NCBI RefSeq assembly: GCF_034522235.1
Contig: NZ_JAXHLN010000003.1
Coordinates: 1,984,001-2,048,000 of the forward strand
Length of the DNA: 64,000 nucleotides
DNA from: Thiohalophilus sp.
GTDB taxonomy: Bacteria; Pseudomonadota; Gammaproteobacteria; UBA6429; Thiohalophilaceae
Direction: 5' to 3'
Shown: positions 1 through 64,000 of the stretch, piece after piece
Position numbering within the stretch: the first letter of the stretch is position 1
How the letters are laid out: every line of letters begins with the position of its first letter
Made by a program: the position numbers and the translations under genes
The notes under the pieces: generated by a model
The model's input: only the letters and a program-made list of their open reading frames with translations
What the model was told of the DNA's origin: nothing
Databases searched by the model: none

Positions 1-2099
1 TGGCGCAATTGTGGATCTATGCGCTTGTACATCATGGTGTTGTGCGCCATCAGGTTGGGCTTGACGTTCTGATACCAGGCGTGATGCAGCAAAAACTGCT
101 TGGGATGAAAGCCCCATATCCAGGGTGCATCGCGCCGGGCGATCTCGAGCATGTTTTCGATAATCGCAGCCCGCTTTGGACTGTTTTGCATGTTCCGCAT
201 CTGATTAAACAGACGGTTGAATTCGGGATTATCGTAATTGGCGGCGTTTTCGCCGTTGTGCTTCGCCTTGCCATTGGGGCCATGTAACAAAAACATGAAG
301 TTTTCCGGATCGGGGTAATCCGCATTCCAGCCCCACATGAACAACTGTGCATTGCCCTTGCGCATCTTCTCCTGAAAACGGTTGTAATCTGTGTTGCGAA
401 TAATCAGCTGAACATCGATTTTCTTGAGCTGCTTGCGTAACCAATCAAACCGGGCTTTGTCTTCAGGACCTCCCCCGGTGATATCGAAATTAATCAGCAA
501 GGGTTTACCTGTCTCCTTTTCAACCCCGTTCGGGTAGCCGGCTTCGGCCAACAGCGCTTTGGCTTCGTCAATTGATCGACGCTGCGCCCGACCCTGTCGC
601 CATTCATAAACATAGGGATTGACCCCCTCACGACCGGACTTGTGGCCGAATATTCCCGGGGGAAGCGGACTTTGAGCCGCGATGCCCCGGCCGTTGAGAA
701 AGATCGAAATATACTCTTCCATATCAACCGCAATGGAGATGGCCCGGCGCAGCAGCCGTGCCCGGCGCGAATCCCCGCCGACCAGTGAATCCAGCATATT
801 AAAGCCGATGTAAATGGTAGATGCCTGGGCCTCGGTCAACAGTTCGATACCCTTGTCACGCATCTCCGGAGTCAGGCGGGCTTCGCCGCCGGCGGTGAAC
901 TGAATTGCCTGATCAAAACTCTCGTTGATCACACTGGAAGCATCATAGTAGCCCTGCAGAAACTTGCTCCAGTAGGGAATACTCTCCTTTTCCAGACTGA
1001 ATACCACCTTGTCGATAAATGGCAGCCGTTTGCCGGCATCCTCCAGCAAGCCCTGCTCCCGATCGCCTGCCTCACCTTCTGTCGGATAGTACTGTTCATG
1101 AAAATGGGGATTGCGCTCCAGCACCATCTTGCGGTTGGGATCGTTGATGGTCAGATAATAGGCCCCGGTGCCGACCGGATACCAATCCAGGGAAAGATTG
1201 CGCTCCTTCATCCCCGGTTGGGAATAAAATTCCACTGCCTCATGCGGCATTGGAGCAAAAAACGGCATCGCCAGCCAGTAACGCAGTTGCGGATATTTGC
1301 CTTTTACCTTGATCCGGTAAGTATAGCGATCGACCTGCTGCACGCCTTCCAACGGATAATCATTGAGATCAAAATAAAATGGTTCCTCTTGCGCCGCTGC
1401 CTGCTCGCGATAGGCTTCCCTCAGCATATCGGCATAGTCCCCCAGACCGACAATATACTCTTTCATCACGCCGAATATCGGTGAGTGTACTCGCGGGTGA
1501 GCCAGGCGTTTTATCTGATAAACATAGTCCCCGGCGGTCAACTCGCGAGTGGCGGTCTGCGCAAAATCCCCCAGCACATCGATCTCCGCCAGATCCTCAC
1601 GCCCAAGATCCCGATACAGGGGCTTCCCTGCTTTATCAGTGGCAAAGGCCGGATGGGGTTGGTATTCAATACCCGGTTTGATGGTGATTTCATAGACGCT
1701 GTATGCAATCTCCGCCGGTGAGGCATCCTCCGGCAGGACATTGTCCTGTGTATCCAGATAAGTCACCCTCGGCATCTGCGCGGCCGTCAACGGCTCCAGC
1801 TCATAAGGGCGTTTCAAATAGTGATATTGCAGGGGCGGTTCGTATATCTGGCCGAGAAACTGATACTCGTTGGAGCTGTAGGACTGTACCGGATCCAGAT
1901 GCTTGGGTCGTTCGCTGAAGGAGGCATAGAGGATATTGGCGTCCGCTTCGCTGTCCGGATAGGGATTGTTCCACAAACCGTCACACCCGCCTGTGCTCAA
2001 TACAGCGGGCAACAACAGAAGTGCTAGAGCACGGCCGCGCGAACGACTTATGCCACCCCCTGCAGGTTGTCTCTCTCTTATCGCCCGCAACCACACCAT
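1..2099 (-). CDS. ABC transporter substrate-binding lipoprotein, peptide type (3' end outside window)
   Basis: Family 5 extracellular solute-binding protein (OppA/YejA-like), a periplasmic receptor that hands oligopeptides to an ABC importer. About 699 codons are visible and the C-terminus lies beyond position 1. The start ATG at 2099 has a GGGGGAG ribosome site about 9 bases upstream. The N-terminus is basic, then hydrophobic (ALALLLLPAVL), then STGGC, a weak lipobox suggesting an outer-facing lipoprotein. Recognisable family text includes ANILYASFSERPKHLDP near the N-terminus, YPVGTGAYYL, and GWNADYPDPENF near the end. I read one open frame from 2099 to the edge. In Pseudomonas-like genomes a yej-type transporter lies near fabI, so permease genes probably follow to the left. 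The substrate is not readable from the sequence. Confidence 0.85.
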   Translation of the reverse strand, partial: MVWLRAIRERQPAGGGISRSRGRALALLLLPAVLSTGGCDGLWNNPYPDSEADANILYASFSERPKHLDPVQSYSSNEYQFLGQIYEPPLQYHYLKRPYELEPLTAAQMPRVTYLDTQDNVLPEDASPAEIAYSVYEITIKPGIEYQPHPAFATDKAGKPLYRDLGREDLAEIDVLGDFAQTATRELTAGDYVYQIKRLAHPRVHSPIFGVMKEYIVGLGDYADMLREAYREQAAAQEEPFYFDLNDYPLEGVQQVDRYTYRIKVKGKYPQLRYWLAMPFFAPMPHEAVEFYSQPGMKERNLSLDWYPVGTGAYYLTINDPNRKMVLERNPHFHEQYYPTEGEAGDREQGLLEDAGKRLPFIDKVVFSLEKESIPYWSKFLQGYYDASSVINESFDQAIQFTAGGEARLTPEMRDKGIELLTEAQASTIYIGFNMLDSLVGGDSRRARLLRRAISIAVDMEEYISIFLNGRGIAAQSPLPPGIFGHKSGREGVNPYVYEWRQGRAQRRSIDEAKALLAEAGYPNGVEKETGKPLLINFDITGGGPEDKARFDWLRKQLKKIDVQLIIRNTDYNRFQEKMRKGNAQLFMWGWNADYPDPENFMFLLHGPNGKAKHNGENAANYDNPEFNRLFNQMRNMQNSPKRAAIIENMLEIARRDAPWIWGFHPKQFLLHHAWYQNVKPNLMAHNTMMYKRIDPQLR

Positions 2100-2325
2100 G
2101 TCAGGCGTACTCCCCCTTTATTCGAAATGATTATGTGAAGCGCCAGCTCGCCGCAACCTGCCCCGATGATAAAGACAGCGTCACAAGAGCGCAATTTCCT
2201 CTTTTCGCCACCGATGAATTGCGGTATTTTAACCGCTCAAACACAGGGTATTCCGGCCAGTCGCATGTCCGGCTCGATACCTGTCGATCCATTTCAGATT
2301 CCGAATAACGAGAAGGTGTAACGCA

Positions 2326-3117
2326 ATGGGATTTTTGCAAGGTAAACGTGCGCTGATTGTCGGCCTGGCCAGCAACCGCTCCATCGCCTGGGGCATCGCA
2401 CAAGCCATGCACCGTGAAGGTGCCGAACTGGCCTTCACCTATCAGAACGACAAACTGGAGGACCGGGTCGCCAAGATGGCTGCCGAGCTGGGTTCGGAAA
2501 TCATGATTCCCTGTGATGTCAGCAGTGATGAGGAGATCAACCAGGTCTTCAACCATCTCGACAACTACTGGGACGGCCTGGATATCATCGTCCATTCGGT
2601 CGCCTTTGCCCCGCGTACCGAGCTGGAGGGCGACTACCTGGATGCCGTCACTCGCGACGGGTTTCGCACCGCCCATGAAATCAGCTCCTACAGTTTCGCG
2701 GCCCTGGCCAAGGCCGGCCGCAATATGATGGAAGGCCGCGACGGCGCCCTGCTGACCCTGACCTACCTGGGCGCCGTGCGCGCCATGCCCAATTACAACG
2801 TCATGGGCCTGGCCAAGGCCAGCCTGGAGGCCAACGTGCGCTACATGGCGCAGAGCCTCGGCCCCGACGGGATTCGCGTCAATGCCATCTCCGCCGGCCC
2901 GATCAGAACCCTGGCGGCGGCCGGGATTGGCAATTTCCGGAAAATGCTCACCGAGGTGGAAAACACCGCCCCGCTGCGGCGCAACGTCACCATCGAGGAT
3001 GTCGGCAACGCCGCCGCCTTCCTCTGCTCCGACCTGGCGGCCGGCATCACCGGCGAAGTCACCTACGTCGACTCCGGCTACAGCACCATCGGCATGCGCC
3101 CCCTTGATAGTGAATAA
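2326..3117 (+). CDS. fabI: Enoyl-[acyl-carrier-protein] reductase (NADH), FabI type
   Basis: Catalyses the last reductive step of each fatty-acid elongation round, trans-2-enoyl-ACP to acyl-ACP, in the cytoplasm. The product is 263 aa, the normal FabI length. The nucleotide-binding motif [13 protein letters not shown] is at residues 13-25. The FabI active site Tyr-x6-Lys is Tyr157 and Lys164, with Tyr147 preceding, matching E. coli Tyr156, Lys163 and Tyr146. Ser/Thr-rich [11 protein letters not shown] near 191-201 is the usual substrate-flap region. A GAGAAGG ribosome site precedes the ATG. It is transcribed divergently from the peptide-binding lipoprotein, with about 226 bp between them. Confidence 0.97.
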
Positions 3118-3150
3118 TGGCACGCCGAGTAAATCCAGAGCTGGAAATAC

Positions 3151-3271
3151 TCACCACCAAGACACAAAGACACCAGGTAGAAACTCATCATTTCTGAACA
3201 GCTTTTTGCTATCTTGGCGTCTTGGTGGTGAAGCTTTTCCTCGCCCCTCGTAACTCGTCCCTCGGCCCTTT
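3151..3271. repeat. Word-type inverted repeat (ACCACCAAGACAC family) plus a lone CTCGTCCCTCG arm
   Basis: Arm one, 3151-3174, reads tcaccaccaagacacaaa and continues with gacacc. Arm two, 3211-3231, is its approximate reverse complement and ends cttggtggtga. A separate pyrimidine-rich arm at 3240-3271 (ctcgtaactcgtccctcggc) belongs to the second word family and has no visible partner here. The block lies between the convergent genes fabI and the symporter, starting 33 bp after the fabI stop and ending 17 bp from the symporter stop. Confidence 0.8.
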
Positions 3272-3288
3272 TGCCAGCGACGCAGGAT

Positions 3289-4596
3289 TCAGGCTGTTTT
3301 CACAGCGGGTTGTTCGTCAATCAACAGGTCGGTCTCCCCCTCCGTGCGGGCGATGATGACCGCGCCACAGGAATCACTGAACACATTCACCGAGGTGCGG
3401 AACATGTCGAGAATGCGGTCCACGGCCAGGATCAGCCCCAGCGCCTCCAGCGGCAGGCCGATGGTGGCCAGGATGATGACGATAGCGACCAGGCTGGCGG
3501 CGGGGATCCCGGCCACGCCGATGGAGGTGAGCAGTGCCACCAGCACCACCGTGAACTGGGTGACAAAGCCCAGCTCCAGGCCGTAGGCCTGGGCGATAAA
3601 CAGGGCCGCCACGCATTCATACAGCGCCGTGCCGTCCATGTTGATGGTCGCCCCCAGCGGCAGTACCACGCTGCTGGTGCGGTTGGAGACGCCGGCGTTT
3701 TTCTCCACACACTCCATGGTCAGCGGCAGCGTGGCGGCCGAGGAGGCGGTAGAGAAGGCGGTGAGCAAGGCGGGGGCCATGGCCCGGTAGTGCCGCTGTG
3801 GCCGGACCTTACCGACAAATTTGAGCAGCAGCGGCAACAGCACCAGCACATGGGTGAGCAGGGCCAGCAGGACCGCGGCAACAAACAGGCCCAGCGTCTG
3901 CGCCAGTTCGCCCAGCTGATCCAGATCGGTTTCCGCCACCACCTTCGCGACCAGGGCAAAAACACCCAGCGGAGCAAACTTCATCACCAGATCGGTAATC
4001 CCCATCATGATGCTGAACACGCCGTTCCAGAAGTTGTACTGGGCCTCGGCGTAATCTTCCTCGATGCGGGTCATGAAAAAGCCATAGAGCAGACTGAAGA
4101 AAATCAGACCCAGCATCTGGCCGTTGGCGGCCGCCGCGACAATATTGGCCGGAATCATGCTCAAGAAAACGCCGGCGATATCGCTGGCGCTCCGCTCACC
4201 GACCGACTCTTTGGCCAACTCCGCCTGTTGCTGGCTGAGCCCCAGGATCTCGCCGGCGGGCTGACCGTCGATCAGCCCCGGAGACAACAGATTGACGAAA
4301 AACAGGCCGATCAGAATCGCTGCCAGGCTGGTGACCATGTAGTAGAGAATTGTCTTGCCGCCGAGCCGGGCCAGCCCGTGACCGCCGCCGATGCCGGCGA
4401 TACCGACAATGATCGATGCGACGATCAACGGCACGATGATCATCTTCAGCGCATTGAGAAACAGACTGCCGACAAAATCGAAGACGCTATACAGCTGCAC
4501 CCCGAATAGCCGGCCTTCCTGGCCGGCCCAGGCCCCGATTACCACGGCCAGGATCAGCGCGATCAGGATCTGCCAGTGAAGTTTCAGTTTCAACAT
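3289..4596 (-). CDS. Dicarboxylate/amino acid:cation symporter (DAACS, GltP/DctA-like)
   Basis: Inner-membrane secondary transporter of the sodium or proton:dicarboxylate symporter family, 435 aa, a usual length. Several hydrophobic helices are visible from residue 9 onward. The family's serine-rich re-entrant signature appears as FSTASSAATLPLT, and the unwound cation/substrate site as TINMDGTALYE. Substrate choice (glutamate, aspartate or C4-dicarboxylates) cannot be decided by eye. It stands alone, convergent with fabI, and word-type repeats occupy the gap beyond its stop. Confidence 0.93.
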   Translation of the reverse strand: MLKLKLHWQILIALILAVVIGAWAGQEGRLFGVQLYSVFDFVGSLFLNALKMIIVPLIVASIIVGIAGIGGGHGLARLGGKTILYYMVTSLAAILIGLFFVNLLSPGLIDGQPAGEILGLSQQQAELAKESVGERSASDIAGVFLSMIPANIVAAAANGQMLGLIFFSLLYGFFMTRIEEDYAEAQYNFWNGVFSIMMGITDLVMKFAPLGVFALVAKVVAETDLDQLGELAQTLGLFVAAVLLALLTHVLVLLPLLLKFVGKVRPQRHYRAMAPALLTAFSTASSAATLPLTMECVEKNAGVSNRTSSVVLPLGATINMDGTALYECVAALFIAQAYGLELGFVTQFTVVLVALLTSIGVAGIPAASLVAIVIILATIGLPLEALGLILAVDRILDMFRTSVNVFSDSCGAVIIARTEGETDLLIDEQPAVKTA

Positions 4597-4697
4597 GGCC
4601 TGTTATCCGTTGTTATTGAGCCAGCGAAGGCATGAACGGCCCGATATAGCACCGGATTGAAACGTAAAAAACCCGGCACCAGGGCGCAATCAGAAAA

Positions 4698-4755
4698 AAG
4701 TCAGTGCACGTTACGCCCGATCTCTGCTCGGGTGGTGCGTGCCCGGTTCTCTCTG
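4698..4755 (-). terminator. Probable Rho-independent terminator of ppiD
   Basis: On the minus strand a two-part stem (GCACG with CGTGC, and CCCGA with TCGGG inside it) is followed by a run of six T. It lies just downstream of the ppiD stop. The loop is long, so the call is moderate. Confidence 0.5.
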
Positions 4756-4774
4756 CCGTATCCCGATACCGAAG

Positions 4775-6700
4775 TTAGTTGCTGTCGGCGCTCAGCTTGT
4801 CGCTGACGCGAATCTCTGCCTCACGGCGCAGGCTCTCCAGCAAGGCATTGTATTCGCTGGTGCCAAAGGCGGCGCTCAGCTGCTGACGTTCTGCCTTGAG
4901 CGTGTCGGCGGCCGGCACTTCCCCGGGCTGAATCGCCTGCAGCCGGACCACCGCCACATTGCCATTGGGCAGGGTCGTGGTGGTCACCGAGGGCCGACCC
5001 GCCTCGGGCGGGGCCATACGGAAGGCCGCCTGACGCAGGGTATTGTCCAGGCTTTTCCCCTGCTGCGGTTCACGCTTGATCCAGCCCGGGGTGTGCCACT
5101 GCGCGCCATGTCGGCTCGCCAGGGCAGCGGGCGAGGCCTCCCCCTCTTCGAGTTCCGTACGCAGGCTCTGCGCGGTCTCAGCCGCCAGCTGGTGGGCCTG
5201 TTGCTGCCTCAACTGCCGGGCAATCTGCGATCTGACGGCCTCCAGCGGTTTTTGTTGTGCCGGGTTGTGTTCGTTAACCCGCAACACCAGAAAGTGCGTG
5301 TCACTCAGCTCCAGCACCTCGCTGTTACGCCCCTGTGCCAGGACCTCTTCACTGAAAGCAGCATTGACTACCTTGGGGTGACCCAGGACCCCCTCGCCCC
5401 CTTCGCGGGTAAAGGGCGCACTCTGTTTCACCTCCAGACCCAGCTGCTCGGCCACACCCTGCAACGAATCGGGCATCTCGTAGCTGTAGCGCTCCAGCTC
5501 ACTCACTTTCTCGTAAAAGTCCTGCTCCGCCTGCCGCATGCGCAGCTCCTGACGGATCGTATCTTTCACCTCGGCCAGCGGTTTGACCTCGGCCGGCTGT
5601 ACCGTCTCAACCTTGATGACATGATAGCCAAAGCGGGTTTTCACCGGCGCACTGATCTCGCCCTCATCCAGTGAAAAAGCGACCTCCTCGAAGTCGGGAT
5701 CAAATGCGCCACGCTTGATGTAACCCAGATCGCCTCCCCGGGAGGCCGAGCCGGGATCATCCGAATGCTGGCGGGCCAGCTCGGCAAACTCCGCGCCAGT
5801 CGCAAGCTGCTGATGTAACTGTTCCGCCTTGTCGCGGGCCTCGCTTTGCGAGCGTTCGGCATTCATCGCCACCAGAATATGCCTCACCTGGCGCTGCTCG
5901 GGCTGCTGGGTGTAATTGTCGCGGTGGCTGGCATAATATTCCTGGATCGCCTGTTCGTCCGCCTCGTACGTTCTGGCCTGCCGCTTCAAATCGAGTTCCA
6001 GATAATTGATGCTGACTTTCTCCGGGCTCATGAAACGGCTGCGGTTGGCCTCGTAGAACGCCTCGATCCGGGACGCCTCCAGCTCGACCTGATCCAGAAA
6101 CCGGTCCAGTTCCAGCACCAGATAACCGATCTCCCGCTGCTGGTGTTTGAGACGCAGGTAACGCTCCAACTCGGCGTCCGTCACAAAGGCGCTGCGGATA
6201 ATCCCGTTGCGCAATTGCTCGGCCGCCAGGTCGCTGGCCACATTGCGTTCGAACTGCTCGGCCACCAGCCCCTGCTGACGCAACAGTTGTTTATAACGCG
6301 CACTGGAGAAACGCCCCTCTTCCTGGAAAACCTCGAAATTGCGAATAGTCTCCACCACCTGGGTTGGACCGGGCTGGTAACCCCTTTCATTGATGTGCTG
6401 CTGGATCAACTCGCGGGTGATCAGCCCCTGCAGGACTTCGCGCTTGATTCGGGGGCTGTCGAACAGGGCGGGATCAAACTGCTCGCCCTGGAATCGTTGC
6501 AGGCGCTGCAGGTAATCGCGCTGGGCGCGTAACAGCTGGTTCTCGCTGATCTCGGTGCCATTGACTTCGGCGACACTCGAGGCCTGTCCGCCACCGCCAA
6601 GATAACTGCTCAGCCCGAACAGGGCGAAAGTGATTATGATCAGACCAACAATGGCCCAGACGAACAATCCCTGGGCGCGGTCGCGTATAAGTTGCAGCAT
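4775..6700 (-). CDS. ppiD: Periplasmic folding chaperone PpiD (SurA-N / parvulin peptidyl-prolyl isomerase)
   Basis: Membrane-anchored periplasmic chaperone for newly secreted proteins near SecYEG. The product is 641 aa, typical for PpiD. A short cytoplasmic start (MLQLIRDRAQG) leads into one membrane helix at about residues 12-33. A SurA-N-like segment follows to about residue 260. The parvulin domain spans about 267-362, with RQVRHILVAM, GGDLGYIKRGAFDPDFEEVAF and FGYHVIKV. A second degenerate isomerase-like region makes up the C-terminal half. It is the last gene after the clp/lon/hup block, as in many gammaproteobacteria, and is separated from the tRNAs by a terminator. Confidence 0.95.
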   Translation of the reverse strand: MLQLIRDRAQGLFVWAIVGLIIITFALFGLSSYLGGGGQASSVAEVNGTEISENQLLRAQRDYLQRLQRFQGEQFDPALFDSPRIKREVLQGLITRELIQQHINERGYQPGPTQVVETIRNFEVFQEEGRFSSARYKQLLRQQGLVAEQFERNVASDLAAEQLRNGIIRSAFVTDAELERYLRLKHQQREIGYLVLELDRFLDQVELEASRIEAFYEANRSRFMSPEKVSINYLELDLKRQARTYEADEQAIQEYYASHRDNYTQQPEQRQVRHILVAMNAERSQSEARDKAEQLHQQLATGAEFAELARQHSDDPGSASRGGDLGYIKRGAFDPDFEEVAFSLDEGEISAPVKTRFGYHVIKVETVQPAEVKPLAEVKDTIRQELRMRQAEQDFYEKVSELERYSYEMPDSLQGVAEQLGLEVKQSAPFTREGGEGVLGHPKVVNAAFSEEVLAQGRNSEVLELSDTHFLVLRVNEHNPAQQKPLEAVRSQIARQLRQQQAHQLAAETAQSLRTELEEGEASPAALASRHGAQWHTPGWIKREPQQGKSLDNTLRQAAFRMAPPEAGRPSVTTTTLPNGNVAVVRLQAIQPGEVPAADTLKAERQQLSAAFGTSEYNALLESLRREAEIRVSDKLSADSN

Positions 6701-6756
6701 GATTTAAACAGATTCGGTTATTGGCGAAGTGGCTATTTTAACTTTATTCCGACAAG

Positions 6757-6791
6757 AAAAAAGGGCGAGCTTGTTAAAGCTCGCCCTTTTT
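6757..6791 (-). terminator. Rho-independent terminator after tRNA-Val/tRNA-Asp
   Basis: A near-perfect hairpin, AAAAAGGGCGAGCTT, loop GTTAA, then its complement, with A and T tracts on both sides. It lies 8 bp past the tRNA-Asp 3' end on the minus strand and could act in both directions. Confidence 0.9.
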
Positions 6792-6798
6792 CGACGTA

Positions 6799-6875
6799 TG
6801 GCGGACCGGACGGGACTCGAACCCGCGACCTCCGGCGTGACAGGCCGGCATTCTAACCAGCTGAACTACCGGTCC
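6799..6875 (-). tRNA. tRNA-Asp (GTC)
   Basis: 77 nt including an encoded CCA. The acceptor GGACCGG pairs with CCGGTCC. The anticodon stem CCGGC/GCCGG encloses the loop CTGTCAC with anticodon GTC. The T arm reads GCGGG TTCGAGT CCCGT. It follows tRNA-Val by 4 bp. Confidence 0.97.
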
Positions 6876-6879
6876 GGAC

Positions 6880-6955
6880 TGGTGGGTGGTGCAGGGATCG
6901 AACCTGCGACCCTCGCCTTGTAAGGGCGATGCTCTCCCAGCTGAGCTAACCACCC
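6880..6955 (-). tRNA. tRNA-Val (TAC)
   Basis: 76 nt with an encoded CCA. The acceptor GGGTGGT pairs with ACCACCC. The anticodon loop CTTACAA lies within TCGCC/GGCGA and gives anticodon TAC. It begins only 13 bp after the hupB stop codon, so it is probably cut from a hupB-tRNA transcript. Confidence 0.97.
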
Positions 6956-6968
6956 CAGCAAAGGCGCG

Positions 6969-7241
6969 CTAGTTTACGGCATCTTTAAGCGCTTTGCCAG
7001 CCTTAAATCCAGGAACTCTGGAAGCGGCGATCTGGATGGGCTCCCCGGTACGCGGATTGCGCCCGGTACGCGCGGCACGATCCTTGACAGAGAAGGTTCC
7101 AAACCCGACCAGGGTTACCTGGTTACCCTGTTTAAGAGAATCAGTAATCTTGTCAAACATGGTGTCAACGGCACGGGTCGCGGCGGCTTTGGAAATATCG
7201 GCGCCTTCGGCAACTGCATCGATCAGTTCGGCTTTATTCAC
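6969..7241 (-). CDS. hupB: DNA-binding protein HU (beta type)
   Basis: Histone-like nucleoid protein that bends DNA, 90 aa, the canonical HU length. The start is GTG (GTG AAT AAA GCC, product [13 protein letters not shown]) with an AAGGGGG ribosome site about 11 bases upstream. The HU signature region [18 protein letters not shown], about residues 46-63, carries the DNA-contacting arm, and the end GKALKDAVN is typical. It sits between the lon terminator and tRNA-Val. No terminator is seen between hupB and the tRNA genes. Confidence 0.96.
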
Positions 7242-7278
7242 AGTAGGGATCCCCCTTATTTTTCAGTGTTGTTTGAGG

Positions 7279-7310
7279 TAAAAAAACACCGCCAGCACGG
7301 AACCGGCGGT
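7279..7310 (-). terminator. Rho-independent terminator of lon
   Basis: On the minus strand ACCGCCGG, loop TTCCGTG, CTGGCGGT is followed by seven T. It lies about 130 bp past the lon stop and just upstream of the hupB ribosome site. Confidence 0.88.
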
Positions 7311-7440
7311 CTGGATATATTATTTGCGAAATTTTATACCAACGGGACTGGCAAGCGGTCAAGGAATCATTGCCGGTTTAATTACCGGCCGGCGTGATAA
7401 AACCCTTGACAACTTGCGAGTACCCCCTGTTGTGACAAGC

Positions 7441-9864
7441 TCAATGCGGCCGCAGCGTACCGGGCGAATCGACGTTCTCGCTGTTTTTGACCACCTCGGC
7501 CGGTTTTTCCTCACCCTTCTCTTCCAGCGGTTCCGGCTGGCGGGTCAGGGCCAACTGCAGCACTTCGTCGATCCAGCGCACCGTGTGAATATCCAGTTTT
7601 TCCTTGATATTCTCCGGGATCTCGGTCAAATCCCGCTCGTTTTCATGTGGGATTAGCACAGTCTTGATCCCCCCGCGGTGGGCCGCCAGCAGTTTTTCCT
7701 TGAGCCCGCCGATGGGCAGCACTTCGCCGCGCAAGGTGATCTCCCCGGTCATGGCCACGTCGGCGCGCACCGGGATGCCGGTCAGCGCGGAGACCAGGGC
7801 GGTACACATGCCGATACCGGCACTGGGACCGTCCTTGGGGATCGCCCCCTCGGGAACATGTACATGGATGTCTTTCTTTTCGAAGACGTCCGGCTCAAGC
7901 CCCAGCACGTTGGCGCGGCTGCGTACCACCGACAGGGCCGCCTGGATGGACTCTTTCATCACATCGCCCAGCTGGCCGGTGATGTTGTGCTTGCCCTTGC
8001 CGGGCATGACCGCGGTTTCGATGGTCAGCAGTTCGCCGCCCACTTCGGTCCAGGCCAGGCCGGTCGCGTGGCCGATGCGATCTTCTTCCTCGGCCAGGCC
8101 GAAGCGGAAACGTTTGACGCCCAGGTATTTTTCCAGGCTGTCGGCCTTGACCACCACAGTCTCCTCGGAGGGCTCGCTCAGGATCTCCTTGACCACCTTG
8201 CGGCAGATCTTGGCGATCTCGCGCTCCAGGTTACGTACCCCGGCTTCACGGGTGTAGTAACGCACGATATCGAGGATCGCCTCCTCGGTGATCTCCACCT
8301 CGCCCTCTTTGAGGCCGTTGGCCTTCACCTGTTTGGAAACCAGGTACTTGAGCGCGATGTTGACCTTCTCGTCCTCGGTATAACCCGGCAGACGGATGAC
8401 TTCCATACGATCCAGCAGCGGCGCCGGAATGTTCATGGTGTTGGAGGTGGCCACGAACATCACTTCGGAAAGATCGTAATCGACCTCCATATAGTGATCG
8501 TTGAAGGTGTGGTTCTGTTCCGGATCCAGCACCTCGAGCAGGGCCGAAGCCGGGTCGCCACGAAAATCCATCGCCATCTTGTCAAGCTCATCGAGCAAAA
8601 ACAGCGGGTTGCGCGTGCCAATCTTGTACAGGTTCTGAATCACCTTGCCCGGCATGGAGCCGATGTAGGTCCGTCGGTGACCGCGAATTTCGGCCTCGTC
8701 ACGCACGCCGCCCAGCGCCATGCGGATGAACTTGCGGTTGGTGGCGCGGGCCAGGGATTTGCCGATGGAGGTCTTGCCCACACCCGGCGGCCCCACCAGA
8801 CAGAGGATCGGGCCTTTCATTTTCTTCATGCGGGTCTGCACGGCCAAATATTCGAGGATGCGCTCCTTGACCTTTTCCAGACCATAATGGTCCTCTTCCA
8901 GCACCTGTTCGGCACGGGCCAGGTCGTTACGCACCTTGCTGCGTTTCTTCCACGGTACACCCACCAGCCAATCGAGATAGTTGCGCACCACGGTCGCTTC
9001 GGCCGACATGGGCGACATCATCTTCAGCTTGTTGAACTCGGCCTTGGCCTTGGTCTTGGCTTCCTTGGACATGCCGGCGGACTCGATTTTCTTCTCCAGA
9101 TCCTCGAGCTCGTTGGGCACATCGTCCATCTCGCCCAGTTCCTTCTGGATCGCTTTCATCTGTTCGTTCAGATAGTACTCGCGCTGGCTCTTCTCCATCT
9201 GGCGCTTGACGCGACCGCGGATGCGTTTTTCGACCTGGAGCAGATCGATTTCCGACTCCATCAGGCCCATCAGCTGTTCCACCCGATCACGCAGCGAGAA
9301 GTTCTCGAGAATCTTCTGTTTCTCCTCGATTTTCAGCGACATGTGCGCGGCTATGGTGTCCACCAGACGGTTCGGATCATCGATGCTGGACAGGGAGGTA
9401 AGAATCTCCGGCGGGACCTTCTTGTTCAGCTTGACGTACTGATCAAACTGGGTGGTGAGGGACCGCACCAGCACTTCGGCTTCGCGATCATCCACGGTTT
9501 CTTCTTCGTACGCCTTGGCCTGGGCGGTAAAATATTCCTCTTCAGATTCACCGAAGTTCAGGACCTTGGCGCGCTTGCCGCCTTCGACCAGGACCTTGAC
9601 GGTGCCGTCGGGCAGTTTGAGCAATTGCAGGATGCTGGCCACGGTACCGATGCTGTACATATCGTCGGCCCTGGGATCATCCTCGGCAGCGCTCTTTTGC
9701 GCGACCAGCAGAATCTGTTTGTTGTCTTCCATGGCCGCTTCCAGCGCCTTGATCGATTTTTCACGACCGACGAACAGCGGAATGACCATGTGGGGATAGA
9801 CCACCACGTCCCGCAGCGGCAGGATCGGAATTTCGGTCAACGGCTCTTCAATCACATCTGACAT
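7441..9864 (-). CDS. lon: ATP-dependent protease Lon (La)
   Basis: Cytoplasmic AAA+ serine protease degrading misfolded and regulatory proteins, 807 aa. The LON substrate-binding N-domain covers about 10-205 ([20 protein letters not shown]). A coiled-coil linker follows, with the Walker A motif GPPGVGKTS near residue 365 and Walker [10 protein letters not shown]. The protease domain contains [15 protein letters not shown], holding the catalytic Ser, and [14 protein letters not shown], holding the catalytic Lys. The C-terminal tail ([20 protein letters not shown]) is charged and slightly longer than in E. coli. Order clpX-lon-hupB is conserved. A heat-shock type promoter lies upstream. Confidence 0.98.
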
Positions 9865-9912
9865 AATCTGGTACTCTTGTTTGCGTGGGGTCCCGGGGAC
9901 CGTTACAGGCTA

Positions 9913-9940
9913 ATCTGGGGTTTGGCACTCAGGAATTCAA
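9913..9940 (-). promoter_or_regulatory. Candidate sigma-32 (heat-shock) promoter of lon
   Basis: On the minus strand TTGAAT (9935-9940), a 14-base spacer and CCCCAGAT (9913-9920) match the RpoH pattern TTGAA-N13/15-CCCCAT-T well. It lies about 50 bp before the lon start and just after the clpX terminator. lon is a classic RpoH target. Confidence 0.6.
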
Positions 9941-9973
9941 CATCCCGCGCCGTTTTTCGCATGCCCGTAAAAA

Positions 9974-9999
9974 TTAAGGGGTATCGAAATACCCCTTAA
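9974..9999 (-). terminator. Rho-independent terminator of clpX
   Basis: Perfect hairpin TTAAGGGGTAT / ATACCCCTTAA with a very short loop. On the minus strand it is followed by TTTTTA. It begins 5 bp past the clpX stop. Confidence 0.92.
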
Positions 10000-10003
10000 A
10001 TCT

Positions 10004-11284
10004 TCAGTCTTCCGCCGATGCCGCCCTGGAGTCGGAGCTTTCATAAATGAACAGGGGATCCCCCTCCTGGCGTATCACCGAATCATCGATAACCACCTTG
10101 TTCAAATCCTCCATCGAGGGCAGCTCGTACATGGTATCCAGCAGGATGTGCTCCAGAATTGAGCGCAGTCCACGCGCCCCACTCTTGCGTTCCATGGCCT
10201 TGTGCGCCACCGCCTTGAGGGCGGATTCGCGGAACTCCAGCTCGGCGCCTTCCATCTCGAACATCTTCTGGTACTGCTTGGTCAGCGCGTTCTTGGGCTG
10301 GGTCAGGATCTGCACCAGGGCCTCCTCGTCCAGCTCGTTGAGCGTGGCGATCACCGGCAGACGGCCGACGAACTCGGGAATCAGACCGTAACGGGTCAGG
10401 TCCTCGGGCTCGACCTCGCTGACCACTTCACTGGCGCTTTTCTTCTCCTGTTTGGTCTTGACCTCGGCACCGAAGCCGATCCCGCCGCGCTCTGAGCGAT
10501 CGCGGATGATCTTGTCCAGGCCGGAGAAGGCCCCCCCGCAGATAAACAGAATATTGCCGGTGTCGACCTGCAGGAATTCCTGCTGCGGATGCTTGCGCCC
10601 GCCCTGGGGCGGCACGGAGGCGACGGTGCCTTCGATCAATTTCAGCAAGGCCTGCTGTACCCCTTCACCGGAGACGTCCCGGGTGATGGAGGGGTTGTCC
10701 GATTTGCGTGAGATTTTGTCGATTTCGTCGATATAGACGATCCCGGTCTGGGCCTTCTCGACGTCGTAGTCGCATTTTTGCAGCAACTTCTGGATGATGT
10801 TTTCCACATCCTCGCCGACGTAACCGGCCTCGGTCAGGGTCGTGGCATCGGCGATGGTAAACGGCACGTTCAGCAGCCGGGCCAGGGTCTCGGCCAGCAG
10901 GGTCTTGCCGCAGCCGGTCGGGCCGATGAGCAGGATATTGCTCTTGGCCAGCTCCACATCGTCTTTTTTCTGACCCGATTCCAGGCGCTTGTAGTGGTTG
11001 TACACCGCGACGGCCAGCACCCGCTTGGCGCGTTCCTGGCCAATGACATATTCGTCCAGCTTGTCACGGATTTCGTGCGGGGTCGGCAGCTTGCTGCCGG
11101 TCACTGAACCGCTTTGTTCCTGAACTTCCTCGCGAATGATGTCATTGCACAATTCAACACACTCGTCACAAACAAACACGGAGGGACCCGCGATAAGCTT
11201 GCGTACTTCGTGCTGGCTCTTGCCGCAGAAAGAGCAGTACAACAGCTTGCCGTTATCACCGGAATTGGTTGTGTCGTCACTCAT
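10004..11284 (-). CDS. clpX: ATP-dependent Clp protease ATP-binding subunit ClpX
   Basis: AAA+ unfoldase that feeds tagged proteins into ClpP, 426 aa. The N-terminal zinc-binding domain has [11 protein letters not shown] and CDECVELC (about residues 18-47). The Walker A motif is GPTGCGKT (about 117-124) and Walker B is VYIDEIDKI. The pore loop GYVGED and [18 protein letters not shown] are present. It follows clpP with about 150 bp between. That gap holds a TTGAAA box (11345-11350) which could start a separate transcript. Confidence 0.98.
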
Positions 11285-11433
11285 GTCCCTACCTCAAAAT
11301 ATGTGTGCTGACTGTCTTCATACCATGCGTCGATTTGGCGCATTTTTCAAGTAGCAGTTGCCTGTTTTAACGCCCTATCACCGTCAGGCCTTTTACCCGC
11401 CCAACGGGCTTTTCCGGATAAAGGATAACCGGT

Positions 11434-12069
11434 TTACTTGTTCGGCTCGCCGTTACGATTGGTCATAACCTCATCAATCAGTCCGTAGTCAACCGACTGC
11501 GAGGCACTCATGAAGAAGTCCCGGTCGGTGTCTTTCTGAATCTGTTCCAACTGCTGGCCGGTATGTTCGGCGAGAATCTGGTTTAACCGCTCGCGCACAT
11601 CCAGGATTTCCCGGGCATGGATTTCAAAATCCGATGCCTGGCCCTGGAAACCGCCCAGGGGCTGGTGAATCAAGGTCCGCGAATGTGGCAGACCAAAGCG
11701 TTTGCCCTTCGCGCCGCCGGCCAGCAGGACCGCACCCATGCTGGCCGCCTGGCCGATACACATGGTGCTGACATCTGGTCGGATAAACTGCATGGTGTCA
11801 TAAACCGACAGTCCCGCAGTAACCGAGCCCCCGGGTGAATTGATATACAGGTGGATATCCTTGTCCGGGTTTTCAGACTCGAGGAACAACAACTGGGCCA
11901 CGATCAGATTGGCCATGTGATCCTCGACCTGTCCCACCGCAAAGATCACCCGTTCCTTGAGCAAACGTGAGTAAATATCATAGGCGCGCTCGCCACGCGA
12001 CGTTTGCTCAACCACCATCGGCACCATCTGTGCGACAGTCTCCGTGTACCTGGAATTATTATCGGTCAC
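11434..12069 (-). CDS. clpP: ATP-dependent Clp protease proteolytic subunit ClpP
   Basis: Tetradecameric serine protease partner of ClpX, 211 aa. The catalytic triad is visible as Ser110 (GQAASMGAV), His135 (TLIHQPLGG) and Asp184 (DTDRDFF), with the same spacing as E. coli Ser97, His122 and Asp171. The first ~15 residues resemble the propeptide removed in E. coli. It lies 29 bp downstream of tig, an almost invariant arrangement. Confidence 0.98.
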
Positions 12070-12098
12070 GACTACCTATCCTTTAAGCTGCTAGCTTG

Positions 12099-13412
12099 TT
12101 ATTTCGCGTTTTCGGACGTCATTATTTCATCAAATGAGACCGGTTTCTCAACTACCCTGGCCTGCTCCAGCACCCAGTCGACCACCTGGTCCTCAAATAC
12201 CAGCGATTCAACCTCGCTCAGACGCTGACGATCGGACTGGTACCATTTGACCACTTCTTCCGGATGCTCATAAGGGGCGGCAATCTCCTCAATACGGGCC
12301 TTGACGGCCTCCGGCTCGACCTTGAGGTCGTTGGCCTTGACGATCTCGGACATGATCAACCCCAGGCTGACCCGTTTTTGGGCCTGTTCACGGAACATTT
12401 CCGGGTTGATACCGCTTAAATCCTGCTGTTGCATGCCCTGGCTGGCCAGATTCTGCAGCATCTGTTGTAACAGTGTGCGCTCCTCACTTTCAATCAGGGA
12501 TTTGGGTGCTTCGATCGAATTGGCCGCCAGCAGGGTATCCATCACCGCCTCCTTGAGACGGCTGCGCAGACGGGTGTCCAACTCACGCTGCATGTTGTCG
12601 CGGATCTCGTTGCGCATCTCGGTCAGATCACCGCTTTCCACGCCCAGCTTTTTGGCGAACTCGGCGTCCACCTCGGGCAGCACCGGCTCCTCGACACTAT
12701 TTATATGTGCCTCAAAGACCGCCGGTTTACCGGCCAGCTCCGTGGCATGATAATTCTCGGGGAAAGTCACTTCCAGAGTCCGGTCTTCGCCGGCTTTGGC
12801 GCCCATTAGCCCGTCTTCAAAACCGGGGATCATTCGCCCCTGGCCGAGTTCCACCTGCATGCCCTGGCCGCTGCCGCCTTCGAAGGCCTCGCCGTCGATC
12901 ATCCCCTTGAAATCAAGATTGACCCGATCGCCCTCTTTCGCTTCCCGCTCCACCGTCTGCCAGCTGACGTTCTGTTTGCGGATGGTCTCGATCATCTGGT
13001 CGATATTGGCATCGCTGATCTCGGTCACCGGTTTTTCCACTGTCTGCTCGGCCAGCGGGGCCAGCTCGATCTTCGGGTAGATTTCAAACGTGGCGGTATA
13101 GGCCAGCCCCTGCCCCGGCTCGTTTTTGAGATCCTCGAAATTCGGGTTACCGGCCGGCTGCAACTGCTCCTGGCTGACCGCCTCGTAGAAGGTGGACTGC
13201 AGCACCTCGCCGACTACTTCCTCGCGTACCTGTTTGCCAAACTGCTGCTTGACCACCTTGAACGGCGCCTTGCCCTTGCGGAAGCCCTTGAGCTTGACGG
13301 TATGGATCATGTTTTTGAGTCGATCGTCGACCGCGGAAGCGACCCGTTCCTCGTCGACATTCACCGTCATCCGGCGCACCAGACCCTCAGTGGCTTCTAC
13401 AGAGACTTGCAT
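12099..13412 (-). CDS. tig: Trigger factor, ribosome-associated chaperone
   Basis: Binds the ribosomal exit tunnel and shields nascent chains, 437 aa. The ribosome-docking signature GFRKGKAP is at about residues 44-51. The FKBP-type isomerase domain around 150-245 has GDRVNLDFKGMIDGEAFEGG and MIPGFEDGLMGAKAGE. The C-terminal helical arm region follows. It lies downstream of tRNA-Leu with no terminator visible in the 57-bp gap, so the tRNA operon and tig may share a transcript. Confidence 0.97.
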   Translation of the reverse strand: MQVSVEATEGLVRRMTVNVDEERVASAVDDRLKNMIHTVKLKGFRKGKAPFKVVKQQFGKQVREEVVGEVLQSTFYEAVSQEQLQPAGNPNFEDLKNEPGQGLAYTATFEIYPKIELAPLAEQTVEKPVTEISDANIDQMIETIRKQNVSWQTVEREAKEGDRVNLDFKGMIDGEAFEGGSGQGMQVELGQGRMIPGFEDGLMGAKAGEDRTLEVTFPENYHATELAGKPAVFEAHINSVEEPVLPEVDAEFAKKLGVESGDLTEMRNEIRDNMQRELDTRLRSRLKEAVMDTLLAANSIEAPKSLIESEERTLLQQMLQNLASQGMQQQDLSGINPEMFREQAQKRVSLGLIMSEIVKANDLKVEPEAVKARIEEIAAPYEHPEEVVKWYQSDRQRLSEVESLVFEDQVVDWVLEQARVVEKPVSFDEIMTSENAK

Positions 13413-13469
13413 GTGTTTGCCCTCGTTATTTATTTCTTTAGATTCATATACTTAATATGTGCCAGCGTC

Positions 13470-13554
13470 TGGTGCGGAAGGTGGGACTCGAACCCACACG
13501 CCTTGCGGCACCAGAACCTAAATCTGGCGTGTATACCAATTTCACCACTTCCGC
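13470..13554 (-). tRNA. tRNA-Leu (TAG)
   Basis: 85 nt with an encoded CCA and the long variable arm of class II tRNAs. The acceptor GCGGAAG pairs with CTTCCGC. The anticodon loop TTTAGGT lies between CCAGA and TCTGG. Confidence 0.97.
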
Positions 13555-13635
13555 GAATACTCGTCAGGGGAATTATACAGAGACCGGGGCTGAAGGTGTA
13601 ATCCGTGCGGTTTGCGGGGAAATCGGCCTGGAAAC

Positions 13636-13711
13636 TGGTGGGCCGTGTAGGATTCGAACCTACGACCAAGGGATTAAGAGTCCCCTGCTCTACCAACTGA
13701 GCTAACGGCCC
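13636..13711 (-). tRNA. tRNA-Lys (CTT)
   Basis: 76 nt with an encoded CCA. The acceptor GGGCCGT pairs with ACGGCCC. The anticodon loop CTCTTAA lies between GGGGA and TCCCT, giving anticodon CTT (reads AAG). It is the first gene of the Lys-Leu pair. Confidence 0.96.
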
Positions 13712-13723
13712 CACAAGCGCCGA

Positions 13724-13753
13724 ATTGAACCACAACCGGGGGTTGTTTATCAA
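13724..13753 (-). promoter_or_regulatory. Candidate sigma-70 promoter of the tRNA-Lys/tRNA-Leu unit
   Basis: On the minus strand TTGATA (13748-13753), 18 bases, TTCAAT (13724-13729), then a GC-rich discriminator. It lies 13 bp before the tRNA-Lys 5' end. Confidence 0.5.
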
Positions 13754-13865
13754 GTTTTATGCCGGCAGCCCAGTGCTCGTGATTTCTCAACATGGTCGAC
13801 TACGACAATTTATCAACGCATCCGCTCGGGACTGGCTACCGCCTGAATATCTTTCAACAGAAGGA

Positions 13866-15572
13866 TTATGAGATTTTCAAGCCGACTTTGACAATCTCAC
13901 CCTGTTCGATTTCCAGCACTACGAGTTCAACCTTGTCAAGACGCGCCCGATCGCCGACTACAGGCTTGTTGCGAAATTGTTGTGTCAAATACTCTCCTAC
14001 AGTCATTGTATCGCATCGTTCCGGCACGGAAACACCATAGGCCGTCGACAGATCGCAAAGCCTGGCTTGAGGGTCGAGAATAAAATCGCCAAAAAACTGG
14101 TGATCTGCTGCGTATTCCAGCGTCGTAAACAACCGGTTAATCTGATCGACCTCATCACTGGCCGCCAGAATATGCAAATAGTCATCGACTTCAAAACGGC
14201 TTATATTATGTGCATCATAGGAAATACCGCCACGTATTATAGAGGTCAGGCGGGCTGTTCCCGGCAAAATAAAATAATCCGGTGAACGATGCCGCAACGG
14301 ACTGTTGCGACCAAGATGATAAACCAGAATTTCGCATTCAGGATGGCCGGGGATCAGGGTATCGATTTGCATAACAGGTTCCGGGCCGGGCGGAATATCC
14401 AGGTGCAACCAGCGTGCCACAGGTGCCACGGTCCAGCCCTGCAGTAACAGCGAGACCAGGACCACGAAAAAGGCGACATTGAAATAGAGCTCGGCCTGCT
14501 CCAGTCCGGCCAGTAACGGAAACAGCGCCAGAATAATCGGTACGGCTCCGCGCAGACCGACCCAGGCGATATAAACCTGTTCACGCCAGGCAAAACGAAA
14601 CGGCAGAAGACACAACAATACTGCCAGCGGGCGGGCCACAAAGATCAGGATCAGCGCCACCAGCAGGGCATGCCAGGCCACCGAATACAGCGCCGATGGC
14701 GTTACCAGCAGTCCCAGAATCAAAAACATACCGATCTGGCTCAGCCAGGCCAGCCCGTCATGCACACGCAGAATATTCTGGCCGGCATGCAGCTTGCGAT
14801 TACCGAGCACCACCCCCAGCAGATAAATCGCCAGAAAACCGCTGCCGCCCAGGCTGTTGGCAAGGGCGAACACCAGCAGGCCGCCACTGGTCACCAACAG
14901 GGGGTACAGACCATTGGCCAGACTCAGGTGGTTAATCATGAAGCCGAGCAGGCGTGCCCCCAACACACCTGCCACTGCACCGATCCCCATCTGAATAGTG
15001 AACATTAACAAGGTATTCCAGCTCAGCAACGGCTCCTGGCTCTGGATTACCTCAATCAACATGATGGTCAGAAAAATCGCCATCGGATCATTGCTGCCCG
15101 ATTCGATCTCCAGGGTGGCACCCACCCGCCGCTCGATATTCATACCCCGGGCGTGCAACAGGGAGAAGACCGCCGCCGCATCCGTGGAGCCGATAATTGC
15201 GCCCAGCAACATCCCCTGCATCCAGTGCAATTCAAAAATCCAGGTTGCCGCGAAACCAACCAGTGCGCTGGTGATCAATACGCCGACAGTAGCCAGACTC
15301 AATGCCGGTCGCAGTCCGACCCGAAAACTTTCTACCTTGGTGTGCAGGCCGCCGTTCAGCAGAATAATGCCAAGCGCCACCGAACCGATTAAATAAGCTG
15401 TGCCGACATCGTCGAATACCAGATTGCCCGGCCCTTCCTCGCCGGCCAGCATGCCGATAACCAGAAAGATCAGCAGCAAGGGCGCACCGACCCGGGCTGA
15501 AACAGAACTGATCACGATACTGCCGAACAACAGCAGGGCCGCAATCAACAACAGGTTATTCAACAGATCCAT
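13866..15572 (-). CDS. Potassium/proton antiporter, CPA1 family (NhaP2/CvrA-like)
   Basis: Inner-membrane cation/proton antiporter of 568 aa, close to NhaP2 (about 578 aa). The first ~390 residues form roughly a dozen hydrophobic helices. They include EIESGSNDPMAIFLTIML, with the Asn-Asp pair of the ion site, and VGLRGAVPIILALFP. A cytoplasmic region follows: a TrkA-C-like segment (ECEILVYHLGRNSPLRHRS and DDYLHILAASDEVDQINRL) and a C-terminal domain ending VVLEIEQGEIVKVGLKIS. The TrkA-C part suggests nucleotide or ion gating. Whether K+ or Na+ is moved cannot be settled by reading. It is divergent from hypF. Confidence 0.88.
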   Translation of the reverse strand: MDLLNNLLLIAALLLFGSIVISSVSARVGAPLLLIFLVIGMLAGEEGPGNLVFDDVGTAYLIGSVALGIILLNGGLHTKVESFRVGLRPALSLATVGVLITSALVGFAATWIFELHWMQGMLLGAIIGSTDAAAVFSLLHARGMNIERRVGATLEIESGSNDPMAIFLTIMLIEVIQSQEPLLSWNTLLMFTIQMGIGAVAGVLGARLLGFMINHLSLANGLYPLLVTSGGLLVFALANSLGGSGFLAIYLLGVVLGNRKLHAGQNILRVHDGLAWLSQIGMFLILGLLVTPSALYSVAWHALLVALILIFVARPLAVLLCLLPFRFAWREQVYIAWVGLRGAVPIILALFPLLAGLEQAELYFNVAFFVVLVSLLLQGWTVAPVARWLHLDIPPGPEPVMQIDTLIPGHPECEILVYHLGRNSPLRHRSPDYFILPGTARLTSIIRGGISYDAHNISRFEVDDYLHILAASDEVDQINRLFTTLEYAADHQFFGDFILDPQARLCDLSTAYGVSVPERCDTMTVGEYLTQQFRNKPVVGDRARLDKVELVVLEIEQGEIVKVGLKIS

Positions 15573-15778
15573 ATATCCAGTCAGCTCCGGTTAATGCGAA
15601 GGTTACGACCCGCCGGTAGCGGTACAACAATACAGGCTTTACAGTATCAACAGAACGCTTATTATGACATGGGAGTCGATTCCGGATAATCTTCACCCGC
15701 AAGCACTGTCACGTGGCTTGATGCATTATACCGTTTACCGGTCTCGATGACGAGGCGACAATTTCGGGCTTACCACCT

Positions 15779-18028
15779 ATGCCAGAGCGACGGGAACTTA
15801 TTATCAGCGGAAGGGTGCAGGGCGTCGGGTTTCGTCCCTTTGTCTATCAACTCGCCCGGCGCCTGCAACTCGGGGGCTGGGTCAGAAATACCGGCGACAG
15901 CGTGCAACTTCAAGTCCAGGGTAACGACCAGGACATCGGCGCCTTTATCCAGGAACTTCAGACCAACCCGCCTGTCACCGCCTGCCCCGTAATTAGCCAG
16001 GATACGAAGCTGACACTTGTTGATGAAAACAGTTTTTCCATACTCGCGTCGCAGACTACGTCCGCAACGGACATCCATGTTCCTCCCGATTATTTTCTTT
16101 GTCCCGACTGTTTGCGCGAACTCAACGATCCAACCAACCGCCGCTACAACTATCCGTTCATCAACTGTTCGGTTTGCGGACCGCGTTACACCCTGATTCG
16201 ACAGTGGCCTTACGATCGGGCCAACACCGCAATGGCGGAATTCCCGCTCTGCCCGGCCTGTCAGGCCGAATATAGTGATCCGGCACAACGCCGTTTTCAT
16301 GCCGAACCTGTTGCCTGCCCCGATTGCGGACCGCAACTGCAATTTGATAACGGCCAGGCAATTCAAACCATCACCGACCCTGTCAAACCGGTTCTGGAAC
16401 TGTTAGAGCTGGGTGACATTATTTTAATTAAAGGTATCGGCGGTTATCACCTCTGTTGTGACGCCACCAACGCACAAGCCGTCACACAGTTGCGTCAACG
16501 CAAACAACGCCCGCATAAACCGCTGGCCGTGATGTTTCCGGCCCGGGGGCCCGACGAGCTGGAGGCAGTACGCCTGGAATTACAACTGGATGAAACAGCG
16601 GGCAGACTATTGCGTTCGCCCGCACGCCCCATTGTGCTGATCACAAAACGCCCTGACTGCACCCTGCCCGGGGAATTGGCTCCCGGTATGCAGGAGATCG
16701 GCGCTATGCTCCCCTATAGTCCGCTGCACTACCTGTTGCTAAGCCGATTCGGCAAACCACTGGTGGCAACCTCCGCCAACCTGAGCGGCGAACCGGTACT
16801 GACCGATGCCGCCGAAGTCAACCGCCGGCTTGCCACCGTCACTCCTTATCGTCTGCATCACAATCGTCCCATCGTGCGCCCGGCCGATGACCCGTTGATC
16901 CGCGTCATCGATCGGCAACCACGTCACTTGCGCCTGGGACGCGGTACCGCGCCACTGGAGCTGGAACTGCCCCAACCACTCAGTCAGCCGTTACTCGCCT
17001 GCGGCGGACAGATGAAAACCACCATTGCGCTGGCCTGGGATCAGCGGATTGTCATTTCACCGCATATCGGCGATCTCGATTCGCCGCGCGGTCGACAAAC
17101 TTATGCGCAGGTCATCGCCGATCTGCAGCAGCTCTATGGTATTCGGCCGACGGTCTTAAGCTGCGATCAGCACCCCGGTTATTACAGCCATCACTGGGCC
17201 GAACAACAGGGATTGCCGCTCTGTCCGATCTGGCATCACCATGCCCATGCGGCCCAATTGAGTGGCGAATTTCCGCAGGAGTCGACCTGGCTGGTCTTTA
17301 CCTGGGATGGTGTCGGACTGGGGCCGGACGGCACGTTGTGGGGCGGTGAAGCCCTGCTCGGGCAACCCGGCCAATGGCAACGGCTTGCCAGCTGGTCCCC
17401 CTTCAGTCTCCCCGGTGGCGACAAAGCGGCGCGAGAACCCTGGCGCACGGCCCTGGGATTGTGCTGGCAATCCGACACCGACTGGTCGGCGGCGCCCGCC
17501 GACACGGCCTTGCTGTATCGCGCCTGGCAAAAAGGACTCAACACACCCCGGACGACAGCTGTTGGGCGGCTGTTCGACGCAGCCGCCGCCCTGCTCGGGC
17601 TTTGCCAGACGGCCAGTTTCGAAGGCCAGGCGCCCATGTGGCTGGAACAACTGGCCTGGCAGGGTCAACATGACGGAATTCAGCTACCGCAGGTGTGGGA
17701 CGGTGCGCTCTGGCGCAGTGACATGACACCGCTGATTCCTCTGTTGCTGGACGAGAGTATCCCGACGGCGGATCGCGCCCGGGCCTTTCACGCGACCCTG
17801 GCCCATACCCTGCTCGATCAGGCCTGGCGGATTCAGCAACAACATGGCGATTTCGCGATCGGTCTGTCGGGTGGAGTGTTCCAGAACCGGTTACTCTGTG
17901 AACTGGTCCTGCAACAGTGTCGACAGGCCGGCTTTCGCGTCTATCTGCCGCAACAGGTGCCGGTCAACGATGCCGGTTTGTGTTACGGTCAGATCATCGA
18001 AGCCCGGGCCCGGCTTCAAGCGGACTAA
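15779..18028 (+). CDS. hypF: [NiFe]-hydrogenase maturation carbamoyltransferase HypF
   Basis: Makes the thiocarbamate precursor of the cyanide ligands of the NiFe active site by moving a carbamoyl group to HypE, 749 aa. The acylphosphatase domain is at about residues 5-90 (GRVQGVGFRPFVYQLARR). Two zinc fingers are CPDCLREL with CSVCGPRY, and CPACQAEY with CPDCGPQ. A YrdC-like domain follows (about 200-380, IGGYHLCCDA and ATSANLSGEPV). The C-terminal Kae1-like domain has HHHAHAAQLSGE and LSGGVFQN. It opens the hyp cluster. A nested inverted repeat separates it from hypE. Confidence 0.97.
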   Translation: MPERRELIISGRVQGVGFRPFVYQLARRLQLGGWVRNTGDSVQLQVQGNDQDIGAFIQELQTNPPVTACPVISQDTKLTLVDENSFSILASQTTSATDIHVPPDYFLCPDCLRELNDPTNRRYNYPFINCSVCGPRYTLIRQWPYDRANTAMAEFPLCPACQAEYSDPAQRRFHAEPVACPDCGPQLQFDNGQAIQTITDPVKPVLELLELGDIILIKGIGGYHLCCDATNAQAVTQLRQRKQRPHKPLAVMFPARGPDELEAVRLELQLDETAGRLLRSPARPIVLITKRPDCTLPGELAPGMQEIGAMLPYSPLHYLLLSRFGKPLVATSANLSGEPVLTDAAEVNRRLATVTPYRLHHNRPIVRPADDPLIRVIDRQPRHLRLGRGTAPLELELPQPLSQPLLACGGQMKTTIALAWDQRIVISPHIGDLDSPRGRQTYAQVIADLQQLYGIRPTVLSCDQHPGYYSHHWAEQQGLPLCPIWHHHAHAAQLSGEFPQESTWLVFTWDGVGLGPDGTLWGGEALLGQPGQWQRLASWSPFSLPGGDKAAREPWRTALGLCWQSDTDWSAAPADTALLYRAWQKGLNTPRTTAVGRLFDAAAALLGLCQTASFEGQAPMWLEQLAWQGQHDGIQLPQVWDGALWRSDMTPLIPLLLDESIPTADRARAFHATLAHTLLDQAWRIQQQHGDFAIGLSGGVFQNRLLCELVLQQCRQAGFRVYLPQQVPVNDAGLCYGQIIEARARLQAD

Positions 18029-18040
18029 AGATTAAAAACG

Positions 18041-18180
18041 ATTTCACCGCAGAGGCGGCAAGGTAATTTTGAGTTTTGAATGCTGAATTTTGAATTGAAC
18101 CCCTGTATCCAGATTTAACTCAAAATTCAAAATTCAAAATTCAAAATTCAAAATTATGTTTTCGTCTCTGCGGTGAAAAA
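18041..18180. repeat. Nested word-type inverted repeat between hypF and hypE
   Basis: The outer arms are tttcaccgcagaggcggc (from 18042) and gtctctgcggtgaaa (18164-18178). Inside them is a second inverted repeat made of AAAATTC words: 18064-18098 (gagttttgaa, ctgaattttgaattgaa) and 18117-18156, where caaaattcaaaattc is iterated five times. Two different word families are therefore nested in one element. It begins 12 bp after the hypF stop and ends 9 bp before the hypE start. Confidence 0.9.
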
Positions 18181-18189
18181 TTCAATTCC

Positions 18190-19209
18190 ATGAGCAAGCT
18201 GACTGACACGCACATTTCCCTCGCCCATGGCAATGGCGGCCGGCTGATGCGCGAGTTGATCGAAGAATTGATTGCTGGCTGTCTCGGCAATCGGCTGCTG
18301 GATTTTGAAAATGATGCGGCCGGTATCGACATGGCATGTGACGATGCCGAATTACTCATCACCACCGACGGCTTTACGGTCAAGCCGCTGGAATTCCCGG
18401 GCGGCAATATCGGGTCGCTGGCAGTACACGGTACGATCAACGATCTGGCGGTCAGCGGCGCGATTCCCCATTACCTGACCTTGAACCTGTTTATCGAAGA
18501 AGGGCTCGAGGTGGCGTTATTGCAACGCCTGCTCAACAGCCTGGCCGGTGCCGCCCGTGACGCCGACGTGCGCATCGCCTGCGGCGATACCAAGGTGGTG
18601 CCGCGCGGCGAAGGCAGCGGCGTCTATTTTGCCACCACCGGCGTCGGTCTGCGAACGCGTTCGTTACAACTGGGTATGTCCCGTATCCAGCCGGAAGACA
18701 CGATCCTCGTCAGCGGGCCGGTCGGGGACCACGGGATTGCCGTGATGCTGGCCCGCGAACAGTTCGGTCTGCGCGGCGAGGTCCGTTCCGATGCGGCCAG
18801 TGTCCTGCCCCTGGCGCAGGCCGCCACCGAACTGGGCGGCCTGCGTTATATGCGCGATCCCACCCGTGGCGGGCTGGCGACGGTACTGCATGAGATCCAG
18901 CGCGCCACCGGACTGGGAATACGGGTCCAGGAGTCCCGCATTCCGGTCCGCGAACCGGTCCGATCGGTCTGCGAGATGCTCGGCTACGATCCCTATTATC
19001 TGGCCTGTGAAGGGCGCATCGTTGCCGTTATCCCCAATGAACAGGCTCAGGCTTTACTGGATGCCTGGCAGCCGCTTCCCGGCGGTGAGCAGGCCGCCAT
19101 TATCGGGCAGCTGAGTCGCGACGACCCCGGCGTGGTGCTGGAAACCGAACTGGGTGGTGAGCGCATGCTCGAGGAACTGGAGGACGATCCCCTGCCGCGA
19201 ATCTGTTAG
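18190..19209 (+). CDS. hypE: Hydrogenase maturation dehydratase HypE
   Basis: Dehydrates the carbamoylated C-terminal cysteine to a thiocyanate that supplies CN to iron, 339 aa. The PurM/AIR-synthase fold is recognisable in LAHGNGGRLMRELI, GDTKVVPRGEG and MRDPTRGGLATVL. The obligatory C-terminal motif PRIC ends the protein, so the stop is authentic. Directly after the stop, in the same frame, lies a hydrogenase large-subunit fragment. Confidence 0.97.
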   Translation: MSKLTDTHISLAHGNGGRLMRELIEELIAGCLGNRLLDFENDAAGIDMACDDAELLITTDGFTVKPLEFPGGNIGSLAVHGTINDLAVSGAIPHYLTLNLFIEEGLEVALLQRLLNSLAGAARDADVRIACGDTKVVPRGEGSGVYFATTGVGLRTRSLQLGMSRIQPEDTILVSGPVGDHGIAVMLAREQFGLRGEVRSDAASVLPLAQAATELGGLRYMRDPTRGGLATVLHEIQRATGLGIRVQESRIPVREPVRSVCEMLGYDPYYLACEGRIVAVIPNEQAQALLDAWQPLPGGEQAAIIGQLSRDDPGVVLETELGGERMLEELEDDPLPRIC

Positions 19210-19323
19210 CCGGGCACGCCCTGCGGATTGCGCACCATCCACAGCTTCGATCCCTGTATTGCCTGTGCCGTACATGTGACCGATACTGAGGGAGACGAGC
19301 TGGTCAAGATCAAAGTCGTCTGA
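19210..19323 (+). pseudogene. Remnant of a [NiFe]-hydrogenase large subunit (C-terminal ~37 codons)
   Basis: The frame entered immediately after the hypE stop encodes PGTPCG, then [17 protein letters not shown], then [14 protein letters not shown] and a TGA. This contains the large-subunit L2 motif DPCxxC with its NiFe-ligating cysteines. It also has the His after which the maturation protease cleaves, and the removable C-terminal extension. No start codon or upstream coding part exists, since hypE fills that space. It is best read as a deletion scar of a hydrogenase operon that once preceded the HupE-like gene and hypC. The frame match with hypE may be chance. Confidence 0.85.
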
Positions 19324-19341
19324 CAGGAAGGAGAGTAAACC

Positions 19342-19572
19342 ATGTCACGTATTCTCACTACAGGTTTGTTATCCAGTGGCGGACTGTTATTCGCCAATTA
19401 CGGAGTTGCTCACCCCGCGGCCGACCACAGCATGTCTTTTACACAAGGCCTGTTGCACCTGCTCAGCCAGCCGGATCATCTTCTGATGATACTCGGGGCC
19501 GGCGTGTTCGCGATGTTGATGCTGAAAAGCCTTGTCGCTCGCCGGGCCGCGCGCAAGCGCCGGGACCAGTAG
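19342..19572 (+). CDS. Small HupE-like membrane protein
   Basis: 76 aa with an AAGGAGA ribosome site 8 bases before the ATG. An N-terminal hydrophobic stretch that could be a signal sequence (ILTTGLLSSGGLLFANYGVAHP) is followed by HSMSFTQGLLHLLSQPDHLLMIL. That resembles the N-terminal HPxxGLDHLLAML signature of HupE/UreJ nickel-related membrane proteins. A second helix and a basic tail (ARRAARKRRDQ) follow. It is far shorter than HupE (~190 aa), so it is either a distinct small accessory protein of hydrogenase operons or a truncation. It sits 3 bp before hypC, suggesting translational coupling. Confidence 0.7.
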   Translation: MSRILTTGLLSSGGLLFANYGVAHPAADHSMSFTQGLLHLLSQPDHLLMILGAGVFAMLMLKSLVARRAARKRRDQ

Positions 19573-19575
19573 CCC

Positions 19576-19818
19576 ATGTGCCTGGGCATTCCGATGCAGA
19601 TTGTGGAAATCAACGGTTTTAACGCCCGTTGCGAAGCCAAAGGCGTGGAACGGGATGTCAGCCTGTTCATGCTGCAGGATGACGCGGTCAAGCCCGGCGA
19701 TTATGTGATGGTGCACGTGGGCTACGCGATTCAGAAGATCAGCGAACAGGATGCCCGTTCCAGCTGGGAGCTGTTCGACGAAATCCTCGCCGCCGAGGCG
19801 GTGCAGAACGATGCATGA
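19576..19818 (+). CDS. hypC: Hydrogenase maturation chaperone HypC/HybG
   Basis: Carries the Fe(CN)2CO group with HypD and delivers it to the large-subunit precursor, 80 aa. The family N-terminus MCLGIPMQI supplies the essential Cys2, exposed after Met removal. The rest (PGDYVMVHVGYAIQKI) is the usual OB-like fold. Its last codons overlap the hypA start by 8 bases (ATGCATGA), so the two are translationally coupled. Confidence 0.96.
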   Translation: MCLGIPMQIVEINGFNARCEAKGVERDVSLFMLQDDAVKPGDYVMVHVGYAIQKISEQDARSSWELFDEILAAEAVQNDA

Positions 19819-20185
19819 ACTGTCGGTCTGCCAGAGCCTGCTCGGCCAGATCGAACTGACGGCCCGGCAGCACCATGCCAGTCGTGTGCACCGGGTGAGT
19901 CTTAAGATCGGTCCCCTGTCGGGGGTCGAGCCGCAGTTGCTGCAACAGGCCTTTCCCATCGCCGTGGCGGGCAGTATTGCCGAAACCGCGACGCTGGATA
20001 TTGAACTGCTACCCATTCGTCTGGAATGCCGGCAATGTGGCGCCGAATCCGAGGCAGCCGCGGCCAATCAACTGATTTGCGGACAATGCGGTCACTGGCA
20101 AACGCGCCTGCTCAGCGGCGATGAAATGTTACTGGCGAGCCTGGAACTGGACCGACCGACCGATGAACAGACTGTTAATGGTTAA
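19811..20185 (+). CDS. hypA: Hydrogenase nickel-insertion protein HypA
   Basis: Nickel metallochaperone acting with HypB, 124 aa with the start placed at MHELSV because His2 is the nickel ligand. Zinc-site cysteines are Cys73, Cys76, Cys90 and Cys93 (CRQC and CGQC). An upstream in-frame start is possible but would bury the MHE motif. It overlaps hypC by 8 bases. Confidence 0.96.
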   Translation: MHELSVCQSLLGQIELTARQHHASRVHRVSLKIGPLSGVEPQLLQQAFPIAVAGSIAETATLDIELLPIRLECRQCGAESEAAAANQLICGQCGHWQTRLLSGDEMLLASLELDRPTDEQTVNG

Positions 20186-20194
20186 CAAAACAAT

Positions 20195-20301
20195 ACTCAC
20201 CACCAGGACACAAAGGCACCAAGAAAAATTTATATAAAAGCCCGACATAAAAATATCTTTATGTTTGTTTAAATCTTGGTGTCTTGGTGTCTTGGTGGTT
20301 T
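20195..20301. repeat. Word-type inverted repeat (ACCACCAAGACAC family) between hypA and hypB
   Basis: Arm one, 20195-20222, reads actcaccaccaggacacaaa then ggcacc. Arm two, 20275-20301, reads cttggtgtcttggtgtcttg then gtggt. An AT-rich centre separates them. It starts about 10 bp after the hypA stop and ends 30 bp before hypB. Same word family as 3151-3231. Confidence 0.9.
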
Positions 20302-20331
20302 AGCTTTAGAACTTTTCCAAAAGGAGGCGAT

Positions 20332-21162
20332 ATGTGTGATACCTGCGGCTGCAATGTAACAAACGGTAACCGGCATCTGCTGCAGCCGGCCGGCAAGCTG
20401 GAAAAAACCGCCGACGGCAAGTCAGCGGTGACGGTACTGCAAAGCCTGTTGTCGGAAAACGATCACCAGGCCCTGCACAATCGTCAGCACTTTGATCAAC
20501 ACGGGGTGCTGGCCATCAACCTGATGTCCTCCCCCGGCAGCGGCAAGACCGCCCTGCTCGAAGCCACCATCGACGCCCTCGCCGGCCGTTACCGCATTGC
20601 GGTCATCGAAGGGGACCTGGAAACCGAGAACGATGCCGAGCGCATCCGCGCCAGAGGCGTCACGGCGATCCAGATCGCCACCGGCAGCGCCTGTCACCTG
20701 GATGCCCACATGGTGCACGATGCCCTGCACCGGCTGAACCTGGCCGATTATGATCTGGTATTTATCGAAAACGTCGGCAACCTGGTCTGCCCCGCCAGTT
20801 TCGATCTGGGCCATCACCACAACATCACCCTGCTTTCGGTGACCGAAGGCGACGACAAGCCAGCCAAGTACCCGATCATGTTTCGCGCCGCCGATCTGAT
20901 GCTGTTGACCAAGACCGATCTGCTCGCGGTACTGGATGATTTTGAACCGCAAAAGGCCGAACAGTGCCTGCGGCAACTGGCCAATCCGGCGCCCATGCTG
21001 TCACTGTCGGCCACCCGGCAACAGGGCCTGGAAGCGTGGTTCGACTGGCTGGATGATGCCATTGCCTCCCACCGCCAGCGGCTTGAACAGGGCGAAACGG
21101 TCTTGCCCAAAATCCAGTCGGACGGTGCCCGGTGGCACACCGGCGAAGCGGGCCATCCCTGA
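20332..21162 (+). CDS. hypB: Hydrogenase nickel-incorporation GTPase HypB
   Basis: GTPase that drives nickel transfer from HypA to the large subunit, 276 aa. The start is set at ATG 20332 because AAAAGGAGGCGAT precedes it and the product begins MCDTCGCN, the E. coli-type high-affinity nickel motif. An earlier ATG at 20284 would lie inside the repeat arm. The P-loop is SSPGSGKTALLE (about residues 64-75). IEGDLETENDAERI and IENVGNLVCPASFDLG carry switch and metal-site residues. There is no histidine-rich nickel-storage tract. Confidence 0.96.
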   Translation: MCDTCGCNVTNGNRHLLQPAGKLEKTADGKSAVTVLQSLLSENDHQALHNRQHFDQHGVLAINLMSSPGSGKTALLEATIDALAGRYRIAVIEGDLETENDAERIRARGVTAIQIATGSACHLDAHMVHDALHRLNLADYDLVFIENVGNLVCPASFDLGHHHNITLLSVTEGDDKPAKYPIMFRAADLMLLTKTDLLAVLDDFEPQKAEQCLRQLANPAPMLSLSATRQQGLEAWFDWLDDAIASHRQRLEQGETVLPKIQSDGARWHTGEAGHP

Positions 21163-21177
21163 GGTCGACAACCGCTG

Positions 21178-22272
21178 ATGAGCCTCGACGCGCGACAATG
21201 GCTGCAACAGATCCGGCAACTGCCCTTGCCGAAGAAAATGCGCATCATGAATGTCTGCGGCGGGCACGAGCGTTCGATCACCCAGGCCGGCCTGCGCAGC
21301 GCCCTGCCCGACAACATCGAATTGATTCCCGGTCCCGGTTGTCCGGTCTGCGTTTGCCCCGAAGAAGATGTCTATGAAGCCATCCAGATTGCCCTGAACG
21401 AGAATGTTATTCTGCTGGCCTTCGGCGATATGTTGCGCGTCCCGGTCAATGTCCGCAAAAGCGAAGCGCGCTCACTGGAACAGGCCCGGGCCCGCGGCGC
21501 CGATATTCGCCCGGTAGCCTCGCCCACCGACGTGGTCCGGATCGCCAGAGAGCATCCCAACAAAGAGGTGGTGTTCTTTGCCGCCGGCTTTGAAACCACC
21601 ACCGCGCCGGTCGCCGCGATGCTGGCCGAAGGCGTGCCGGCCAATCTGCTGTTACTGCTTTCGGGGCGACTGACCTGGCCGGCGGTGGCCATGCTGCTGA
21701 ACTCGGAAGACCCCGGTTTTGATTGCCTGGTGGCACCGGGCCACGTGGCCACGGTCATGGGCTCGGAAGAATGGCGCTTTGTCGTCGAACAGCACAACAT
21801 TCCGGCGGCCGTGGCCGGTTTCAACAACGAAAGCCTGCTGGCCGCCTTTTATTCGACGCTGCGCCAGTTACTGGAGGACAAGCCGTTTCTGGATAACTGC
21901 TATCCCGAACTGGTCACCGAACAGGGCAACCGCCACGCCAAACAGCACCTGTACAACGTCATGCAAGTCACCGACGCCAACTGGCGCGGGATCGGCACCA
22001 TTCCGTTATCCGGTTTTGGTCTGAAAGACGCCTATCAAGCACATGATGCGCGGCAAAAATACGCCGGCTACCAGGATGACGCCCGCAAGCGGGCCGGCGA
22101 GATGCCACCGGGCTGCGACTGTGCGCGGGTGGTACTGGGCAAGATCTATCCCACCGAATGCAAACTGTACGGCGCCGCCTGCACCCCCCGCAATCCGATC
22201 GGTCCGTGCATGGTCTCCGACGAAGGTGCCTGCCGGATCTGGTGGAGCAACGTGAGAAAACCCGCTGCCTGA
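21178..22272 (+). CDS. hypD: Hydrogenase maturation scaffold HypD
   Basis: Iron-sulfur protein on which the Fe(CN)2CO unit is assembled with HypC, 364 aa. Conserved cysteine motifs are NVCGGHERS, GPGCPVCVCPEED, GFETTTAP, PPGCDCARVVLGKIYPTEC and FGAACTPRNPIGPC-like (YGAACTPRNPIGPC). It is the last hyp gene, 15 bp after hypB. A short inverted-repeat element follows the stop by 6 bp. Confidence 0.97.
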   Translation: MSLDARQWLQQIRQLPLPKKMRIMNVCGGHERSITQAGLRSALPDNIELIPGPGCPVCVCPEEDVYEAIQIALNENVILLAFGDMLRVPVNVRKSEARSLEQARARGADIRPVASPTDVVRIAREHPNKEVVFFAAGFETTTAPVAAMLAEGVPANLLLLLSGRLTWPAVAMLLNSEDPGFDCLVAPGHVATVMGSEEWRFVVEQHNIPAAVAGFNNESLLAAFYSTLRQLLEDKPFLDNCYPELVTEQGNRHAKQHLYNVMQVTDANWRGIGTIPLSGFGLKDAYQAHDARQKYAGYQDDARKRAGEMPPGCDCARVVLGKIYPTECKLYGAACTPRNPIGPCMVSDEGACRIWWSNVRKPAA

Positions 22273-22278
22273 AAAACC

Positions 22279-22351
22279 GTAGGCTCGATCAAGCACAGCG
22301 GTATCGGGCATTCCTCGGGTTGCCGGACACCGCTGCACTCAGTCCGGCCTA
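22279..22351. repeat. GTAGGC...GCCTAC stem element (GCCGGACACCGC family), copy 1
   Basis: Bounded by gtaggc and gcctac. The core GCCGGAC...GTCCGGC forms a hairpin around accgctgcactca. Copies of the same core occur at 24989-25019 and 61613-61706. It lies 6 bp after the hypD stop, between convergent genes. Confidence 0.8.
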
Positions 22352-22379
22352 CTCACTTTCCGCAGCCGGGATCCGGCTA

Positions 22380-22928
22380 CTACTCCAGCATCATCCCCCG
22401 CCCCCGGTATTGGCGCAGTTGCTCACGCTGCTCATCGGTCAGTTTGCCCATCATCTTGTTGCGGGCCTCCAGGCGGTCCATAAACATCTGTTTACGCAGT
22501 TTAGCCATCTTGTCGTAGATTTTACCTGCTGCAGCCGGGTCGGGATTCTCCGTCTGCATGACATCCTGCAGCTGATGGCGTAACTCCATCATCTCGCCCA
22601 TTCGCTCCCAGTTTTGCTTTTGCATATCCCGCTGCATCTGGCGAATCGTATCGCGCTGGCTGTCATCAAGATCCAGCTGCATCATCGGTCCCATACCGCC
22701 CATCATGCCGTGGCCATTCATCATGCCCATGCCACCCATCATTCCCTGGCCGCCCATCATGTCCATGCCACCCATCATTCCGCGTTGCTGCATCATACGA
22801 TTCTGATAATCATCGTCATCCATCTGACCCATCATGCCCATGCCCGAACCGCCATGCGCGCTGACGGGCACGGAGAACGACAAAGTCAGGCAAAATGCCA
22901 ATACGCTTAATAATCTCGGATAGTTCAT
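22380..22928 (-). CDS. Methionine-rich Spy/CpxP-like periplasmic protein
   Basis: 182 aa, with a clear signal peptide (LLSVLAFCLTLSFSVPVSA, then HGG). Residues 29-84 are a low-complexity Met/Gly tract with units such as GMMGGM, GMMGGMGMMNGHGMM and an acidic DDDD. Such tracts often bind Cu(I) or Ag(I). The C-terminal half is helical and resembles the LTxxQ family, with KLTDEQREQL near the end and conserved MDRLEARNKMM. A role as a periplasmic chaperone or copper buffer is inferred from family and composition. Convergent with hypD. Confidence 0.8.
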   Translation of the reverse strand: MNYPRLLSVLAFCLTLSFSVPVSAHGGSGMGMMGQMDDDDYQNRMMQQRGMMGGMDMMGGQGMMGGMGMMNGHGMMGGMGPMMQLDLDDSQRDTIRQMQRDMQKQNWERMGEMMELRHQLQDVMQTENPDPAAAGKIYDKMAKLRKQMFMDRLEARNKMMGKLTDEQREQLRQYRGRGMMLE

Positions 22929-23080
22929 ATTCCACTCCTCCTGGCTGATTTAACAGTGCATCCTGTCACGTTAAAGCGAAGCAGATTTCTGTCCTGTGTC
23001 AATGCACGGATCAAATAGAAAAACATTATTATCGTTTATTCCAGAACGGGGAATTACCCATGTTATTTGTCAGATACGTC

Positions 23081-23159
23081 TGCCTAAATAAGTGTTCCGA
23101 ATGCTCGATCGCTTTGGTTTTAAACGGTACTGGTATTCGGAATACTTATTCAGGTATCA
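23081..23159. repeat. Imperfect inverted repeat with GAATAAGTATTCCGAATAC arms
   Basis: Arm one, 23081-23104 (tgcctaaataagtgttccga, then atgc), is complementary with a few mismatches to arm two, 23132-23156 (gtattcggaatacttattca). The loop is ~28 bases. It occupies the otherwise empty 290-bp gap between the Spy-like gene and the tRNA-His terminator. Confidence 0.7.
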
Positions 23160-23176
23160 AGGAAGGCGAAGGAATA

Positions 23177-23213
23177 TGAAAAAAACGGGCCGTCTTGAAC
23201 AAGACAGCCCGCG
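23177..23213 (-). terminator. Rho-independent terminator of the Pro-Arg-His tRNA operon
   Basis: On the minus strand CGGGCTGTCTTG, loop TTC, AAGACGGCCCG is followed by seven T. It begins 8 bp past the tRNA-His 3' end. Confidence 0.92.
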
Positions 23214-23220
23214 GGTCAGA

Positions 23221-23297
23221 TGGGGTGGCTGATGGGAATCGAACCCACGACAACAGGAGCCACAATCCTGCACTCTACCAACTGAGCTACAGCCACC
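23221..23297 (-). tRNA. tRNA-His (GTG)
   Basis: 77 nt including CCA. It has the extra G at position -1 (GGTGGCT) opposite C73, as in bacterial tRNA-His. The anticodon stem and loop read GCAGGATTGTGGCTCCTG. Last gene of the tRNA operon. Confidence 0.97.
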
Positions 23298-23312
23298 ATA
23301 GAACAACAGTAT

Positions 23313-23338
23313 CTAGATTCTAGTTACTAGCCGCTAGA
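23313..23338. repeat. CTAG-word repeat arm
   Basis: tctagattctagttactagc followed by cgctag: four CTAG or TAG-centred words at short spacing, resembling the other word-type arms but without a visible partner arm. Located within the tRNA operon between tRNA-His and the tRNA-Arg-derived spacer. Confidence 0.55.
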
Positions 23339-23348
23339 ACCCGGGTAT

Positions 23349-23553
23349 TTTGGCGCGCCCGGCAGGACTGACTCGGGGCTCCTGCCCCTCACCCTGCGGG
23401 CGTCGCTCCGCGACGTCCAAATCGGCTATCCCTGCCGATTTGTCGAACCTGCCTGATTTATACGCAGGTTCTCGTCCTTACCTCTAACACGCGATGAAGT
23501 CATATGCGACCTCCATCCCATTGCTTTGGGCATTTGGCGCGCCCGGCAGGACT
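23349..23553 (-). repeat. tRNA-Arg 3'-end direct repeat with three-hairpin spacer (rtT-like)
   Basis: A 21-base identical segment, the complement of AGTCCTGCCGGGCGCGCCA plus AA, occurs at 23533-23553 (the true tRNA-Arg 3' end) and again at 23349-23369, 184 bp downstream. Between them are three consecutive stems: 23445-23471 (GAACCTGC/GCAGGTTC), 23419-23441 (AAATCGGC/GCCGATTT) and 23398-23418 (8 bp). The arrangement recalls the E. coli tyrT distal repeats, which also begin with a piece of tRNA 3' end. It could alternatively be an integration scar at a tRNA attachment site. Confidence 0.75.
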
Positions 23554-23867
23554 CGAACCTGCTACCCTCGGCTTAGCTTACCCGCTACAGCTTTCGCTGC
23601 CGGAAATCGCTTCCGTTTGGGGTCTGGACCATCTCTTCACCGTCTCAGGTGCCGCACGTATGGCCTCTACGGATCCCGGTGATTTTATCACATTGCCCAG
23701 AGGGCGAACCACCGGTTTCCTCGGGATTGCCATCAGCCTGACCTGTTAAGGTTTCCCCGATACAGTGCGATCCACTCTGCAGGTTCGGTTTCCCTGCAAA
23801 GGCTCCTGGTTCGTCATTTCAGACGAGGCTTAAAGGCCGATGCTCTATCCGGATGAGCTACGGGCGC
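23535..23867 (-). tRNA. tRNA-Arg (TCT) interrupted by a group I intron
   Basis: Exon 1 is 23833-23867 (GCGCCCGTAGCTC...CGGCCTT) and exon 2 is 23535-23576 (CTAAGCCGAGGG...GCGCCA). Joined, they give a 77-nt tRNA with acceptor GCGCCCG/CGGGCGC, D-stem GCTC/GAGC, anticodon stem TCGGC/GCCGA, a 7-base loop CTTCTAA with anticodon TCT, T-stem GCAGG/CCTGC and an encoded CCA. The 256-base insertion splits the anticodon between positions 34 and 35. Only this junction gives a 7-base loop together with an intron ending in G. A normal single-exon tRNA search would miss it. Confidence 0.93.
23577..23832 (-). other. Group I self-splicing intron (IC3-like) in tRNA-Arg(TCT)
   Basis: Core elements read on the minus strand. 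P2 hairpin is TGCAGG...CCTGCA. The P4 strand GGGGAAACCTTA is at 23747-23758, and GGCAATCCCGAGG is at 23719-23731. P7 pairs GGCCAT with ATGGTC, P8 pairs CACC with GGTG, the J8/7-like segment is AAGAG, and the terminal G is at 23577. Order and spacing match the Azoarcus tRNA-Ile intron as I recall it, with the P7 pairs changed in a compensatory way. No open reading frame of note, so no homing endonuclease. The P1 guide pairing was not resolved by eye. Confidence 0.9.
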
Positions 23868-23879
23868 AAAGCTTGATTC

Positions 23880-23956
23880 TGGTCGGGGAAGAGGGATTTG
23901 AACCCCCGACATCCTGCTCCCAAAGCAGGCGCGCTACCAGGCTGCGCTATTCCCCG
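23880..23956 (-). tRNA. tRNA-Pro (TGG)
   Basis: 77 nt with CCA. The acceptor CGGGGAA pairs with TTCCCCG. The anticodon stem CCTGC/GCAGG encloses TTTGGGA with anticodon TGG. First gene of the operon Pro-Arg-His. Confidence 0.97.
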
Positions 23957-23969
23957 TGTAAGGGCGGCG

Positions 23970-23998
23970 ATAATACGCACCCGGGCAATGCAGGTCAA
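23970..23998 (-). promoter_or_regulatory. Strong sigma-70 promoter of the Pro-Arg-His tRNA operon
   Basis: On the minus strand TTGACC (23993-23998), a 17-base spacer and TATTAT (23970-23975) are followed by a GC-rich discriminator CGCCGCCC, the hallmark of stringently controlled stable-RNA promoters. The predicted start is about 6 bp before tRNA-Pro. Confidence 0.82.
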
Positions 23999-24099
23999 TG
24001 AAATTGCTGTCATTTTCACCGAATGCTTGGCCTTACGCCGCTATCATGCGATCATAACAGGGTTTTAAATCCCAGAAACCCGAATTCGGACAGGTTTGC

Positions 24100-24957
24100 A
24101 TGACAGCTCAGATTATCGATGGCAAGGCCCTCGCCGCACAGCGGCGCCAGTTGATAAAACAGCAAGTGGATGCCCGGCTGGAGGTCGAGAAGCGGGCCCC
24201 CGGGCTGGCTGTCATTCTGCTGGGAAATGACCCGGCCTCGGAAGTCTATGTGCGTAACAAGCGCAAGGGTTGCGAAGAAGCCGGGATCCACTCCTATGCC
24301 TATGACCTGCCCATCGATACGGAACAGGATCGACTGCTGACCCTGATCGATGAGCTGAACGCCAATCCGGTTGTGGACGGAATTCTGGTCCAGATGCCCC
24401 TGCCCCCGCATATCGATCAGGAAACTGTCATCGAACGCATCAAGCCCGACAAGGATGTGGACGGCTTTCACCCTTACAACATCGGGCGCCTGGCGGTACG
24501 CATGCCGGTCCTGCGCCCGTGCACCCCGCGCGGGGTGATCGCCATGCTGGAGAGCACCGGCCAGCCGATCAAGGGCCAGGACACACTGGTCGTCGGCGCC
24601 TCCAACCACGTCGGCCGCCCGATGGCGCTGGAGCTGCTACTGGCCGGCGCCACGGTGACGGTCTGCCACCGTTTTACCCAAAATCTGGCAGACAAAGTGC
24701 GCGAGGCGGAGATTGTGGTGGTGGCCGTCGGAAAACCGGGCGTCGTCGACGGCGACTGGATCAAACCCGGGGCCACCGTGATCGATGTGGGTATCAACCG
24801 CACCGAGGACGGCAAGCTGATCGGGGATGTCGATTTTGCCAGCGCCAGCCAGCGCGCCGCCTGGATCAGCCCGGTACCCGGCGGGGTCGGCCCCATGACC
24901 GTGGCGATGCTGTTGCAGAACACGGTCGACGCCTGTAATAACTTCCACGATCATTGA
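24100..24957 (+). CDS. folD: Bifunctional methylene-THF dehydrogenase / methenyl-THF cyclohydrolase FolD
   Basis: Interconverts methylene-, methenyl- and formyl-tetrahydrofolate in the cytoplasm, 285 aa. Signatures are [17 protein letters not shown] with the catalytic Lys, [13 protein letters not shown], the NADP-binding [16 protein letters not shown], and [14 protein letters not shown] at the C-terminus. It is divergent from the tRNA operon, with about 140 bp between the two starts. Confidence 0.97.
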
Positions 24958-24988
24958 TGCCCTTCGGGCAGTACCTGGTATCTGTATT

Positions 24989-25019
24989 GCCGGACACCGC
25001 TTTGCTATGTCCGGCCTAC
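24989..25019. repeat. GCCGGACACCGC stem element, copy 2
   Basis: GCCGGACA (24989-24996) pairs with TGTCCGGC (25008-25015), then ctac. Lies 31 bp past the folD stop, between convergent genes. Shares its core with 22279-22351 and 61613-61706. Confidence 0.8.
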
Positions 25020-25130
25020 TTCTGTGTCGAATTCAGATTCGGATCGATATCAGTATTGTTCGGTGTATTCAGTGCTTCGGTGGGAATTTAGCCGATTTTT
25101 AATGCAATTTCAGGCCGTGGTTCCTGGCAC

Positions 25131-25763
25131 TTACTGAGGCTCGAGGTACTTGCCCGGCTTCTCAGGCAGGCCTGCGAAGCAGCGTCGGTAAACAGGGGTT
25201 TGCTGCAATTCGCTATCTTCCTCGACGCTTCCAAAAACCGATCCCAAATCAACCAGCAATTCTACTGGCTCACCCTCGTGCGTTCCGGTACACCGTTCCA
25301 CATTCAGATCTCCCGAGGCATCGAAGCTGCGAAATGCGTGCAGACCATTATTGTAGGCATGGAAACTCACCAGGGTCTGGGTCGGTGCGTTATGGTATTC
25401 GGGCAGGTAGGCGGCGGTATAATCGCGCACGACGCGGCCCTGATCATCGCGGATAAAGACCTCGATGACATGCAGGTCACCGGTTTCCTTCTCCCACTGC
25501 ACCCGGCTGATCAGCTTGCCGCTGTGGTAATAGGACTCTTCCCGATAGAAATCCGGCAGGTGCGCATAGCCCCCGCTGTCGGTTTCACGTTTTACCGGCA
25601 GTTCATCGATCAGTTTGTTGTGTAGTGCCAGCGTCTGATCCGCGAAGCGGTTCCACGTCCGGATATGCGTCTCGTCTTCCCCGAGCGACTGGCTGAAAGT
25701 CGCATTACTGTATAACAGCATCAGCCCTATGAACAGGAGCAGTTTATGTTGATGCACAGTCAC
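25131..25763 (-). CDS. Secreted protein of unknown function
   Basis: 210 aa with an N-terminal signal peptide (HKLLLFIGLMLLYSNATFSQ, cleavage likely after FSQ). The mature part is hydrophilic with mixed strands: FYREESYYHSGKLISRVQWE and IEVFIRDDQGRVVRDYTAAYLPEYHNAPTQ. Two cysteines near the C-terminus (ERCTGTHEG and YRRCFAGLPEKPGKYLEPQ) could form a disulfide. No family recognised. It stands between folD and cysS, co-directional with cysS and 48 bp past its stop. Confidence 0.75.
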   Translation of the reverse strand: MTVHQHKLLLFIGLMLLYSNATFSQSLGEDETHIRTWNRFADQTLALHNKLIDELPVKRETDSGGYAHLPDFYREESYYHSGKLISRVQWEKETGDLHVIEVFIRDDQGRVVRDYTAAYLPEYHNAPTQTLVSFHAYNNGLHAFRSFDASGDLNVERCTGTHEGEPVELLVDLGSVFGSVEEDSELQQTPVYRRCFAGLPEKPGKYLEPQ

Positions 25764-25810
25764 CTCCTTACCACGGGTTCGATCTATTTGTCGGAGTTGA
25801 CGTCGTAAAC

Positions 25811-27199
25811 TTACACACGTCGCCAGGTGGTGCCGCCGGGGCCATCTTCCAGGATCACCCCCTGTTCGCGCAACAGATCCCGGATCCGGTCACTCTCCGC
25901 CCAGTCCTTGTTGGCCCGCGCCTCGGTGCGCTGCTGGATCAGTGCCTCGATGGCCGCGCTGTCCGGGCCCTCGCCGGCACTCTCGCCCTGCAAGAAGGCC
26001 TCCGGCGACTGCTCCAGGAGGCCCAGCAGCGCACCGAGATACTTGAGGGTAGCGACCGCCTGTCGCGCGGCAGCCGGATCAGTCTGTTTATTGATCTCAT
26101 GGGCCAGTTCGAACAGGATGACCTGCGCTTCGGGTGTATTGAAATCATCATCCATTGCCGCGCGAAAACGTTCCACATAGCTCGTATCGCCGCTGATCGC
26201 CGGCGCCACATCGTCGAAACCCCGCAAAGCCGTGTACAGGGTGGTCAGCGCCGCCTTGGCGTTATCCAGATGTTGATCCGAATAATTCAACGGGCTGCGA
26301 TAATGGCTGGAGAGAATAAAGTAGCGCAGGACTTCCGGCGCATACTGTTGCAACACATCGCGGATGGTAAAAAAGTTGCCCAGCGACTTGGACATTTTCT
26401 CTTCATCAACGCGCACAAAGCCGTTGTGCATCCAGACATTGACGAAGGTCTCACCGGTTGCCGCCTCGGACTGGGCAATTTCATTTTCGTGATGGGGAAA
26501 CTGCAGATCCAGTCCGCCGCCGTGAATATCAAAATGGTGACCGAGGCAATGGGTGGACATAGCCGAACACTCGATATGCCAGCCGGGACGCCCCTTGCCC
26601 CAGGGTGAATCCCAGGCCGGCTCGTCCGCCTTGGCCGCCTTCCAGAGCACGAAATCGAGCGGATCCTGCTTGGCTTCATCCACGGCAATACGCTCGCCGG
26701 CGCGCAGATCCTCAATGTGCTTGCCCGAAAGGCGTCCATAATGCTCGAACCGGCTGACATCATAATAGACATCGCCGTTATCGGCGGCATAGGCGTACCC
26801 CTTGTCCACCAGGGTGCCAATCATGTCGATAATCTGCTGCATGTGCCCGGTGGCACGCGGCTCCTGGTTTGGATGCAGCACCCCCAGCGCCTCGGCATCG
26901 CGGTTCATCTCATCGATATAGCGCCCGGTCAGACTGTCGATGCCTTCATCATTTTCCCTGGCGCGCTGGATGATCTTGTCGTCGATATCGGTAATATTGC
27001 GCACATAGGTGACATGGTCGCTCCCGAACACTTCGCACAGATAACGATAAACCACATCGAACACCACCATCACCCGGGCATGACCGATGTGACACATGTC
27101 ATACACCGTCATCCCACAGACATACATCCGGACATCGGCCGGATCGATCGGCTTGAAGGGTTCCTTGCGTTTGCTCAGATTGTTATGAATTTGCAGCAT
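25811..27199 (-). CDS. cysS: Cysteinyl-tRNA synthetase
   Basis: Charges tRNA-Cys, 462 aa. Class I signatures are HIGHARVMV and KMSKSLGN. Zinc-site residues are present in [18 protein letters not shown] and [10 protein letters not shown]. The start is placed at ATG 27199 ([10 protein letters not shown]) because the family begins there and GGAACGAG precedes it. An in-frame ATG 11 codons upstream lacks a ribosome site. It is divergent from the exported cyclophilin gene. Confidence 0.96.
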
Positions 27200-27301
27200 T
27201 TGACTCGCTCGTTCCACTGGCGCCGGCCTCATGCGCCCGGCCAGCGCGTAGGGTACCGGAATTCAGCACTCCAGACAAAATTCGACCACCGTTTTCGGCC
27301 T

Positions 27302-27329
27302 TTTACCCGCCCGGCAAACCGATTATCAT
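27302..27329 (+). promoter_or_regulatory. Candidate promoter of the cyclophilin-lpxH unit
   Basis: TTTACC (27302-27307), 16 bases, TATCAT (27324-27329), about 20-35 bp upstream of the first cyclophilin start codon. Confidence 0.45.
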
Positions 27330-27363
27330 AGGCACTTGTGCAACAACCATGGAAAGCTTGTCT

Positions 27364-27963
27364 ATGAAACATCTCCTGCTCTGGCTCAAACTGTCATTGT
27401 TGCTGATCCCGCTCAGCGCCTTTGGCCAGGAATCCACACCCCGGGTTGAAATGCAAACCAGCATGGGCACCATCGTCCTGGAGCTGAACGCGGAAAAAGC
27501 CCCCAAAACTGTTGCCAATTTTCTCCAGTATGTGGAAGAAAATTTTTACGACAATACCCTTTTTCACCGTGTTATCGATGACTTCATGATCCAGGGCGGC
27601 GGATTTACCCCGGGTTACGAACGCAAGCAAACCCATCCCCCCATTATCAACGAAGCGGATAACGGGCTGAAAAACAAAACCGGTACCCTCGCCATGGCGC
27701 GTACGGCCGATCCGCATTCCGCCACCGCCCAGTTCTTTATTAATGTGGCCGATAACGACTTTCTCGACCACAGCGCCAAGACGCCGCGCGGTTGGGGCTA
27801 CGCCGTATTCGGCAAAGTGATCAAGGGCATGGACGTGGTAAACAAGATTAAAGCCACATCCACCGGTCCCGGCGGTCCGTTCCCCAAGGACGTTCCGCGC
27901 ACACCGGTCATCATTAAACAGGTTACGCTGCTCAACCCGGCGCAATCCGCCTCTTCCGAATAA
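27364..27963 (+). CDS. ppiA: Exported cyclophilin-type peptidyl-prolyl isomerase (PpiA-like)
   Basis: Periplasmic proline isomerase. The start at 27364 (MKHLLLWLKLSLLLIPLSAFGQ) gives a clean signal peptide and is preceded by GGAAAG. An ATG five codons earlier is also in frame. About 199 aa. The cyclophilin core includes LFHRVIDDFMIQGGGF, the pair MARTADPHSATAQFFINV and GWGYAVFGKV. Its neighbour ppiB is a close paralogue without a signal peptide, so the pair looks like a tandem duplication. Confidence 0.93.
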   Translation: MKHLLLWLKLSLLLIPLSAFGQESTPRVEMQTSMGTIVLELNAEKAPKTVANFLQYVEENFYDNTLFHRVIDDFMIQGGGFTPGYERKQTHPPIINEADNGLKNKTGTLAMARTADPHSATAQFFINVADNDFLDHSAKTPRGWGYAVFGKVIKGMDVVNKIKATSTGPGGPFPKDVPRTPVIIKQVTLLNPAQSASSE

Positions 27964-27976
27964 AGGAACCTGATTT

Positions 27977-28468
27977 ATGGTCAAGTTGCATACCAACAAA
28001 GGCACGATTGTGCTGGAACTCAATGCCGAGAAGGCCCCCGGGACCGTGGAAAACTTCCTCAACTATGCCCGGGAAGGCTTTTACGACGGAACGATTTTCC
28101 ACCGTGTGATTGACGGTTTCATGGTCCAGGGTGGCGGCATGGAGCCGGGCATGCGTGAGAAAAAAAGTCACGCTCCCATTCAGAATGAAGCCAACAACGG
28201 CCTGCCCAACGAACGCGGCACCGTGGCCATGGCGCGTACGCCGGATCCCCATTCCGCCTCATCACAGTTCTTCATCAACGTCTCCGACAACGACTTTCTG
28301 AACTTTCGCTCCGAAACACCGGACGGCTGGGGCTATTGTGTCTTCGCCAAAGTGACCGAGGGCATGGATGTGGTGGATGAAATCCGTAAGGTCGATACAG
28401 GCTCTTTCGGTCATCACCAGGATGTGCCCAAAGAGGATATCGTGATCGAGCGGGTGGAAGTCGAATAA
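27977..28468 (+). CDS. ppiB: Cytoplasmic cyclophilin-type peptidyl-prolyl isomerase
   Basis: 163 aa, no signal peptide. Core motifs are [34 protein letters not shown] and [10 protein letters not shown]. It follows ppiA by 13 bp and precedes lpxH by 7 bp, the usual ppiB-lpxH pairing near cysS. Confidence 0.96.
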
Positions 28469-28475
28469 GCCCGGC

Positions 28476-29195
28476 ATGGCCACCCTGTTCATCTCGGATC
28501 TGCATCTCAGCGGTGAACGCCCGGCGATCACCCGGCTGTTCATCGAGTTTCTGCAGACCCGCGCGCCTCGGGCCCAGGCGCTGTATATTCTCGGCGATCT
28601 GTTCGAGGTCTGGCTCGGGGACGACATGATCCTGTCCGAGTACCAGGAGGCGCTGCAAGCCATGCAGCAGCTCTCCCGGCAGGTCCCGTTGTACGTCATG
28701 TACGGCAACCGGGATTTTCTCATGGGCGAGGAATTCTGTCGGCAGAGCGGCGCAACGCTGCTGCCTGAACCGAGCACCATCAACCTCTACGGCACACCGA
28801 CTTTGCTGCTGCACGGCGACATTCTCTGCACCGACGATCGCCCCTACCAGGAGTTTCGGCGCATGGTGCGTGATCCACAGTGGCAGAAAGCTCTGCTGGC
28901 CAAATCCCCCGAACAGCGCCTGGCCCTGGCAAAAGAATATCGTGAAACCAGCCAGATCGAGACCGGCAGCAAGGATGAGGCGATCATGGATGTCAATCCC
29001 GAGGCCGTAGCGCAGACCCTGCGCCATCACAACCTGTTACAGATGATCCATGGCCATACGCATCGCCCGGCCATCCATGAGTTCGAACTGGACGGCCAGG
29101 CGGCACGACGTATCGTACTGGGTGACTGGTATGAACAGGGTAGCGTACTGGTATGTGATGAAAGTGGCTGCTCTCTGGAAGGTTTACCCCTTTAA
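28476..29195 (+). CDS. lpxH: UDP-2,3-diacylglucosamine diphosphatase LpxH
   Basis: Hydrolyses UDP-2,3-diacylglucosamine to lipid X in lipid A synthesis at the inner-membrane surface, 239 aa. Metallophosphoesterase motifs in order are FISDLHLSG, YILGDLFEVWLGDD, YGNRDFLMG, LLHGDILCTDD and MIHGHTHRPAIH. Its presence shows a Gram-negative outer membrane. It closes the ppiA-ppiB-lpxH unit. Confidence 0.96.
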   Translation: MATLFISDLHLSGERPAITRLFIEFLQTRAPRAQALYILGDLFEVWLGDDMILSEYQEALQAMQQLSRQVPLYVMYGNRDFLMGEEFCRQSGATLLPEPSTINLYGTPTLLLHGDILCTDDRPYQEFRRMVRDPQWQKALLAKSPEQRLALAKEYRETSQIETGSKDEAIMDVNPEAVAQTLRHHNLLQMIHGHTHRPAIHEFELDGQAARRIVLGDWYEQGSVLVCDESGCSLEGLPL

Positions 29196-29208
29196 GCGCT
29201 CAACTATT

Positions 29209-29321
29209 TACCACAGAGGGCACAGAGAAGATTTCTTCTGTAGTAGCGTTTAACAGACAGAACGTTTCGCATAATCCAATGGTCTGTTGTTCATTGAATC
29301 CTCTGTGACCTCTGTGGTGAA
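29209..29321. repeat. Word-type inverted repeat (ACCACAGAGGGCACAGAG family) after lpxH
   Basis: Arm one, 29209-29230, reads taccacagagggcacagaga; arm two, 29299-29321, reads tcctctgtgacctctgtggt. Starts 14 bp after the lpxH stop and ends 17 bp from the stop of the convergent lipoprotein gene. Confidence 0.88.
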
Positions 29322-29337
29322 AAGCTTGTCCGTTGGC

Positions 29338-30096
29338 TTAATGTTCCCCGCCGGTAACTTTGCCCTCGCGCATCTCCTGAACGGAAAAATGGCGGTAATC
29401 CTGTGGCAGTTCAAACAGCGCGGGATCCGGTTCGTAGTCTTCAGTATAATCGACCAGCGTGCGGCCATCGCCATCGACGCTCCACTCCTGGATCGGGAAA
29501 CCGTGTTTCAGATGCCGCCCGGCGGCAAAAGTACTCATCGACATATCACAGGCGTCGTGCAAATCGGCGGGGATATTGTTGAAGGTCACCTTGCTGTCAT
29601 CGGCCAGGATGGCGGTAAACGCCTGCATGGCGTCGACCACATCCGGCATCAAACCCTTGACGGCCACCACGTTGTAACAGACATCGCCGTCAGCACTGAA
29701 CTCGTAATGCAGCGGTTCCATGCCCTGTATCGACGGCGCATCTTCCAGAGTCCCCAGATTGTGCTCCTCCAGCTCAAGTTCCATCGGCGGTTCCAGTTCA
29801 ATCGCCTGGCTCTTCAATGACATCACCGTGCGATCGTCATCGTTTACGCTGTAGATTGTATTGCTGTTGCGATTAAACAGGATAAAACTGGTTGAACCTT
29901 CCCCATCATCGAAGCGCATGAACTTATTGGTCACAATCAACCGGGTCGGATAGGGCTCGGCATGTTTTGCGTATTCGACAAAATCAATCTTGACCGACGT
30001 CTGTTTTTGCGGCGACGTCTGTTCTGCGTTGTTACAACCGCCCAGCAACGCCAGAGCGGCCAGACCGGTTATTACTGCTTTGTACTGCAACATCAT
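29338..30096 (-). CDS. Lipoprotein of unknown function
   Basis: 252 aa. A type II signal peptide AVITGLAALALLGGC gives a lipid-anchored Cys at about residue 21. The body is acidic and apparently beta-rich: RLIVTNKFMRFDDGEGSTSFILFNR and TIYSVNDDDRTVMSLKSQAIEL. It contains two further cysteines (GDVCYNVVAV and DACDMSMSTF). No named family recognised. It overlaps the DUF455 gene by four bases (ATGA), so the two are translated as a coupled pair. Confidence 0.82.
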   Translation of the reverse strand: MMLQYKAVITGLAALALLGGCNNAEQTSPQKQTSVKIDFVEYAKHAEPYPTRLIVTNKFMRFDDGEGSTSFILFNRNSNTIYSVNDDDRTVMSLKSQAIELEPPMELELEEHNLGTLEDAPSIQGMEPLHYEFSADGDVCYNVVAVKGLMPDVVDAMQAFTAILADDSKVTFNNIPADLHDACDMSMSTFAAGRHLKHGFPIQEWSVDGDGRTLVDYTEDYEPDPALFELPQDYRHFSVQEMREGKVTGGEH

Positions 30097-30932
30097 CCTG
30101 CCCCTTCGATGTAATCGAGTTCTGCTTCGGAAAAGCCGGCCTCAAGGCGCGAAGCCCTGTCCAGTGGCCCCCGGCCACCACCCGGCATGTATTGATTGAA
30201 TAATTCCCGGAATGTGGCTTCCGGTTCAAGTTCTCGCTGTTCACACAAATAACGAAACCAGCGTGAGCCGATGGCCACGTGTCCTACCTCGTCGCGCTGG
30301 ATAATGCGTAACAGATCCACGGCGTTATCATCGCCGTTTTGCTCCAGCTTGCGCATGATACCCGGCGTCACATCCAGGCCACGCGCTTCCAGCACCCGCG
30401 GCACCAGTGCCATGCGCACCAGCGGATCATGGGCGGTCTGCAGACACATTTCCCACAACCCGTTGTGCGCCGGAAAATCGCCGTAATCGTGACCCAGATG
30501 ACGCAGATGATCGCGCAGCAGGCTGAAATGGTACGCCTCCTCGCGCGCGACCTTGATCCAGTCAGTGTAATAGGCCTTCGGTAATTCACGAAACCGGTAC
30601 ACCGCATCCCAGGCCAGGTTAATGGCATTGAATTCGATATGGCAAATGGAATGGATCAGCGCCGCCCGGCCAACGTCACTGGCCGTACTACGGGCCGGCA
30701 GATCCCGTGGCGCCACCAGCTCGGGTCGCGCCGGACGCCCCGGCTCCGAGAGCAATACACTCTTGTCACCGGCTTCGTAACCTAACGCCCCCGCCTGCCA
30801 GGCCGCCGATACCGCCCGTGTCTGCTGCAGTTTAGTATCGGGATCCGGGACACGCAGACAGGCCTCGGCTTCATCAAAAACAGAGGGCCGAGGGACGAGG
30901 GCCGAGTTACGAGGCGTATCCGGGTGGTTCAT
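30093..30932 (-). CDS. DUF455 ferritin-like protein (COG2833)
   Basis: 279 aa. Helical ferritin-like fold with likely di-metal ligands in HSICHIEFNAINLAWDA, VAREEAYHFSLLRDHLRHLGH and IQRDEVGHVAIGSRWF. The Glu/His pairs have the spacing of di-iron carboxylate proteins. The biochemical role is unknown; some fungal and bacterial relatives are annotated as tRNA hydroxylase-like. The first ~20 residues (NSALVPRPSVFDE) are encoded by a CTCGTCCCTCG repeat arm and may be an added extension. Overlaps the lipoprotein gene by 4 bp. Confidence 0.85.
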   Translation of the reverse strand: MNHPDTPRNSALVPRPSVFDEAEACLRVPDPDTKLQQTRAVSAAWQAGALGYEAGDKSVLLSEPGRPARPELVAPRDLPARSTASDVGRAALIHSICHIEFNAINLAWDAVYRFRELPKAYYTDWIKVAREEAYHFSLLRDHLRHLGHDYGDFPAHNGLWEMCLQTAHDPLVRMALVPRVLEARGLDVTPGIMRKLEQNGDDNAVDLLRIIQRDEVGHVAIGSRWFRYLCEQRELEPEATFRELFNQYMPGGGRGPLDRASRLEAGFSEAELDYIEGAG

Positions 30933-31043
30933 GGCGAGTATTGTAACAGCCTGCCCAAAAGGGAAGAATAACGCGATGAAAAACTAACCAAAATAGAGCC
31001 GGGCTAAGGTTGCCTCGTCCCTCGTTACTCGTCCCTCGGCCCT
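30883..31043. repeat. CTCGTCCCTCG-family inverted repeat spanning a gene start and a gene end
   Basis: Arm one, 30883-30914 (agggccgagggacgagggcc, gagttacgagg), lies inside the 5' coding part of the DUF455 gene. Arm two, 31013-31043 (cctcgtccctcgttactcgt, ccctcggccct), contains the stop codon of the glycerate kinase gene. The loop is about 98 bp. Confidence 0.88.
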
Positions 31044-32272
31044 GTTTTGATGGCGATAACCAGATCCATAACATTGGTCCCGGTCGGCCCGGTGTCGATC
31101 AGTGCGCTGGCTTCGGCCAGAAATGTCCCACTGTCGGCACGCGCCAGGGCCCGGCCGGCGCCGGCCGGGTAATCGATAGCCTGTTGCACGGTAGTGCCGT
31201 CAATAATCGCACCGGCATCATTACCGGGGCCATCGCTGCCGTCGGTGGCCCCGCACAATACGGTAATATCCGATTCCCCCTGCAAGGCCAGCGCCAGGCT
31301 CAGGGCCAGGTGCTGATTACGCCCGCCACGGCCCGGCGACGGGGGCAAGCTCAGGGTCGGTTCCCCGCCCCAGATATGCACGCCGGGCGCTGCCGTGCGC
31401 AAAAACCCGGCCAGCTGCGCCGTCACCTCGGAGAGTGGCGCATACAGCGGATCATGGACTTCCACCGCCAGCGAGCGGGCCCGGGCCGCCTCAGCGGCAG
31501 CCTCACAGGCATCCCGATTGCAGGCGATAATTTGCTGTTCAATCAGCGACGTCGAGGCCGCCGTCGGCGGACAATCGGCCCGTTTGGCCAGCAACATCGC
31601 CAGCCAGTCGGGCAGCTCCGGCAGTGGCGCATCCGCCCCCTGGGAGGTCAGCAATCCCGAGCCGATCACCGCCGGATCATCCCCGGGGACATCGGAAATC
31701 ATCAGATTCAGTACCGGCCGCCCGTCCGGATAGCCGGCCAGCTTGCCCCCCTTGATGCAGGAGAGCGTCTTGCGCACCCGGTTCATGGCAGCAATATCAG
31801 CGCCGCTGCCCAGCAGCCAGTCATTGACCCGGCGCAGATCCGCCAGGCTCACCCCCGGCGGCAACACTTCCAGCAGGGCCGAGCTGCCGCCGGAGATCAG
31901 CGTCAATAGCGGCATGTCGGCCGGCAACGCCGCGACAAATTCGAGTACCCGCTGACCGGCCTGCAGACTCGCCTCATCCGGCAGCGGGTGGCCGGCTTCC
32001 AGGCACTGCCAGTGCGCGGGCAAGCCCGGCTCGCGGTAACCGTGTTTGGTTACCAGCAGAGCGTGTTCAACCCGCTGGCCGAGGACTGCCGCCGCGCCCC
32101 GGGCCATGGCCGGCGCCGCCTTGCCACAGGCCAGCAGCGCCACCGGCTTCTCCGGCTGCCAGGGCCGCTGACGCAGATAACGCGCGGTCACCGACTCGCC
32201 GGCAACCGCCCCCAGGCCGGCGTGATAAAGCTCCAGCAGCAGTGATTCGGCGTTGGCATCGGCAAGTTGCAT
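31025..32272 (-). CDS. Glycerate 2-kinase / MOFRL-family hydroxypyruvate-linked kinase
   Basis: Phosphorylates glycerate to 2-phosphoglycerate, about 415 aa from ATG 32272. An in-frame TTG at 32308 would add 12 residues but overlaps a promoter-like sequence. Motifs are LLACGKAAPAMARGAA, TLISGGSSALLEVLPPGVSL, MNRVRKTLSCIKGGKLA, MISDVPGDDP and the C-terminal MOFRL part CGATDGSDGPGNDAGAIID. The last residues (KTGPRDE) and stop are encoded within a repeat arm. Names in use for relatives are GckA and TtuD. Confidence 0.9.
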   Translation of the reverse strand: MQLADANAESLLLELYHAGLGAVAGESVTARYLRQRPWQPEKPVALLACGKAAPAMARGAAAVLGQRVEHALLVTKHGYREPGLPAHWQCLEAGHPLPDEASLQAGQRVLEFVAALPADMPLLTLISGGSSALLEVLPPGVSLADLRRVNDWLLGSGADIAAMNRVRKTLSCIKGGKLAGYPDGRPVLNLMISDVPGDDPAVIGSGLLTSQGADAPLPELPDWLAMLLAKRADCPPTAASTSLIEQQIIACNRDACEAAAEAARARSLAVEVHDPLYAPLSEVTAQLAGFLRTAAPGVHIWGGEPTLSLPPSPGRGGRNQHLALSLALALQGESDITVLCGATDGSDGPGNDAGAIIDGTTVQQAIDYPAGAGRALARADSGTFLAEASALIDTGPTGTNVMDLVIAIKTGPRDE

Positions 32273-32280
32273 GGGCTGAC

Positions 32281-32308
32281 ACCATACCCGTTTTATCGCC
32301 GGGGTCAA
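32281..32308 (-). promoter_or_regulatory. Candidate promoter of the glycerate kinase gene (leaderless)
   Basis: On the minus strand TTGACC (32303-32308), 16 bases, TATGGT (32281-32286). The predicted +1 falls within two or three bases of ATG 32272, which has no ribosome site, so the message may be leaderless. Confidence 0.35.
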
Positions 32309-32428
32309 TAAAGCTGCCGCGCTCTGGCGTTGCCGGGAAACAGTGCTAGGCTAAAAAGAGTGCCGATTCGGCAATACGCCCGGTAAACAGCCGGCCTTTC
32401 AAGGAACGAAACCAGCGAGGCATCGCCG

Positions 32429-32632
32429 ATGATTCCCAAACCCGTTTACGAACTGCTGCCCTATTTCTACCTCTGCGTCGGCATCGCCGCCATGTTGTTG
32501 CTGGAAGGAGGAGTCATGTCCTTCGTCTCCGGTCTGCTGATGAGTATTACCGGCGTGCTGGTGCTGTGGCTACGGCGTAACCATCGCCAAGCGGCGCGAC
32601 TGTTTCCGGACCAGGAATGGCAGGCCGAGTAG
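32429..32632 (+). CDS. Small two-helix membrane protein
   Basis: 67 aa. Helices at about residues 8-25 (LLPYFYLCVGIAAMLLLEGG) and 28-47 (VMSFVSGLLMSITGVLVLWL), then a basic-acidic tail RRNHRQAARLFPDQEWQAE. No family name recognised. An AAGGAACGAAACC stretch lies upstream of the ATG. It precedes the NUDIX gene by 63 bp. Confidence 0.65.
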   Translation: MIPKPVYELLPYFYLCVGIAAMLLLEGGVMSFVSGLLMSITGVLVLWLRRNHRQAARLFPDQEWQAE

Positions 32633-32695
32633 GCAACCCTGCCCTTACGACAAATCTGATAAGCTCTTTGCAGCAGCCGCTGCAAAGAGATTTTT

Positions 32696-33160
32696 ATGTC
32701 CTTTCCCCAACTGGCGGTCGGCGCCATCGTCCGGCGCGGCACCGCCGTGTTACTGGTACAACGCGCCACCGCCCCTAATACCGGTCAATGGGCCATCCCC
32801 GGCGGCAAGGTACGGGCCGGCGAAACCCTGCAACAGGCCGCGGAACGGGAAATTAAAGAGGAAACCGGCGTCGTTATCCGGGCCGGGGAGCCGATATTCT
32901 ATTTTGATGTGATCGAACGGGACGCCCAGGGCGAGCTGCGCTATCACTATGTGATCGTGGATCTGCTCGCCGAGTATCTCGGCGGCGAACCGCAGGCCGA
33001 CGACGACGCGCTCGACGCCGCCTGGGTGGCGCCTCAGACCCTGGCGAGCCTGGACATCAACACCACGACCCGCCAGCTTCTGGCCCGGCTGGAAGCCGGG
33101 CCGGTTTCAGACGATAGCGATGACCAGCAGTGCCACGACCCCGAGCGACACAGCCAGTGA
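32696..33160 (+). CDS. NUDIX hydrolase
   Basis: 154 aa. The NUDIX box is complete: GGKVRAGETLQQAAEREIKEETGV (G-x5-E-x7-REUxEExGU), at about residues 37-60. Substrate unknown; the size and GGKV start resemble ADP-ribose or 8-oxo-dGTP pyrophosphatases. The last ~18 residues (DDSDDQQCHDPERHSQ) are low-complexity and overlap the convergent small gene, so the C-terminal tail may not be conserved. Confidence 0.9.
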   Translation: MSFPQLAVGAIVRRGTAVLLVQRATAPNTGQWAIPGGKVRAGETLQQAAEREIKEETGVVIRAGEPIFYFDVIERDAQGELRYHYVIVDLLAEYLGGEPQADDDALDAAWVAPQTLASLDINTTTRQLLARLEAGPVSDDSDDQQCHDPERHSQ

Positions 33161-33304
33161 CACCAGCAGCCCCCGCTTGTTCAACTCGCGCGGATAGCTG
33201 ACTTCTGGATCTTCCTCCTGCTCGGTATCAGCATCCGGTGACGGCTCCGGATGATCTTCATTGATCATCCATGGACGGCTTTCCGTGAAAGCGTAAGGTT
33301 TCAT
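33107..33304 (-). CDS. Small tail-anchored membrane protein
   Basis: 65 aa from ATG 33304, preceded by AGAGGG nine bases upstream; an in-frame ATG at 33334 would add ten residues. The N-terminal part is acidic (INEDHPEPSPDADTEQEEDPE) and a single C-terminal helix RGLLVSLAVSLGVVALLVIA reaches the end. It overlaps the NUDIX 3' end by 54 bp on the opposite strand. No family recognised. Confidence 0.5.
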   Translation of the reverse strand: MKPYAFTESRPWMINEDHPEPSPDADTEQEEDPEVSYPRELNKRGLLVSLAVSLGVVALLVIAIV

Positions 33305-33430
33305 ACTGCAACATCCCTCTGGTTTCGAATCCATTCAGTATCATCCTGATGGATAAACGAATTCTAGCAGCGGCGTTTGCCAATGCGATGTCAGCCTTTT
33401 CTGAAAAACCTGTAGGAAAATTCCTACAAG

Positions 33431-33506
33431 CTGAATGTTGAGTTGTGAATGTTGAATTATGGAATCCACATTAAATTCAAAATTCAACATTAAAAATTCA
33501 ACATTA
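33431..33506. repeat. AAAATTC/AACATTC-word inverted repeat at the metZ 3' end
   Basis: Arm one, 33431-33458 (ctgaatgttgagttgtgaat, gttgaatt); arm two, 33471-33506 (ttaaattcaaaattcaacat, then taaaaattcaacatta). The final tta is the metZ stop codon, so the element provides it. Same word family as the inner arms at 18064-18156. Confidence 0.85.
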
Positions 33507-34685
33507 CTTCAGCCCCCGTTCAAGATCAGCGATGATATCGCCCACGTTTTCCAGTCCGACGGCGATCCGCACCAGCCCCGGGGTGATACCCGACTCGGCA
33601 CGCTGTTCGTCGCTGAGTCGGCCGTGGGTGGTGGTGGCCGGGTGGGTGATGGTGCTTTTGGCATCACCGAGGTTGGCAGTAATAGACAACAACCGGGTGC
33701 GATCGATCAGCTTCCAGGCGGCTTCCTGGCCGCCTGCCACCTCAAAGGCCAGCACGCCGCCGTAGCCGATCTGTTGACGCGAAGCCAGTTCGTGCTGCGG
33801 ATGACTCGTCAGGCCGGGATAAAACACCCGGCTGACTCTGGCATGCTGCAGCAGATACTCGGCCAGTTCCTGGGCATTCTCGCTGTGTGCTTTCATGCGC
33901 ACGTTCAGGGTTTCCAATCCCTTGAGAAAGACCCAGGCGTTGAACGGACTGAGACTTGGTCCGCCAGTGCGCAAAAAACCGAATACCTCTTCACCGACCA
34001 GTTTGCTGTCGCCTACCACCGCACCGCCGATGCAACGGCCCTGCCCGTCAATGTATTTGGTCGCGGAATGGATCACAATATCCGCACCCAACTTGAAGGG
34101 TTGTTGCAGCACCGGTGTGCACAAGCAGTTATCCACCACCAGCAGGCAATCGTTGGCATGCGCCAGATCGGCCAGCGCCTGGATATCGGCCACCTCGGTC
34201 AACGGGTTGGACGGCGTTTCGAGAAACAGCAGTTTGGTATTGGGCCGGATCGCCTGTTGCCACGCCTCGAGATCGGTCAGCGGGACATAACTGGTCTCGA
34301 TGCCGGCCTTGCTCAGGTACTTGTCGAACAACACCACCGTGGTGCCGAAAATCGATCGCGAAGAGACAATATGGTCGCCCTGTTGCAACAGCCCCAGGCA
34401 GGTACTGAGAATCGCCGACATGCCCGAAGCCGTCGCCACACAGGACTCGCCGCCTTCCATCGCGGCCAGACGGTGTTCGAAAGTCCGCACTGTCGGGTTG
34501 GTAAAGCGCGAATAGATATTCCCCGGCGATTCACCCTTGAAGCGCGCCGCCGCCTCGGCAGCGCTGCCGAACACATAACTGGAGGTGGTAAAAATCGGTT
34601 CTGAATGTTCGTTTTCTGCCGTGCGCACCTGCCCGGCGCGTACCGCCAGCGTCTCTATCGCCCACTCGTCATCAAAGTTCGTCAT
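33504..34685 (-). CDS. metZ: O-succinylhomoserine sulfhydrylase MetZ
   Basis: PLP enzyme making homocysteine from O-succinylhomoserine and sulfide in methionine synthesis, 393 aa. The PLP lysine is Lys210 (HSATKYIDGQGR). Other family text is YSRFTNPTVRTFEHRLA, GMSAILSTCLGLLQ and FLETPSNPLTEV. The cystathionine gamma-synthase family is broad; the MetZ call rests on this text and on the purF neighbour, as in Pseudomonas. A SAM-II riboswitch and terminator lie in its leader. Confidence 0.93.
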   Translation of the reverse strand: MTNFDDEWAIETLAVRAGQVRTAENEHSEPIFTTSSYVFGSAAEAAARFKGESPGNIYSRFTNPTVRTFEHRLAAMEGGESCVATASGMSAILSTCLGLLQQGDHIVSSRSIFGTTVVLFDKYLSKAGIETSYVPLTDLEAWQQAIRPNTKLLFLETPSNPLTEVADIQALADLAHANDCLLVVDNCLCTPVLQQPFKLGADIVIHSATKYIDGQGRCIGGAVVGDSKLVGEEVFGFLRTGGPSLSPFNAWVFLKGLETLNVRMKAHSENAQELAEYLLQHARVSRVFYPGLTSHPQHELASRQQIGYGGVLAFEVAGGQEAAWKLIDRTRLLSITANLGDAKSTITHPATTTHGRLSDEQRAESGITPGLVRIAVGLENVGDIIADLERGLK

Positions 34686-34749
34686 CGTTGATCCTCGTAA
34701 TTCGTTCGCCTGACCTGATTGTCATAAAAAGCGATTAACCACCGAAAAC

Positions 34750-34784
34750 AAAAAACCCGCCAAGCCGTTCAAGCCAAAGCGGGT
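34750..34784 (-). terminator. Attenuator-like terminator between the SAM-II aptamer and metZ
   Basis: Minus strand ACCCGC...GCGGGT with a 23-base interior, followed by six T, just downstream of the aptamer and about 65 bp before the metZ start. It may couple ligand binding to termination, or simply end purF transcripts. Confidence 0.7.
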
Positions 34785-34788
34785 CCGC

Positions 34789-34842
34789 GCTCGCTTTAGC
34801 TGGATTTATTACGCGCCCGCAAGTTGAGTTAAATCGGCGCGA
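34789..34842 (-). promoter_or_regulatory. SAM-II (SAM-alpha) riboswitch upstream of metZ
   Basis: The minus strand reads TCGCGCCGATTTAACTCAAC, TTGCGGGCGCGTAATAAATC, CAGCTAAAGCGAGC. It aligns through its length with the crystallised SAM-II aptamer: the P1 pair CGCGC/GCGCG, GATTTAAC, TTGC, AATAAAT and AGCTAAA are all in place. It binds S-adenosylmethionine and shuts off methionine genes when SAM is plentiful. Confidence 0.92.
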
Positions 34843-34850
34843 TGAAATTA

Positions 34851-34879
34851 ATCATAGGTCAGGTTTTTGACAGCGTCAA
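34851..34879 (-). promoter_or_regulatory. Sigma-70 promoter of the metZ riboswitch transcript
   Basis: TTGACG (34874-34879), exactly 17 bases, TATGAT (34851-34856). The predicted start lies at the 5' edge of the SAM-II aptamer. The promoter sits in the 41 bp between the purF stop and the aptamer. Confidence 0.8.
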
Positions 34880-34883
34880 GCGC

Positions 34884-36395
<1,512 letters not shown>

Positions 36396-36466
36396 TCCAG
36401 ATTACCCTTTCATGTTTTGTCCAACCCGAAGAGGGTTACACAGTCAAAGTATAGTTCTGCCACCGG

Positions 36467-36958
36467 TCATTCAAACCGGAAATTGTCGCCAATCGAGTCC
36501 GGCAAAAGGCTTTGAATCCCTTCGGCAATTGCCTGAAAACGGAACAGAAAAAACGACTCGTCCCACCAGGGTTCTTTGGGCAAAGTTGTCAGCCCCGCAA
36601 GCAGGACCAGTATCGAGATAATCAACACGCCACGTCCGAATCCGAACAACAAGCCCAGAAACCGATCCATTTTGGTCAACCCGGTACGATAAACCAGTTT
36701 GACCGCGAAAAAATTCACCACGCCCGAAACGATCAGGGACAACACAAACAGCCCGACAAAGGCCACAATCAATCTGAACGTCGGATCCTCGAAGGTATTG
36801 GTCAGCAACCCGGCCAATCCGGTGGCGAATGTCAGTGAGACCCAGAACGCCAGTATCCAGCCGGCCAGCGACAGGGCCTCGCGAACAAAGCCGCGCAACA
36901 GGCTGATGAACGTGGAAATCACCAGGATTCCCAGGATCGCGTAATCGACTCCCAGCAT
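36467..36958 (-). CDS. cvpA: CvpA family membrane protein
   Basis: 163 aa, four hydrophobic helices (first YAILGILVISTFISLLRGF). Family text RGFVREALSLAGWILAFW is clear. CvpA is needed for colicin V production in E. coli and affects envelope homeostasis, mechanism unsettled. It precedes purF by 71 bp. Confidence 0.93.
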   Translation of the reverse strand: MLGVDYAILGILVISTFISLLRGFVREALSLAGWILAFWVSLTFATGLAGLLTNTFEDPTFRLIVAFVGLFVLSLIVSGVVNFFAVKLVYRTGLTKMDRFLGLLFGFGRGVLIISILVLLAGLTTLPKEPWWDESFFLFRFQAIAEGIQSLLPDSIGDNFRFE

Positions 36959-36983
36959 CAGAATGCCGCGCGTTCAGATTCTG

Positions 36984-37583
36984 TCATGGGTGAGCGACTA
37001 CCAGTCCCTCGAGTTCAAGCTTCGTCTGCAGATCGTTTTGCAGCGCTTCGGCCTTGCTGCGGCGAACCTCCGGACCGACCCGCACCCGATAGACATTGCC
37101 TTTGTCCGTTGCCACTCTCTCGACAAAAACCCGGTAACCGTGATCGCGCAACTTGTCCCGCAGCCCCAGGGCATTACTCTGTTTGCGGAAGCTGCCAACC
37201 TGTACCGCCCAGGCCTTGGGATCCGTATCGGTATTGGTATTGGTATCGTTCGCCGGCGTAGCGGCTTGAGTCGTTTCGGGTTCCTCGCTGGCCGGTGTAT
37301 CGGGTGTCTCGTCGGAGGCTGGCGTGTCATCCGCTTCCGGGGTGTGTTCATCAACGGGCGTGCGGGAGCTCGGGGTCTCGACCGGCTTCGGGGCCGGACT
37401 ATCAGGTTTGATATCAAGGGTTTTGACCCGGGCCACATTGTCCGGCCTGGGCGGGATATTGGATTCGATAATCGCTATGTCCCCGTCCCGATCGCTACTG
37501 AGCAACATGGGAATGAAAATCACCGCCAGGGCAACCAGCACAATGGCACCTACGATACGTTGCTTAAGCTGGTTCTCGTCCAC
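36984..37583 (-). CDS. SPOR-domain membrane protein (DedD-like)
   Basis: 199 aa. One N-terminal membrane helix (VGAIVLVALAVIFIPMLL, about residues 11-28), then a long Pro/Thr/Glu/Asp linker, then a SPOR peptidoglycan-binding domain at about 125-199 (AWAVQVGSFRKQSNALGLRDKLRDHGY and VYRVRVGPEVRRSKAEAL). SPOR domains bind denuded glycan at the division septum. The position between folC and cvpA matches dedD. Confidence 0.92.
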   Translation of the reverse strand: MDENQLKQRIVGAIVLVALAVIFIPMLLSSDRDGDIAIIESNIPPRPDNVARVKTLDIKPDSPAPKPVETPSSRTPVDEHTPEADDTPASDETPDTPASEEPETTQAATPANDTNTNTDTDPKAWAVQVGSFRKQSNALGLRDKLRDHGYRVFVERVATDKGNVYRVRVGPEVRRSKAEALQNDLQTKLELEGLVVAHP

Positions 37584-37619
37584 GATACTCCCGAACAGGG
37601 CACTGGAAACAAGGGCGTA

Positions 37620-38897
37620 TTATAGGGGCTCGGCCAGGGCCTGCGCCACCGTATAAAACGATCCAAACACCACAATACGATCCCCGTGCCGGGCGGCGGC
37701 GCGGGCCTGTTGCAGGGCCTGGGGCAAATCAGTACAGGGGACCACGGTCCCGGCACCCAGCTCATTCAGAAGGCCAGCCAGTCGGTCGGCAGACGCGGCC
37801 CGCGGCACGGCGGACAGATTCACGGGAAACCAGCCGTCGATGAGCGGCAACAGGGGCGTCAGAGCACCGCGCAGATCCTTGTCCGCCATCATCCCCACAA
37901 TCGCCCAGTTGCGCCCGGCCACCGGCTCGGCCCGCAGCGCCGCGGCCAGCTGGGCCACCCCGTCGGGATTATGCGCCACATCCAGCAGCAGCGGCACTTC
38001 GCCGGGGATCAACTGCAACCGGCCGGGCAGCTGCAACCGGGCCAGTCCGGCGTCGATCTGCCGACGCTCGAGCGGAAATGCCCCCTGCAGCAGCGCCAAC
38101 ACCATCAACGCGCCGGCGATATTGCGATACTGGTGCTCGCCCCCGAGCAGCGGCCGGAGCAGATCCGTCTGCTCGGACGCCGTTGGAACCCGGCAGTGCC
38201 AGCGCCAGGAGTCGCCGGTCAACTGATAGTCAAACTCGCGGCCCAGCTGATAAAGCGGCGCGCCCAGGGCCCGGGCCTGATCGAGAATGGCCGCCGGCGG
38301 CGCCGGATCACTGCACACCACCGGCCGATGCGGGCGCAGAATACCGGCCTTTTCGCCCGCGATCGTTTCCCGATCCGCCCCCAGCCAGGCGGTGTGATCG
38401 ATGCCGATGGCGGTAATCAGCGCCACATCGGGATCGACGATATTGACCGCATCGAGCCGCCCGCCCAGGCCCACCTCGAGCAGCACGATATCCGGCGTGA
38501 CATCGGCGAAGATGCGCAACGCCGCCAGAGTGCCGAATTCGAAATAGGTCAGCGAGGTGTCGCCGCGCGCCTGATCCACCCGCTCGAAGGCCTCGACCAG
38601 CGCCGTATCAGTCACCTCCTCGCCATCGAGACGAATCCGCTCGTTGTAACGCAGTAAATGCGGTGAGGTATACGCACCGACCCGGTACCCTCCGGCCCGC
38701 AGCATTGCCTCCAGCGCCGCGATACTCGAGCCCTTGCCGTTGGTCCCGGCCACCGTGACCACGGTAAACGGCAGCGGCTCAGGACATAACTGATGAAAAA
38801 CCCGGCTGACGCGCTCCAACCCGAGTTCGATTTCACTGGGATGCAGCGTTTCCTGCCAACGGAGCCATTCCGAAAGGGTTTTAAAACGCATAGACAA
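37620..38897 (-). CDS. folC: Bifunctional folylpolyglutamate synthase / dihydrofolate synthase
   Basis: Adds glutamate to dihydropteroate and folates, 425 aa. The ATP loop is VAGTNGKGSSIAALEAM (about 50-66). Also present are YTSPHLLRYNERIRLDG, VGLGGRLDAVNIV and DVAHNPDGVAQLAAAL. Between accD and the SPOR gene, the conserved accD-folC-dedD-cvpA-purF string. Confidence 0.96.
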   Translation of the reverse strand: MSMRFKTLSEWLRWQETLHPSEIELGLERVSRVFHQLCPEPLPFTVVTVAGTNGKGSSIAALEAMLRAGGYRVGAYTSPHLLRYNERIRLDGEEVTDTALVEAFERVDQARGDTSLTYFEFGTLAALRIFADVTPDIVLLEVGLGGRLDAVNIVDPDVALITAIGIDHTAWLGADRETIAGEKAGILRPHRPVVCSDPAPPAAILDQARALGAPLYQLGREFDYQLTGDSWRWHCRVPTASEQTDLLRPLLGGEHQYRNIAGALMVLALLQGAFPLERRQIDAGLARLQLPGRLQLIPGEVPLLLDVAHNPDGVAQLAAALRAEPVAGRNWAIVGMMADKDLRGALTPLLPLIDGWFPVNLSAVPRAASADRLAGLLNELGAGTVVPCTDLPQALQQARAAARHGDRIVVFGSFYTVAQALAEPL

Positions 38898-38945
38898 TTG
38901 GTGTGGGAGGCGATTTTATCGGCGAAAAGATTCCAGGCTGATGAC

Positions 38946-39009
38946 AAGGAGGAGCGAGGTTACAAGCCCCAAATCACCTCGTCCCTCGTAACTCGTCACT
39001 CGTCCCTTT
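38946..39009. repeat. CTCGTCCCTCG-family inverted repeat at the accD 3' end
   Basis: Arm one, 38946-38966 (aaggaggagcgaggttacaa); arm two, 38976-39009 (cacctcgtccctcgtaactc, gtcactcgtccctt). Arm two runs into the accD stop codon (TAA read on the minus strand). Confidence 0.82.
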
Positions 39010-39869
39010 TAGAGAGAGGGTTGTCTGGTAAGCATGGCCAGCACATTGGCGAGGCGATCGCGCATCTCGCGGCGGTCGATGATCATATCGATGGCCCCGT
39101 GTTCGAGCAGGAACTCGCTGCGCTGGAAGCCTTCGGGGAGGGTTTCGCGCACGGTCTGCTCAATCACCCTGGGTCCGGCGAAGCCGATCAGGGCATTGGG
39201 CTCGGCGGCGTTGATATCCCCGAGCATGGCCAGACTGGCGGAGACGCCGCCCATGGTGGGATCGGTCATCACCGAAATAAACGGAATGCCTTTTTTATTC
39301 AGGCGCGCCAGCGCGGCGCTGGTTTTGGCCATCTGCATCAGGGAGAACAGCGCCTCCTGCATGCGCGCGCCGCCACTGGCGGAAAAACAGATCAGCGGCA
39401 TATTGTGCTCGATACAGGTATTGACGGCGCGCACGAAACGCTCGCCCACCACCGACCCCATGGAGCCGCCCATGAATTTGAATTCGAACGCGGCGGCCAC
39501 CAGCGGCATTCCCTTGAGTGTGCCCTGCAACACCACCAGAGCATCGCTTTCACTGGTCGCCCGCTGAGCCTGAGCCAGACGATCTTTATATTTTTTGATA
39601 TCCCGGAACTTGAGGGCGTCGACCGGCTTGAGATTGGCGGCAATCTCCTCGCGTCCCGCCTCGTCCAGAAACTGTTCCAGACGCTGGCGGGCGCCGATGC
39701 GCATGTGGTGATCGCACTTGGGGCAGACATCGAGATTGCGATCCATTTCCGCCCGGTAGAGCACGGCGCCACAGGCCTGGCACTTGCTCCACAGCCCTTC
39801 GGGAACGCTTTTACGGTTACCGCCTTCGGTGCGGATGCGGGAGGGTAATAACTTGGTAAACCAGTTCAT
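39009..39869 (-). CDS. accD: Acetyl-CoA carboxylase carboxyltransferase subunit beta
   Basis: Zinc-containing half of the carboxyltransferase that makes malonyl-CoA, 286 aa. The N-terminal Zn ribbon is KCQACGAVL and VCPKCDHH (about residues 29-54). The crotonase-like core has [16 protein letters not shown] and [16 protein letters not shown]. Its 3' end abuts a word-type repeat. Downstream of trpA by 34 bp. Confidence 0.97.
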
Positions 39870-39903
39870 CGATGAACAACCTTAAGTCATGTTGGTGATG
39901 CCC

Positions 39904-40710
39904 TCAGCGGGCATCCATCGCCCGGCGCATGTCGCTCAGCAACGCCGCCACAGCGTGGTTAATCTTCTCGGCCGAGGTCATATTCGCCTCGATCTGCCGC
40001 ACCAGCGCACTGCCGACCACTACGGCATCGGCCACGGCGGCCACGGCGGCGGCGGACTCGGCATCTTTAATGCCAAAGCCTACTCCTACCGGCAAATCTG
40101 TCAACGCATGAATCCTCGCAACGCGATCACCTACCGCTTTCGTGTCAATATTGGCCGCCCCGGTGACTCCCTTGAGGGAGACGTAATAGATAAACCCGCT
40201 GCTCGCCCGGCTGACCACACCCATGCGCTCGGCATCGGTGGTCGGCGAGATCAAAAAGATCCGATCGATAGCATGCTCCTGCAGGGTGCGGATGTAGTCC
40301 TCGCCCTCTTCCGGTGGCAGGTCCACCGTCAGCACGCCGTCGATGCCCGCCGCGGACGCCTCGGCCGCGAAGCGGGCGTAGCCTTTGACCTCGATAGGAT
40401 TGAGATAGCCCATCAGCACCACCGGCGTCCGCTCATCCTGCTGGCGGAAGGTGCGCACCATGTCGAGCACATCATCCAGGGTCACATCATGGGTCAAGGC
40501 CCGTTCCATGGCTTTTTGAATCACCGGCCCCTCGGCCATGGGATCGGAGAACGGCACCCCCAGCTCGAGGATATCGGCCCCGGCCTCCACCATGGCGTGC
40601 ATCAGGGTGACGGTCTGTTCGGGGGCGGGATCCCCGGCGGTAATATAGGGAATCAGCACCTTGCGGCCGATCTGGCGGGCGGCCGTGAAACAACCGGCGA
40701 TACGGCTCAT
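39904..40710 (-). CDS. trpA: Tryptophan synthase alpha subunit
   Basis: Cleaves indole-3-glycerol phosphate to indole, 268 aa. Catalytic Glu49 (DILELGVPF) is present. The second catalytic position, Asp60 in Salmonella, reads Glu60 here ([11 protein letters not shown]). The phosphate site GFGIKDAES is present. Overlaps trpB by 4 bases (ATGA), so the subunits are translationally coupled. Confidence 0.96.
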
Positions 40711-41918
40711 AGGCTGATCCCCTGATGGGTGGCAACGGTGTGAATATCCTTGTCGCCGCGTCCGGAGAGGTTGATCACGATGATCTGATCCTTGTTCATC
40801 GTTGGCGCCAGCTTGGTGGTATAGGCCAGGGCATGGCTCGACTCCAGCGCCGGCAAAATACCCTCGATGCGGGTCAGATCATGGAAGCCCTGCAGCGCCT
40901 CGTCGTCATTGACCGCGACATAGTGGGCCCGTCCCGAATCCTTCAGCCAGGCGTGCTCGGGGCCGACCCCGGGATAATCCAGACCGGCGGAGATCGAATG
41001 GGTATGGATGATCTGGCCGTGGGCGTCTTCCATCAGGTAGGTCCGGTTGCCGTGCAGCACACCCGACTTGCCGGCACACAGCGGTGCGGCATGCTGGCCG
41101 GTCTCCAGGCCGAAACCCGCGGCCTCGACACCGTACATCTCCACTGATTCATCATCGATAAACGGGTAGAACAGGCCGATGGCGTTGGAGCCCCCGCCCA
41201 CGCAGGCCACCAGCGCGTCGGGCAGACGCCCCTCCTGGGCCAGTATCTGCTCGCGGGATTCGCGGCCGATGATCGCCTGAAAATCGCGCACCATGGCGGG
41301 ATACGGATGCGGGCCGGCCACGGTGCCGATGATATAGAAGGTATTGTCGACGTTGGTCACCCAGTCGCGCATCGCCTCGTTCAACGCATCCTTGAGCGTG
41401 CGCGAGCCCGACTCCACCGGCACCACCTGCGCGCCCAGCAGTTTCATGCGATAGACATTCATCGACTGGCGTTGCACGTCCTCGGCACCCATGTAGACCA
41501 CGCATTCGAGCCCCAGCCGGGCCGCCACGGTGGCGGTGGCCACGCCGTGCTGGCCGGCGCCAGTCTCGGCAATGATCCGGGTCTTACCCATGTGCCGGGC
41601 CAGCAGGGCCTGGCCGACGGTATTGTTGATCTTGTGGGCGCCGGTGTGATTGAGATCCTCGCGTTTGAGATAGATGCGCGCCCCGCCGAGTTTGTCGCTC
41701 CAGCGCCGGGCGTAATAGAGCGGGCTGGGCCGGCCGACATACTGGCGCAGTTCCTCGTCCAGTTCGGCCTGGAAATCGGCATCGGCCATATAACGCTCGT
41801 AGGCCTCGCGCAGCTCCTCCAGCGGCCCCATCAGGGTTTCGGCCACGAACCGGCCGCCGTAGGGGCCGAAATGGCCACGGGCGTCCGGATAGTGATATTT
41901 GGATTTAGTCTCTGCCAA
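40707..41918 (-). CDS. trpB: Tryptophan synthase beta subunit
   Basis: PLP enzyme condensing indole and serine, 403 aa. The PLP lysine is Lys96 in [25 protein letters not shown] and the PLP-phosphate glycine loop [15 protein letters not shown] are intact. Overlaps trpF by 14 bases at its start. Confidence 0.97.
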
Positions 41919-42531
41919 CGCGTTCTACCTCTGCGATAAACGATCGGATTTTATAGGCGTCCTTGATGCCCTTTTGTGATTCGACCCCGCCGCTGACATC
42001 CACTCCGTAAGGGCGCGCGGTGGTCACCGCCTCGGCGACATTCTCCGCGTTCAAACCGCCCGCCAGAATCACCGGCATGGCCAGCTGCGCGGGCACCCGC
42101 CGCCAGTCGAAGCGGTCGCCGGTACCGCCGGGCATGCCGGCCTGGTAGGTATCCAGCAACAATCCGGCGGCATCGTGATACTGCCTTGCGGTGGCCAGCA
42201 CATCGGCCTGCTCGCGCATACGCAGCGCCTTGAGATAGGGCCGGGCATAACGCCGGCACTCGGCCGGGGATTCCTCACCGTGAAATTGCAGCATATCCAG
42301 CGGTACCGCTGCCAGCACCCGACGAATCGTCGTCTCTTCGGCGTCGACAAACAGCCCTACCGGGGTCACAAACGGCGGCAGGGCGGCAATGATCTCCCGG
42401 GCCTGCTCGATCTCGATAGCGCGGGGACTATGCGGATAAAACACCAGTCCAATCGCATCGGCACCGGCCTGGGCCGCCGCTATGGCATCCTGCGGACGGG
42501 TAATGCCGCAGATTTTCACCCTGGTTTGCAT
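41905..42531 (-). CDS. trpF: Phosphoribosylanthranilate isomerase
   Basis: Amadori isomerase of tryptophan synthesis, about 208 aa from ATG 42531 ([16 protein letters not shown]). A GTG eight codons upstream is also in frame. The general base Cys is in KICGITR, with VQLHGEES-like LQFHGEES and [12 protein letters not shown]. First gene of trpF-trpB-trpA-accD-folC. Confidence 0.95.
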
Positions 42532-42805
42532 GCGCGTCGGATTCCGTTTGAGCACTGGTTACCCGCCCGGTGATAACCCCGGTCGGATACAAAGGTTATT
42601 GATTTTACAGGTACTTAGCACACAACCGCAAGAAAAAGGACGGCCTGGCACGGAACACTTCAGATGAACAAAAAAGTGACGTTCATGACCAGTTTCAGCC
42701 GACGGTCAGACTCTATACCGTCAATGAGCACGAGGTTGTGTATATAGCATTCAGTCTAACTATGAAGCTTGAGGCACGGACAGGAACGAAGCAGAGAGTA
42801 CAGGG

Positions 42806-42840
42806 CAAAAAAATCCCGCCGGGGGTCGGCGGGAAAAATC
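42806..42840 (-). terminator. Rho-independent terminator downstream of truA
   Basis: TCCCGCCG / CGGCGGGA hairpin with A/T tracts on both sides; minus-strand tail ATTTTTTTG. About 240 bp past the truA stop and potentially bidirectional. Confidence 0.85.
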
Positions 42841-42899
42841 AGCTATGGAGAATACACCGTTAGCAGATGTCAGAGTGCCGAAAATGCGTGCCGAATAAT

Positions 42900-42913
42900 T
42901 TGATGCAAATCAA
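42900..42913. promoter_or_regulatory. Orphan FNR/ANR-type box
   Basis: TTGAT-GCAA-ATCAA, a full match to the FNR palindrome, in the gene-free stretch between trpF and truA. No clear -10 element at class II spacing on either strand and no obvious target gene. Confidence 0.5.
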
Positions 42914-43074
42914 TTAAGCGAAAAAAGCGTTCATAGGGGCAAAACATGCCCATCGGTTATTGCCAGGGCTGAAGTGAATCACCGAAGACACCGAACATAC
43001 AAAATATAATAAGAAAGCCGTCCTGGTAATTGCCAAACAAGTCTATTGAGTGATTTCCCGGTGGTTATCCTGGC

Positions 43075-43854
43075 TCACCAGATCGGATCAGCAACAACCG
43101 GTTTGGGCAGATTAAACTCGGCGGGATAATCGACTCCCATGAAATAGAGCCCGTCGGGCGGTGCGGTAACACCGCCGAGGGTGCGATCCTGTTGCTCAAG
43201 CACCTGTCGGGCCCAGTCGGGTTCGGCCTCACCGGCACCGATGGTCATCAATACCCCGGCAATGTTCCGCACCATGTGATGCAAAAAGGCATTGGCATTC
43301 AGATCCAGAATAATAAACTCGCCACGGCGCACCACATCCAGCTGGTAAAGGGTACGCACCGGACTCCTGGCCTGGCAGGCCACCGCGCGATAGGCGCTGA
43401 AATCATGTTCGCCGAGTAAATAGTGTGCCGCCTGCCGCATCGGCTCGACATTCAGCGGGCGGTATTCCCAGCTCACCCGCCGATGCAGGTAGGCCGGGCG
43501 AATCGCGCGATTGAAAATGACATACCGGTAATAGCGTCGCCGGGCACTGAAACGGGCGTGAAAAGCCGCCTCAACCGGTCGGGCCCAGAGCAGACGAACG
43601 CTGTAGGGCAAATTGCTGTTGGCACCGCGTACCCAGGAAAACTCGCTGCGCTCGGCATGCATGTCGAAATGGATCACCTGCCCGGCCCCGTGCACGCCGG
43701 TGTCGGTACGCCCCGCACAAACAACCCGCACCGGGTGATTGGCCACCTTTGCCAGCGCACGTTCCACCGCCACCTGCACGCTGGGCGAGTGTTCCTGATA
43801 CTGCCAGCCACAAAAGGCACTGCCGTCGTATTCTACGCCTGCCGCAATCCGCAC
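43075..43854 (-). CDS. truA: tRNA pseudouridine(38-40) synthase
   Basis: Modifies positions 38-40 of tRNA anticodon arms. The start is set at GTG 43854 (VRIAAGVEYDG), preceded by GGGGGA. An ATG at 43944 would overlap the upstream gene by 61 bases and add 30 atypical residues. About 259 aa. The catalytic Asp is in CAGRTDTGVHGAGQVIHF, with RYYRYVIFN and FLHHMVRNIAGVL. The position fimV-truA-trpF is conserved in Pseudomonas-like genomes. Confidence 0.92.
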   Translation of the reverse strand: MRIAAGVEYDGSAFCGWQYQEHSPSVQVAVERALAKVANHPVRVVCAGRTDTGVHGAGQVIHFDMHAERSEFSWVRGANSNLPYSVRLLWARPVEAAFHARFSARRRYYRYVIFNRAIRPAYLHRRVSWEYRPLNVEPMRQAAHYLLGEHDFSAYRAVACQARSPVRTLYQLDVVRRGEFIILDLNANAFLHHMVRNIAGVLMTIGAGEAEPDWARQVLEQQDRTLGGVTAPPDGLYFMGVDYPAEFNLPKPVVADPIW

Positions 43855-43883
43855 AATTCCCCCGGGAAATAATGACAAGATTA

Positions 43884-44576
43884 TTACAGTTCGATCAGGG
43901 CGCCGGCCATCAGCCCGATAACAAGCAGCACGGGCCAACCCCATTGGCGCACCGATGGCGGCGGCAGTATATCCAGCGTCACTTCCCGGGTCGATGGCTG
44001 TTCAGCCTGTTCAAACAAGCGCGGCAGCAGCCCCGCCAGGTGTTGTGCGATGTGCGTGATCCGCCCTCTTATGCCCCGGGTTGCGGGCGTGGTCGGCGGG
44101 ATCTGCCACAACGACGCCTGCTGGGTGACATAATCCAGCGTAAGTGCCAGACGCACCGCCAGACGCTCGGGCGGCCAGCGCAGATGACGCAAGGGCGACA
44201 ATAACCAGTACAGGGCCGCGATGAGCTGCTGGCGTGAGGTGCTGACAAGCAGAATACCGGCCGCCAGCAGAATCAGAATCAGTGTCAGGACCCGCGGCAA
44301 GCCGTCTTCCAGCCCGGCGCGGGTCGGCAGCAGGTACTCGGGGAGCGGCAGATCCAGCGGAACACCGGGTGTGAACCAGCCGTAAATAACCAGTATGGAG
44401 AGCAGCAGCCAGCGTAGCCGTCGCACCATCACCAGGGTTTGACGCACCTGTACCAGCGTCAGGGTAAACAACAGGCCGCCAATGATGAGGATAGCGACGA
44501 TCAGTTGACCGGGTTCGGGACGCGCCAGGGCAACACAAAATACCAGGAAGCTGACAACCCGGATGACCGGATGCAT
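43884..44576 (-). CDS. EcfT/CbiQ-like integral membrane protein
   Basis: 230 aa with about five hydrophobic segments. The cytoplasmic stretch TSRQQLIAALYWLLSPLRHLRWPPERLAVRLALTLDYV resembles the coupling-helix region of energy-coupling-factor transmembrane (EcfT/CbiQ) proteins. No ATPase or substrate-binding partner gene lies nearby, so transport function is an inference. It sits between fimV (5 bp gap) and truA (29 bp gap), so it is co-transcribed with them. Confidence 0.65.
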   Translation of the reverse strand: MHPVIRVVSFLVFCVALARPEPGQLIVAILIIGGLLFTLTLVQVRQTLVMVRRLRWLLLSILVIYGWFTPGVPLDLPLPEYLLPTRAGLEDGLPRVLTLILILLAAGILLVSTSRQQLIAALYWLLSPLRHLRWPPERLAVRLALTLDYVTQQASLWQIPPTTPATRGIRGRITHIAQHLAGLLPRLFEQAEQPSTREVTLDILPPPSVRQWGWPVLLVIGLMAGALIEL

Positions 44577-44581
44577 CGGGT

Positions 44582-47500
44582 TCAGGCGATCTGCTGAATC
44601 AGCTGCTGAGCTTCCTGTTTCTGCGAATCGTCGCCTTCATCAAGCACTTCATCAAGGATGCTGCGGGCCCCATCGGGATCGCCCATGTCGATATAGGCAC
44701 GGGCCAGATCCAGTTTGGTCCCCACTTCATCCCCGCCGCCCAGTGGCATGTCCGATTCGCCGGAATCCGGGCTCGTGTCCAGCTCCAGATCCCTCCCGCC
44801 TTCATCCGCGCCGCCGAAATCGAGACCGCCTGCGTCGAGGGCCAGGGTCGCCTCGTCAGCGGCTTGCTCACCGCCGCCGGTATCCAGCGACTGGGTATCG
44901 TCCTCCCCGCCGAGATTGAAATCCAGCCCCGCATCCCCGCCGCCTGCGGCCGGTTGTTCGTTGCCGCTATCGAAGTCGAGACTCAGGCCGCTATCGGCCT
45001 GGGAGTCGGCACCGCCACCCATATCATCGAGATTGAACTCCAGATCATTTTTGGTATCACCGCTGTCGCTCTCGCCGCCGAGGTTGAAGTCCAGCCCACC
45101 TTCCGTGTCGTCCGAGCCGCCGCCCAGATTAAAATCCAGTTCCGAATCCGCAGTCTGGCTTGATTCGCCGCCCTCGCCCGGACTGAAGTCGAGTCCCCCG
45201 CCGTCAGCTTGCTCAGAGGCGCTGGCGGTATCGCTGTCCGTGCCAAAATCAAGATTGAAATCGAGCTCCGAATCCTGGGACTCGGCCTGGCCGCCGCCGG
45301 CAAAATCACTGCTGTCGAAAACGCCGCTGTCCAGTCCGATATCCATCACCTGGCTATCGGAGAGGCCCACACCGGAATCGTCATTGCCAAAGGCGGTGGA
45401 AGCTGCGGCAGCCGCAGCGCCGGCGGCGAACAGGGGATTATTCGGCGCCAGCTGCTTGCCCATGCCCACAACTTTCTCCCACATGGGATCCGATTCGGCC
45501 TCGCCGCCCAGACTGGCATAAAATTCCTCGGCCAGATTTTCAAACGCACTGGCGTTCTGGGTGGTGTTATACAGCTCCAGCATCTTGAGCTTGAGTTCCT
45601 TGCGACCCGGTTCCTGCTCGATCGCTTCCTGCAGGCGCTCCTCGGCGGCTTCATAACGGCCATAGGCGATGAACACATCCGCCTCGGTCAACGGATCCAC
45701 TTCCGAATCCTCGGTCTGAATCGCCCCGGCGCCACTGACCGCAAAGTCACTCAGAAACGAGGACTCCCCGGATTCGGCACCGGTTTCAGTACTGTTAGTC
45801 ATGGTGGAGGGACCGCCAGAGAGAATGCTCTCCTGATAGTTCCCTTCGGCCAGGCGGCGCCGGCGCACCACGATCAGCATCAGAATGACCAGCACCAGTA
45901 ACACCGGCGCCGCCACATACATCAGCAACGAATTGCCGGAAGCGCCGATCATGCCGGTGACAACACCGACGGCACTGTTGAAGATATCTTTGGCCATGGC
46001 GAGGTATTCCGCGACCATGCCTTTGGGTTCAGTCTCGGTTTCCGGCGCAGGGGTGACTTGAGGCGCGTCCTCCGCGGCAGGGGCTTCGTCTTCGACCGGC
46101 GCCTGAGGTGATTCAGCCGGTTCCGCCTCCTCGGGCTGCGGCGCCATAGCGGCTTCCCTTTCAGCCCCGGCTTCCGCGGCCGCCATCTCCGGTTCAGGTG
46201 TGGCCTCTTCGGTCGGTTGCGGCTCGACGGCCTCTGCGCCGGCCGCCTCATCAATGGCCGGGGTTTCAGGCAGCGCCGGTTTGGCGTTCAGTTCGGCCAG
46301 TTGCTGTTGCAAGGCAGCCAGTTCGTCATCCTTGATGGAAACAGAACGTTGCAGACGAGCCAGCTCCTCTTCCATCTCCTGCAGTTGCCGGTTCAGTTCG
46401 CTGTTCCGTTCCTGGGTACTCGAGGCGTTCTCGCGCAACTGGCGCATTTCATCCCGCAGGGCAATCAGATCGTTACTCATTGCCTCTTCACTGGCGCCCG
46501 CACCGGCCTGCAACTGATCACCATCCGGCGACGAGAGAGTCAATTCCCCGCCCTGCTCGGCACGCACCGGCTGCTCCCGGGTACCGGCTTCGGCAACCAC
46601 GGCCTGGCGACCGGTCCGTTCCGCTACCGCCTGGCGATACTGCTCCCAGTTTTCGGTCTGGGCCATATATTCGTTGGCCGCCTGTTGCTGATTCATGGCG
46701 TTGAGCAACGAGGGATCCTCAATGCGCAAGACCTGCCCGGTTTTAAGTCGATGAATATTGCCGTCGACAAAGGCCTCCGGGTTGCTTTGCAGCAGGGCCA
46801 TCATGATCTGGTAGATACTGGCCGAACCCGCGTTACTCTTGAGTTTTTCGGCGATGGTCCAGGCATTGTCACCCTGCCTGGTGACGCCGTAGTCCAGCTC
46901 GCCCAGTTCTATTTCACCTGTCGAACGATAACCACTGATATCGATACGCGGGAACAGGGAGCCGTCATCGACAAAGGGATCGGTATAGCGATCGGAAGCC
47001 GTCCCGGTGTCAGTCGCCACATCCTCCGCTTGCGCCTCGGCCATCTCTTCTTCTGCGGCGAATCCGGGTTCGTCGGTGATCTCCGGCTGCGCCTGCGGGG
47101 CTGATGGCTCGGGTTGCTGCGCCATTTCAGGGGCGTCAGGCGCGGTCGGCTCGGCTTCGGTAACCGGTTCCGGGGTATAGGGTTGCGGCTCATAACGCTG
47201 GATGGTATCGCTCGGCTCTTCTGTAACCGGCGTCTCGGCCATGGCCGGCGCCGGCTCGCGCATCATCTGCCCGGGGGGATCCAGCAGCATGGTATATTCG
47301 CGCAGCATGCGGCCGTTGTCCCAGCTGAACTCCACCAGGAAATTGACAAACGGCTCGCGGATCGGCTGTTTGGAACGAACCCGGATAACGCCTTCTTTCT
47401 CGACAACTTCGAACTCAAGACTGCTGAGGAAATGCGGCCGATCGAGACCGGCACGGGTAAAGGCGCCCTCGGAAGCCAGTTTTACCGTCAGACTTTCGAG

Positions 47501-47656
47501 GTCTGCTTCGGTCGGGGAGATCAGATCAATGCGGGCATCGAGGGGTTCATTGAGGGCGGAATTGAGCTTGATGTTGCCAAATCCCAACGCCTGGACACTC
47601 ATCGGCAGCAAAACCAGACAGGCCGAAGCCAGGCCCAAAACCAGCTTTCGCAACAT
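44582..47656 (-). CDS. fimV: FimV, polar peptidoglycan-binding protein
   Basis: Inner-membrane hub for cell-pole organisation, type IV pili and twitching motility. The start is set at ATG 47656 (MLRKLVLGLASACLVLLPMSVQA) because GGAG lies 8 bases upstream; 1024 aa. In order: signal peptide, the conserved FimV N-domain (about 25-130), a Pro/Glu linker, a LysM-like domain (about 256-313, YGVTRQGDNAWTIAEKL), a coiled coil (LNRQLQEMEEELARLQ), one membrane helix (about 577-598) and TPR-like repeats. A very acidic tail follows with about eight LDFNLGGE-type repeats, and the conserved C-terminal cap KLDLARAYIDMGDPDGARSIL ends it. Confidence 0.95.
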   Translation of the reverse strand: MLRKLVLGLASACLVLLPMSVQALGFGNIKLNSALNEPLDARIDLISPTEADLESLTVKLASEGAFTRAGLDRPHFLSSLEFEVVEKEGVIRVRSKQPIREPFVNFLVEFSWDNGRMLREYTMLLDPPGQMMREPAPAMAETPVTEEPSDTIQRYEPQPYTPEPVTEAEPTAPDAPEMAQQPEPSAPQAQPEITDEPGFAAEEEMAEAQAEDVATDTGTASDRYTDPFVDDGSLFPRIDISGYRSTGEIELGELDYGVTRQGDNAWTIAEKLKSNAGSASIYQIMMALLQSNPEAFVDGNIHRLKTGQVLRIEDPSLLNAMNQQQAANEYMAQTENWEQYRQAVAERTGRQAVVAEAGTREQPVRAEQGGELTLSSPDGDQLQAGAGASEEAMSNDLIALRDEMRQLRENASSTQERNSELNRQLQEMEEELARLQRSVSIKDDELAALQQQLAELNAKPALPETPAIDEAAGAEAVEPQPTEEATPEPEMAAAEAGAEREAAMAPQPEEAEPAESPQAPVEDEAPAAEDAPQVTPAPETETEPKGMVAEYLAMAKDIFNSAVGVVTGMIGASGNSLLMYVAAPVLLVLVILMLIVVRRRRLAEGNYQESILSGGPSTMTNSTETGAESGESSFLSDFAVSGAGAIQTEDSEVDPLTEADVFIAYGRYEAAEERLQEAIEQEPGRKELKLKMLELYNTTQNASAFENLAEEFYASLGGEAESDPMWEKVVGMGKQLAPNNPLFAAGAAAAAASTAFGNDDSGVGLSDSQVMDIGLDSGVFDSSDFAGGGQAESQDSELDFNLDFGTDSDTASASEQADGGGLDFSPGEGGESSQTADSELDFNLGGGSDDTEGGLDFNLGGESDSGDTKNDLEFNLDDMGGGADSQADSGLSLDFDSGNEQPAAGGGDAGLDFNLGGEDDTQSLDTGGGEQAADEATLALDAGGLDFGGADEGGRDLELDTSPDSGESDMPLGGGDEVGTKLDLARAYIDMGDPDGARSILDEVLDEGDDSQKQEAQQLIQQIA

Positions 47657-47781
47657 AGAAATTCTCCAGTCTGTCATGCTCCCGCTCCCCCCAAACTGGC
47701 GGTAACCCATTTTATTTTTGTAATTCAACAACTTATCCCGGATTCTTGGAAGATTTTTTATGAGTATGCACTAACTATAGC

Positions 47782-48804
47782 TTATAAATACTCTTTTACC
47801 AAAATTTCAGCAACTTGAACACTGTTTAATGCGGCACCTTTTCGCACATTATCACTCACTATCCACAAATCCAGCCCCCGCGGATGGGAGATGTCCTCAC
47901 GAATGCGTCCCACCAGCACGGCATTCTCGTTGGCAGCATCAGTGACCGGGCTCGGATAGCTGTGTTCGCGACCTTCATCCATCAACGTGATACCCGGCGC
48001 ATCTTCCAGCAAGGCCCGCGCCTGCCCGGCACCGAGTTTATCGCGGGTTTCCAGATGCACGGCCATGCCGTGACCGTAAAACACCGGAACCGTTACCGCG
48101 GTCGGATTAATCGGCAGGTTCTCATCGCCAAGTAGTCTGCGACTTTCGCGCACCAGGTTCATCTCGGTCCGGGTATAACCGTTCTCTTCCAGCGGCCCGA
48201 GCTGTGCCAGGGCGTTGAAGGCGATCGGCCGATCATACACCCGGTTTTTCAGCGGCTGGGCATTTAATAGATTCGCCGTCTGTCCCGCCAGCTCCTGAAC
48301 CCCGGCCTTGCCGCTGCCGGACACCGCCTGGTAGGTCGCCACATTGAGCCGCTCGATCCCGACCGTGTCGTAAAGCGGCTTCAGGGCGACCCACAGTTGC
48401 ACGGTGGTCGCGTCGGGGCTGGCGATGATGTGGTGCGCCGTATAACCGGCAATCGCCCGGGGATTAACCTCGGGGATGACCAGCGGCACCGATTCATCAG
48501 CACGAAACCGCGCGCTGCTGTCGACCACCACACAACCGGCCGCCGCGGAACGGGGGGCATACTCGGCCGCCACCGTCTCGCCGGCACAAAACAGCGCCAG
48601 TTGCACCCGGGAAAAGTCGAAATCCGCCAGATCCCTGACCACCAGCGACTTGCCGCGAAATTCCACCCGCTTGCCGGCCGAGCTGGCGCTGGCCAGCGGA
48701 TAGATCGCCCCGACCGGAAAATCCCGCTGCTCGAGAATCTCCAGCATCACCTCGCCCACCGCGCCGGTGACCCCGACAATTGCGATATCCACGCTTTTAA
48801 CCAT
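47782..48804 (-). CDS. usg: Aspartate-semialdehyde dehydrogenase homologue lacking the catalytic cysteine (Usg-like)
   Basis: 340 aa from ATG 48804, with a TTG one codon upstream. Rossmann start IAIVGVTGAVGEVML and ASADH text QAVSGSGKAGVQEL and PINPTAVTVPVFYGHG are present. At the active site, where true enzymes have PNCST, it reads PDATT (Ala at about residue 133), so it cannot run the normal thiohemiacetal chemistry. E. coli Usg has the same lesion. It lies beside the intact asd, as in Pseudomonas. Role unknown. Confidence 0.9.
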   Translation of the reverse strand: MVKSVDIAIVGVTGAVGEVMLEILEQRDFPVGAIYPLASASSAGKRVEFRGKSLVVRDLADFDFSRVQLALFCAGETVAAEYAPRSAAAGCVVVDSSARFRADESVPLVIPEVNPRAIAGYTAHHIIASPDATTVQLWVALKPLYDTVGIERLNVATYQAVSGSGKAGVQELAGQTANLLNAQPLKNRVYDRPIAFNALAQLGPLEENGYTRTEMNLVRESRRLLGDENLPINPTAVTVPVFYGHGMAVHLETRDKLGAGQARALLEDAPGITLMDEGREHSYPSPVTDAANENAVLVGRIREDISHPRGLDLWIVSDNVRKGAALNSVQVAEILVKEYL

Positions 48805-48865
48805 CAAAAGAAATCCGACTGTAAGGCATACCCAACATACTCACTTCTTTCATAAATGGGAATTC

Positions 48866-48953
48866 AAACGCGGAGGACGCAGAGGCGCGGAGACGCAGAG
48901 ATTAATATTTGTTTTTCTCCGCGCCTCTGCGACTCCGCGTGCTCTGCGTTTAT
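48866..48953. repeat. CGCAGAG/CGCGGAG-word inverted repeat between usg and asd
   Basis: Arm one, 48866-48900 (aacgcggaggacgcagaggc, gcggagacgcagag); arm two, 48917-48951 (ctccgcgcctctgcgactcc, gcgtgctctgcgttt). Loop of 16 bases, T-rich. Lies 27 bp beyond the asd stop. Confidence 0.92.
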
Positions 48954-48980
48954 TTTCAGAGCCTCGAAATGGAAGCAGCA

Positions 48981-50093
48981 TCAGTGCTCGAGCAGGATGC
49001 GCAGCATGCGGCGCAGGGGTTCGGCGGCGCCCCACAGCAGCTGGTCGCCGACGGTGAAGGCGGACAGGTAGTCGTTACCCATGCTCAGTTTACGCAGGCG
49101 CCCGACCGGCACGTGCATCTTGCCGGTGACACTGGCCGGACTCAGCGCCTGCATGCTGGCGTCCTTATCGTTGGGAATGACTTTCACCCAGTCGTTGGCC
49201 TGCGCCAGGATGTCGCTGATTTCATCCAGCGGGACATCTTTATTCAGCTTGATGGTCAGCGCCTGGCTGTGACAGCGCATGGCGCCGATGCGCACGCAGA
49301 TGCCGTCGATCGGGATCGGCCGGTCGCTACGCCCGAGGATCTTGTTGGACTCGACCTGGGCCTTCCACTCTTCCTTGGTCTGGCCACTGTCGAGCGGTTT
49401 GTCGATCCAGGGGATCAGGCTGCCGGCCAGGGGCACACCCCACTGGTCGACCGGGTAGTCCTTGCTGCGGATGAACTCGGCCACCTGGCGATCGATATCC
49501 AGGATGGCGGTGGCCGGATCGGCGTTGAGTTCCCTGACCGACTCGTTGATGGCACCCATCTGCCGGATCAGCTCGCGCATGTGCTGCGCACCGGAGCCGG
49601 AGGCGGCCTGATAGGTCATGGGCGAGATCCATTCGACCAGGTTCCGGTCGAACAGGCCGCCAACGGCCATCAGCATCAGGCTGACGGTACAGTTGCCGCC
49701 CACGTAGGTCTTGATCCCCTTGTCCAGTCCCGCCTCGATGACGGATTTGTTGACCGGGTCCAGCACGATGATGCTGTCGTCCTGCATGCGCAGGGTGGAA
49801 GCCGCGTCGATCCAGTAACCGTCCCAGCCCGCCTTGCGCAGTGCGGGATAGACCTTCCCGGTATAGTCGCCGCCCTGACAGGAGATGATGACTTCCATCT
49901 GCTTGAGCTCATCGATGTCATTGGCGTCTTTTAACGGCGGCACGTCCTTGCCGATGTCGGGACCGGGCTGACCGGTCTGCGAGGTGGAAAAGAACACCGG
50001 CTCGATATGATCGAAATCGTTTTCCTCGCGCATGCGTTGCATGAGGACCGACCCCACCATACCGCGCCAGCCTATCAAACCCGTGCGTTTCAT
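48981..50093 (-). CDS. asd: Aspartate-semialdehyde dehydrogenase
   Basis: NADPH-dependent reduction of aspartyl phosphate, feeding lysine, threonine and methionine synthesis, 370 aa from ATG 50093 (GTGGAGTAGTG upstream). [13 protein letters not shown] binds NADP. The catalytic Cys is intact in [12 protein letters not shown], and [15 protein letters not shown] follows. The Gram-negative long form. Downstream of leuB with a repeat between. Confidence 0.97.
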
Positions 50094-50139
50094 CACTACT
50101 CCACCTCAATTAAAAACTGTACCGTTATTGTAACCCCGA

Positions 50140-50243
50140 ACAGGGCCGAGGTACGAGGGACGAGTGACGAGGCTGATAAATTCCTGACGAGTTATCGCTC
50201 ATTCCGTTTTTCCTCGTCCCTCGTAACTCGTCCCTCGGCCCTT
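50140..50243. repeat. CTCGTCCCTCG-family inverted repeat between asd and leuB
   Basis: Arm one, 50140-50172 (acagggccgaggtacgaggg, acgagtgacgagg); arm two, 50211-50243 (tcctcgtccctcgtaactcg, tccctcggccctt). Arm two ends exactly at the leuB stop codon. Confidence 0.92.
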
Positions 50244-51320
50244 TTATTCTTGGAGCGCAGCAACCACCGCATCCCCCATCTCGGAAGTGCCGACTTTCTG
50301 CATGCCATCCTGATAGATATCCGCGGTGCGCAGCCCCTCATCCAGCACGGTATTGACCGCTTGCTCGATCCGATCGGCCATGGCCGGCTCGTCCAGGGAA
50401 TAACGCAGCATCATCGCCACGGAAAGGATCGTTGCCAGCGGATTGGCCACGTTCTGCCCGGCGATGTCCGGGGCCGAGCCGTGGATCGGCTCGTACATGC
50501 CCTTGCCATGGGCATCCAGCGAGGCCGAGGGCAGCATGCCGATGGAGCCGGTGAGCATGGCGGCGGCATCGGAGAGAATGTCGCCGAACATGTTGGTGGT
50601 GACCATTACGTCGAACTGCTTGGGCGCGCGCACCAGTTGCATGGCGGCGTTATCCACATACATATGGCTCAGTTCCACATCATCGTACTCCTTGCCGACC
50701 GTGGTGGTCACTTCCCGCCACAGCTCGGTGCACTCCAGCACATTAGCCTTGTCGACCGAGCAGACCTTGTGGTTGCGCTTGCGGGCGATATCGAAGGCGA
50801 CCCGGGCGATGCGCTCGATCTCCGACTCGCTGTAGACCAGGGTGTTGTAACCTTCGCGCTGGCCGTCCTCGCGGGTGCGAATACCGCGCGGCTGGCCAAA
50901 GTAAATGCCGCCAGTCAGCTCGCGCACGATCATGATATCCAGCCCGGACACCACTTCCGGCTTCAATGTCGAGGCGTCGGCCAGCTGCGGATAGAGGATC
51001 GCCGGGCGCAGATTGGCAAACAGTTCCAGTTCCGAACGCAGGCCCAGCAGCCCTTTTTCCGGGCGCACCGCGATCTCAAGCGACTCCCATTTATAACCAC
51101 CCACCGCGCCGAGCAAAATCGCATCCGCCTCCCTGGCCAGATTCAGGGTTTCGGCGGGCAGCGGCGTACCGTGCGCGTCATAGGCCGTACCGCCGACCAG
51201 CGCCTCTTCCAGTTCAATATCGAGACCGTCCTGGCGCAGGGCGTTCAACACCTTCACCGCCTCGGCCACGATCTCCTGTCCGATTCCGTCGCCGGGGAGT
51301 ACCAGAATCTTTTTCGTCAT
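50244..51320 (-). CDS. leuB: 3-isopropylmalate dehydrogenase
   Basis: Oxidative decarboxylation in leucine synthesis, 358 aa. Family text: [60 protein letters not shown] and [16 protein letters not shown]. Part of leuC-leuD-leuB-asd-usg on the minus strand. Confidence 0.97.
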
Positions 51321-51353
51321 AAGTTCTTTCTCTTTATCAAATTCAGTTTATTT

Positions 51354-51433
51354 AACGCAGAGGACGCGGAGTCGCAGAGACGCGGAGAATGACAATAACG
51401 TTTTCCTCTGCGTCTCTGCGACCTCCGCGTTGC
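51354..51433. repeat. CGCAGAG/CGCGGAG-word inverted repeat, first of three in the leuB-leuD gap
   Basis: Arm one, 51354-51388 (aacgcagaggacgcggagtc, gcagagacgcggaga); arm two, 51403-51432 (ttcctctgcgtctctgcgac, ctccgcgttg). Loop of about 14 bases (atgacaataacgtt). Confidence 0.92.
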
Positions 51434-51512
51434 TTCCCAGAGCATCAACTAATTAACGAAACAGCCACGGACGTTATTGACACTTCTGTTCCTCTTTCAA
51501 ATTCGTCTATTT

Positions 51513-51622
51513 AACGCAGAGGACGCGGAGTCGCAGAGCCGCGGAGAAATAATTGATTGTTTTTTTCCTCTGCGTCTTTGCACCCAAACAACGGACATAA
51601 ACGCCTCTGCGACCTCCGCGTT
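51513..51622. repeat. CGCAGAG/CGCGGAG-word inverted repeat, second in the leuB-leuD gap
   Basis: Arm one, 51513-51547 (aacgcagaggacgcggagtc, gcagagccgcggaga). Arm two is split: 51566-51580 (cctctgcgtctttgc) and 51602-51622 (cgcctctgcgacctccgcgt), with a 20-base interruption. Flanking bases (attcgtctatttaacgcag) match the third copy. Confidence 0.88.
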
Positions 51623-51780
51623 ATTTTCCCGAGCGTCTATTATTGATTAAACAACCATGGACGCTGCTGCCGTTGCTCTTTCTCATAAACACGGAGTGCG
51701 TCGATATTCTGCAGGGATTCGTGCCTTAGTACCAATATTTTCAGACACAGCTTTTCTTTCCCTTTTTAAATTCGTCTATT

Positions 51781-51868
51781 TAACGCAGAGTACGCGGAGT
51801 CGCAGAGGCGCGGAGAATGACAATAACGTTTTCCTCTGCGTCTCTGCGACTCCGCGAACTCCGCGTTG
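51781..51868. repeat. CGCAGAG/CGCGGAG-word inverted repeat, third in the leuB-leuD gap
   Basis: Arm one, 51781-51815 (taacgcagagtacgcggagt, cgcagaggcgcgga); arm two, 51831-51868 (ttcctctgcgtctctgcgac, tccgcgaactccgcgttg). The loop atgacaataacgtt is identical to the first copy. Ends 17 bp before the leuD stop. Confidence 0.92.
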
Positions 51869-51885
51869 ATTCCCAGAGACAATGC

Positions 51886-52527
51886 TTACTGACTGAACAA
51901 CCAGGGTCTTTGTTGGCGTTGCTGTTCCTCGTAGGTGCGGATTTCCTCGGCATACTGCAGGGTCAGGCCGATGTCGTCGAGGCCTTCGAGCAGACGCTGT
52001 TTGCGATAGGCATCGATCTCGAAGGGGATGACCGCGCCGTCGGGCGCGCGGATCTGTTGCTGCTCGAGATCCACCGTCAGTTGATAGCCTTCCTGCGCTT
52101 CCACGGCCCTGAACAACTTATCCACGGTATCGCTATCCAGCACGATGGGCAGGATGCCGTTTTTAAAACAGTTGTTATAAAAAATATCGGCGAAGCTGGG
52201 CGCGATAATCACCTGAAAACCGTAATCCAGCAATGCCCAGGGCGCATGCTCGCGACTGGAACCACAACCGAAGTTATCGCGGGCCAGCAGGATTTGCGCG
52301 CCCGCATAACGCGGCTGATTGAGCACGAAGTCCGGGTTGATCGGCCGGTGACTATTGTCCTTGCCCGGCTCGCCGTGATCCAGATAACGCCACTCGTCGA
52401 ACAGATTCGGGCCAAAGCCGGTGCGCTTGATCGACTTGAGAAACTGCTTGGGAATGATCGCGTCGGTATCGACATTGGATCGATCCAGCGGCGCGGCGAT
52501 GGCGGTTAACGTTTCGAATTTTTCCAT
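51886..52527 (-). CDS. leuD: 3-isopropylmalate dehydratase small subunit
   Basis: Swivel-domain subunit of isopropylmalate isomerase, 213 aa. Text [39 protein letters not shown] and [16 protein letters not shown] is diagnostic. A word-type repeat lies in the gap upstream towards leuC. Confidence 0.97.
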
Positions 52528-52545
52528 GATTCAGATCCCGATAAT

Positions 52546-52630
52546 TAACGCGGAGTTCGCGGAGGCGCAGAGACGCGGAGAATAATAATATTGTTTTCCT
52601 CTGCGACTCTGCGCCTCTGCGTCCTCTGCG
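52546..52630. repeat. CGCAGAG/CGCGGAG-word inverted repeat between leuD and leuC
   Basis: Arm one, 52546-52580 (taacgcggagttcgcggagg, cgcagagacgcggag); arm two, 52596-52630 (ttcctctgcgactctgcgcc, tctgcgtcctctgcg). Arm two ends one base before the leuC stop codon. Confidence 0.92.
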
Positions 52631-52631
52631 A

Positions 52632-54044
52632 TCATAATGAAAGCTCTCGAATATCGACAAAGTGGCCGGCGATGGCGGCGGCGGCGGCCATGGCGGGGCT
52701 GACCAGGTGAGTGCGTCCGCCCTGGCCCTGGCGGCCTTCGAAGTTGCGGTTCGAGGTCGAGGCACAGCGCTCGCCCGGCTCCAGCCGATCCGCATTCATC
52801 GCCAGGCACATGGAACAGCCCGGCTCGCGCCATTCAAAGCCGGCTTTGATGAAGATGTTATCCAGCCCCTCGACCTCGGCCTGCTGTTTGACCAGCCCGG
52901 AGCCCGGGACCACCATCGCCAGCGTGATATTGTCCGCCACCTTGTGGCCGTCGACCACGGCGGCGGCGGCGCGCAGATCTTCAATACGCGAATTGGTGCA
53001 GGAGCCGATGAAGATCTTGTCGAGCTTTATCTCGCTGATGGGCATGCCTCCGCCGTCCAGACCCATGTATTTCAGCGCGGCCTTCGCGCCCTCCTGCTTG
53101 ACCGGTTCGGCAAAATCTTCCGGTTTCGGTACCACACCGTTGACGCCGACCACCATCTCCGGCGAGGTGCCCCAGGTGACCTGCGGTTGCAGGGTTGTCG
53201 CATCCAGATGCACCACCTTGTCAAACTTCGCATCGGCATCGCTGTGCAGATCCTGCCAGTCGGCCACCGCCTGTTCCCACAGTTCAGCTTTGGGCGCGAA
53301 GGGCCGGTCTTTGACGTAGTCGATAGTCTTGTCATCCACCGCCACCATGCCGGCCCGGGCACCGGCCTCGATGGCCATGTTGCACAGGGTCATGCGCCCT
53401 TCCAGGGAGAGATCCCGAATCGCCTCGCCGCCGAATTCGATGGCGTAACCGGTCCCGCCGGCGGTCCCGATCCGGCCGATCACCGCCAGCACGATATCCT
53501 TGGCGGTCACTCCGGCCGGGGTCTTGCCGTCGACGCTGATCAGCATGGATCGGGACTTTTGCTGCACCAGGGTCTGGGTGGCCAGCACGTGCTCCACCTC
53601 GGAGGTGCCGATGCCAAAGGCCAGCGCGCCGAAGGCGCCGTGGGTGGAGGTATGGCTGTCGCCGCAGACCACGGTCATCCCCGGCAGGGTCGCGCCCTGC
53701 TCCGGGCCAATCACATGCACGATGCCCTGGCGTAAATCGGCCATGGCGAATTCGGTGATGTGATAGGTCTGGCAGTTCTGATCCAGGGTCTCCACCTGCA
53801 GGCGCGAGACCGGATCGGCGATGCCCCCACGGCGATCGGTGGTCGGCACGTTGTGATCGGGCGTGGCCAGATTGGCGCCGACCCGCCAGGGCTGGCGGTC
53901 CGCCAGGCGCAGGCCTTCGAAGGCCTGGGGCGAGGTCACCTCGTGGATCAGGTGCCGATCGATATACAGCAGCGCGGTGCCGTCACCATTATCGCGTACC
54001 ACATGCCGATCCCACAATTTGTCGTATAAGGTTCTGGCGCTCAT
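52632..54044 (-). CDS. leuC: 3-isopropylmalate dehydratase large subunit
   Basis: Aconitase-like [4Fe-4S] subunit, 470 aa from ATG 54044 ([16 protein letters not shown]) with AGGAAC upstream; an in-frame TTG ten codons earlier is less likely. Cluster ligands: [12 protein letters not shown] and CSMCLAMN, with [23 protein letters not shown]. First gene of the leu operon, divergent from lysR. Confidence 0.97.
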
Positions 54045-54138
54045 CGTTCCTGTTCCTGTGTCCGGATTGGACAAAGTTTAACCTGCAAACTACTATTACC
54101 CAAATTCATTATTTTCATATTATCTATAACTTTTATTC
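54045..54138. promoter_or_regulatory. AT-rich divergent control region between leuC and the LysR gene
   Basis: 94 bp with a strongly AT-rich core (ttcattattttcatattatc, tataac). Divergent LysR-target pairs usually share an operator here, but I could not fix a T-N11-A site with confidence. Confidence 0.4.
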
Positions 54139-55023
54139 ATGGATTTTGCCAATTTGCAAGCCTTCATCGCCGTTGCGGAGCAGCGCTCCTTCTCACGCGC
54201 CGCCGGCCAGCTGTTTCTCACCCAGCCGGCCATCAGCAAACGCATCGCGGCGCTGGAGGCGGAGCTGGGCAGTCCGCTGTTTGACCGCATCGGCCATCAG
54301 GTGCAGCTGACCGAGGCAGGCCGGGCACTGCTGCCCCGGGCCCGCCAGCTGCTGCTGGATCTGGAGGACAGCCGCCGCGCCATCCGCAACCTCTCCGGCC
54401 AGATCGCCGGTCAACTGAGCGTGGGCACCAGCCATCACATCGGCCTGCATCGCTTGCCAGCGGTGCTGCGTCACTATACGGCGGCGTATCCTGCTGTCGA
54501 ACTGGATCTGCAGTTCATGGAATCGGAGCAGGTTTGTCATGGCGTGTTGCACGGCGATTGCGAGCTGGGTGTGGTCACTTTGCCGCTGGCGCCCCCCGCG
54601 GAACTCAAATTTCAGCCGATCTGGCGTGATCCGCTGACTATCGTGATCGGTCTGGGCCATCCACTGGCCCACACCGCATCCACCGATCCCGACACATTAC
54701 TGGATTATCCGGTCATCCTGCCGATGCGCGGCACCTACACCCGTGAACTGGTGGAGCAGGCCTTTGCGGATGCCTGTCCCGATAGCGTCCTCCAGGTCAA
54801 ACTCGCCACCAATAATCTGGAGACCATCAAGATGATGGTCAGCATCGGTCTGGGCTGGAGCGTACTCCCGCAAACCCTGCTCGATAACGAGTTGCAGACG
54901 CTGCAGTTGCCGCAACTCAAGCTGGAACGGCAACTGGGCGTGGTCTGGCACGCCGGACGCACCCTGAGCAATGCCGCCAGGTCCATGCTGGAATGTCTGC
55001 AACAAAACGCCGATCCGGGTTAA
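54139..55023 (+). CDS. LysR-family transcriptional regulator
   Basis: 294 aa. Winged helix at about 1-60 with AFIAVAEQRSFSRAAGQLFLTQPAISKRIAALE, then an effector domain (QLSVGTSHHIGLHRLPAVL and DCELGVVTLPLAPP). Divergent from leuC, the same placement as a LysR gene in Pseudomonas, so control of leuCDB or of a linked pathway is likely but unproven. Effector unknown. Confidence 0.92.
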   Translation: MDFANLQAFIAVAEQRSFSRAAGQLFLTQPAISKRIAALEAELGSPLFDRIGHQVQLTEAGRALLPRARQLLLDLEDSRRAIRNLSGQIAGQLSVGTSHHIGLHRLPAVLRHYTAAYPAVELDLQFMESEQVCHGVLHGDCELGVVTLPLAPPAELKFQPIWRDPLTIVIGLGHPLAHTASTDPDTLLDYPVILPMRGTYTRELVEQAFADACPDSVLQVKLATNNLETIKMMVSIGLGWSVLPQTLLDNELQTLQLPQLKLERQLGVVWHAGRTLSNAARSMLECLQQNADPG

Positions 55024-55057
55024 ACTCGCCAAACCAGCCAACATCGAGCGCAATGCC

Positions 55058-55402
55058 ATGTTCCGACTCCCTGCCCTGCTGATCGCCCTGCTGCTGGCAA
55101 TTCAGATCACGGCGTGTGGTACGCTCGCCGCCACCGGAGGACACAGCGGCAGCAGTGAATACGGCTTTGACAGCAAGGGCACAACACCGTCCGATGCCAG
55201 TATCGGTGCCGCCATTCGACGGCAACTCATTCAGGATCCCGACATCAATGCGGGGCGTGTTGCAATCAACACGACAGAGGGTATGGTGACACTGGATGGC
55301 GAGGTCAGCGATGAAGCCACCCGACAAAGAATCATCAGTCTGTGCCGCAAGACGCCCGGCGTGAAACAGGTCAACGCCAGGCTGAAATTGATTCAGGATT
55401 GA
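55058..55402 (+). CDS. BON-domain lipoprotein
   Basis: 114 aa from ATG 55058 ([21 protein letters not shown]), which gives a proper lipoprotein signal with Cys at about residue 20; an earlier in-frame ATG at 54971 lies inside the lysR gene. The BON domain (about 47-112) has [38 protein letters not shown] and [16 protein letters not shown] domains bind phospholipid surfaces, as in OsmY and DolP. 34 bp after lysR. Confidence 0.9.
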
Positions 55403-55862
55403 CGGTACTGCTCGAGCACGGCATCCCACAGCCGGCTGCGCAACTCGAGACTCATAAACGCAGTTTCATAGGCCTCATCGAGTAACGCCGGATCGTCTTG
55501 GCACAGGCTGTCCAGGCACCGCCGGGCCAGGTGCGAGTGCGCTTCCCCATAATGATCACACGCTTCTCCGTTTTGATCGAGATCGCTCTCCTCCCCGAGA
55601 ACAATCTCGTTAACAAACCGTGTCACCTCTTTTGGTCCGCTAACCGGCTGCCATGGCACTTCCAGACAGGTCAATCCTTTTTGCAGAGCTTTCAATAACG
55701 ACATAAAATCCCAGACAGCAAAACATGATATTGCATAAACAGGGTTAAAGCCCGGGGATCATCCAGAACCTGATAAAGAGGATGCTCGCAAAGTCTTTGC
55801 TGTGCTTCCTCAAGCTGTGATGTCATATCCATTGTCGATGTCATAATGGCATTCGAGCGCAT
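55393..55862 (-). pseudogene. Decayed DUF3050 gene (frameshift plus internal deletion)
   Basis: ATG 55862 has a strong GGAGG site and reads 56 codons containing [23 protein letters not shown] before a stop at 55692. The continuation [24 protein letters not shown] of the same family is in another frame and runs to 55393. Restoring one T in the TTTT run would join them as [12 protein letters not shown]. The fused product would be ~155 aa, while family members are ~230-260 aa. The middle part, after [10 protein letters not shown] and before the [16 protein letters not shown] region, is missing. The distal 103-codon frame (ATG 55704) might still be translated. Confidence 0.75.
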
Positions 55863-55917
55863 ACTTAACCTCCGGTTAAACTTTCCGGTATAGCAAATTC
55901 GGATAAATCAGGAAGAA

Positions 55918-57297
55918 TTATTCAGAAGAGAAACAGCCTTTAGGCGACGATTCCTGGGCTAAAAGTTCAGCGCTAAAGCGTGTCTCATCGATCTTGCAAC
56001 CCAGATAATCGGCGATAATTCGCATATCCTTTTCGGCATTGCCCAGGCAGCTGGTGGCGCCGGGCGAAGGCGTCATATTGAAAATGATACCGTTACCCGG
56101 ATTAATCTTCGCCTCGCCGAGATGTAACTTTCGGTTGAGTTTATCGATCATGACAGGTCGTATCCCACCGATACCTTTGGCAAATTTCAGTTCCTTGAGT
56201 GTCAGATCAGGGACAATCTTGCGCGCATCGCGTAAAAACAATAGCCGGCGAACAAAAGGAATCTCAAACAGAAAGTTCTTGAACATATAGTTGCGAATGT
56301 CCGAAACCTTGAACAGATCCCATAATACTTTCATAACGCCCCAGTCCGGGCGAAAGACGCGCAGAAACTCACCGACCGTACGCAGGTTATGACGTTCCAG
56401 CAGTGGCAGCACCAGTGCGGTCGGACCGAAGCGGGTTTTCTCCGGAACCAGAACATCGGGATCACCGTGAATCGCGGCAAACGGCAGCTTCTCATTCTGT
56501 ACCGTATAGACCTTGCCGTTAAGTACCCTCGGTGTGTAATAGAAACTCCCCGCTACCGGCAGGCAAGAGTAGTTCAGGCCGTAACCCAGACGCTGGGCAT
56601 ATAACAGACTGTGTGCGCCGGCGGAGACCACCACAAATTTTGTTCGGTAGGTGCCCCGGCTACTGATGACTTCGTAATAGCCATCATGGCGACGAATATC
56701 CTTTACATAAGTGGAAAGATGTACGTCAACCTGCTTGTTGCGCTCCTGGCGGGCCTGATGAATAAAGCTGTTGGACAGGGCATGGAAATCGACGGCGCTG
56801 TATTCATCCAGCACCGCCAGGGCCACGAGTTCCTCATTGCCACGCTGTTGTGTCACGCGCGGTTCGATTTCGGCAATCTCGTTCTTTTCGAGCAGCCGCA
56901 TCCCCGGAAAGTGATCATGAAACCGGGCATAACGTTCCCGTAATTCGGCACACTCTTTGGCCCCGACTCCCAGTACCATTTTAGGATACTTGAAGATCAG
57001 GCTCTCCTGTTCGGGCACCCGCTGACAATAGTTGACCACCATGCGCGCGGTTGCCTGCACGTTGACCGCTTTCTCCAGGCTGTAGTTGGTCTCGATGTCA
57101 CCGCAATGCAGGGTCTGACTGTTGTTACGGCCATGGGAGTTGAGATCGGCAATACTGTCGTGTTTTTCCAGCAAACAGATCTCACCGAGATCGGTATAAC
57201 GCGCCAGCGTATATAAAAGCGCAGCGCCGGATATACCGCCACCAATAATCAGTACATCATAAATCGGTCCATCATGGATTCTTGCCTGGGTTAACAT
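55918..57297 (-). CDS. FAD-dependent oxidoreductase, malate:quinone oxidoreductase-like
   Basis: 459 aa. The dinucleotide motif is VLIIGGGISGAALLYTLARY at about 15-34, followed by LNSHGRNNSQTLHCGDIETNYSLEKA, the signature seen in MQO-type enzymes. The C-terminal part has NPGNGIIFNMTPSPGATSCLGNAEKD. No membrane helix, so probably a peripheral flavoprotein. It may oxidise malate or another 2-hydroxy acid to the quinone pool; the substrate is inferred from family only. Confidence 0.82.
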   Translation of the reverse strand: MLTQARIHDGPIYDVLIIGGGISGAALLYTLARYTDLGEICLLEKHDSIADLNSHGRNNSQTLHCGDIETNYSLEKAVNVQATARMVVNYCQRVPEQESLIFKYPKMVLGVGAKECAELRERYARFHDHFPGMRLLEKNEIAEIEPRVTQQRGNEELVALAVLDEYSAVDFHALSNSFIHQARQERNKQVDVHLSTYVKDIRRHDGYYEVISSRGTYRTKFVVVSAGAHSLLYAQRLGYGLNYSCLPVAGSFYYTPRVLNGKVYTVQNEKLPFAAIHGDPDVLVPEKTRFGPTALVLPLLERHNLRTVGEFLRVFRPDWGVMKVLWDLFKVSDIRNYMFKNFLFEIPFVRRLLFLRDARKIVPDLTLKELKFAKGIGGIRPVMIDKLNRKLHLGEAKINPGNGIIFNMTPSPGATSCLGNAEKDMRIIADYLGCKIDETRFSAELLAQESSPKGCFSSE

Positions 57298-57373
57298 CGG
57301 GGGAATAACACCTTTTACCTGTCAGGGTTTATAAAACTGCGGAGTTGATTTATCGGCTGCCGGCGCGGGACAT

Positions 57374-58558
57374 TTATTTTACCGCAACGGATTCATCAGT
57401 GGGAGGATAAACAAACACGTAAACCACCAGCATACCGATGAGACTCAGCGCCGCGGCCAGACTGTACATTACCAACGGCCCGCTCAAATCGTATAAATAA
57501 CCGCTATAGAAGCTGCCCACCGCACCACCGGCACCGAAACTGAGGCTGCTATACAATGCCTGCCCCTTGCCCTGATGGCGACCGCTGAAAAACAGGTGAA
57601 TCATCTGGATCGCCGCGGCGTGATAGATGCCGAAACTGGCGGCATGCAGCAGCTGGGCAAACACCATAATCAAAACCCAATGCGGAAACAGTCCGATCAG
57701 CACCCAGCGCAAGGTCGCCAGCAGCAGGCTGAGCATTAACAGCCCGCGCAGGCCAAAGCGTGGGACCAGCCGGTGCATCACCAGAAACACCGCCACCTCC
57801 GCCAGTACCCCGAGTGCCCAGAGCAAACCAATTTTATCCAGCGAGTAGCCGGCCTCTTCCATATAAATGGAATAGAAGGTGTAGTAAGGCCCATGACTGG
57901 CCTGCATCAGAAAACAGGCGATCAACAGGCCCGCGACCGCCGGTTTGGCGAGCACCTGGCGCAACGGCGGATGATCCAGCGGCATATGGCCGGCCGCCTC
58001 TTCGGGGACCACGATACTGCTGAGCCAGATCGCGGCGAACAGGAACAGCAGAACATGAGGCAACCAGCGAATCGCTTCGCCCTCGAGGGTGGAACCGATT
58101 GCCCATACCGAAAGAATGAACCCGACCGACCCCCACAGACGAATGGAACTGTAACGATGGACCTGACCGACCAGATGATTGAAGGTCGTCGCCTCGAACT
58201 GGGGCAGTGCCGCATTCCAGAAGAAACTGAACACCGCCATCACCAGGACCAGCCACCAGAAATCCGATGACAAATAGACACCGGTGAACGTGAGTAACGC
58301 CAGCAGACTGCCGAGTTGTACAATCGCCATGCGCTTGCCGGTATGATCGGCAATCCAGCCCCAGATATTGGGCGAGACAATCTTGGTCGCCATAACCACT
58401 CCCATGATCGTCCCGATGGCGGCTGCCTCATAGCCCAGCGACTTGAGGTACAGCCCCCAGTACGGCACCAGCGCACCGAGACTGGCGAAATAAAACAGGT
58501 AAAACGCGGATAACCGCCAGTACGGCGCTTTGGACGACACGTTCAAACCTCGGCCCAT
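57374..58558 (-). CDS. MFS transporter (HcaT/LacY-like, MFS_1_like)
   Basis: 394 aa, about twelve hydrophobic helices; start SKAPYWRLSAFYLFYFASLGALVPYWGLYLKSLG is characteristic of the 3-phenylpropionate-permease-like group. The conserved inter-helix motif is WGWIADHTGKRMAI. Substrate unknown. It lies next to aroC, the same adjacency as in Pseudomonas, with a CACCGAACA repeat between. Confidence 0.88.
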   Translation of the reverse strand: MGRGLNVSSKAPYWRLSAFYLFYFASLGALVPYWGLYLKSLGYEAAAIGTIMGVVMATKIVSPNIWGWIADHTGKRMAIVQLGSLLALLTFTGVYLSSDFWWLVLVMAVFSFFWNAALPQFEATTFNHLVGQVHRYSSIRLWGSVGFILSVWAIGSTLEGEAIRWLPHVLLFLFAAIWLSSIVVPEEAAGHMPLDHPPLRQVLAKPAVAGLLIACFLMQASHGPYYTFYSIYMEEAGYSLDKIGLLWALGVLAEVAVFLVMHRLVPRFGLRGLLMLSLLLATLRWVLIGLFPHWVLIMVFAQLLHAASFGIYHAAAIQMIHLFFSGRHQGKGQALYSSLSFGAGGAVGSFYSGYLYDLSGPLVMYSLAAALSLIGMLVVYVFVYPPTDESVAVK

Positions 58559-58615
58559 TGTTCAAGGGGACACATCAAACCGGCCAACAGCTTCCACAGG
58601 CATGAGCTGGAGATC

Positions 58616-58711
58616 ACCCACTGAACACACCGAACACGCCGAATACACCGAAAAAGATATCTGCGATGAAACAACTTCAGTGATTTCGGGGCGTTCGGTG
58701 TGTTCGGTGGT
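58616..58711. repeat. CACCGAACA-word inverted repeat between aroC and the MFS gene
   Basis: Arm one, 58616-58651 (acccactgaacacaccgaac, acgccgaatacaccga); arm two, 58685-58711 (tcggggcgttcggtgtgttc, ggtggtt). Same architecture as the other word-type elements, with a third vocabulary. A single arm of this vocabulary occurs at 42979-42999. Confidence 0.87.
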
Positions 58712-58775
58712 TCCTGCGCTTTATAACTCAAAGCTGGCAGACAGAATCCGGATTGCACCACGATCCCGGTCACCG

Positions 58776-59876
58776 TTAGCGGACGGCGGGCGGGATCACC
58801 GGCGTGGTGGAGTGCACATCCGCGTTCTGGGCGCGATGGCGCAACAGATGGTCCATCAACACAATCGCCATCATCGCTTCAGCGATGGGGGTGGCACGAA
58901 TACCGACGCAGGGATCATGGCGTCCTTTGGTAATCACCTCGATGGGATTGCCCTCGGTGTCGATGCCCTTGCCCGGCAGGCGCAGGCTGGAGGTGGGCTT
59001 GAGCGCGAGGCTGGCCACAATGGGCTGGCCGCTGGAGATACCGCCGAGCACCCCGCCGGCATGATTGCTCAAAAAACCGTCCGGCGTCATTTCATCGCGG
59101 TGCTCGGTGCCCTTTTGCTCCACCGCCGCAAAACCGGCGCCGATCTCCACGCCTTTGACCGCGTTAATACTCATCAGGGCATGCGCCAGGTCCGCATCCA
59201 GGCGGTCGAAAATCGGCTCACCCAGTCCCGGCGGGACGCCGTCGGCCACCACATTGATGCGCGCACCAATGGAGTCCCCGGATTTGCGCAGTGCGTCCAT
59301 GTAATCTTCCAGCTCCCCGACCCTGGCGGCATCGGGAAAGAAAAACGGGTTCTCCTCCACGGCCGCCCAGTCAAAGGTCTCGGCCTTGATCGGCCCGAGC
59401 TGACTCATGTAGCCGCGGATCCGAATCCCCAGTTTTTCGTGCAGATATTTTTTGGCGATCGCCCCGGCTGCCACGCGCATGGCAGTCTCGCGGGCCGAGG
59501 AGCGTCCCCCGCCGCGATAGTCGCGCACGCCGTATTTCTGCTGATAGGTGTAATCGGCATGCCCCGGACGAAACTGGCGCATGATATTCGAGTAATCCTT
59601 CGAGCGCTGATCGGTATTATGAATAATGAGTCCAATCGGCGTGCCGGTCGTCTGCCCTTCGAACACCCCGGAGAGAATCTGCACCTCGTCCGACTCGCGG
59701 CGCTGGGTGGTATGCCGCGTCTTGCCCGGTTTACGGCGATCCAGATCCTGCTGCAGGTCAGCCTCGCTCAGGGCCAGACCCGGCGGACAACCGTCGACGA
59801 CACAGCCGATGGCCGGGCCGTGGCTCTCGCCGAAGCTGGTGAGGGTGAACAACTTGCCGAAACTGTTACCGGACAT
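58776..59876 (-). CDS. aroC: Chorismate synthase
   Basis: Last step of the shikimate pathway, FMN-dependent, 366 aa from ATG 59876 ([20 protein letters not shown]). An ATG twelve codons earlier would add atypical residues. Signatures: [37 protein letters not shown] and [17 protein letters not shown]. Confidence 0.96.
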
Positions 59877-59976
59877 TTTTCGCGCATTCCAATGGGGTTC
59901 AGGAACACCCATTGTAATGGAACTCGGCGTCGTGTGACAGATGGGACTGCCGCCCTGAAATGGCTACGAAGATGTA

Positions 59977-61362
59977 TTAGATAACCTTGGAATAGCGCCG
60001 GGTCTGCTGCTGGCGCAGGTACTTGTCGAACACCATGCAGATGTTGCGGATCAGCAGCTTGCCGGCCCCCAGTACAGTGATACCCCGTTCGTCGAGTTGC
60101 AACAAACCGTCCTCCTGCATGGCCTTCAGCTCCGCCAGTTCGGTGGCAAAGTACTCCGGCACACAAATCCCGAAAGCCAGCTCCAGCGCCGGAAAAGAGA
60201 GCCGGAAATGGCAGATCAGCTGATTGATAACCTCCCGGCGCAGTAAATCATCATCGTCCAGTTCCAGCCCGCGAAACACCGGTAACTGATCCTGATCGAT
60301 ACGCGCATAATACTCGTCCATCGTCTTGACGTTCTGGCTGTAACTGTCGGCCACCTTGCCAATTGCTGTCATGCCCATGGCAACCAGATCACAGTCAGCA
60401 TGGGTCGAATACCCCTGAAAATTGCGATGCAGAGTCCCGTTGCGCTGGGCGATGGCCAGCTCATCATCGGGCCTGGCAAAGTGATCCATGCCGATATAGA
60501 CGTAACCTGCCTCTGTTAATTTCTCGATGGAATACTTGAGAATCGCCAGCTTTTCGTCAGGGCCGGGTAGATCATCCGCATTGATCTGGCGTTGCGGCTT
60601 GAACAGCTCGGGCAGATGGGCGTAGTTGAAGATCGATAAGCGTTCCGGTTGCAGCGCCACAACCTTGTCCAGCGTGCGCGCAAAACTCTCGACCGTTTGC
60701 AACGGCAGCCCGTAGATCAGATCAAAACTGGTGGAACGGAACCCGTACTCCCGTACGGCCGCCATCACTTCGGCGATCTGTGCCTCGGACTGGATGCGGT
60801 TGACCGCTTTTTGTACCGCCGGCTCAAAATCCTGTACACCCAGGCTGATGCGGTTGAAACCCAGTTCGCGCAACAGAGCGATGGTTTCACGATCGGCTTC
60901 GCGCGGATCGATCTCGATGGAATACTCGCCCGTATCATCATCCAGCAGTTGGAAATGTTCCCGGGTCTTGGCCATCAGCTCGCGCATTTCATCATGACTG
61001 ATGAAGGTCGGTGTCCCGCCACCCCAGTGTAGCTGCTCGACCGGGCGCCCGGCATCGAACAATTCACTCTGCAGCTCTATCTCCCGGTGCAACCGTTGCA
61101 GATAAGGCGCGGCGCGACGACGATTGGCGGTAATAATCTTGCTGCAGGCGCAATAGAAGCAGACCGTATTGCAAAACGGCAGATGAAAATAGAGTGACAG
61201 GGGCTGACCCTGCTGGTTACTCAGATCCGCCATATGACAATAGTCGTCCGCCCGGAACTGCTCGTGAAACTGGACCGCGGTCGGATAGGAGGTATAGCGC
61301 GGCCCCGCCCTGTCGTAACGGCGAATCAGCTCCTTGTCGAATTCCAGCTCATACATGGCCAT
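59977..61362 (-). CDS. hemN: Oxygen-independent coproporphyrinogen III oxidase
   Basis: Radical-SAM enzyme converting coproporphyrinogen III to protoporphyrinogen IX without oxygen, 461 aa. Cluster ligands Cys64, Cys68, Cys71 plus Cys73 (CNTVCFYCAC), and HWGGGTPTF and SIEIDPRE follow. Full HemN length and motifs distinguish it from HemW. An FNR-dependent promoter lies upstream, fitting anaerobic haem synthesis. Confidence 0.96.
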   Translation of the reverse strand: MAMYELEFDKELIRRYDRAGPRYTSYPTAVQFHEQFRADDYCHMADLSNQQGQPLSLYFHLPFCNTVCFYCACSKIITANRRRAAPYLQRLHREIELQSELFDAGRPVEQLHWGGGTPTFISHDEMRELMAKTREHFQLLDDDTGEYSIEIDPREADRETIALLRELGFNRISLGVQDFEPAVQKAVNRIQSEAQIAEVMAAVREYGFRSTSFDLIYGLPLQTVESFARTLDKVVALQPERLSIFNYAHLPELFKPQRQINADDLPGPDEKLAILKYSIEKLTEAGYVYIGMDHFARPDDELAIAQRNGTLHRNFQGYSTHADCDLVAMGMTAIGKVADSYSQNVKTMDEYYARIDQDQLPVFRGLELDDDDLLRREVINQLICHFRLSFPALELAFGICVPEYFATELAELKAMQEDGLLQLDERGITVLGAGKLLIRNICMVFDKYLRQQQTRRYSKVI

Positions 61363-61382
61363 TCCCCCGGGAAATTGCCGAC

Positions 61383-61425
61383 ATTATCGGCATTTTTGGC
61401 GCCTGCGGACTATGATCTGGATCAA
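61383..61425 (-). promoter_or_regulatory. Class II FNR-type promoter of hemN
   Basis: On the minus strand TTGAT-CCAG-ATCAT (61412-61425, one mismatch to the FNR box), then 23 bases, then GATAAT (61383-61388). The box centre falls at about -41.5 from the predicted start, the classic class II activator geometry. Confidence 0.75.
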
Positions 61426-61476
61426 ATCCGGCGTATTTCATGATTCGCGGACGTCGCTCAAATCAGGGATAAAGAG

Positions 61477-61553
61477 CTCACCACGAAGGCACGAAGAACG
61501 CGAAGTGACAAATTCATCAAACCTTCGTGGCTTCACGTCTTCGTGGTGAAGGC
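61477..61553. repeat. ACCACGAAGGCACGAAG-word inverted repeat upstream of hemN
   Basis: Arm one, 61477-61505 (ctcaccacgaaggcacgaag, aacgcgaag); arm two, 61522-61553 (ccttcgtggcttcacgtctt, cgtggtgaaggc). A variant of the ACCACCAAGACAC vocabulary. First of three elements stacked in the hemN-prmB gap. Confidence 0.88.
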
Positions 61554-61612
61554 TTTTCCGCGTTCATCGTCATTCGACCCCGCTGGTCAAGCAACGAAGA
61601 ATTCAGGGAGTC

Positions 61613-61706
61613 GTAGGCCCGATAAAGCATCCTGCGGGCATAAACTCCGCGGTATCGGGCAACACCGCCGATTGCCGGACACCGCGTTGCTATGTCCGAC
61701 CTACCA
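61613..61706. repeat. GCCGGACACCGC element, copy 3 (GTAGG...CCTAC bounded)
   Basis: Bounded by gtaggccc and gacctac. The core TGCCGGACACCGC...TATGTCCGAC matches copies at 22279 and 24989. It also contains GCGGTATCGGGC, shared with copy 1. Confidence 0.8.
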
Positions 61707-61721
61707 CTGTAATTTTGAATT

Positions 61722-61785
61722 TTTACCGCAGAGACGCAGAGATTTTTATGAATTACTTTGCGTTCTCTGCGTCTCTGCGGTGAAA
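61722..61785. repeat. ACCGCAGAGACGCAGAG-word inverted repeat at the prmB 3' end
   Basis: Arm one, 61722-61744 (tttaccgcagagacgcagag, att); arm two, 61762-61785 (gttctctgcgtctctgcggt, gaaa). Ends 8 bp before the prmB stop codon. Same vocabulary as the outer arms at 18041-18180. Confidence 0.9.
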
Positions 61786-61793
61786 TTTTTTAT

Positions 61794-62723
61794 TCATAAT
61801 TTCTGAATTGCAGGCAATGCCGCGCTCAGTTGTTCGGCGGTGAGCAGGAAGACGCCATGGCCGCCGAATTCGAATTCGAGCCAGGTGAATGGCACGTCGG
61901 GCAACAGGTCGGCCAGGGTGTCGGCACTGTTCCCCACTTCCACGATCAATACCCCGCCCGGGTTCAGGTGTTGCGGGGCCGCGCGCAACATGGGCAGGAC
62001 AAAATCGAGTCCCTGCATTCCGGCAGCCAGACCCATGGCCGGCTCGTGCCGGTACTCCTCGGGCAGCGCGGCCATATCATCGGCATCCACATAGGGTGGG
62101 TTGCTGACAATCAAATCGTAACGCCGCCCGCCCAGCCCGGCAAACAGATCCGATTCGATCAGTTCAACCCGATCCGCCAGGTCGTATTGATCCACATTGA
62201 TCCGGGCCACCGCCAGTGCCTCGGCAGAGACATCACTGGCATCGATCCGGGCCTGCGGCAGGGCCTCGGCCATGGCAATGGCAATACACCCTCCACCGGT
62301 GCCCAGATCCAGGACTCGCTGCACCTGCGCCGCATCCACCCAGGGTTCGAACTGATCCGCGATAAGTTCAGCGAAGGGCGAGCGCGGGATCAACACCCGC
62401 TCGTCCACATAAAACTTCAAGCCCGCGAACCACGCCTCATGCGTCAGATAGGCGGCGGGCTTGCGAGTGCTGATTCGCTGCCACAACAAATCGGCCAATT
62501 GCTGTTTTTGTTCATCAGTGACCTGACGTTGCAGATCCTGATCGGTGAAATCCGGCGCTAATCCCAGGCTGTAGGAAACCAGATAAGCCGCCTCGTCCAG
62601 CGCATTGTCGGTACCGTGGCCGAAATAGATCCCGCTTGCATCGAGCAGAGACTCACTTTGCAGGATCAATTCGCGCATATCGGCTGCCGGGGCCAATGCG
62701 CGATAGATATCGGTTTTGTCCAT
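61794..62723 (-). CDS. prmB: 50S ribosomal protein L3 N5-glutamine methyltransferase
   Basis: Methylates the Gln of the GGQ-like site in ribosomal protein L3, 309 aa. SAM-binding motif VLDLGTGGGCIAIAMAEALP and the catalytic NPPYVDADDM. The length and N-domain (DMRELILQSESLLDASGIYFGHGTDNA) fit PrmB rather than PrmC. 5 bp downstream of the mogA-like gene. Confidence 0.94.
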   Translation of the reverse strand: MDKTDIYRALAPAADMRELILQSESLLDASGIYFGHGTDNALDEAAYLVSYSLGLAPDFTDQDLQRQVTDEQKQQLADLLWQRISTRKPAAYLTHEAWFAGLKFYVDERVLIPRSPFAELIADQFEPWVDAAQVQRVLDLGTGGGCIAIAMAEALPQARIDASDVSAEALAVARINVDQYDLADRVELIESDLFAGLGGRRYDLIVSNPPYVDADDMAALPEEYRHEPAMGLAAGMQGLDFVLPMLRAAPQHLNPGGVLIVEVGNSADTLADLLPDVPFTWLEFEFGGHGVFLLTAEQLSAALPAIQKL

Positions 62724-62728
62724 CGCGA

Positions 62729-63280
62729 TCAGCCGGCCGGCTTTTGCGCATGTTTGGGACGAAAGGCCTTGACCATCTCATCGCGGGTTTCCAGATACGG
62801 CCCCTCGATCAGATCGATACAATACGGCACCGCCGGAAACACCGCATCCAGGCAATCGGCTATCGCCGAGGGCTTGCCCGGCAGGTTGATCAACAGGCTG
62901 CCCCCCCGGATCCCGGCCATCTGTCGTGACAAAATCGCGGTGGGAACATATTGCAGGGAGACCGCGCGCATCTGTTCACCAAAACCGTCGAGCACCTTGT
63001 CGCATACCGCTTCGGTGGCTTCGGGGGTAATATCGCGCCGCGCGGGGCCGGTACCCCCGGTGGTGACGATCAGACAACATTGCTGTTCGTCCGTCAGCTC
63101 TTTCAGTGCCGCCTCGACCTGATCCTGCTCATCGGGCACCAGCCGCGTTACCGCCTCCCACTCATTGATCAACGCCTTGTCCAGCCAATCCTTGATCGCC
63201 GGCCCGCCCTGATCCTCGTACTCGCCCCGACTGGCGCGGTCTGAGACGGTTACGATGCCTATTTGAACTCGCTGCGTCAT
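62729..63280 (-). CDS. Molybdopterin adenylyltransferase-like protein (MogA/MoaB family)
   Basis: Activates molybdopterin with AMP before molybdenum insertion, 183 aa. Family text IGIVTVSDRASRGEYEDQGG at the N-terminus and LIVTTGGTGPARRDITPEAT carrying the nucleotide site. The size and C-terminus fit MogA of the ~180-190 aa type. Co-directional with prmB, 5-bp gap. Confidence 0.92.
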   Translation of the reverse strand: MTQRVQIGIVTVSDRASRGEYEDQGGPAIKDWLDKALINEWEAVTRLVPDEQDQVEAALKELTDEQQCCLIVTTGGTGPARRDITPEATEAVCDKVLDGFGEQMRAVSLQYVPTAILSRQMAGIRGGSLLINLPGKPSAIADCLDAVFPAVPYCIDLIEGPYLETRDEMVKAFRPKHAQKPAG

Positions 63281-63325
63281 ACGTATCTCGCTTGCTGCAT
63301 GCTTGAATGGAAAAAGGTTCTGGTT

Positions 63326-64000
63326 TTAAAAATCATACACCAGGGTCACGGCGGTACGGGTATCGGTATTCTCGAAACCGGGCTGCGGATCGCTGTTATC
63401 CTTGATGGTATAGCTCACCTTCATGGCCAGGCTGTTATTGATTTTCGCGGTCACAGCGGTGACCGATTCGGTATAGGTATTATTCTCACCGTGTTCCACA
63501 TAAACGGTTTCACCGAAGGAGCTGGTATCGGTAATCTGCCATTTATAGTCGAGTCCGACGCGGGCGATGCCTTCGCTGTCACTGCTGCCGTCGGTATTTT
63601 TGCTCTGTCTGCTACCCACACCGAACTCACCCTTGAGCGTCATATCTTCCCTTTTGAGATACTGGTGCCCGTAACCGACGACCTCGGTGGTGCGCCGATC
63701 ATAGCCGGCAAACCGATCATCCTCGTAGCGCAGGCTGCCGAACAGGTAATCGTTGTCGTCCAGTGAATACTCGGAACGCCCCGACAGTTCATAGCTCTCC
63801 GCGGTGGTGGTCTCCTGCTCGGAGGCTTGCAGCACCTTGAACTCCGCCCGGTGCAACCATTTGGCGCGGGTATTTTCCACCCGGAACTGGGCATTCAGCG
63901 TCTCGGTCTCGGTATTACCCCGGTTCATAATAAAGCCCAGCTCAGCCGCACCGTCCCACTTGCTCGGAGCCGGGGTGGCCTCTTCAGCGGGAGGGCTCTG
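63326..64000 (-). CDS. DUF481 outer-membrane beta-barrel protein (5' end outside window)
   Basis: About 224 C-terminal codons are visible; the frame stays open to position 64000. Text WDGAAELGFIMNRGNTETETLN, YSLDDNDYLFGSLRYEDDRFAGYDRRT and GFENTDTRTAVTLVYDF is the DUF481 (YdiY-like, salt-stress-induced outer-membrane protein) pattern. It has alternating strands and a final aromatic Phe as for a barrel terminus. Function unknown. Confidence 0.88.
   Translation of the reverse strand, partial: QSPPAEEATPAPSKWDGAAELGFIMNRGNTETETLNAQFRVENTRAKWLHRAEFKVLQASEQETTTAESYELSGRSEYSLDDNDYLFGSLRYEDDRFAGYDRRTTEVVGYGHQYLKREDMTLKGEFGVGSRQSKNTDGSSDSEGIARVGLDYKWQITDTSSFGETVYVEHGENNTYTESVTAVTAKINNSLAMKVSYTIKDNSDPQPGFENTDTRTAVTLVYDF

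Follow-up and report, generated by a model that had tools for sequence, protein, structure and literature searches.

A hupL 3'-end remnant directly behind hypE in Thiohalophilus as the scar of a deletion in a [NiFe]-hydrogenase operon

In methanogens, VhuU is a separately encoded peptide carrying the L2 motif that joins a large hydrogenase subunit lacking its own C-terminus, and in heterocyst-forming cyanobacteria a split hupL is rejoined by a recombinase. The locus analyzed here resembles VhuU of Methanococcus voltae, which we take to be a very short open reading frame with the C-terminal metal motif of the large subunit; VhuU, however, presumably pairs with a large subunit devoid of this end, and no such partner was found in the genome under study. 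Likewise, the other half of hupL, as expected for an excisable element of the cyanobacterial type, was not found elsewhere in this genome. A further case is the defective hupSL of the sulfur bacterium Candidatus Thiomargarita nelsonii, which passages of PMC4853749 assign to group 2c and in which the hyp genes were kept as they are here; in that bacterium, however, a MITE interrupts hupSL, which is also otherwise disrupted or fused, and the hyp genes lie on another contig. The same passages mention hupL rearrangement. The portions of the literature found on Thiohalophilus hydrogenase and related topics do not describe the remnant reported below.

The window, meaning the whole stretch of 64,000 nucleotides of Thiohalophilus sp. 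DNA that was analyzed, contains the following features.

15779-18028, plus strand: hypF, 749 aa, intact frame (Pfam; syntenic in Thiohalophilus thiocyanatoxydans)
18190-19209, plus strand: hypE, 339 aa, intact, ending in PRIC-stop, left edge of the deletion (Pfam; homologue in the congener)
19210-19227, plus strand: junction of 18 nt with no large-subunit homology
19228-19323, plus strand: hupL 3'-end relic, the last 31 codons and the stop, with DPCxxCxxH (profile match, synteny, codon comparison)
19342-19572, plus strand: short HupE-like protein of 76 aa with an open frame, bordering the scar on the right (PF04955, E 3.3e-7)
19576-19818, plus strand: hypC, intact frame (Pfam; synteny in the congener)
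19814-20185, plus strand: hypA, intact frame (Pfam; synteny in the congener)
20284-21162, plus strand: hypB, intact frame (Pfam; synteny in the congener)
21178-22272, plus strand: hypD, intact frame (Pfam; synteny in the congener)

A first-pass annotation had read the letters behind hypE as a large-subunit C-terminus in the hypE frame with no gene ahead of it, and this held: the 31 residues encoded at 19228-19320 match PF00374 (Nickel-dependent hydrogenase) at profile positions 493-508 of 508 with an E-value of 5.5e-7 and 29.3 bits, and the sequence upstream (18190-19209) is the intact hypE frame rather than a large-subunit gene. The remnant shares its frame with hypE, opens 18 nt (six codons) past the TAG at 19207-19209, and is closed by a TGA ending at 19323. 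Outside the window's own genome, the top match to the 31-residue query among 369 genomes was a large-subunit frame of 583 codons with 93% identity, and the match is therefore not a chance one. The L2 motif DPCxxCxxH and the tail behind it, by which a large subunit is recognized, are present; neither the L1 motif (RICGVC) at the N-terminus nor the main part of the fold is there, as only profile positions 493-508 are covered. When HupL of T. thiocyanatoxydans was compared with its closest solved structure, the aligned residues ran from 1 to 574 and ended at the histidine of CAVH; most of the 40 chains listed likewise end at residue 574, and a few extend to 588. The remnant thus consists of 16 mature residues, including DPCxxCxxH, and a 15-residue tail of the type cleaved in maturation. 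Parts of PMC12134894 describe such a C-terminal cleavage during [NiFe]-hydrogenase maturation, and they also state that the C-terminal cysteine of HypE bears the cyanide precursor; in the window HypE, this cysteine is kept as the final residue.

Two further elements adjoin these genes. The gap between hypF and hypE (18042-18178) holds a large imperfect palindrome with 55-nt arms that are 85% complementary, flanked by TTTCACCGCAGAG-like sequence; it gave 88 match rows in its own genome, many places being counted once per strand, which points to a dispersed repeat, MITE-like or intergenic. In the corresponding gap of T. thiocyanatoxydans, a stretch 67% similar to the palindrome lies in inverse orientation. 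Behind hypD, the minus strand (22380-22928) encodes a methionine/glycine-rich repeat protein (MMGGMGMMNGHG...) with a homologue 83% identical in the congener; our guess is that its product is possibly a periplasmic metal-related protein.

The origin of the remnant becomes apparent when the window is aligned with T. thiocyanatoxydans DSM 16326 (NZ_SOQX01000006.1; G001), the single congeneric genome in the comparison. The inspection of relatives for gene order, as had been proposed, found that this species keeps hupS and hupL ahead of hupE and hypC: its order is hypF-hypE-insert-hupL 3' end-hupE-hypC-A-B-D, the homologue of the 22380 protein and folD, and the order in the window is identical apart from the insert. 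HypE is 80% identical between the two over 339/339 residues. The insert encodes a cytochrome c-like protein, HupD (PF01750), a HupH-like protein (HupH_C, PF04809), HupS (PF14720, PF01058), a 96-aa open reading frame without a Pfam match, and HupL (PF00374), so that hydrogenase structural genes once stood here as the first-pass annotation had supposed. The hupL of T. thiocyanatoxydans is whole, with 589 codons, and is preceded by hupS, hupD, the hupH-like gene and the cytochrome c gene; codons 1-558 have no counterpart in the window, whereas the final 31 are 87% identical to the remnant in protein sequence, with the same gene order on both sides. In this comparison, large-subunit homology begins at the codon at 19228. 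At the DNA level, homology ends at window position 19207 (G001rc 2041) and restarts at 19229 (6585), and 4,540 bases separate the hypE stop from hupL codon 559 in T. thiocyanatoxydans as compared with 18 in the window. Nearest to the T. thiocyanatoxydans HupL among solved structures is 3myr (E 7.7e-279), which we take to be the enzyme of Allochromatium vinosum; judged by this similarity and by the small-subunit C-terminal domain, the lost enzyme would belong to group 1. Positions 19228-19323 thus match one end of a single gene, which is intact at the corresponding site of a close relative; at the level of sequence comparison, this confirmed that they are a pseudogene remnant, the scar left by the deletion of a group 1 [NiFe]-hydrogenase large-subunit gene. 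The suggestion that the structural genes had been replaced by hypF-hypE did not hold, as T. thiocyanatoxydans has hypF-hypE in the same order upstream of its intact hup genes; with this pair at the same place in both species, the change amounts to a plain loss of ~4.5 kb from between hypE and hupE/hypC.

The reading favored here, with a probability of roughly 0.93, is that a group 1 uptake hydrogenase lost its specific genes in a late deletion of ~4.54 kb within the hydrogenase operon, that the hyp genes were kept for a second hydrogenase, and that a 31-codon relic without function was left behind. The deletion would have taken the small cytochrome c, the HupD protease, the HupH-like protein, HupS, the 96-aa open reading frame and 558 of the 589 HupL codons, with its left end a few bases from the hypE stop and its right end 31 codons before the hupL stop. 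This was presumably a single event. At the junction, the 25-nt stretch that contains the 18 nt has no second copy in its own genome at up to 3 mismatches, and the flanks of the breakpoints in T. thiocyanatoxydans (50 and 60 nt) share no microhomology longer than 5 nt. Templated filler was also considered and rejected: the best match of the junction in the T. thiocyanatoxydans region, on both strands, was 14/21, nothing above chance (shuffled controls, scored on one strand only, gave 13.6 as the mean maximum and 16 at most).

The search of the whole genome for subunits returned no group 1 small subunit, no other hupL and one intact hydrogenase of another type. The genome comprises 3.06 Mb in 3 contigs with a completeness of 100%. 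Neither the small-subunit C-terminal domain PF14720 (one match each in G001, G017 and G052) nor the first 80 residues of HupL found a match in it; of the lost genes, the search covered the body of hupL, hupS and hupD, and these are missing from it. The PF00374 scan of the genome found the scar, at 25.2 bits slightly below the cut-off of 25.8, and one other gene (C3:594597-595736). A relocation of the hup genes is unsupported, as hupS, the hupL N-terminus and hupD are unmatched in their own genome. The scar is known from one assembly of one strain, and the hup genes might in principle exist and have been collapsed out of the contig; this is very improbable given the three contigs of a complete assembly, the lack of hupS, hupD and the hupL N-terminus elsewhere in it, and the compared flanks in T. 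thiocyanatoxydans, where any shared stretch is at most 5 nt long and thus too short to have driven a collapse. That only the 3' end of hupL lies here, in a genome with dispersed repeats, would also suit a programmed or mobile-element interruption, with the other part of hupL elsewhere and rejoined by a recombinase. The probability of such an arrangement is close to nil, since the N-terminal 80 HupL residues and the small-subunit C-terminal domain are unmatched and both neighbors of the scar are the genes expected in the operon.

Under the favored deletion model, the retained hyp set has a client. The other PF00374 gene encodes the large subunit at the end of a complete set of four genes, namely a 4Fe-4S dicluster subunit, an NAD-binding subunit, a small subunit and the large subunit; the best solved relatives of its product are a cytosolic NiFe-hydrogenase alpha subunit (5yxy, E 4e-70) and the alpha subunit of sulfhydrogenase 1 (9nez, E 5e-68), and the enzyme would by these relatives be group 3b-like. 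The only match to a HycI-type protease in the genome (C3:595904-596167) adjoins it. T. thiocyanatoxydans has a counterpart of this protease and HupD, whereas the genome studied here has the HycI match only. According to PMC12134894, the [NiFe] cofactor cannot be made without the six Hyp proteins, so that the second hydrogenase is an obvious client of the retained set; most likely, hypFE and hypCABD were kept because this enzyme still needs maturation. The shared hypF-hypE and hypC-A-B-D genes would have stayed open while maturing the four-subunit enzyme, which has its own protease. The first-pass annotation had offered either another hydrogenase elsewhere or a recent loss; each part finds support, in the group 3b-like set and in the undecayed scar, but not as alternatives, as both are favored together.

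The scar shows no decay. Compared with T. thiocyanatoxydans, it has a dN of 0.058 and a dS of 0.50 (NG86), like hypC (0.058 and 0.53) and hypB (0.054 and 0.42); across hypC, hypA, hypB, hypD, hypE and folD, dN ranges from 0.054 to 0.141 and dS from 0.42 to 1.15. When 46 variants were collected from relatives' frames no shorter than 360 codons, each of the 31 residues of the scar was seen among them at its own position, and at most two residue changes, D and I, were judged by eye to be new on the window branch. In simulations of neutral drift, two or fewer residue changes were seen in ~5% of runs at 0.1 substitutions per site and in less than 1% at 0.15, as compared with a share of 0.21-0.58 expected for the window branch when roughly taken as half of the neighbors' dS. 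Unless constraint acts on the fragment, the deletion therefore most likely dates from late on this branch; a young deletion would explain why 31 codons that presumably have no present function still look fresh. The HupE-like protein might point to an earlier loss after which selection was relaxed, as it is only 41% identical to its homologue in T. thiocyanatoxydans (77 aa, at the same place) with a dN of 0.61, compared with 77-90% for hypA-E. Its identity to proteins of other genera, over short stretches, is 40% for the window and 37% for T. thiocyanatoxydans with L040, and 38% and 46% with both L039 and L009; the window copy looks like no clear outlier and seems to be fast-evolving in general, which counters the hint. 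The protein is short in both Thiohalophilus and L040 (76 aa in the window against a family model of 179 positions), and in L009 and L039 the frame behind hupL is much longer than the HupE-like frame of the window.

An undecayed scar would also fit a constrained mini-gene. The 31-residue frame, with a TTG start at 19228, could then be a working split subunit of the VhuU kind, completing a large subunit whose C-terminus is missing, and the preserved DPCxxCxxH residues and tail, the low dN/dS, the open frame starting 18 nt behind hypE among tightly packed genes, and the lack of terminator-like sites at 18150-19700 (0, shuffle mean 1.3) are in line with this. Promoter-like sites are equally lacking there (0, shuffle mean 0.4), however, and no clear Shine-Dalgarno sequence was seen by eye ahead of the TTG. 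Additionally, the comparison of 3' ends found that the only other PF00374 gene has its own NYDPCISCSTHF end; no large subunit without a C-terminus was found in the genome, and neither were a group 1 small subunit and a hupL N-terminus. A split subunit is hardly credible on this evidence. The zero counts of promoter-like and terminator-like sites are compatible with transcription through the scar or without it, and neither prove nor exclude it.

The favored reading is thus an ordinary young gene loss by internal operon deletion, an event of a type already known. It matters as a hydrogenase loss caught in the act, with the enzyme-specific genes gone and the shared cofactor-assembly genes kept, and it offers a natural test of one hyp set serving two different [NiFe]-hydrogenases. 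For annotation it is a warning that the presence of an uptake hydrogenase does not follow from hyp genes, from hupE or from an isolated DPCxxC match.

Similar remnants were sought with the 31-residue query, which matched 70 of the 369 gammaproteobacterial genomes in 87 rows, 11 of them with an open frame below 400 aa. Cuts at contig ends (G052, G238, G243, G373) were dropped, as was G322, where a 100-base N run and another N run at the end of the other hupL half indicate a scaffolding gap; G071:C135 (degenerate, near a contig end) and G284:C5 (contig end) were dropped with no hydrogenase genes recognized around them, and G109 was left out. Large-subunit ends without a gene but with accessory genes on both sides remained in 3 rows: the window, G107 and G210. 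In G107:C77, as in the window, hupS and the first part of hupL (~2.5 kb) are gone while a congener (G237:C77) is intact; its remnant is longer, however, covering hupL codons 468-589 (G001 numbering) between hupH and hypC, its cut begins behind hupH instead of hypE, hupD is present with a broken frame, and the genome has other large-subunit genes, one of them over the full profile (C9). In G210, no full-profile group 1 large subunit was found and the hyp genes were kept, and the one other PF00374 frame (444 codons) gives a weak split match like that of the group 3b-like gene, a likeness by match pattern alone. G210:C6 differs in that a HupH-like protein is fused in frame to hupL codons 557-588 (G001 numbering), in that hupD is retained, and in that a large-subunit-like frame of 398 codons follows, which we take to be HupK-like.

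The gene directly after the remnant is hupE-like in the window, hypC in G107 and HupK-like in G210. With an accessory gene in this position in all three cases, genes still in use perhaps set the limits of the deletions and thereby spared the end of hupL; this is offered as a suggestion. Alternatively, the hupL 3' end might have been kept on purpose after the loss of hupSL in these three genomes, as a peptide with the L2 motif that, on its own or as part of an accessory protein, still acts in maturation, for instance by attaching to a hyp protein or to a protease; we consider this very doubtful. With so few cases and with queries of unequal length (31 vs 80 aa), no bias toward retention of the C-terminus is claimed. 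The N-terminal control, an 80-aa query against the same 369 genomes, had a match in 121 and contained one checked internal relic (G284:C6), both among the matches listed.

In that relic (locus L183, 5612-5888), the start of a small subunit runs into large-subunit residues 47-113, and a HupK-like frame and hypABCDE follow. A full-length large subunit of the group 1 type is encoded in this genome as well, and a lone large-subunit C-terminus lies at the end of another contig (G284:C5, locus L182, 8-109). The degenerate large-subunit end in G071:C135 (locus L174, 88-227) is without the SFDPC part of the metal motif, in a genome with full-length copies. The fusion in G210:C6 (locus L184, ~9055-9417, minus strand) joins the HupH-like protein to the last 32 large-subunit residues at a point where both proteins look alike in G001 (LPAILKT and QPIEILRT).
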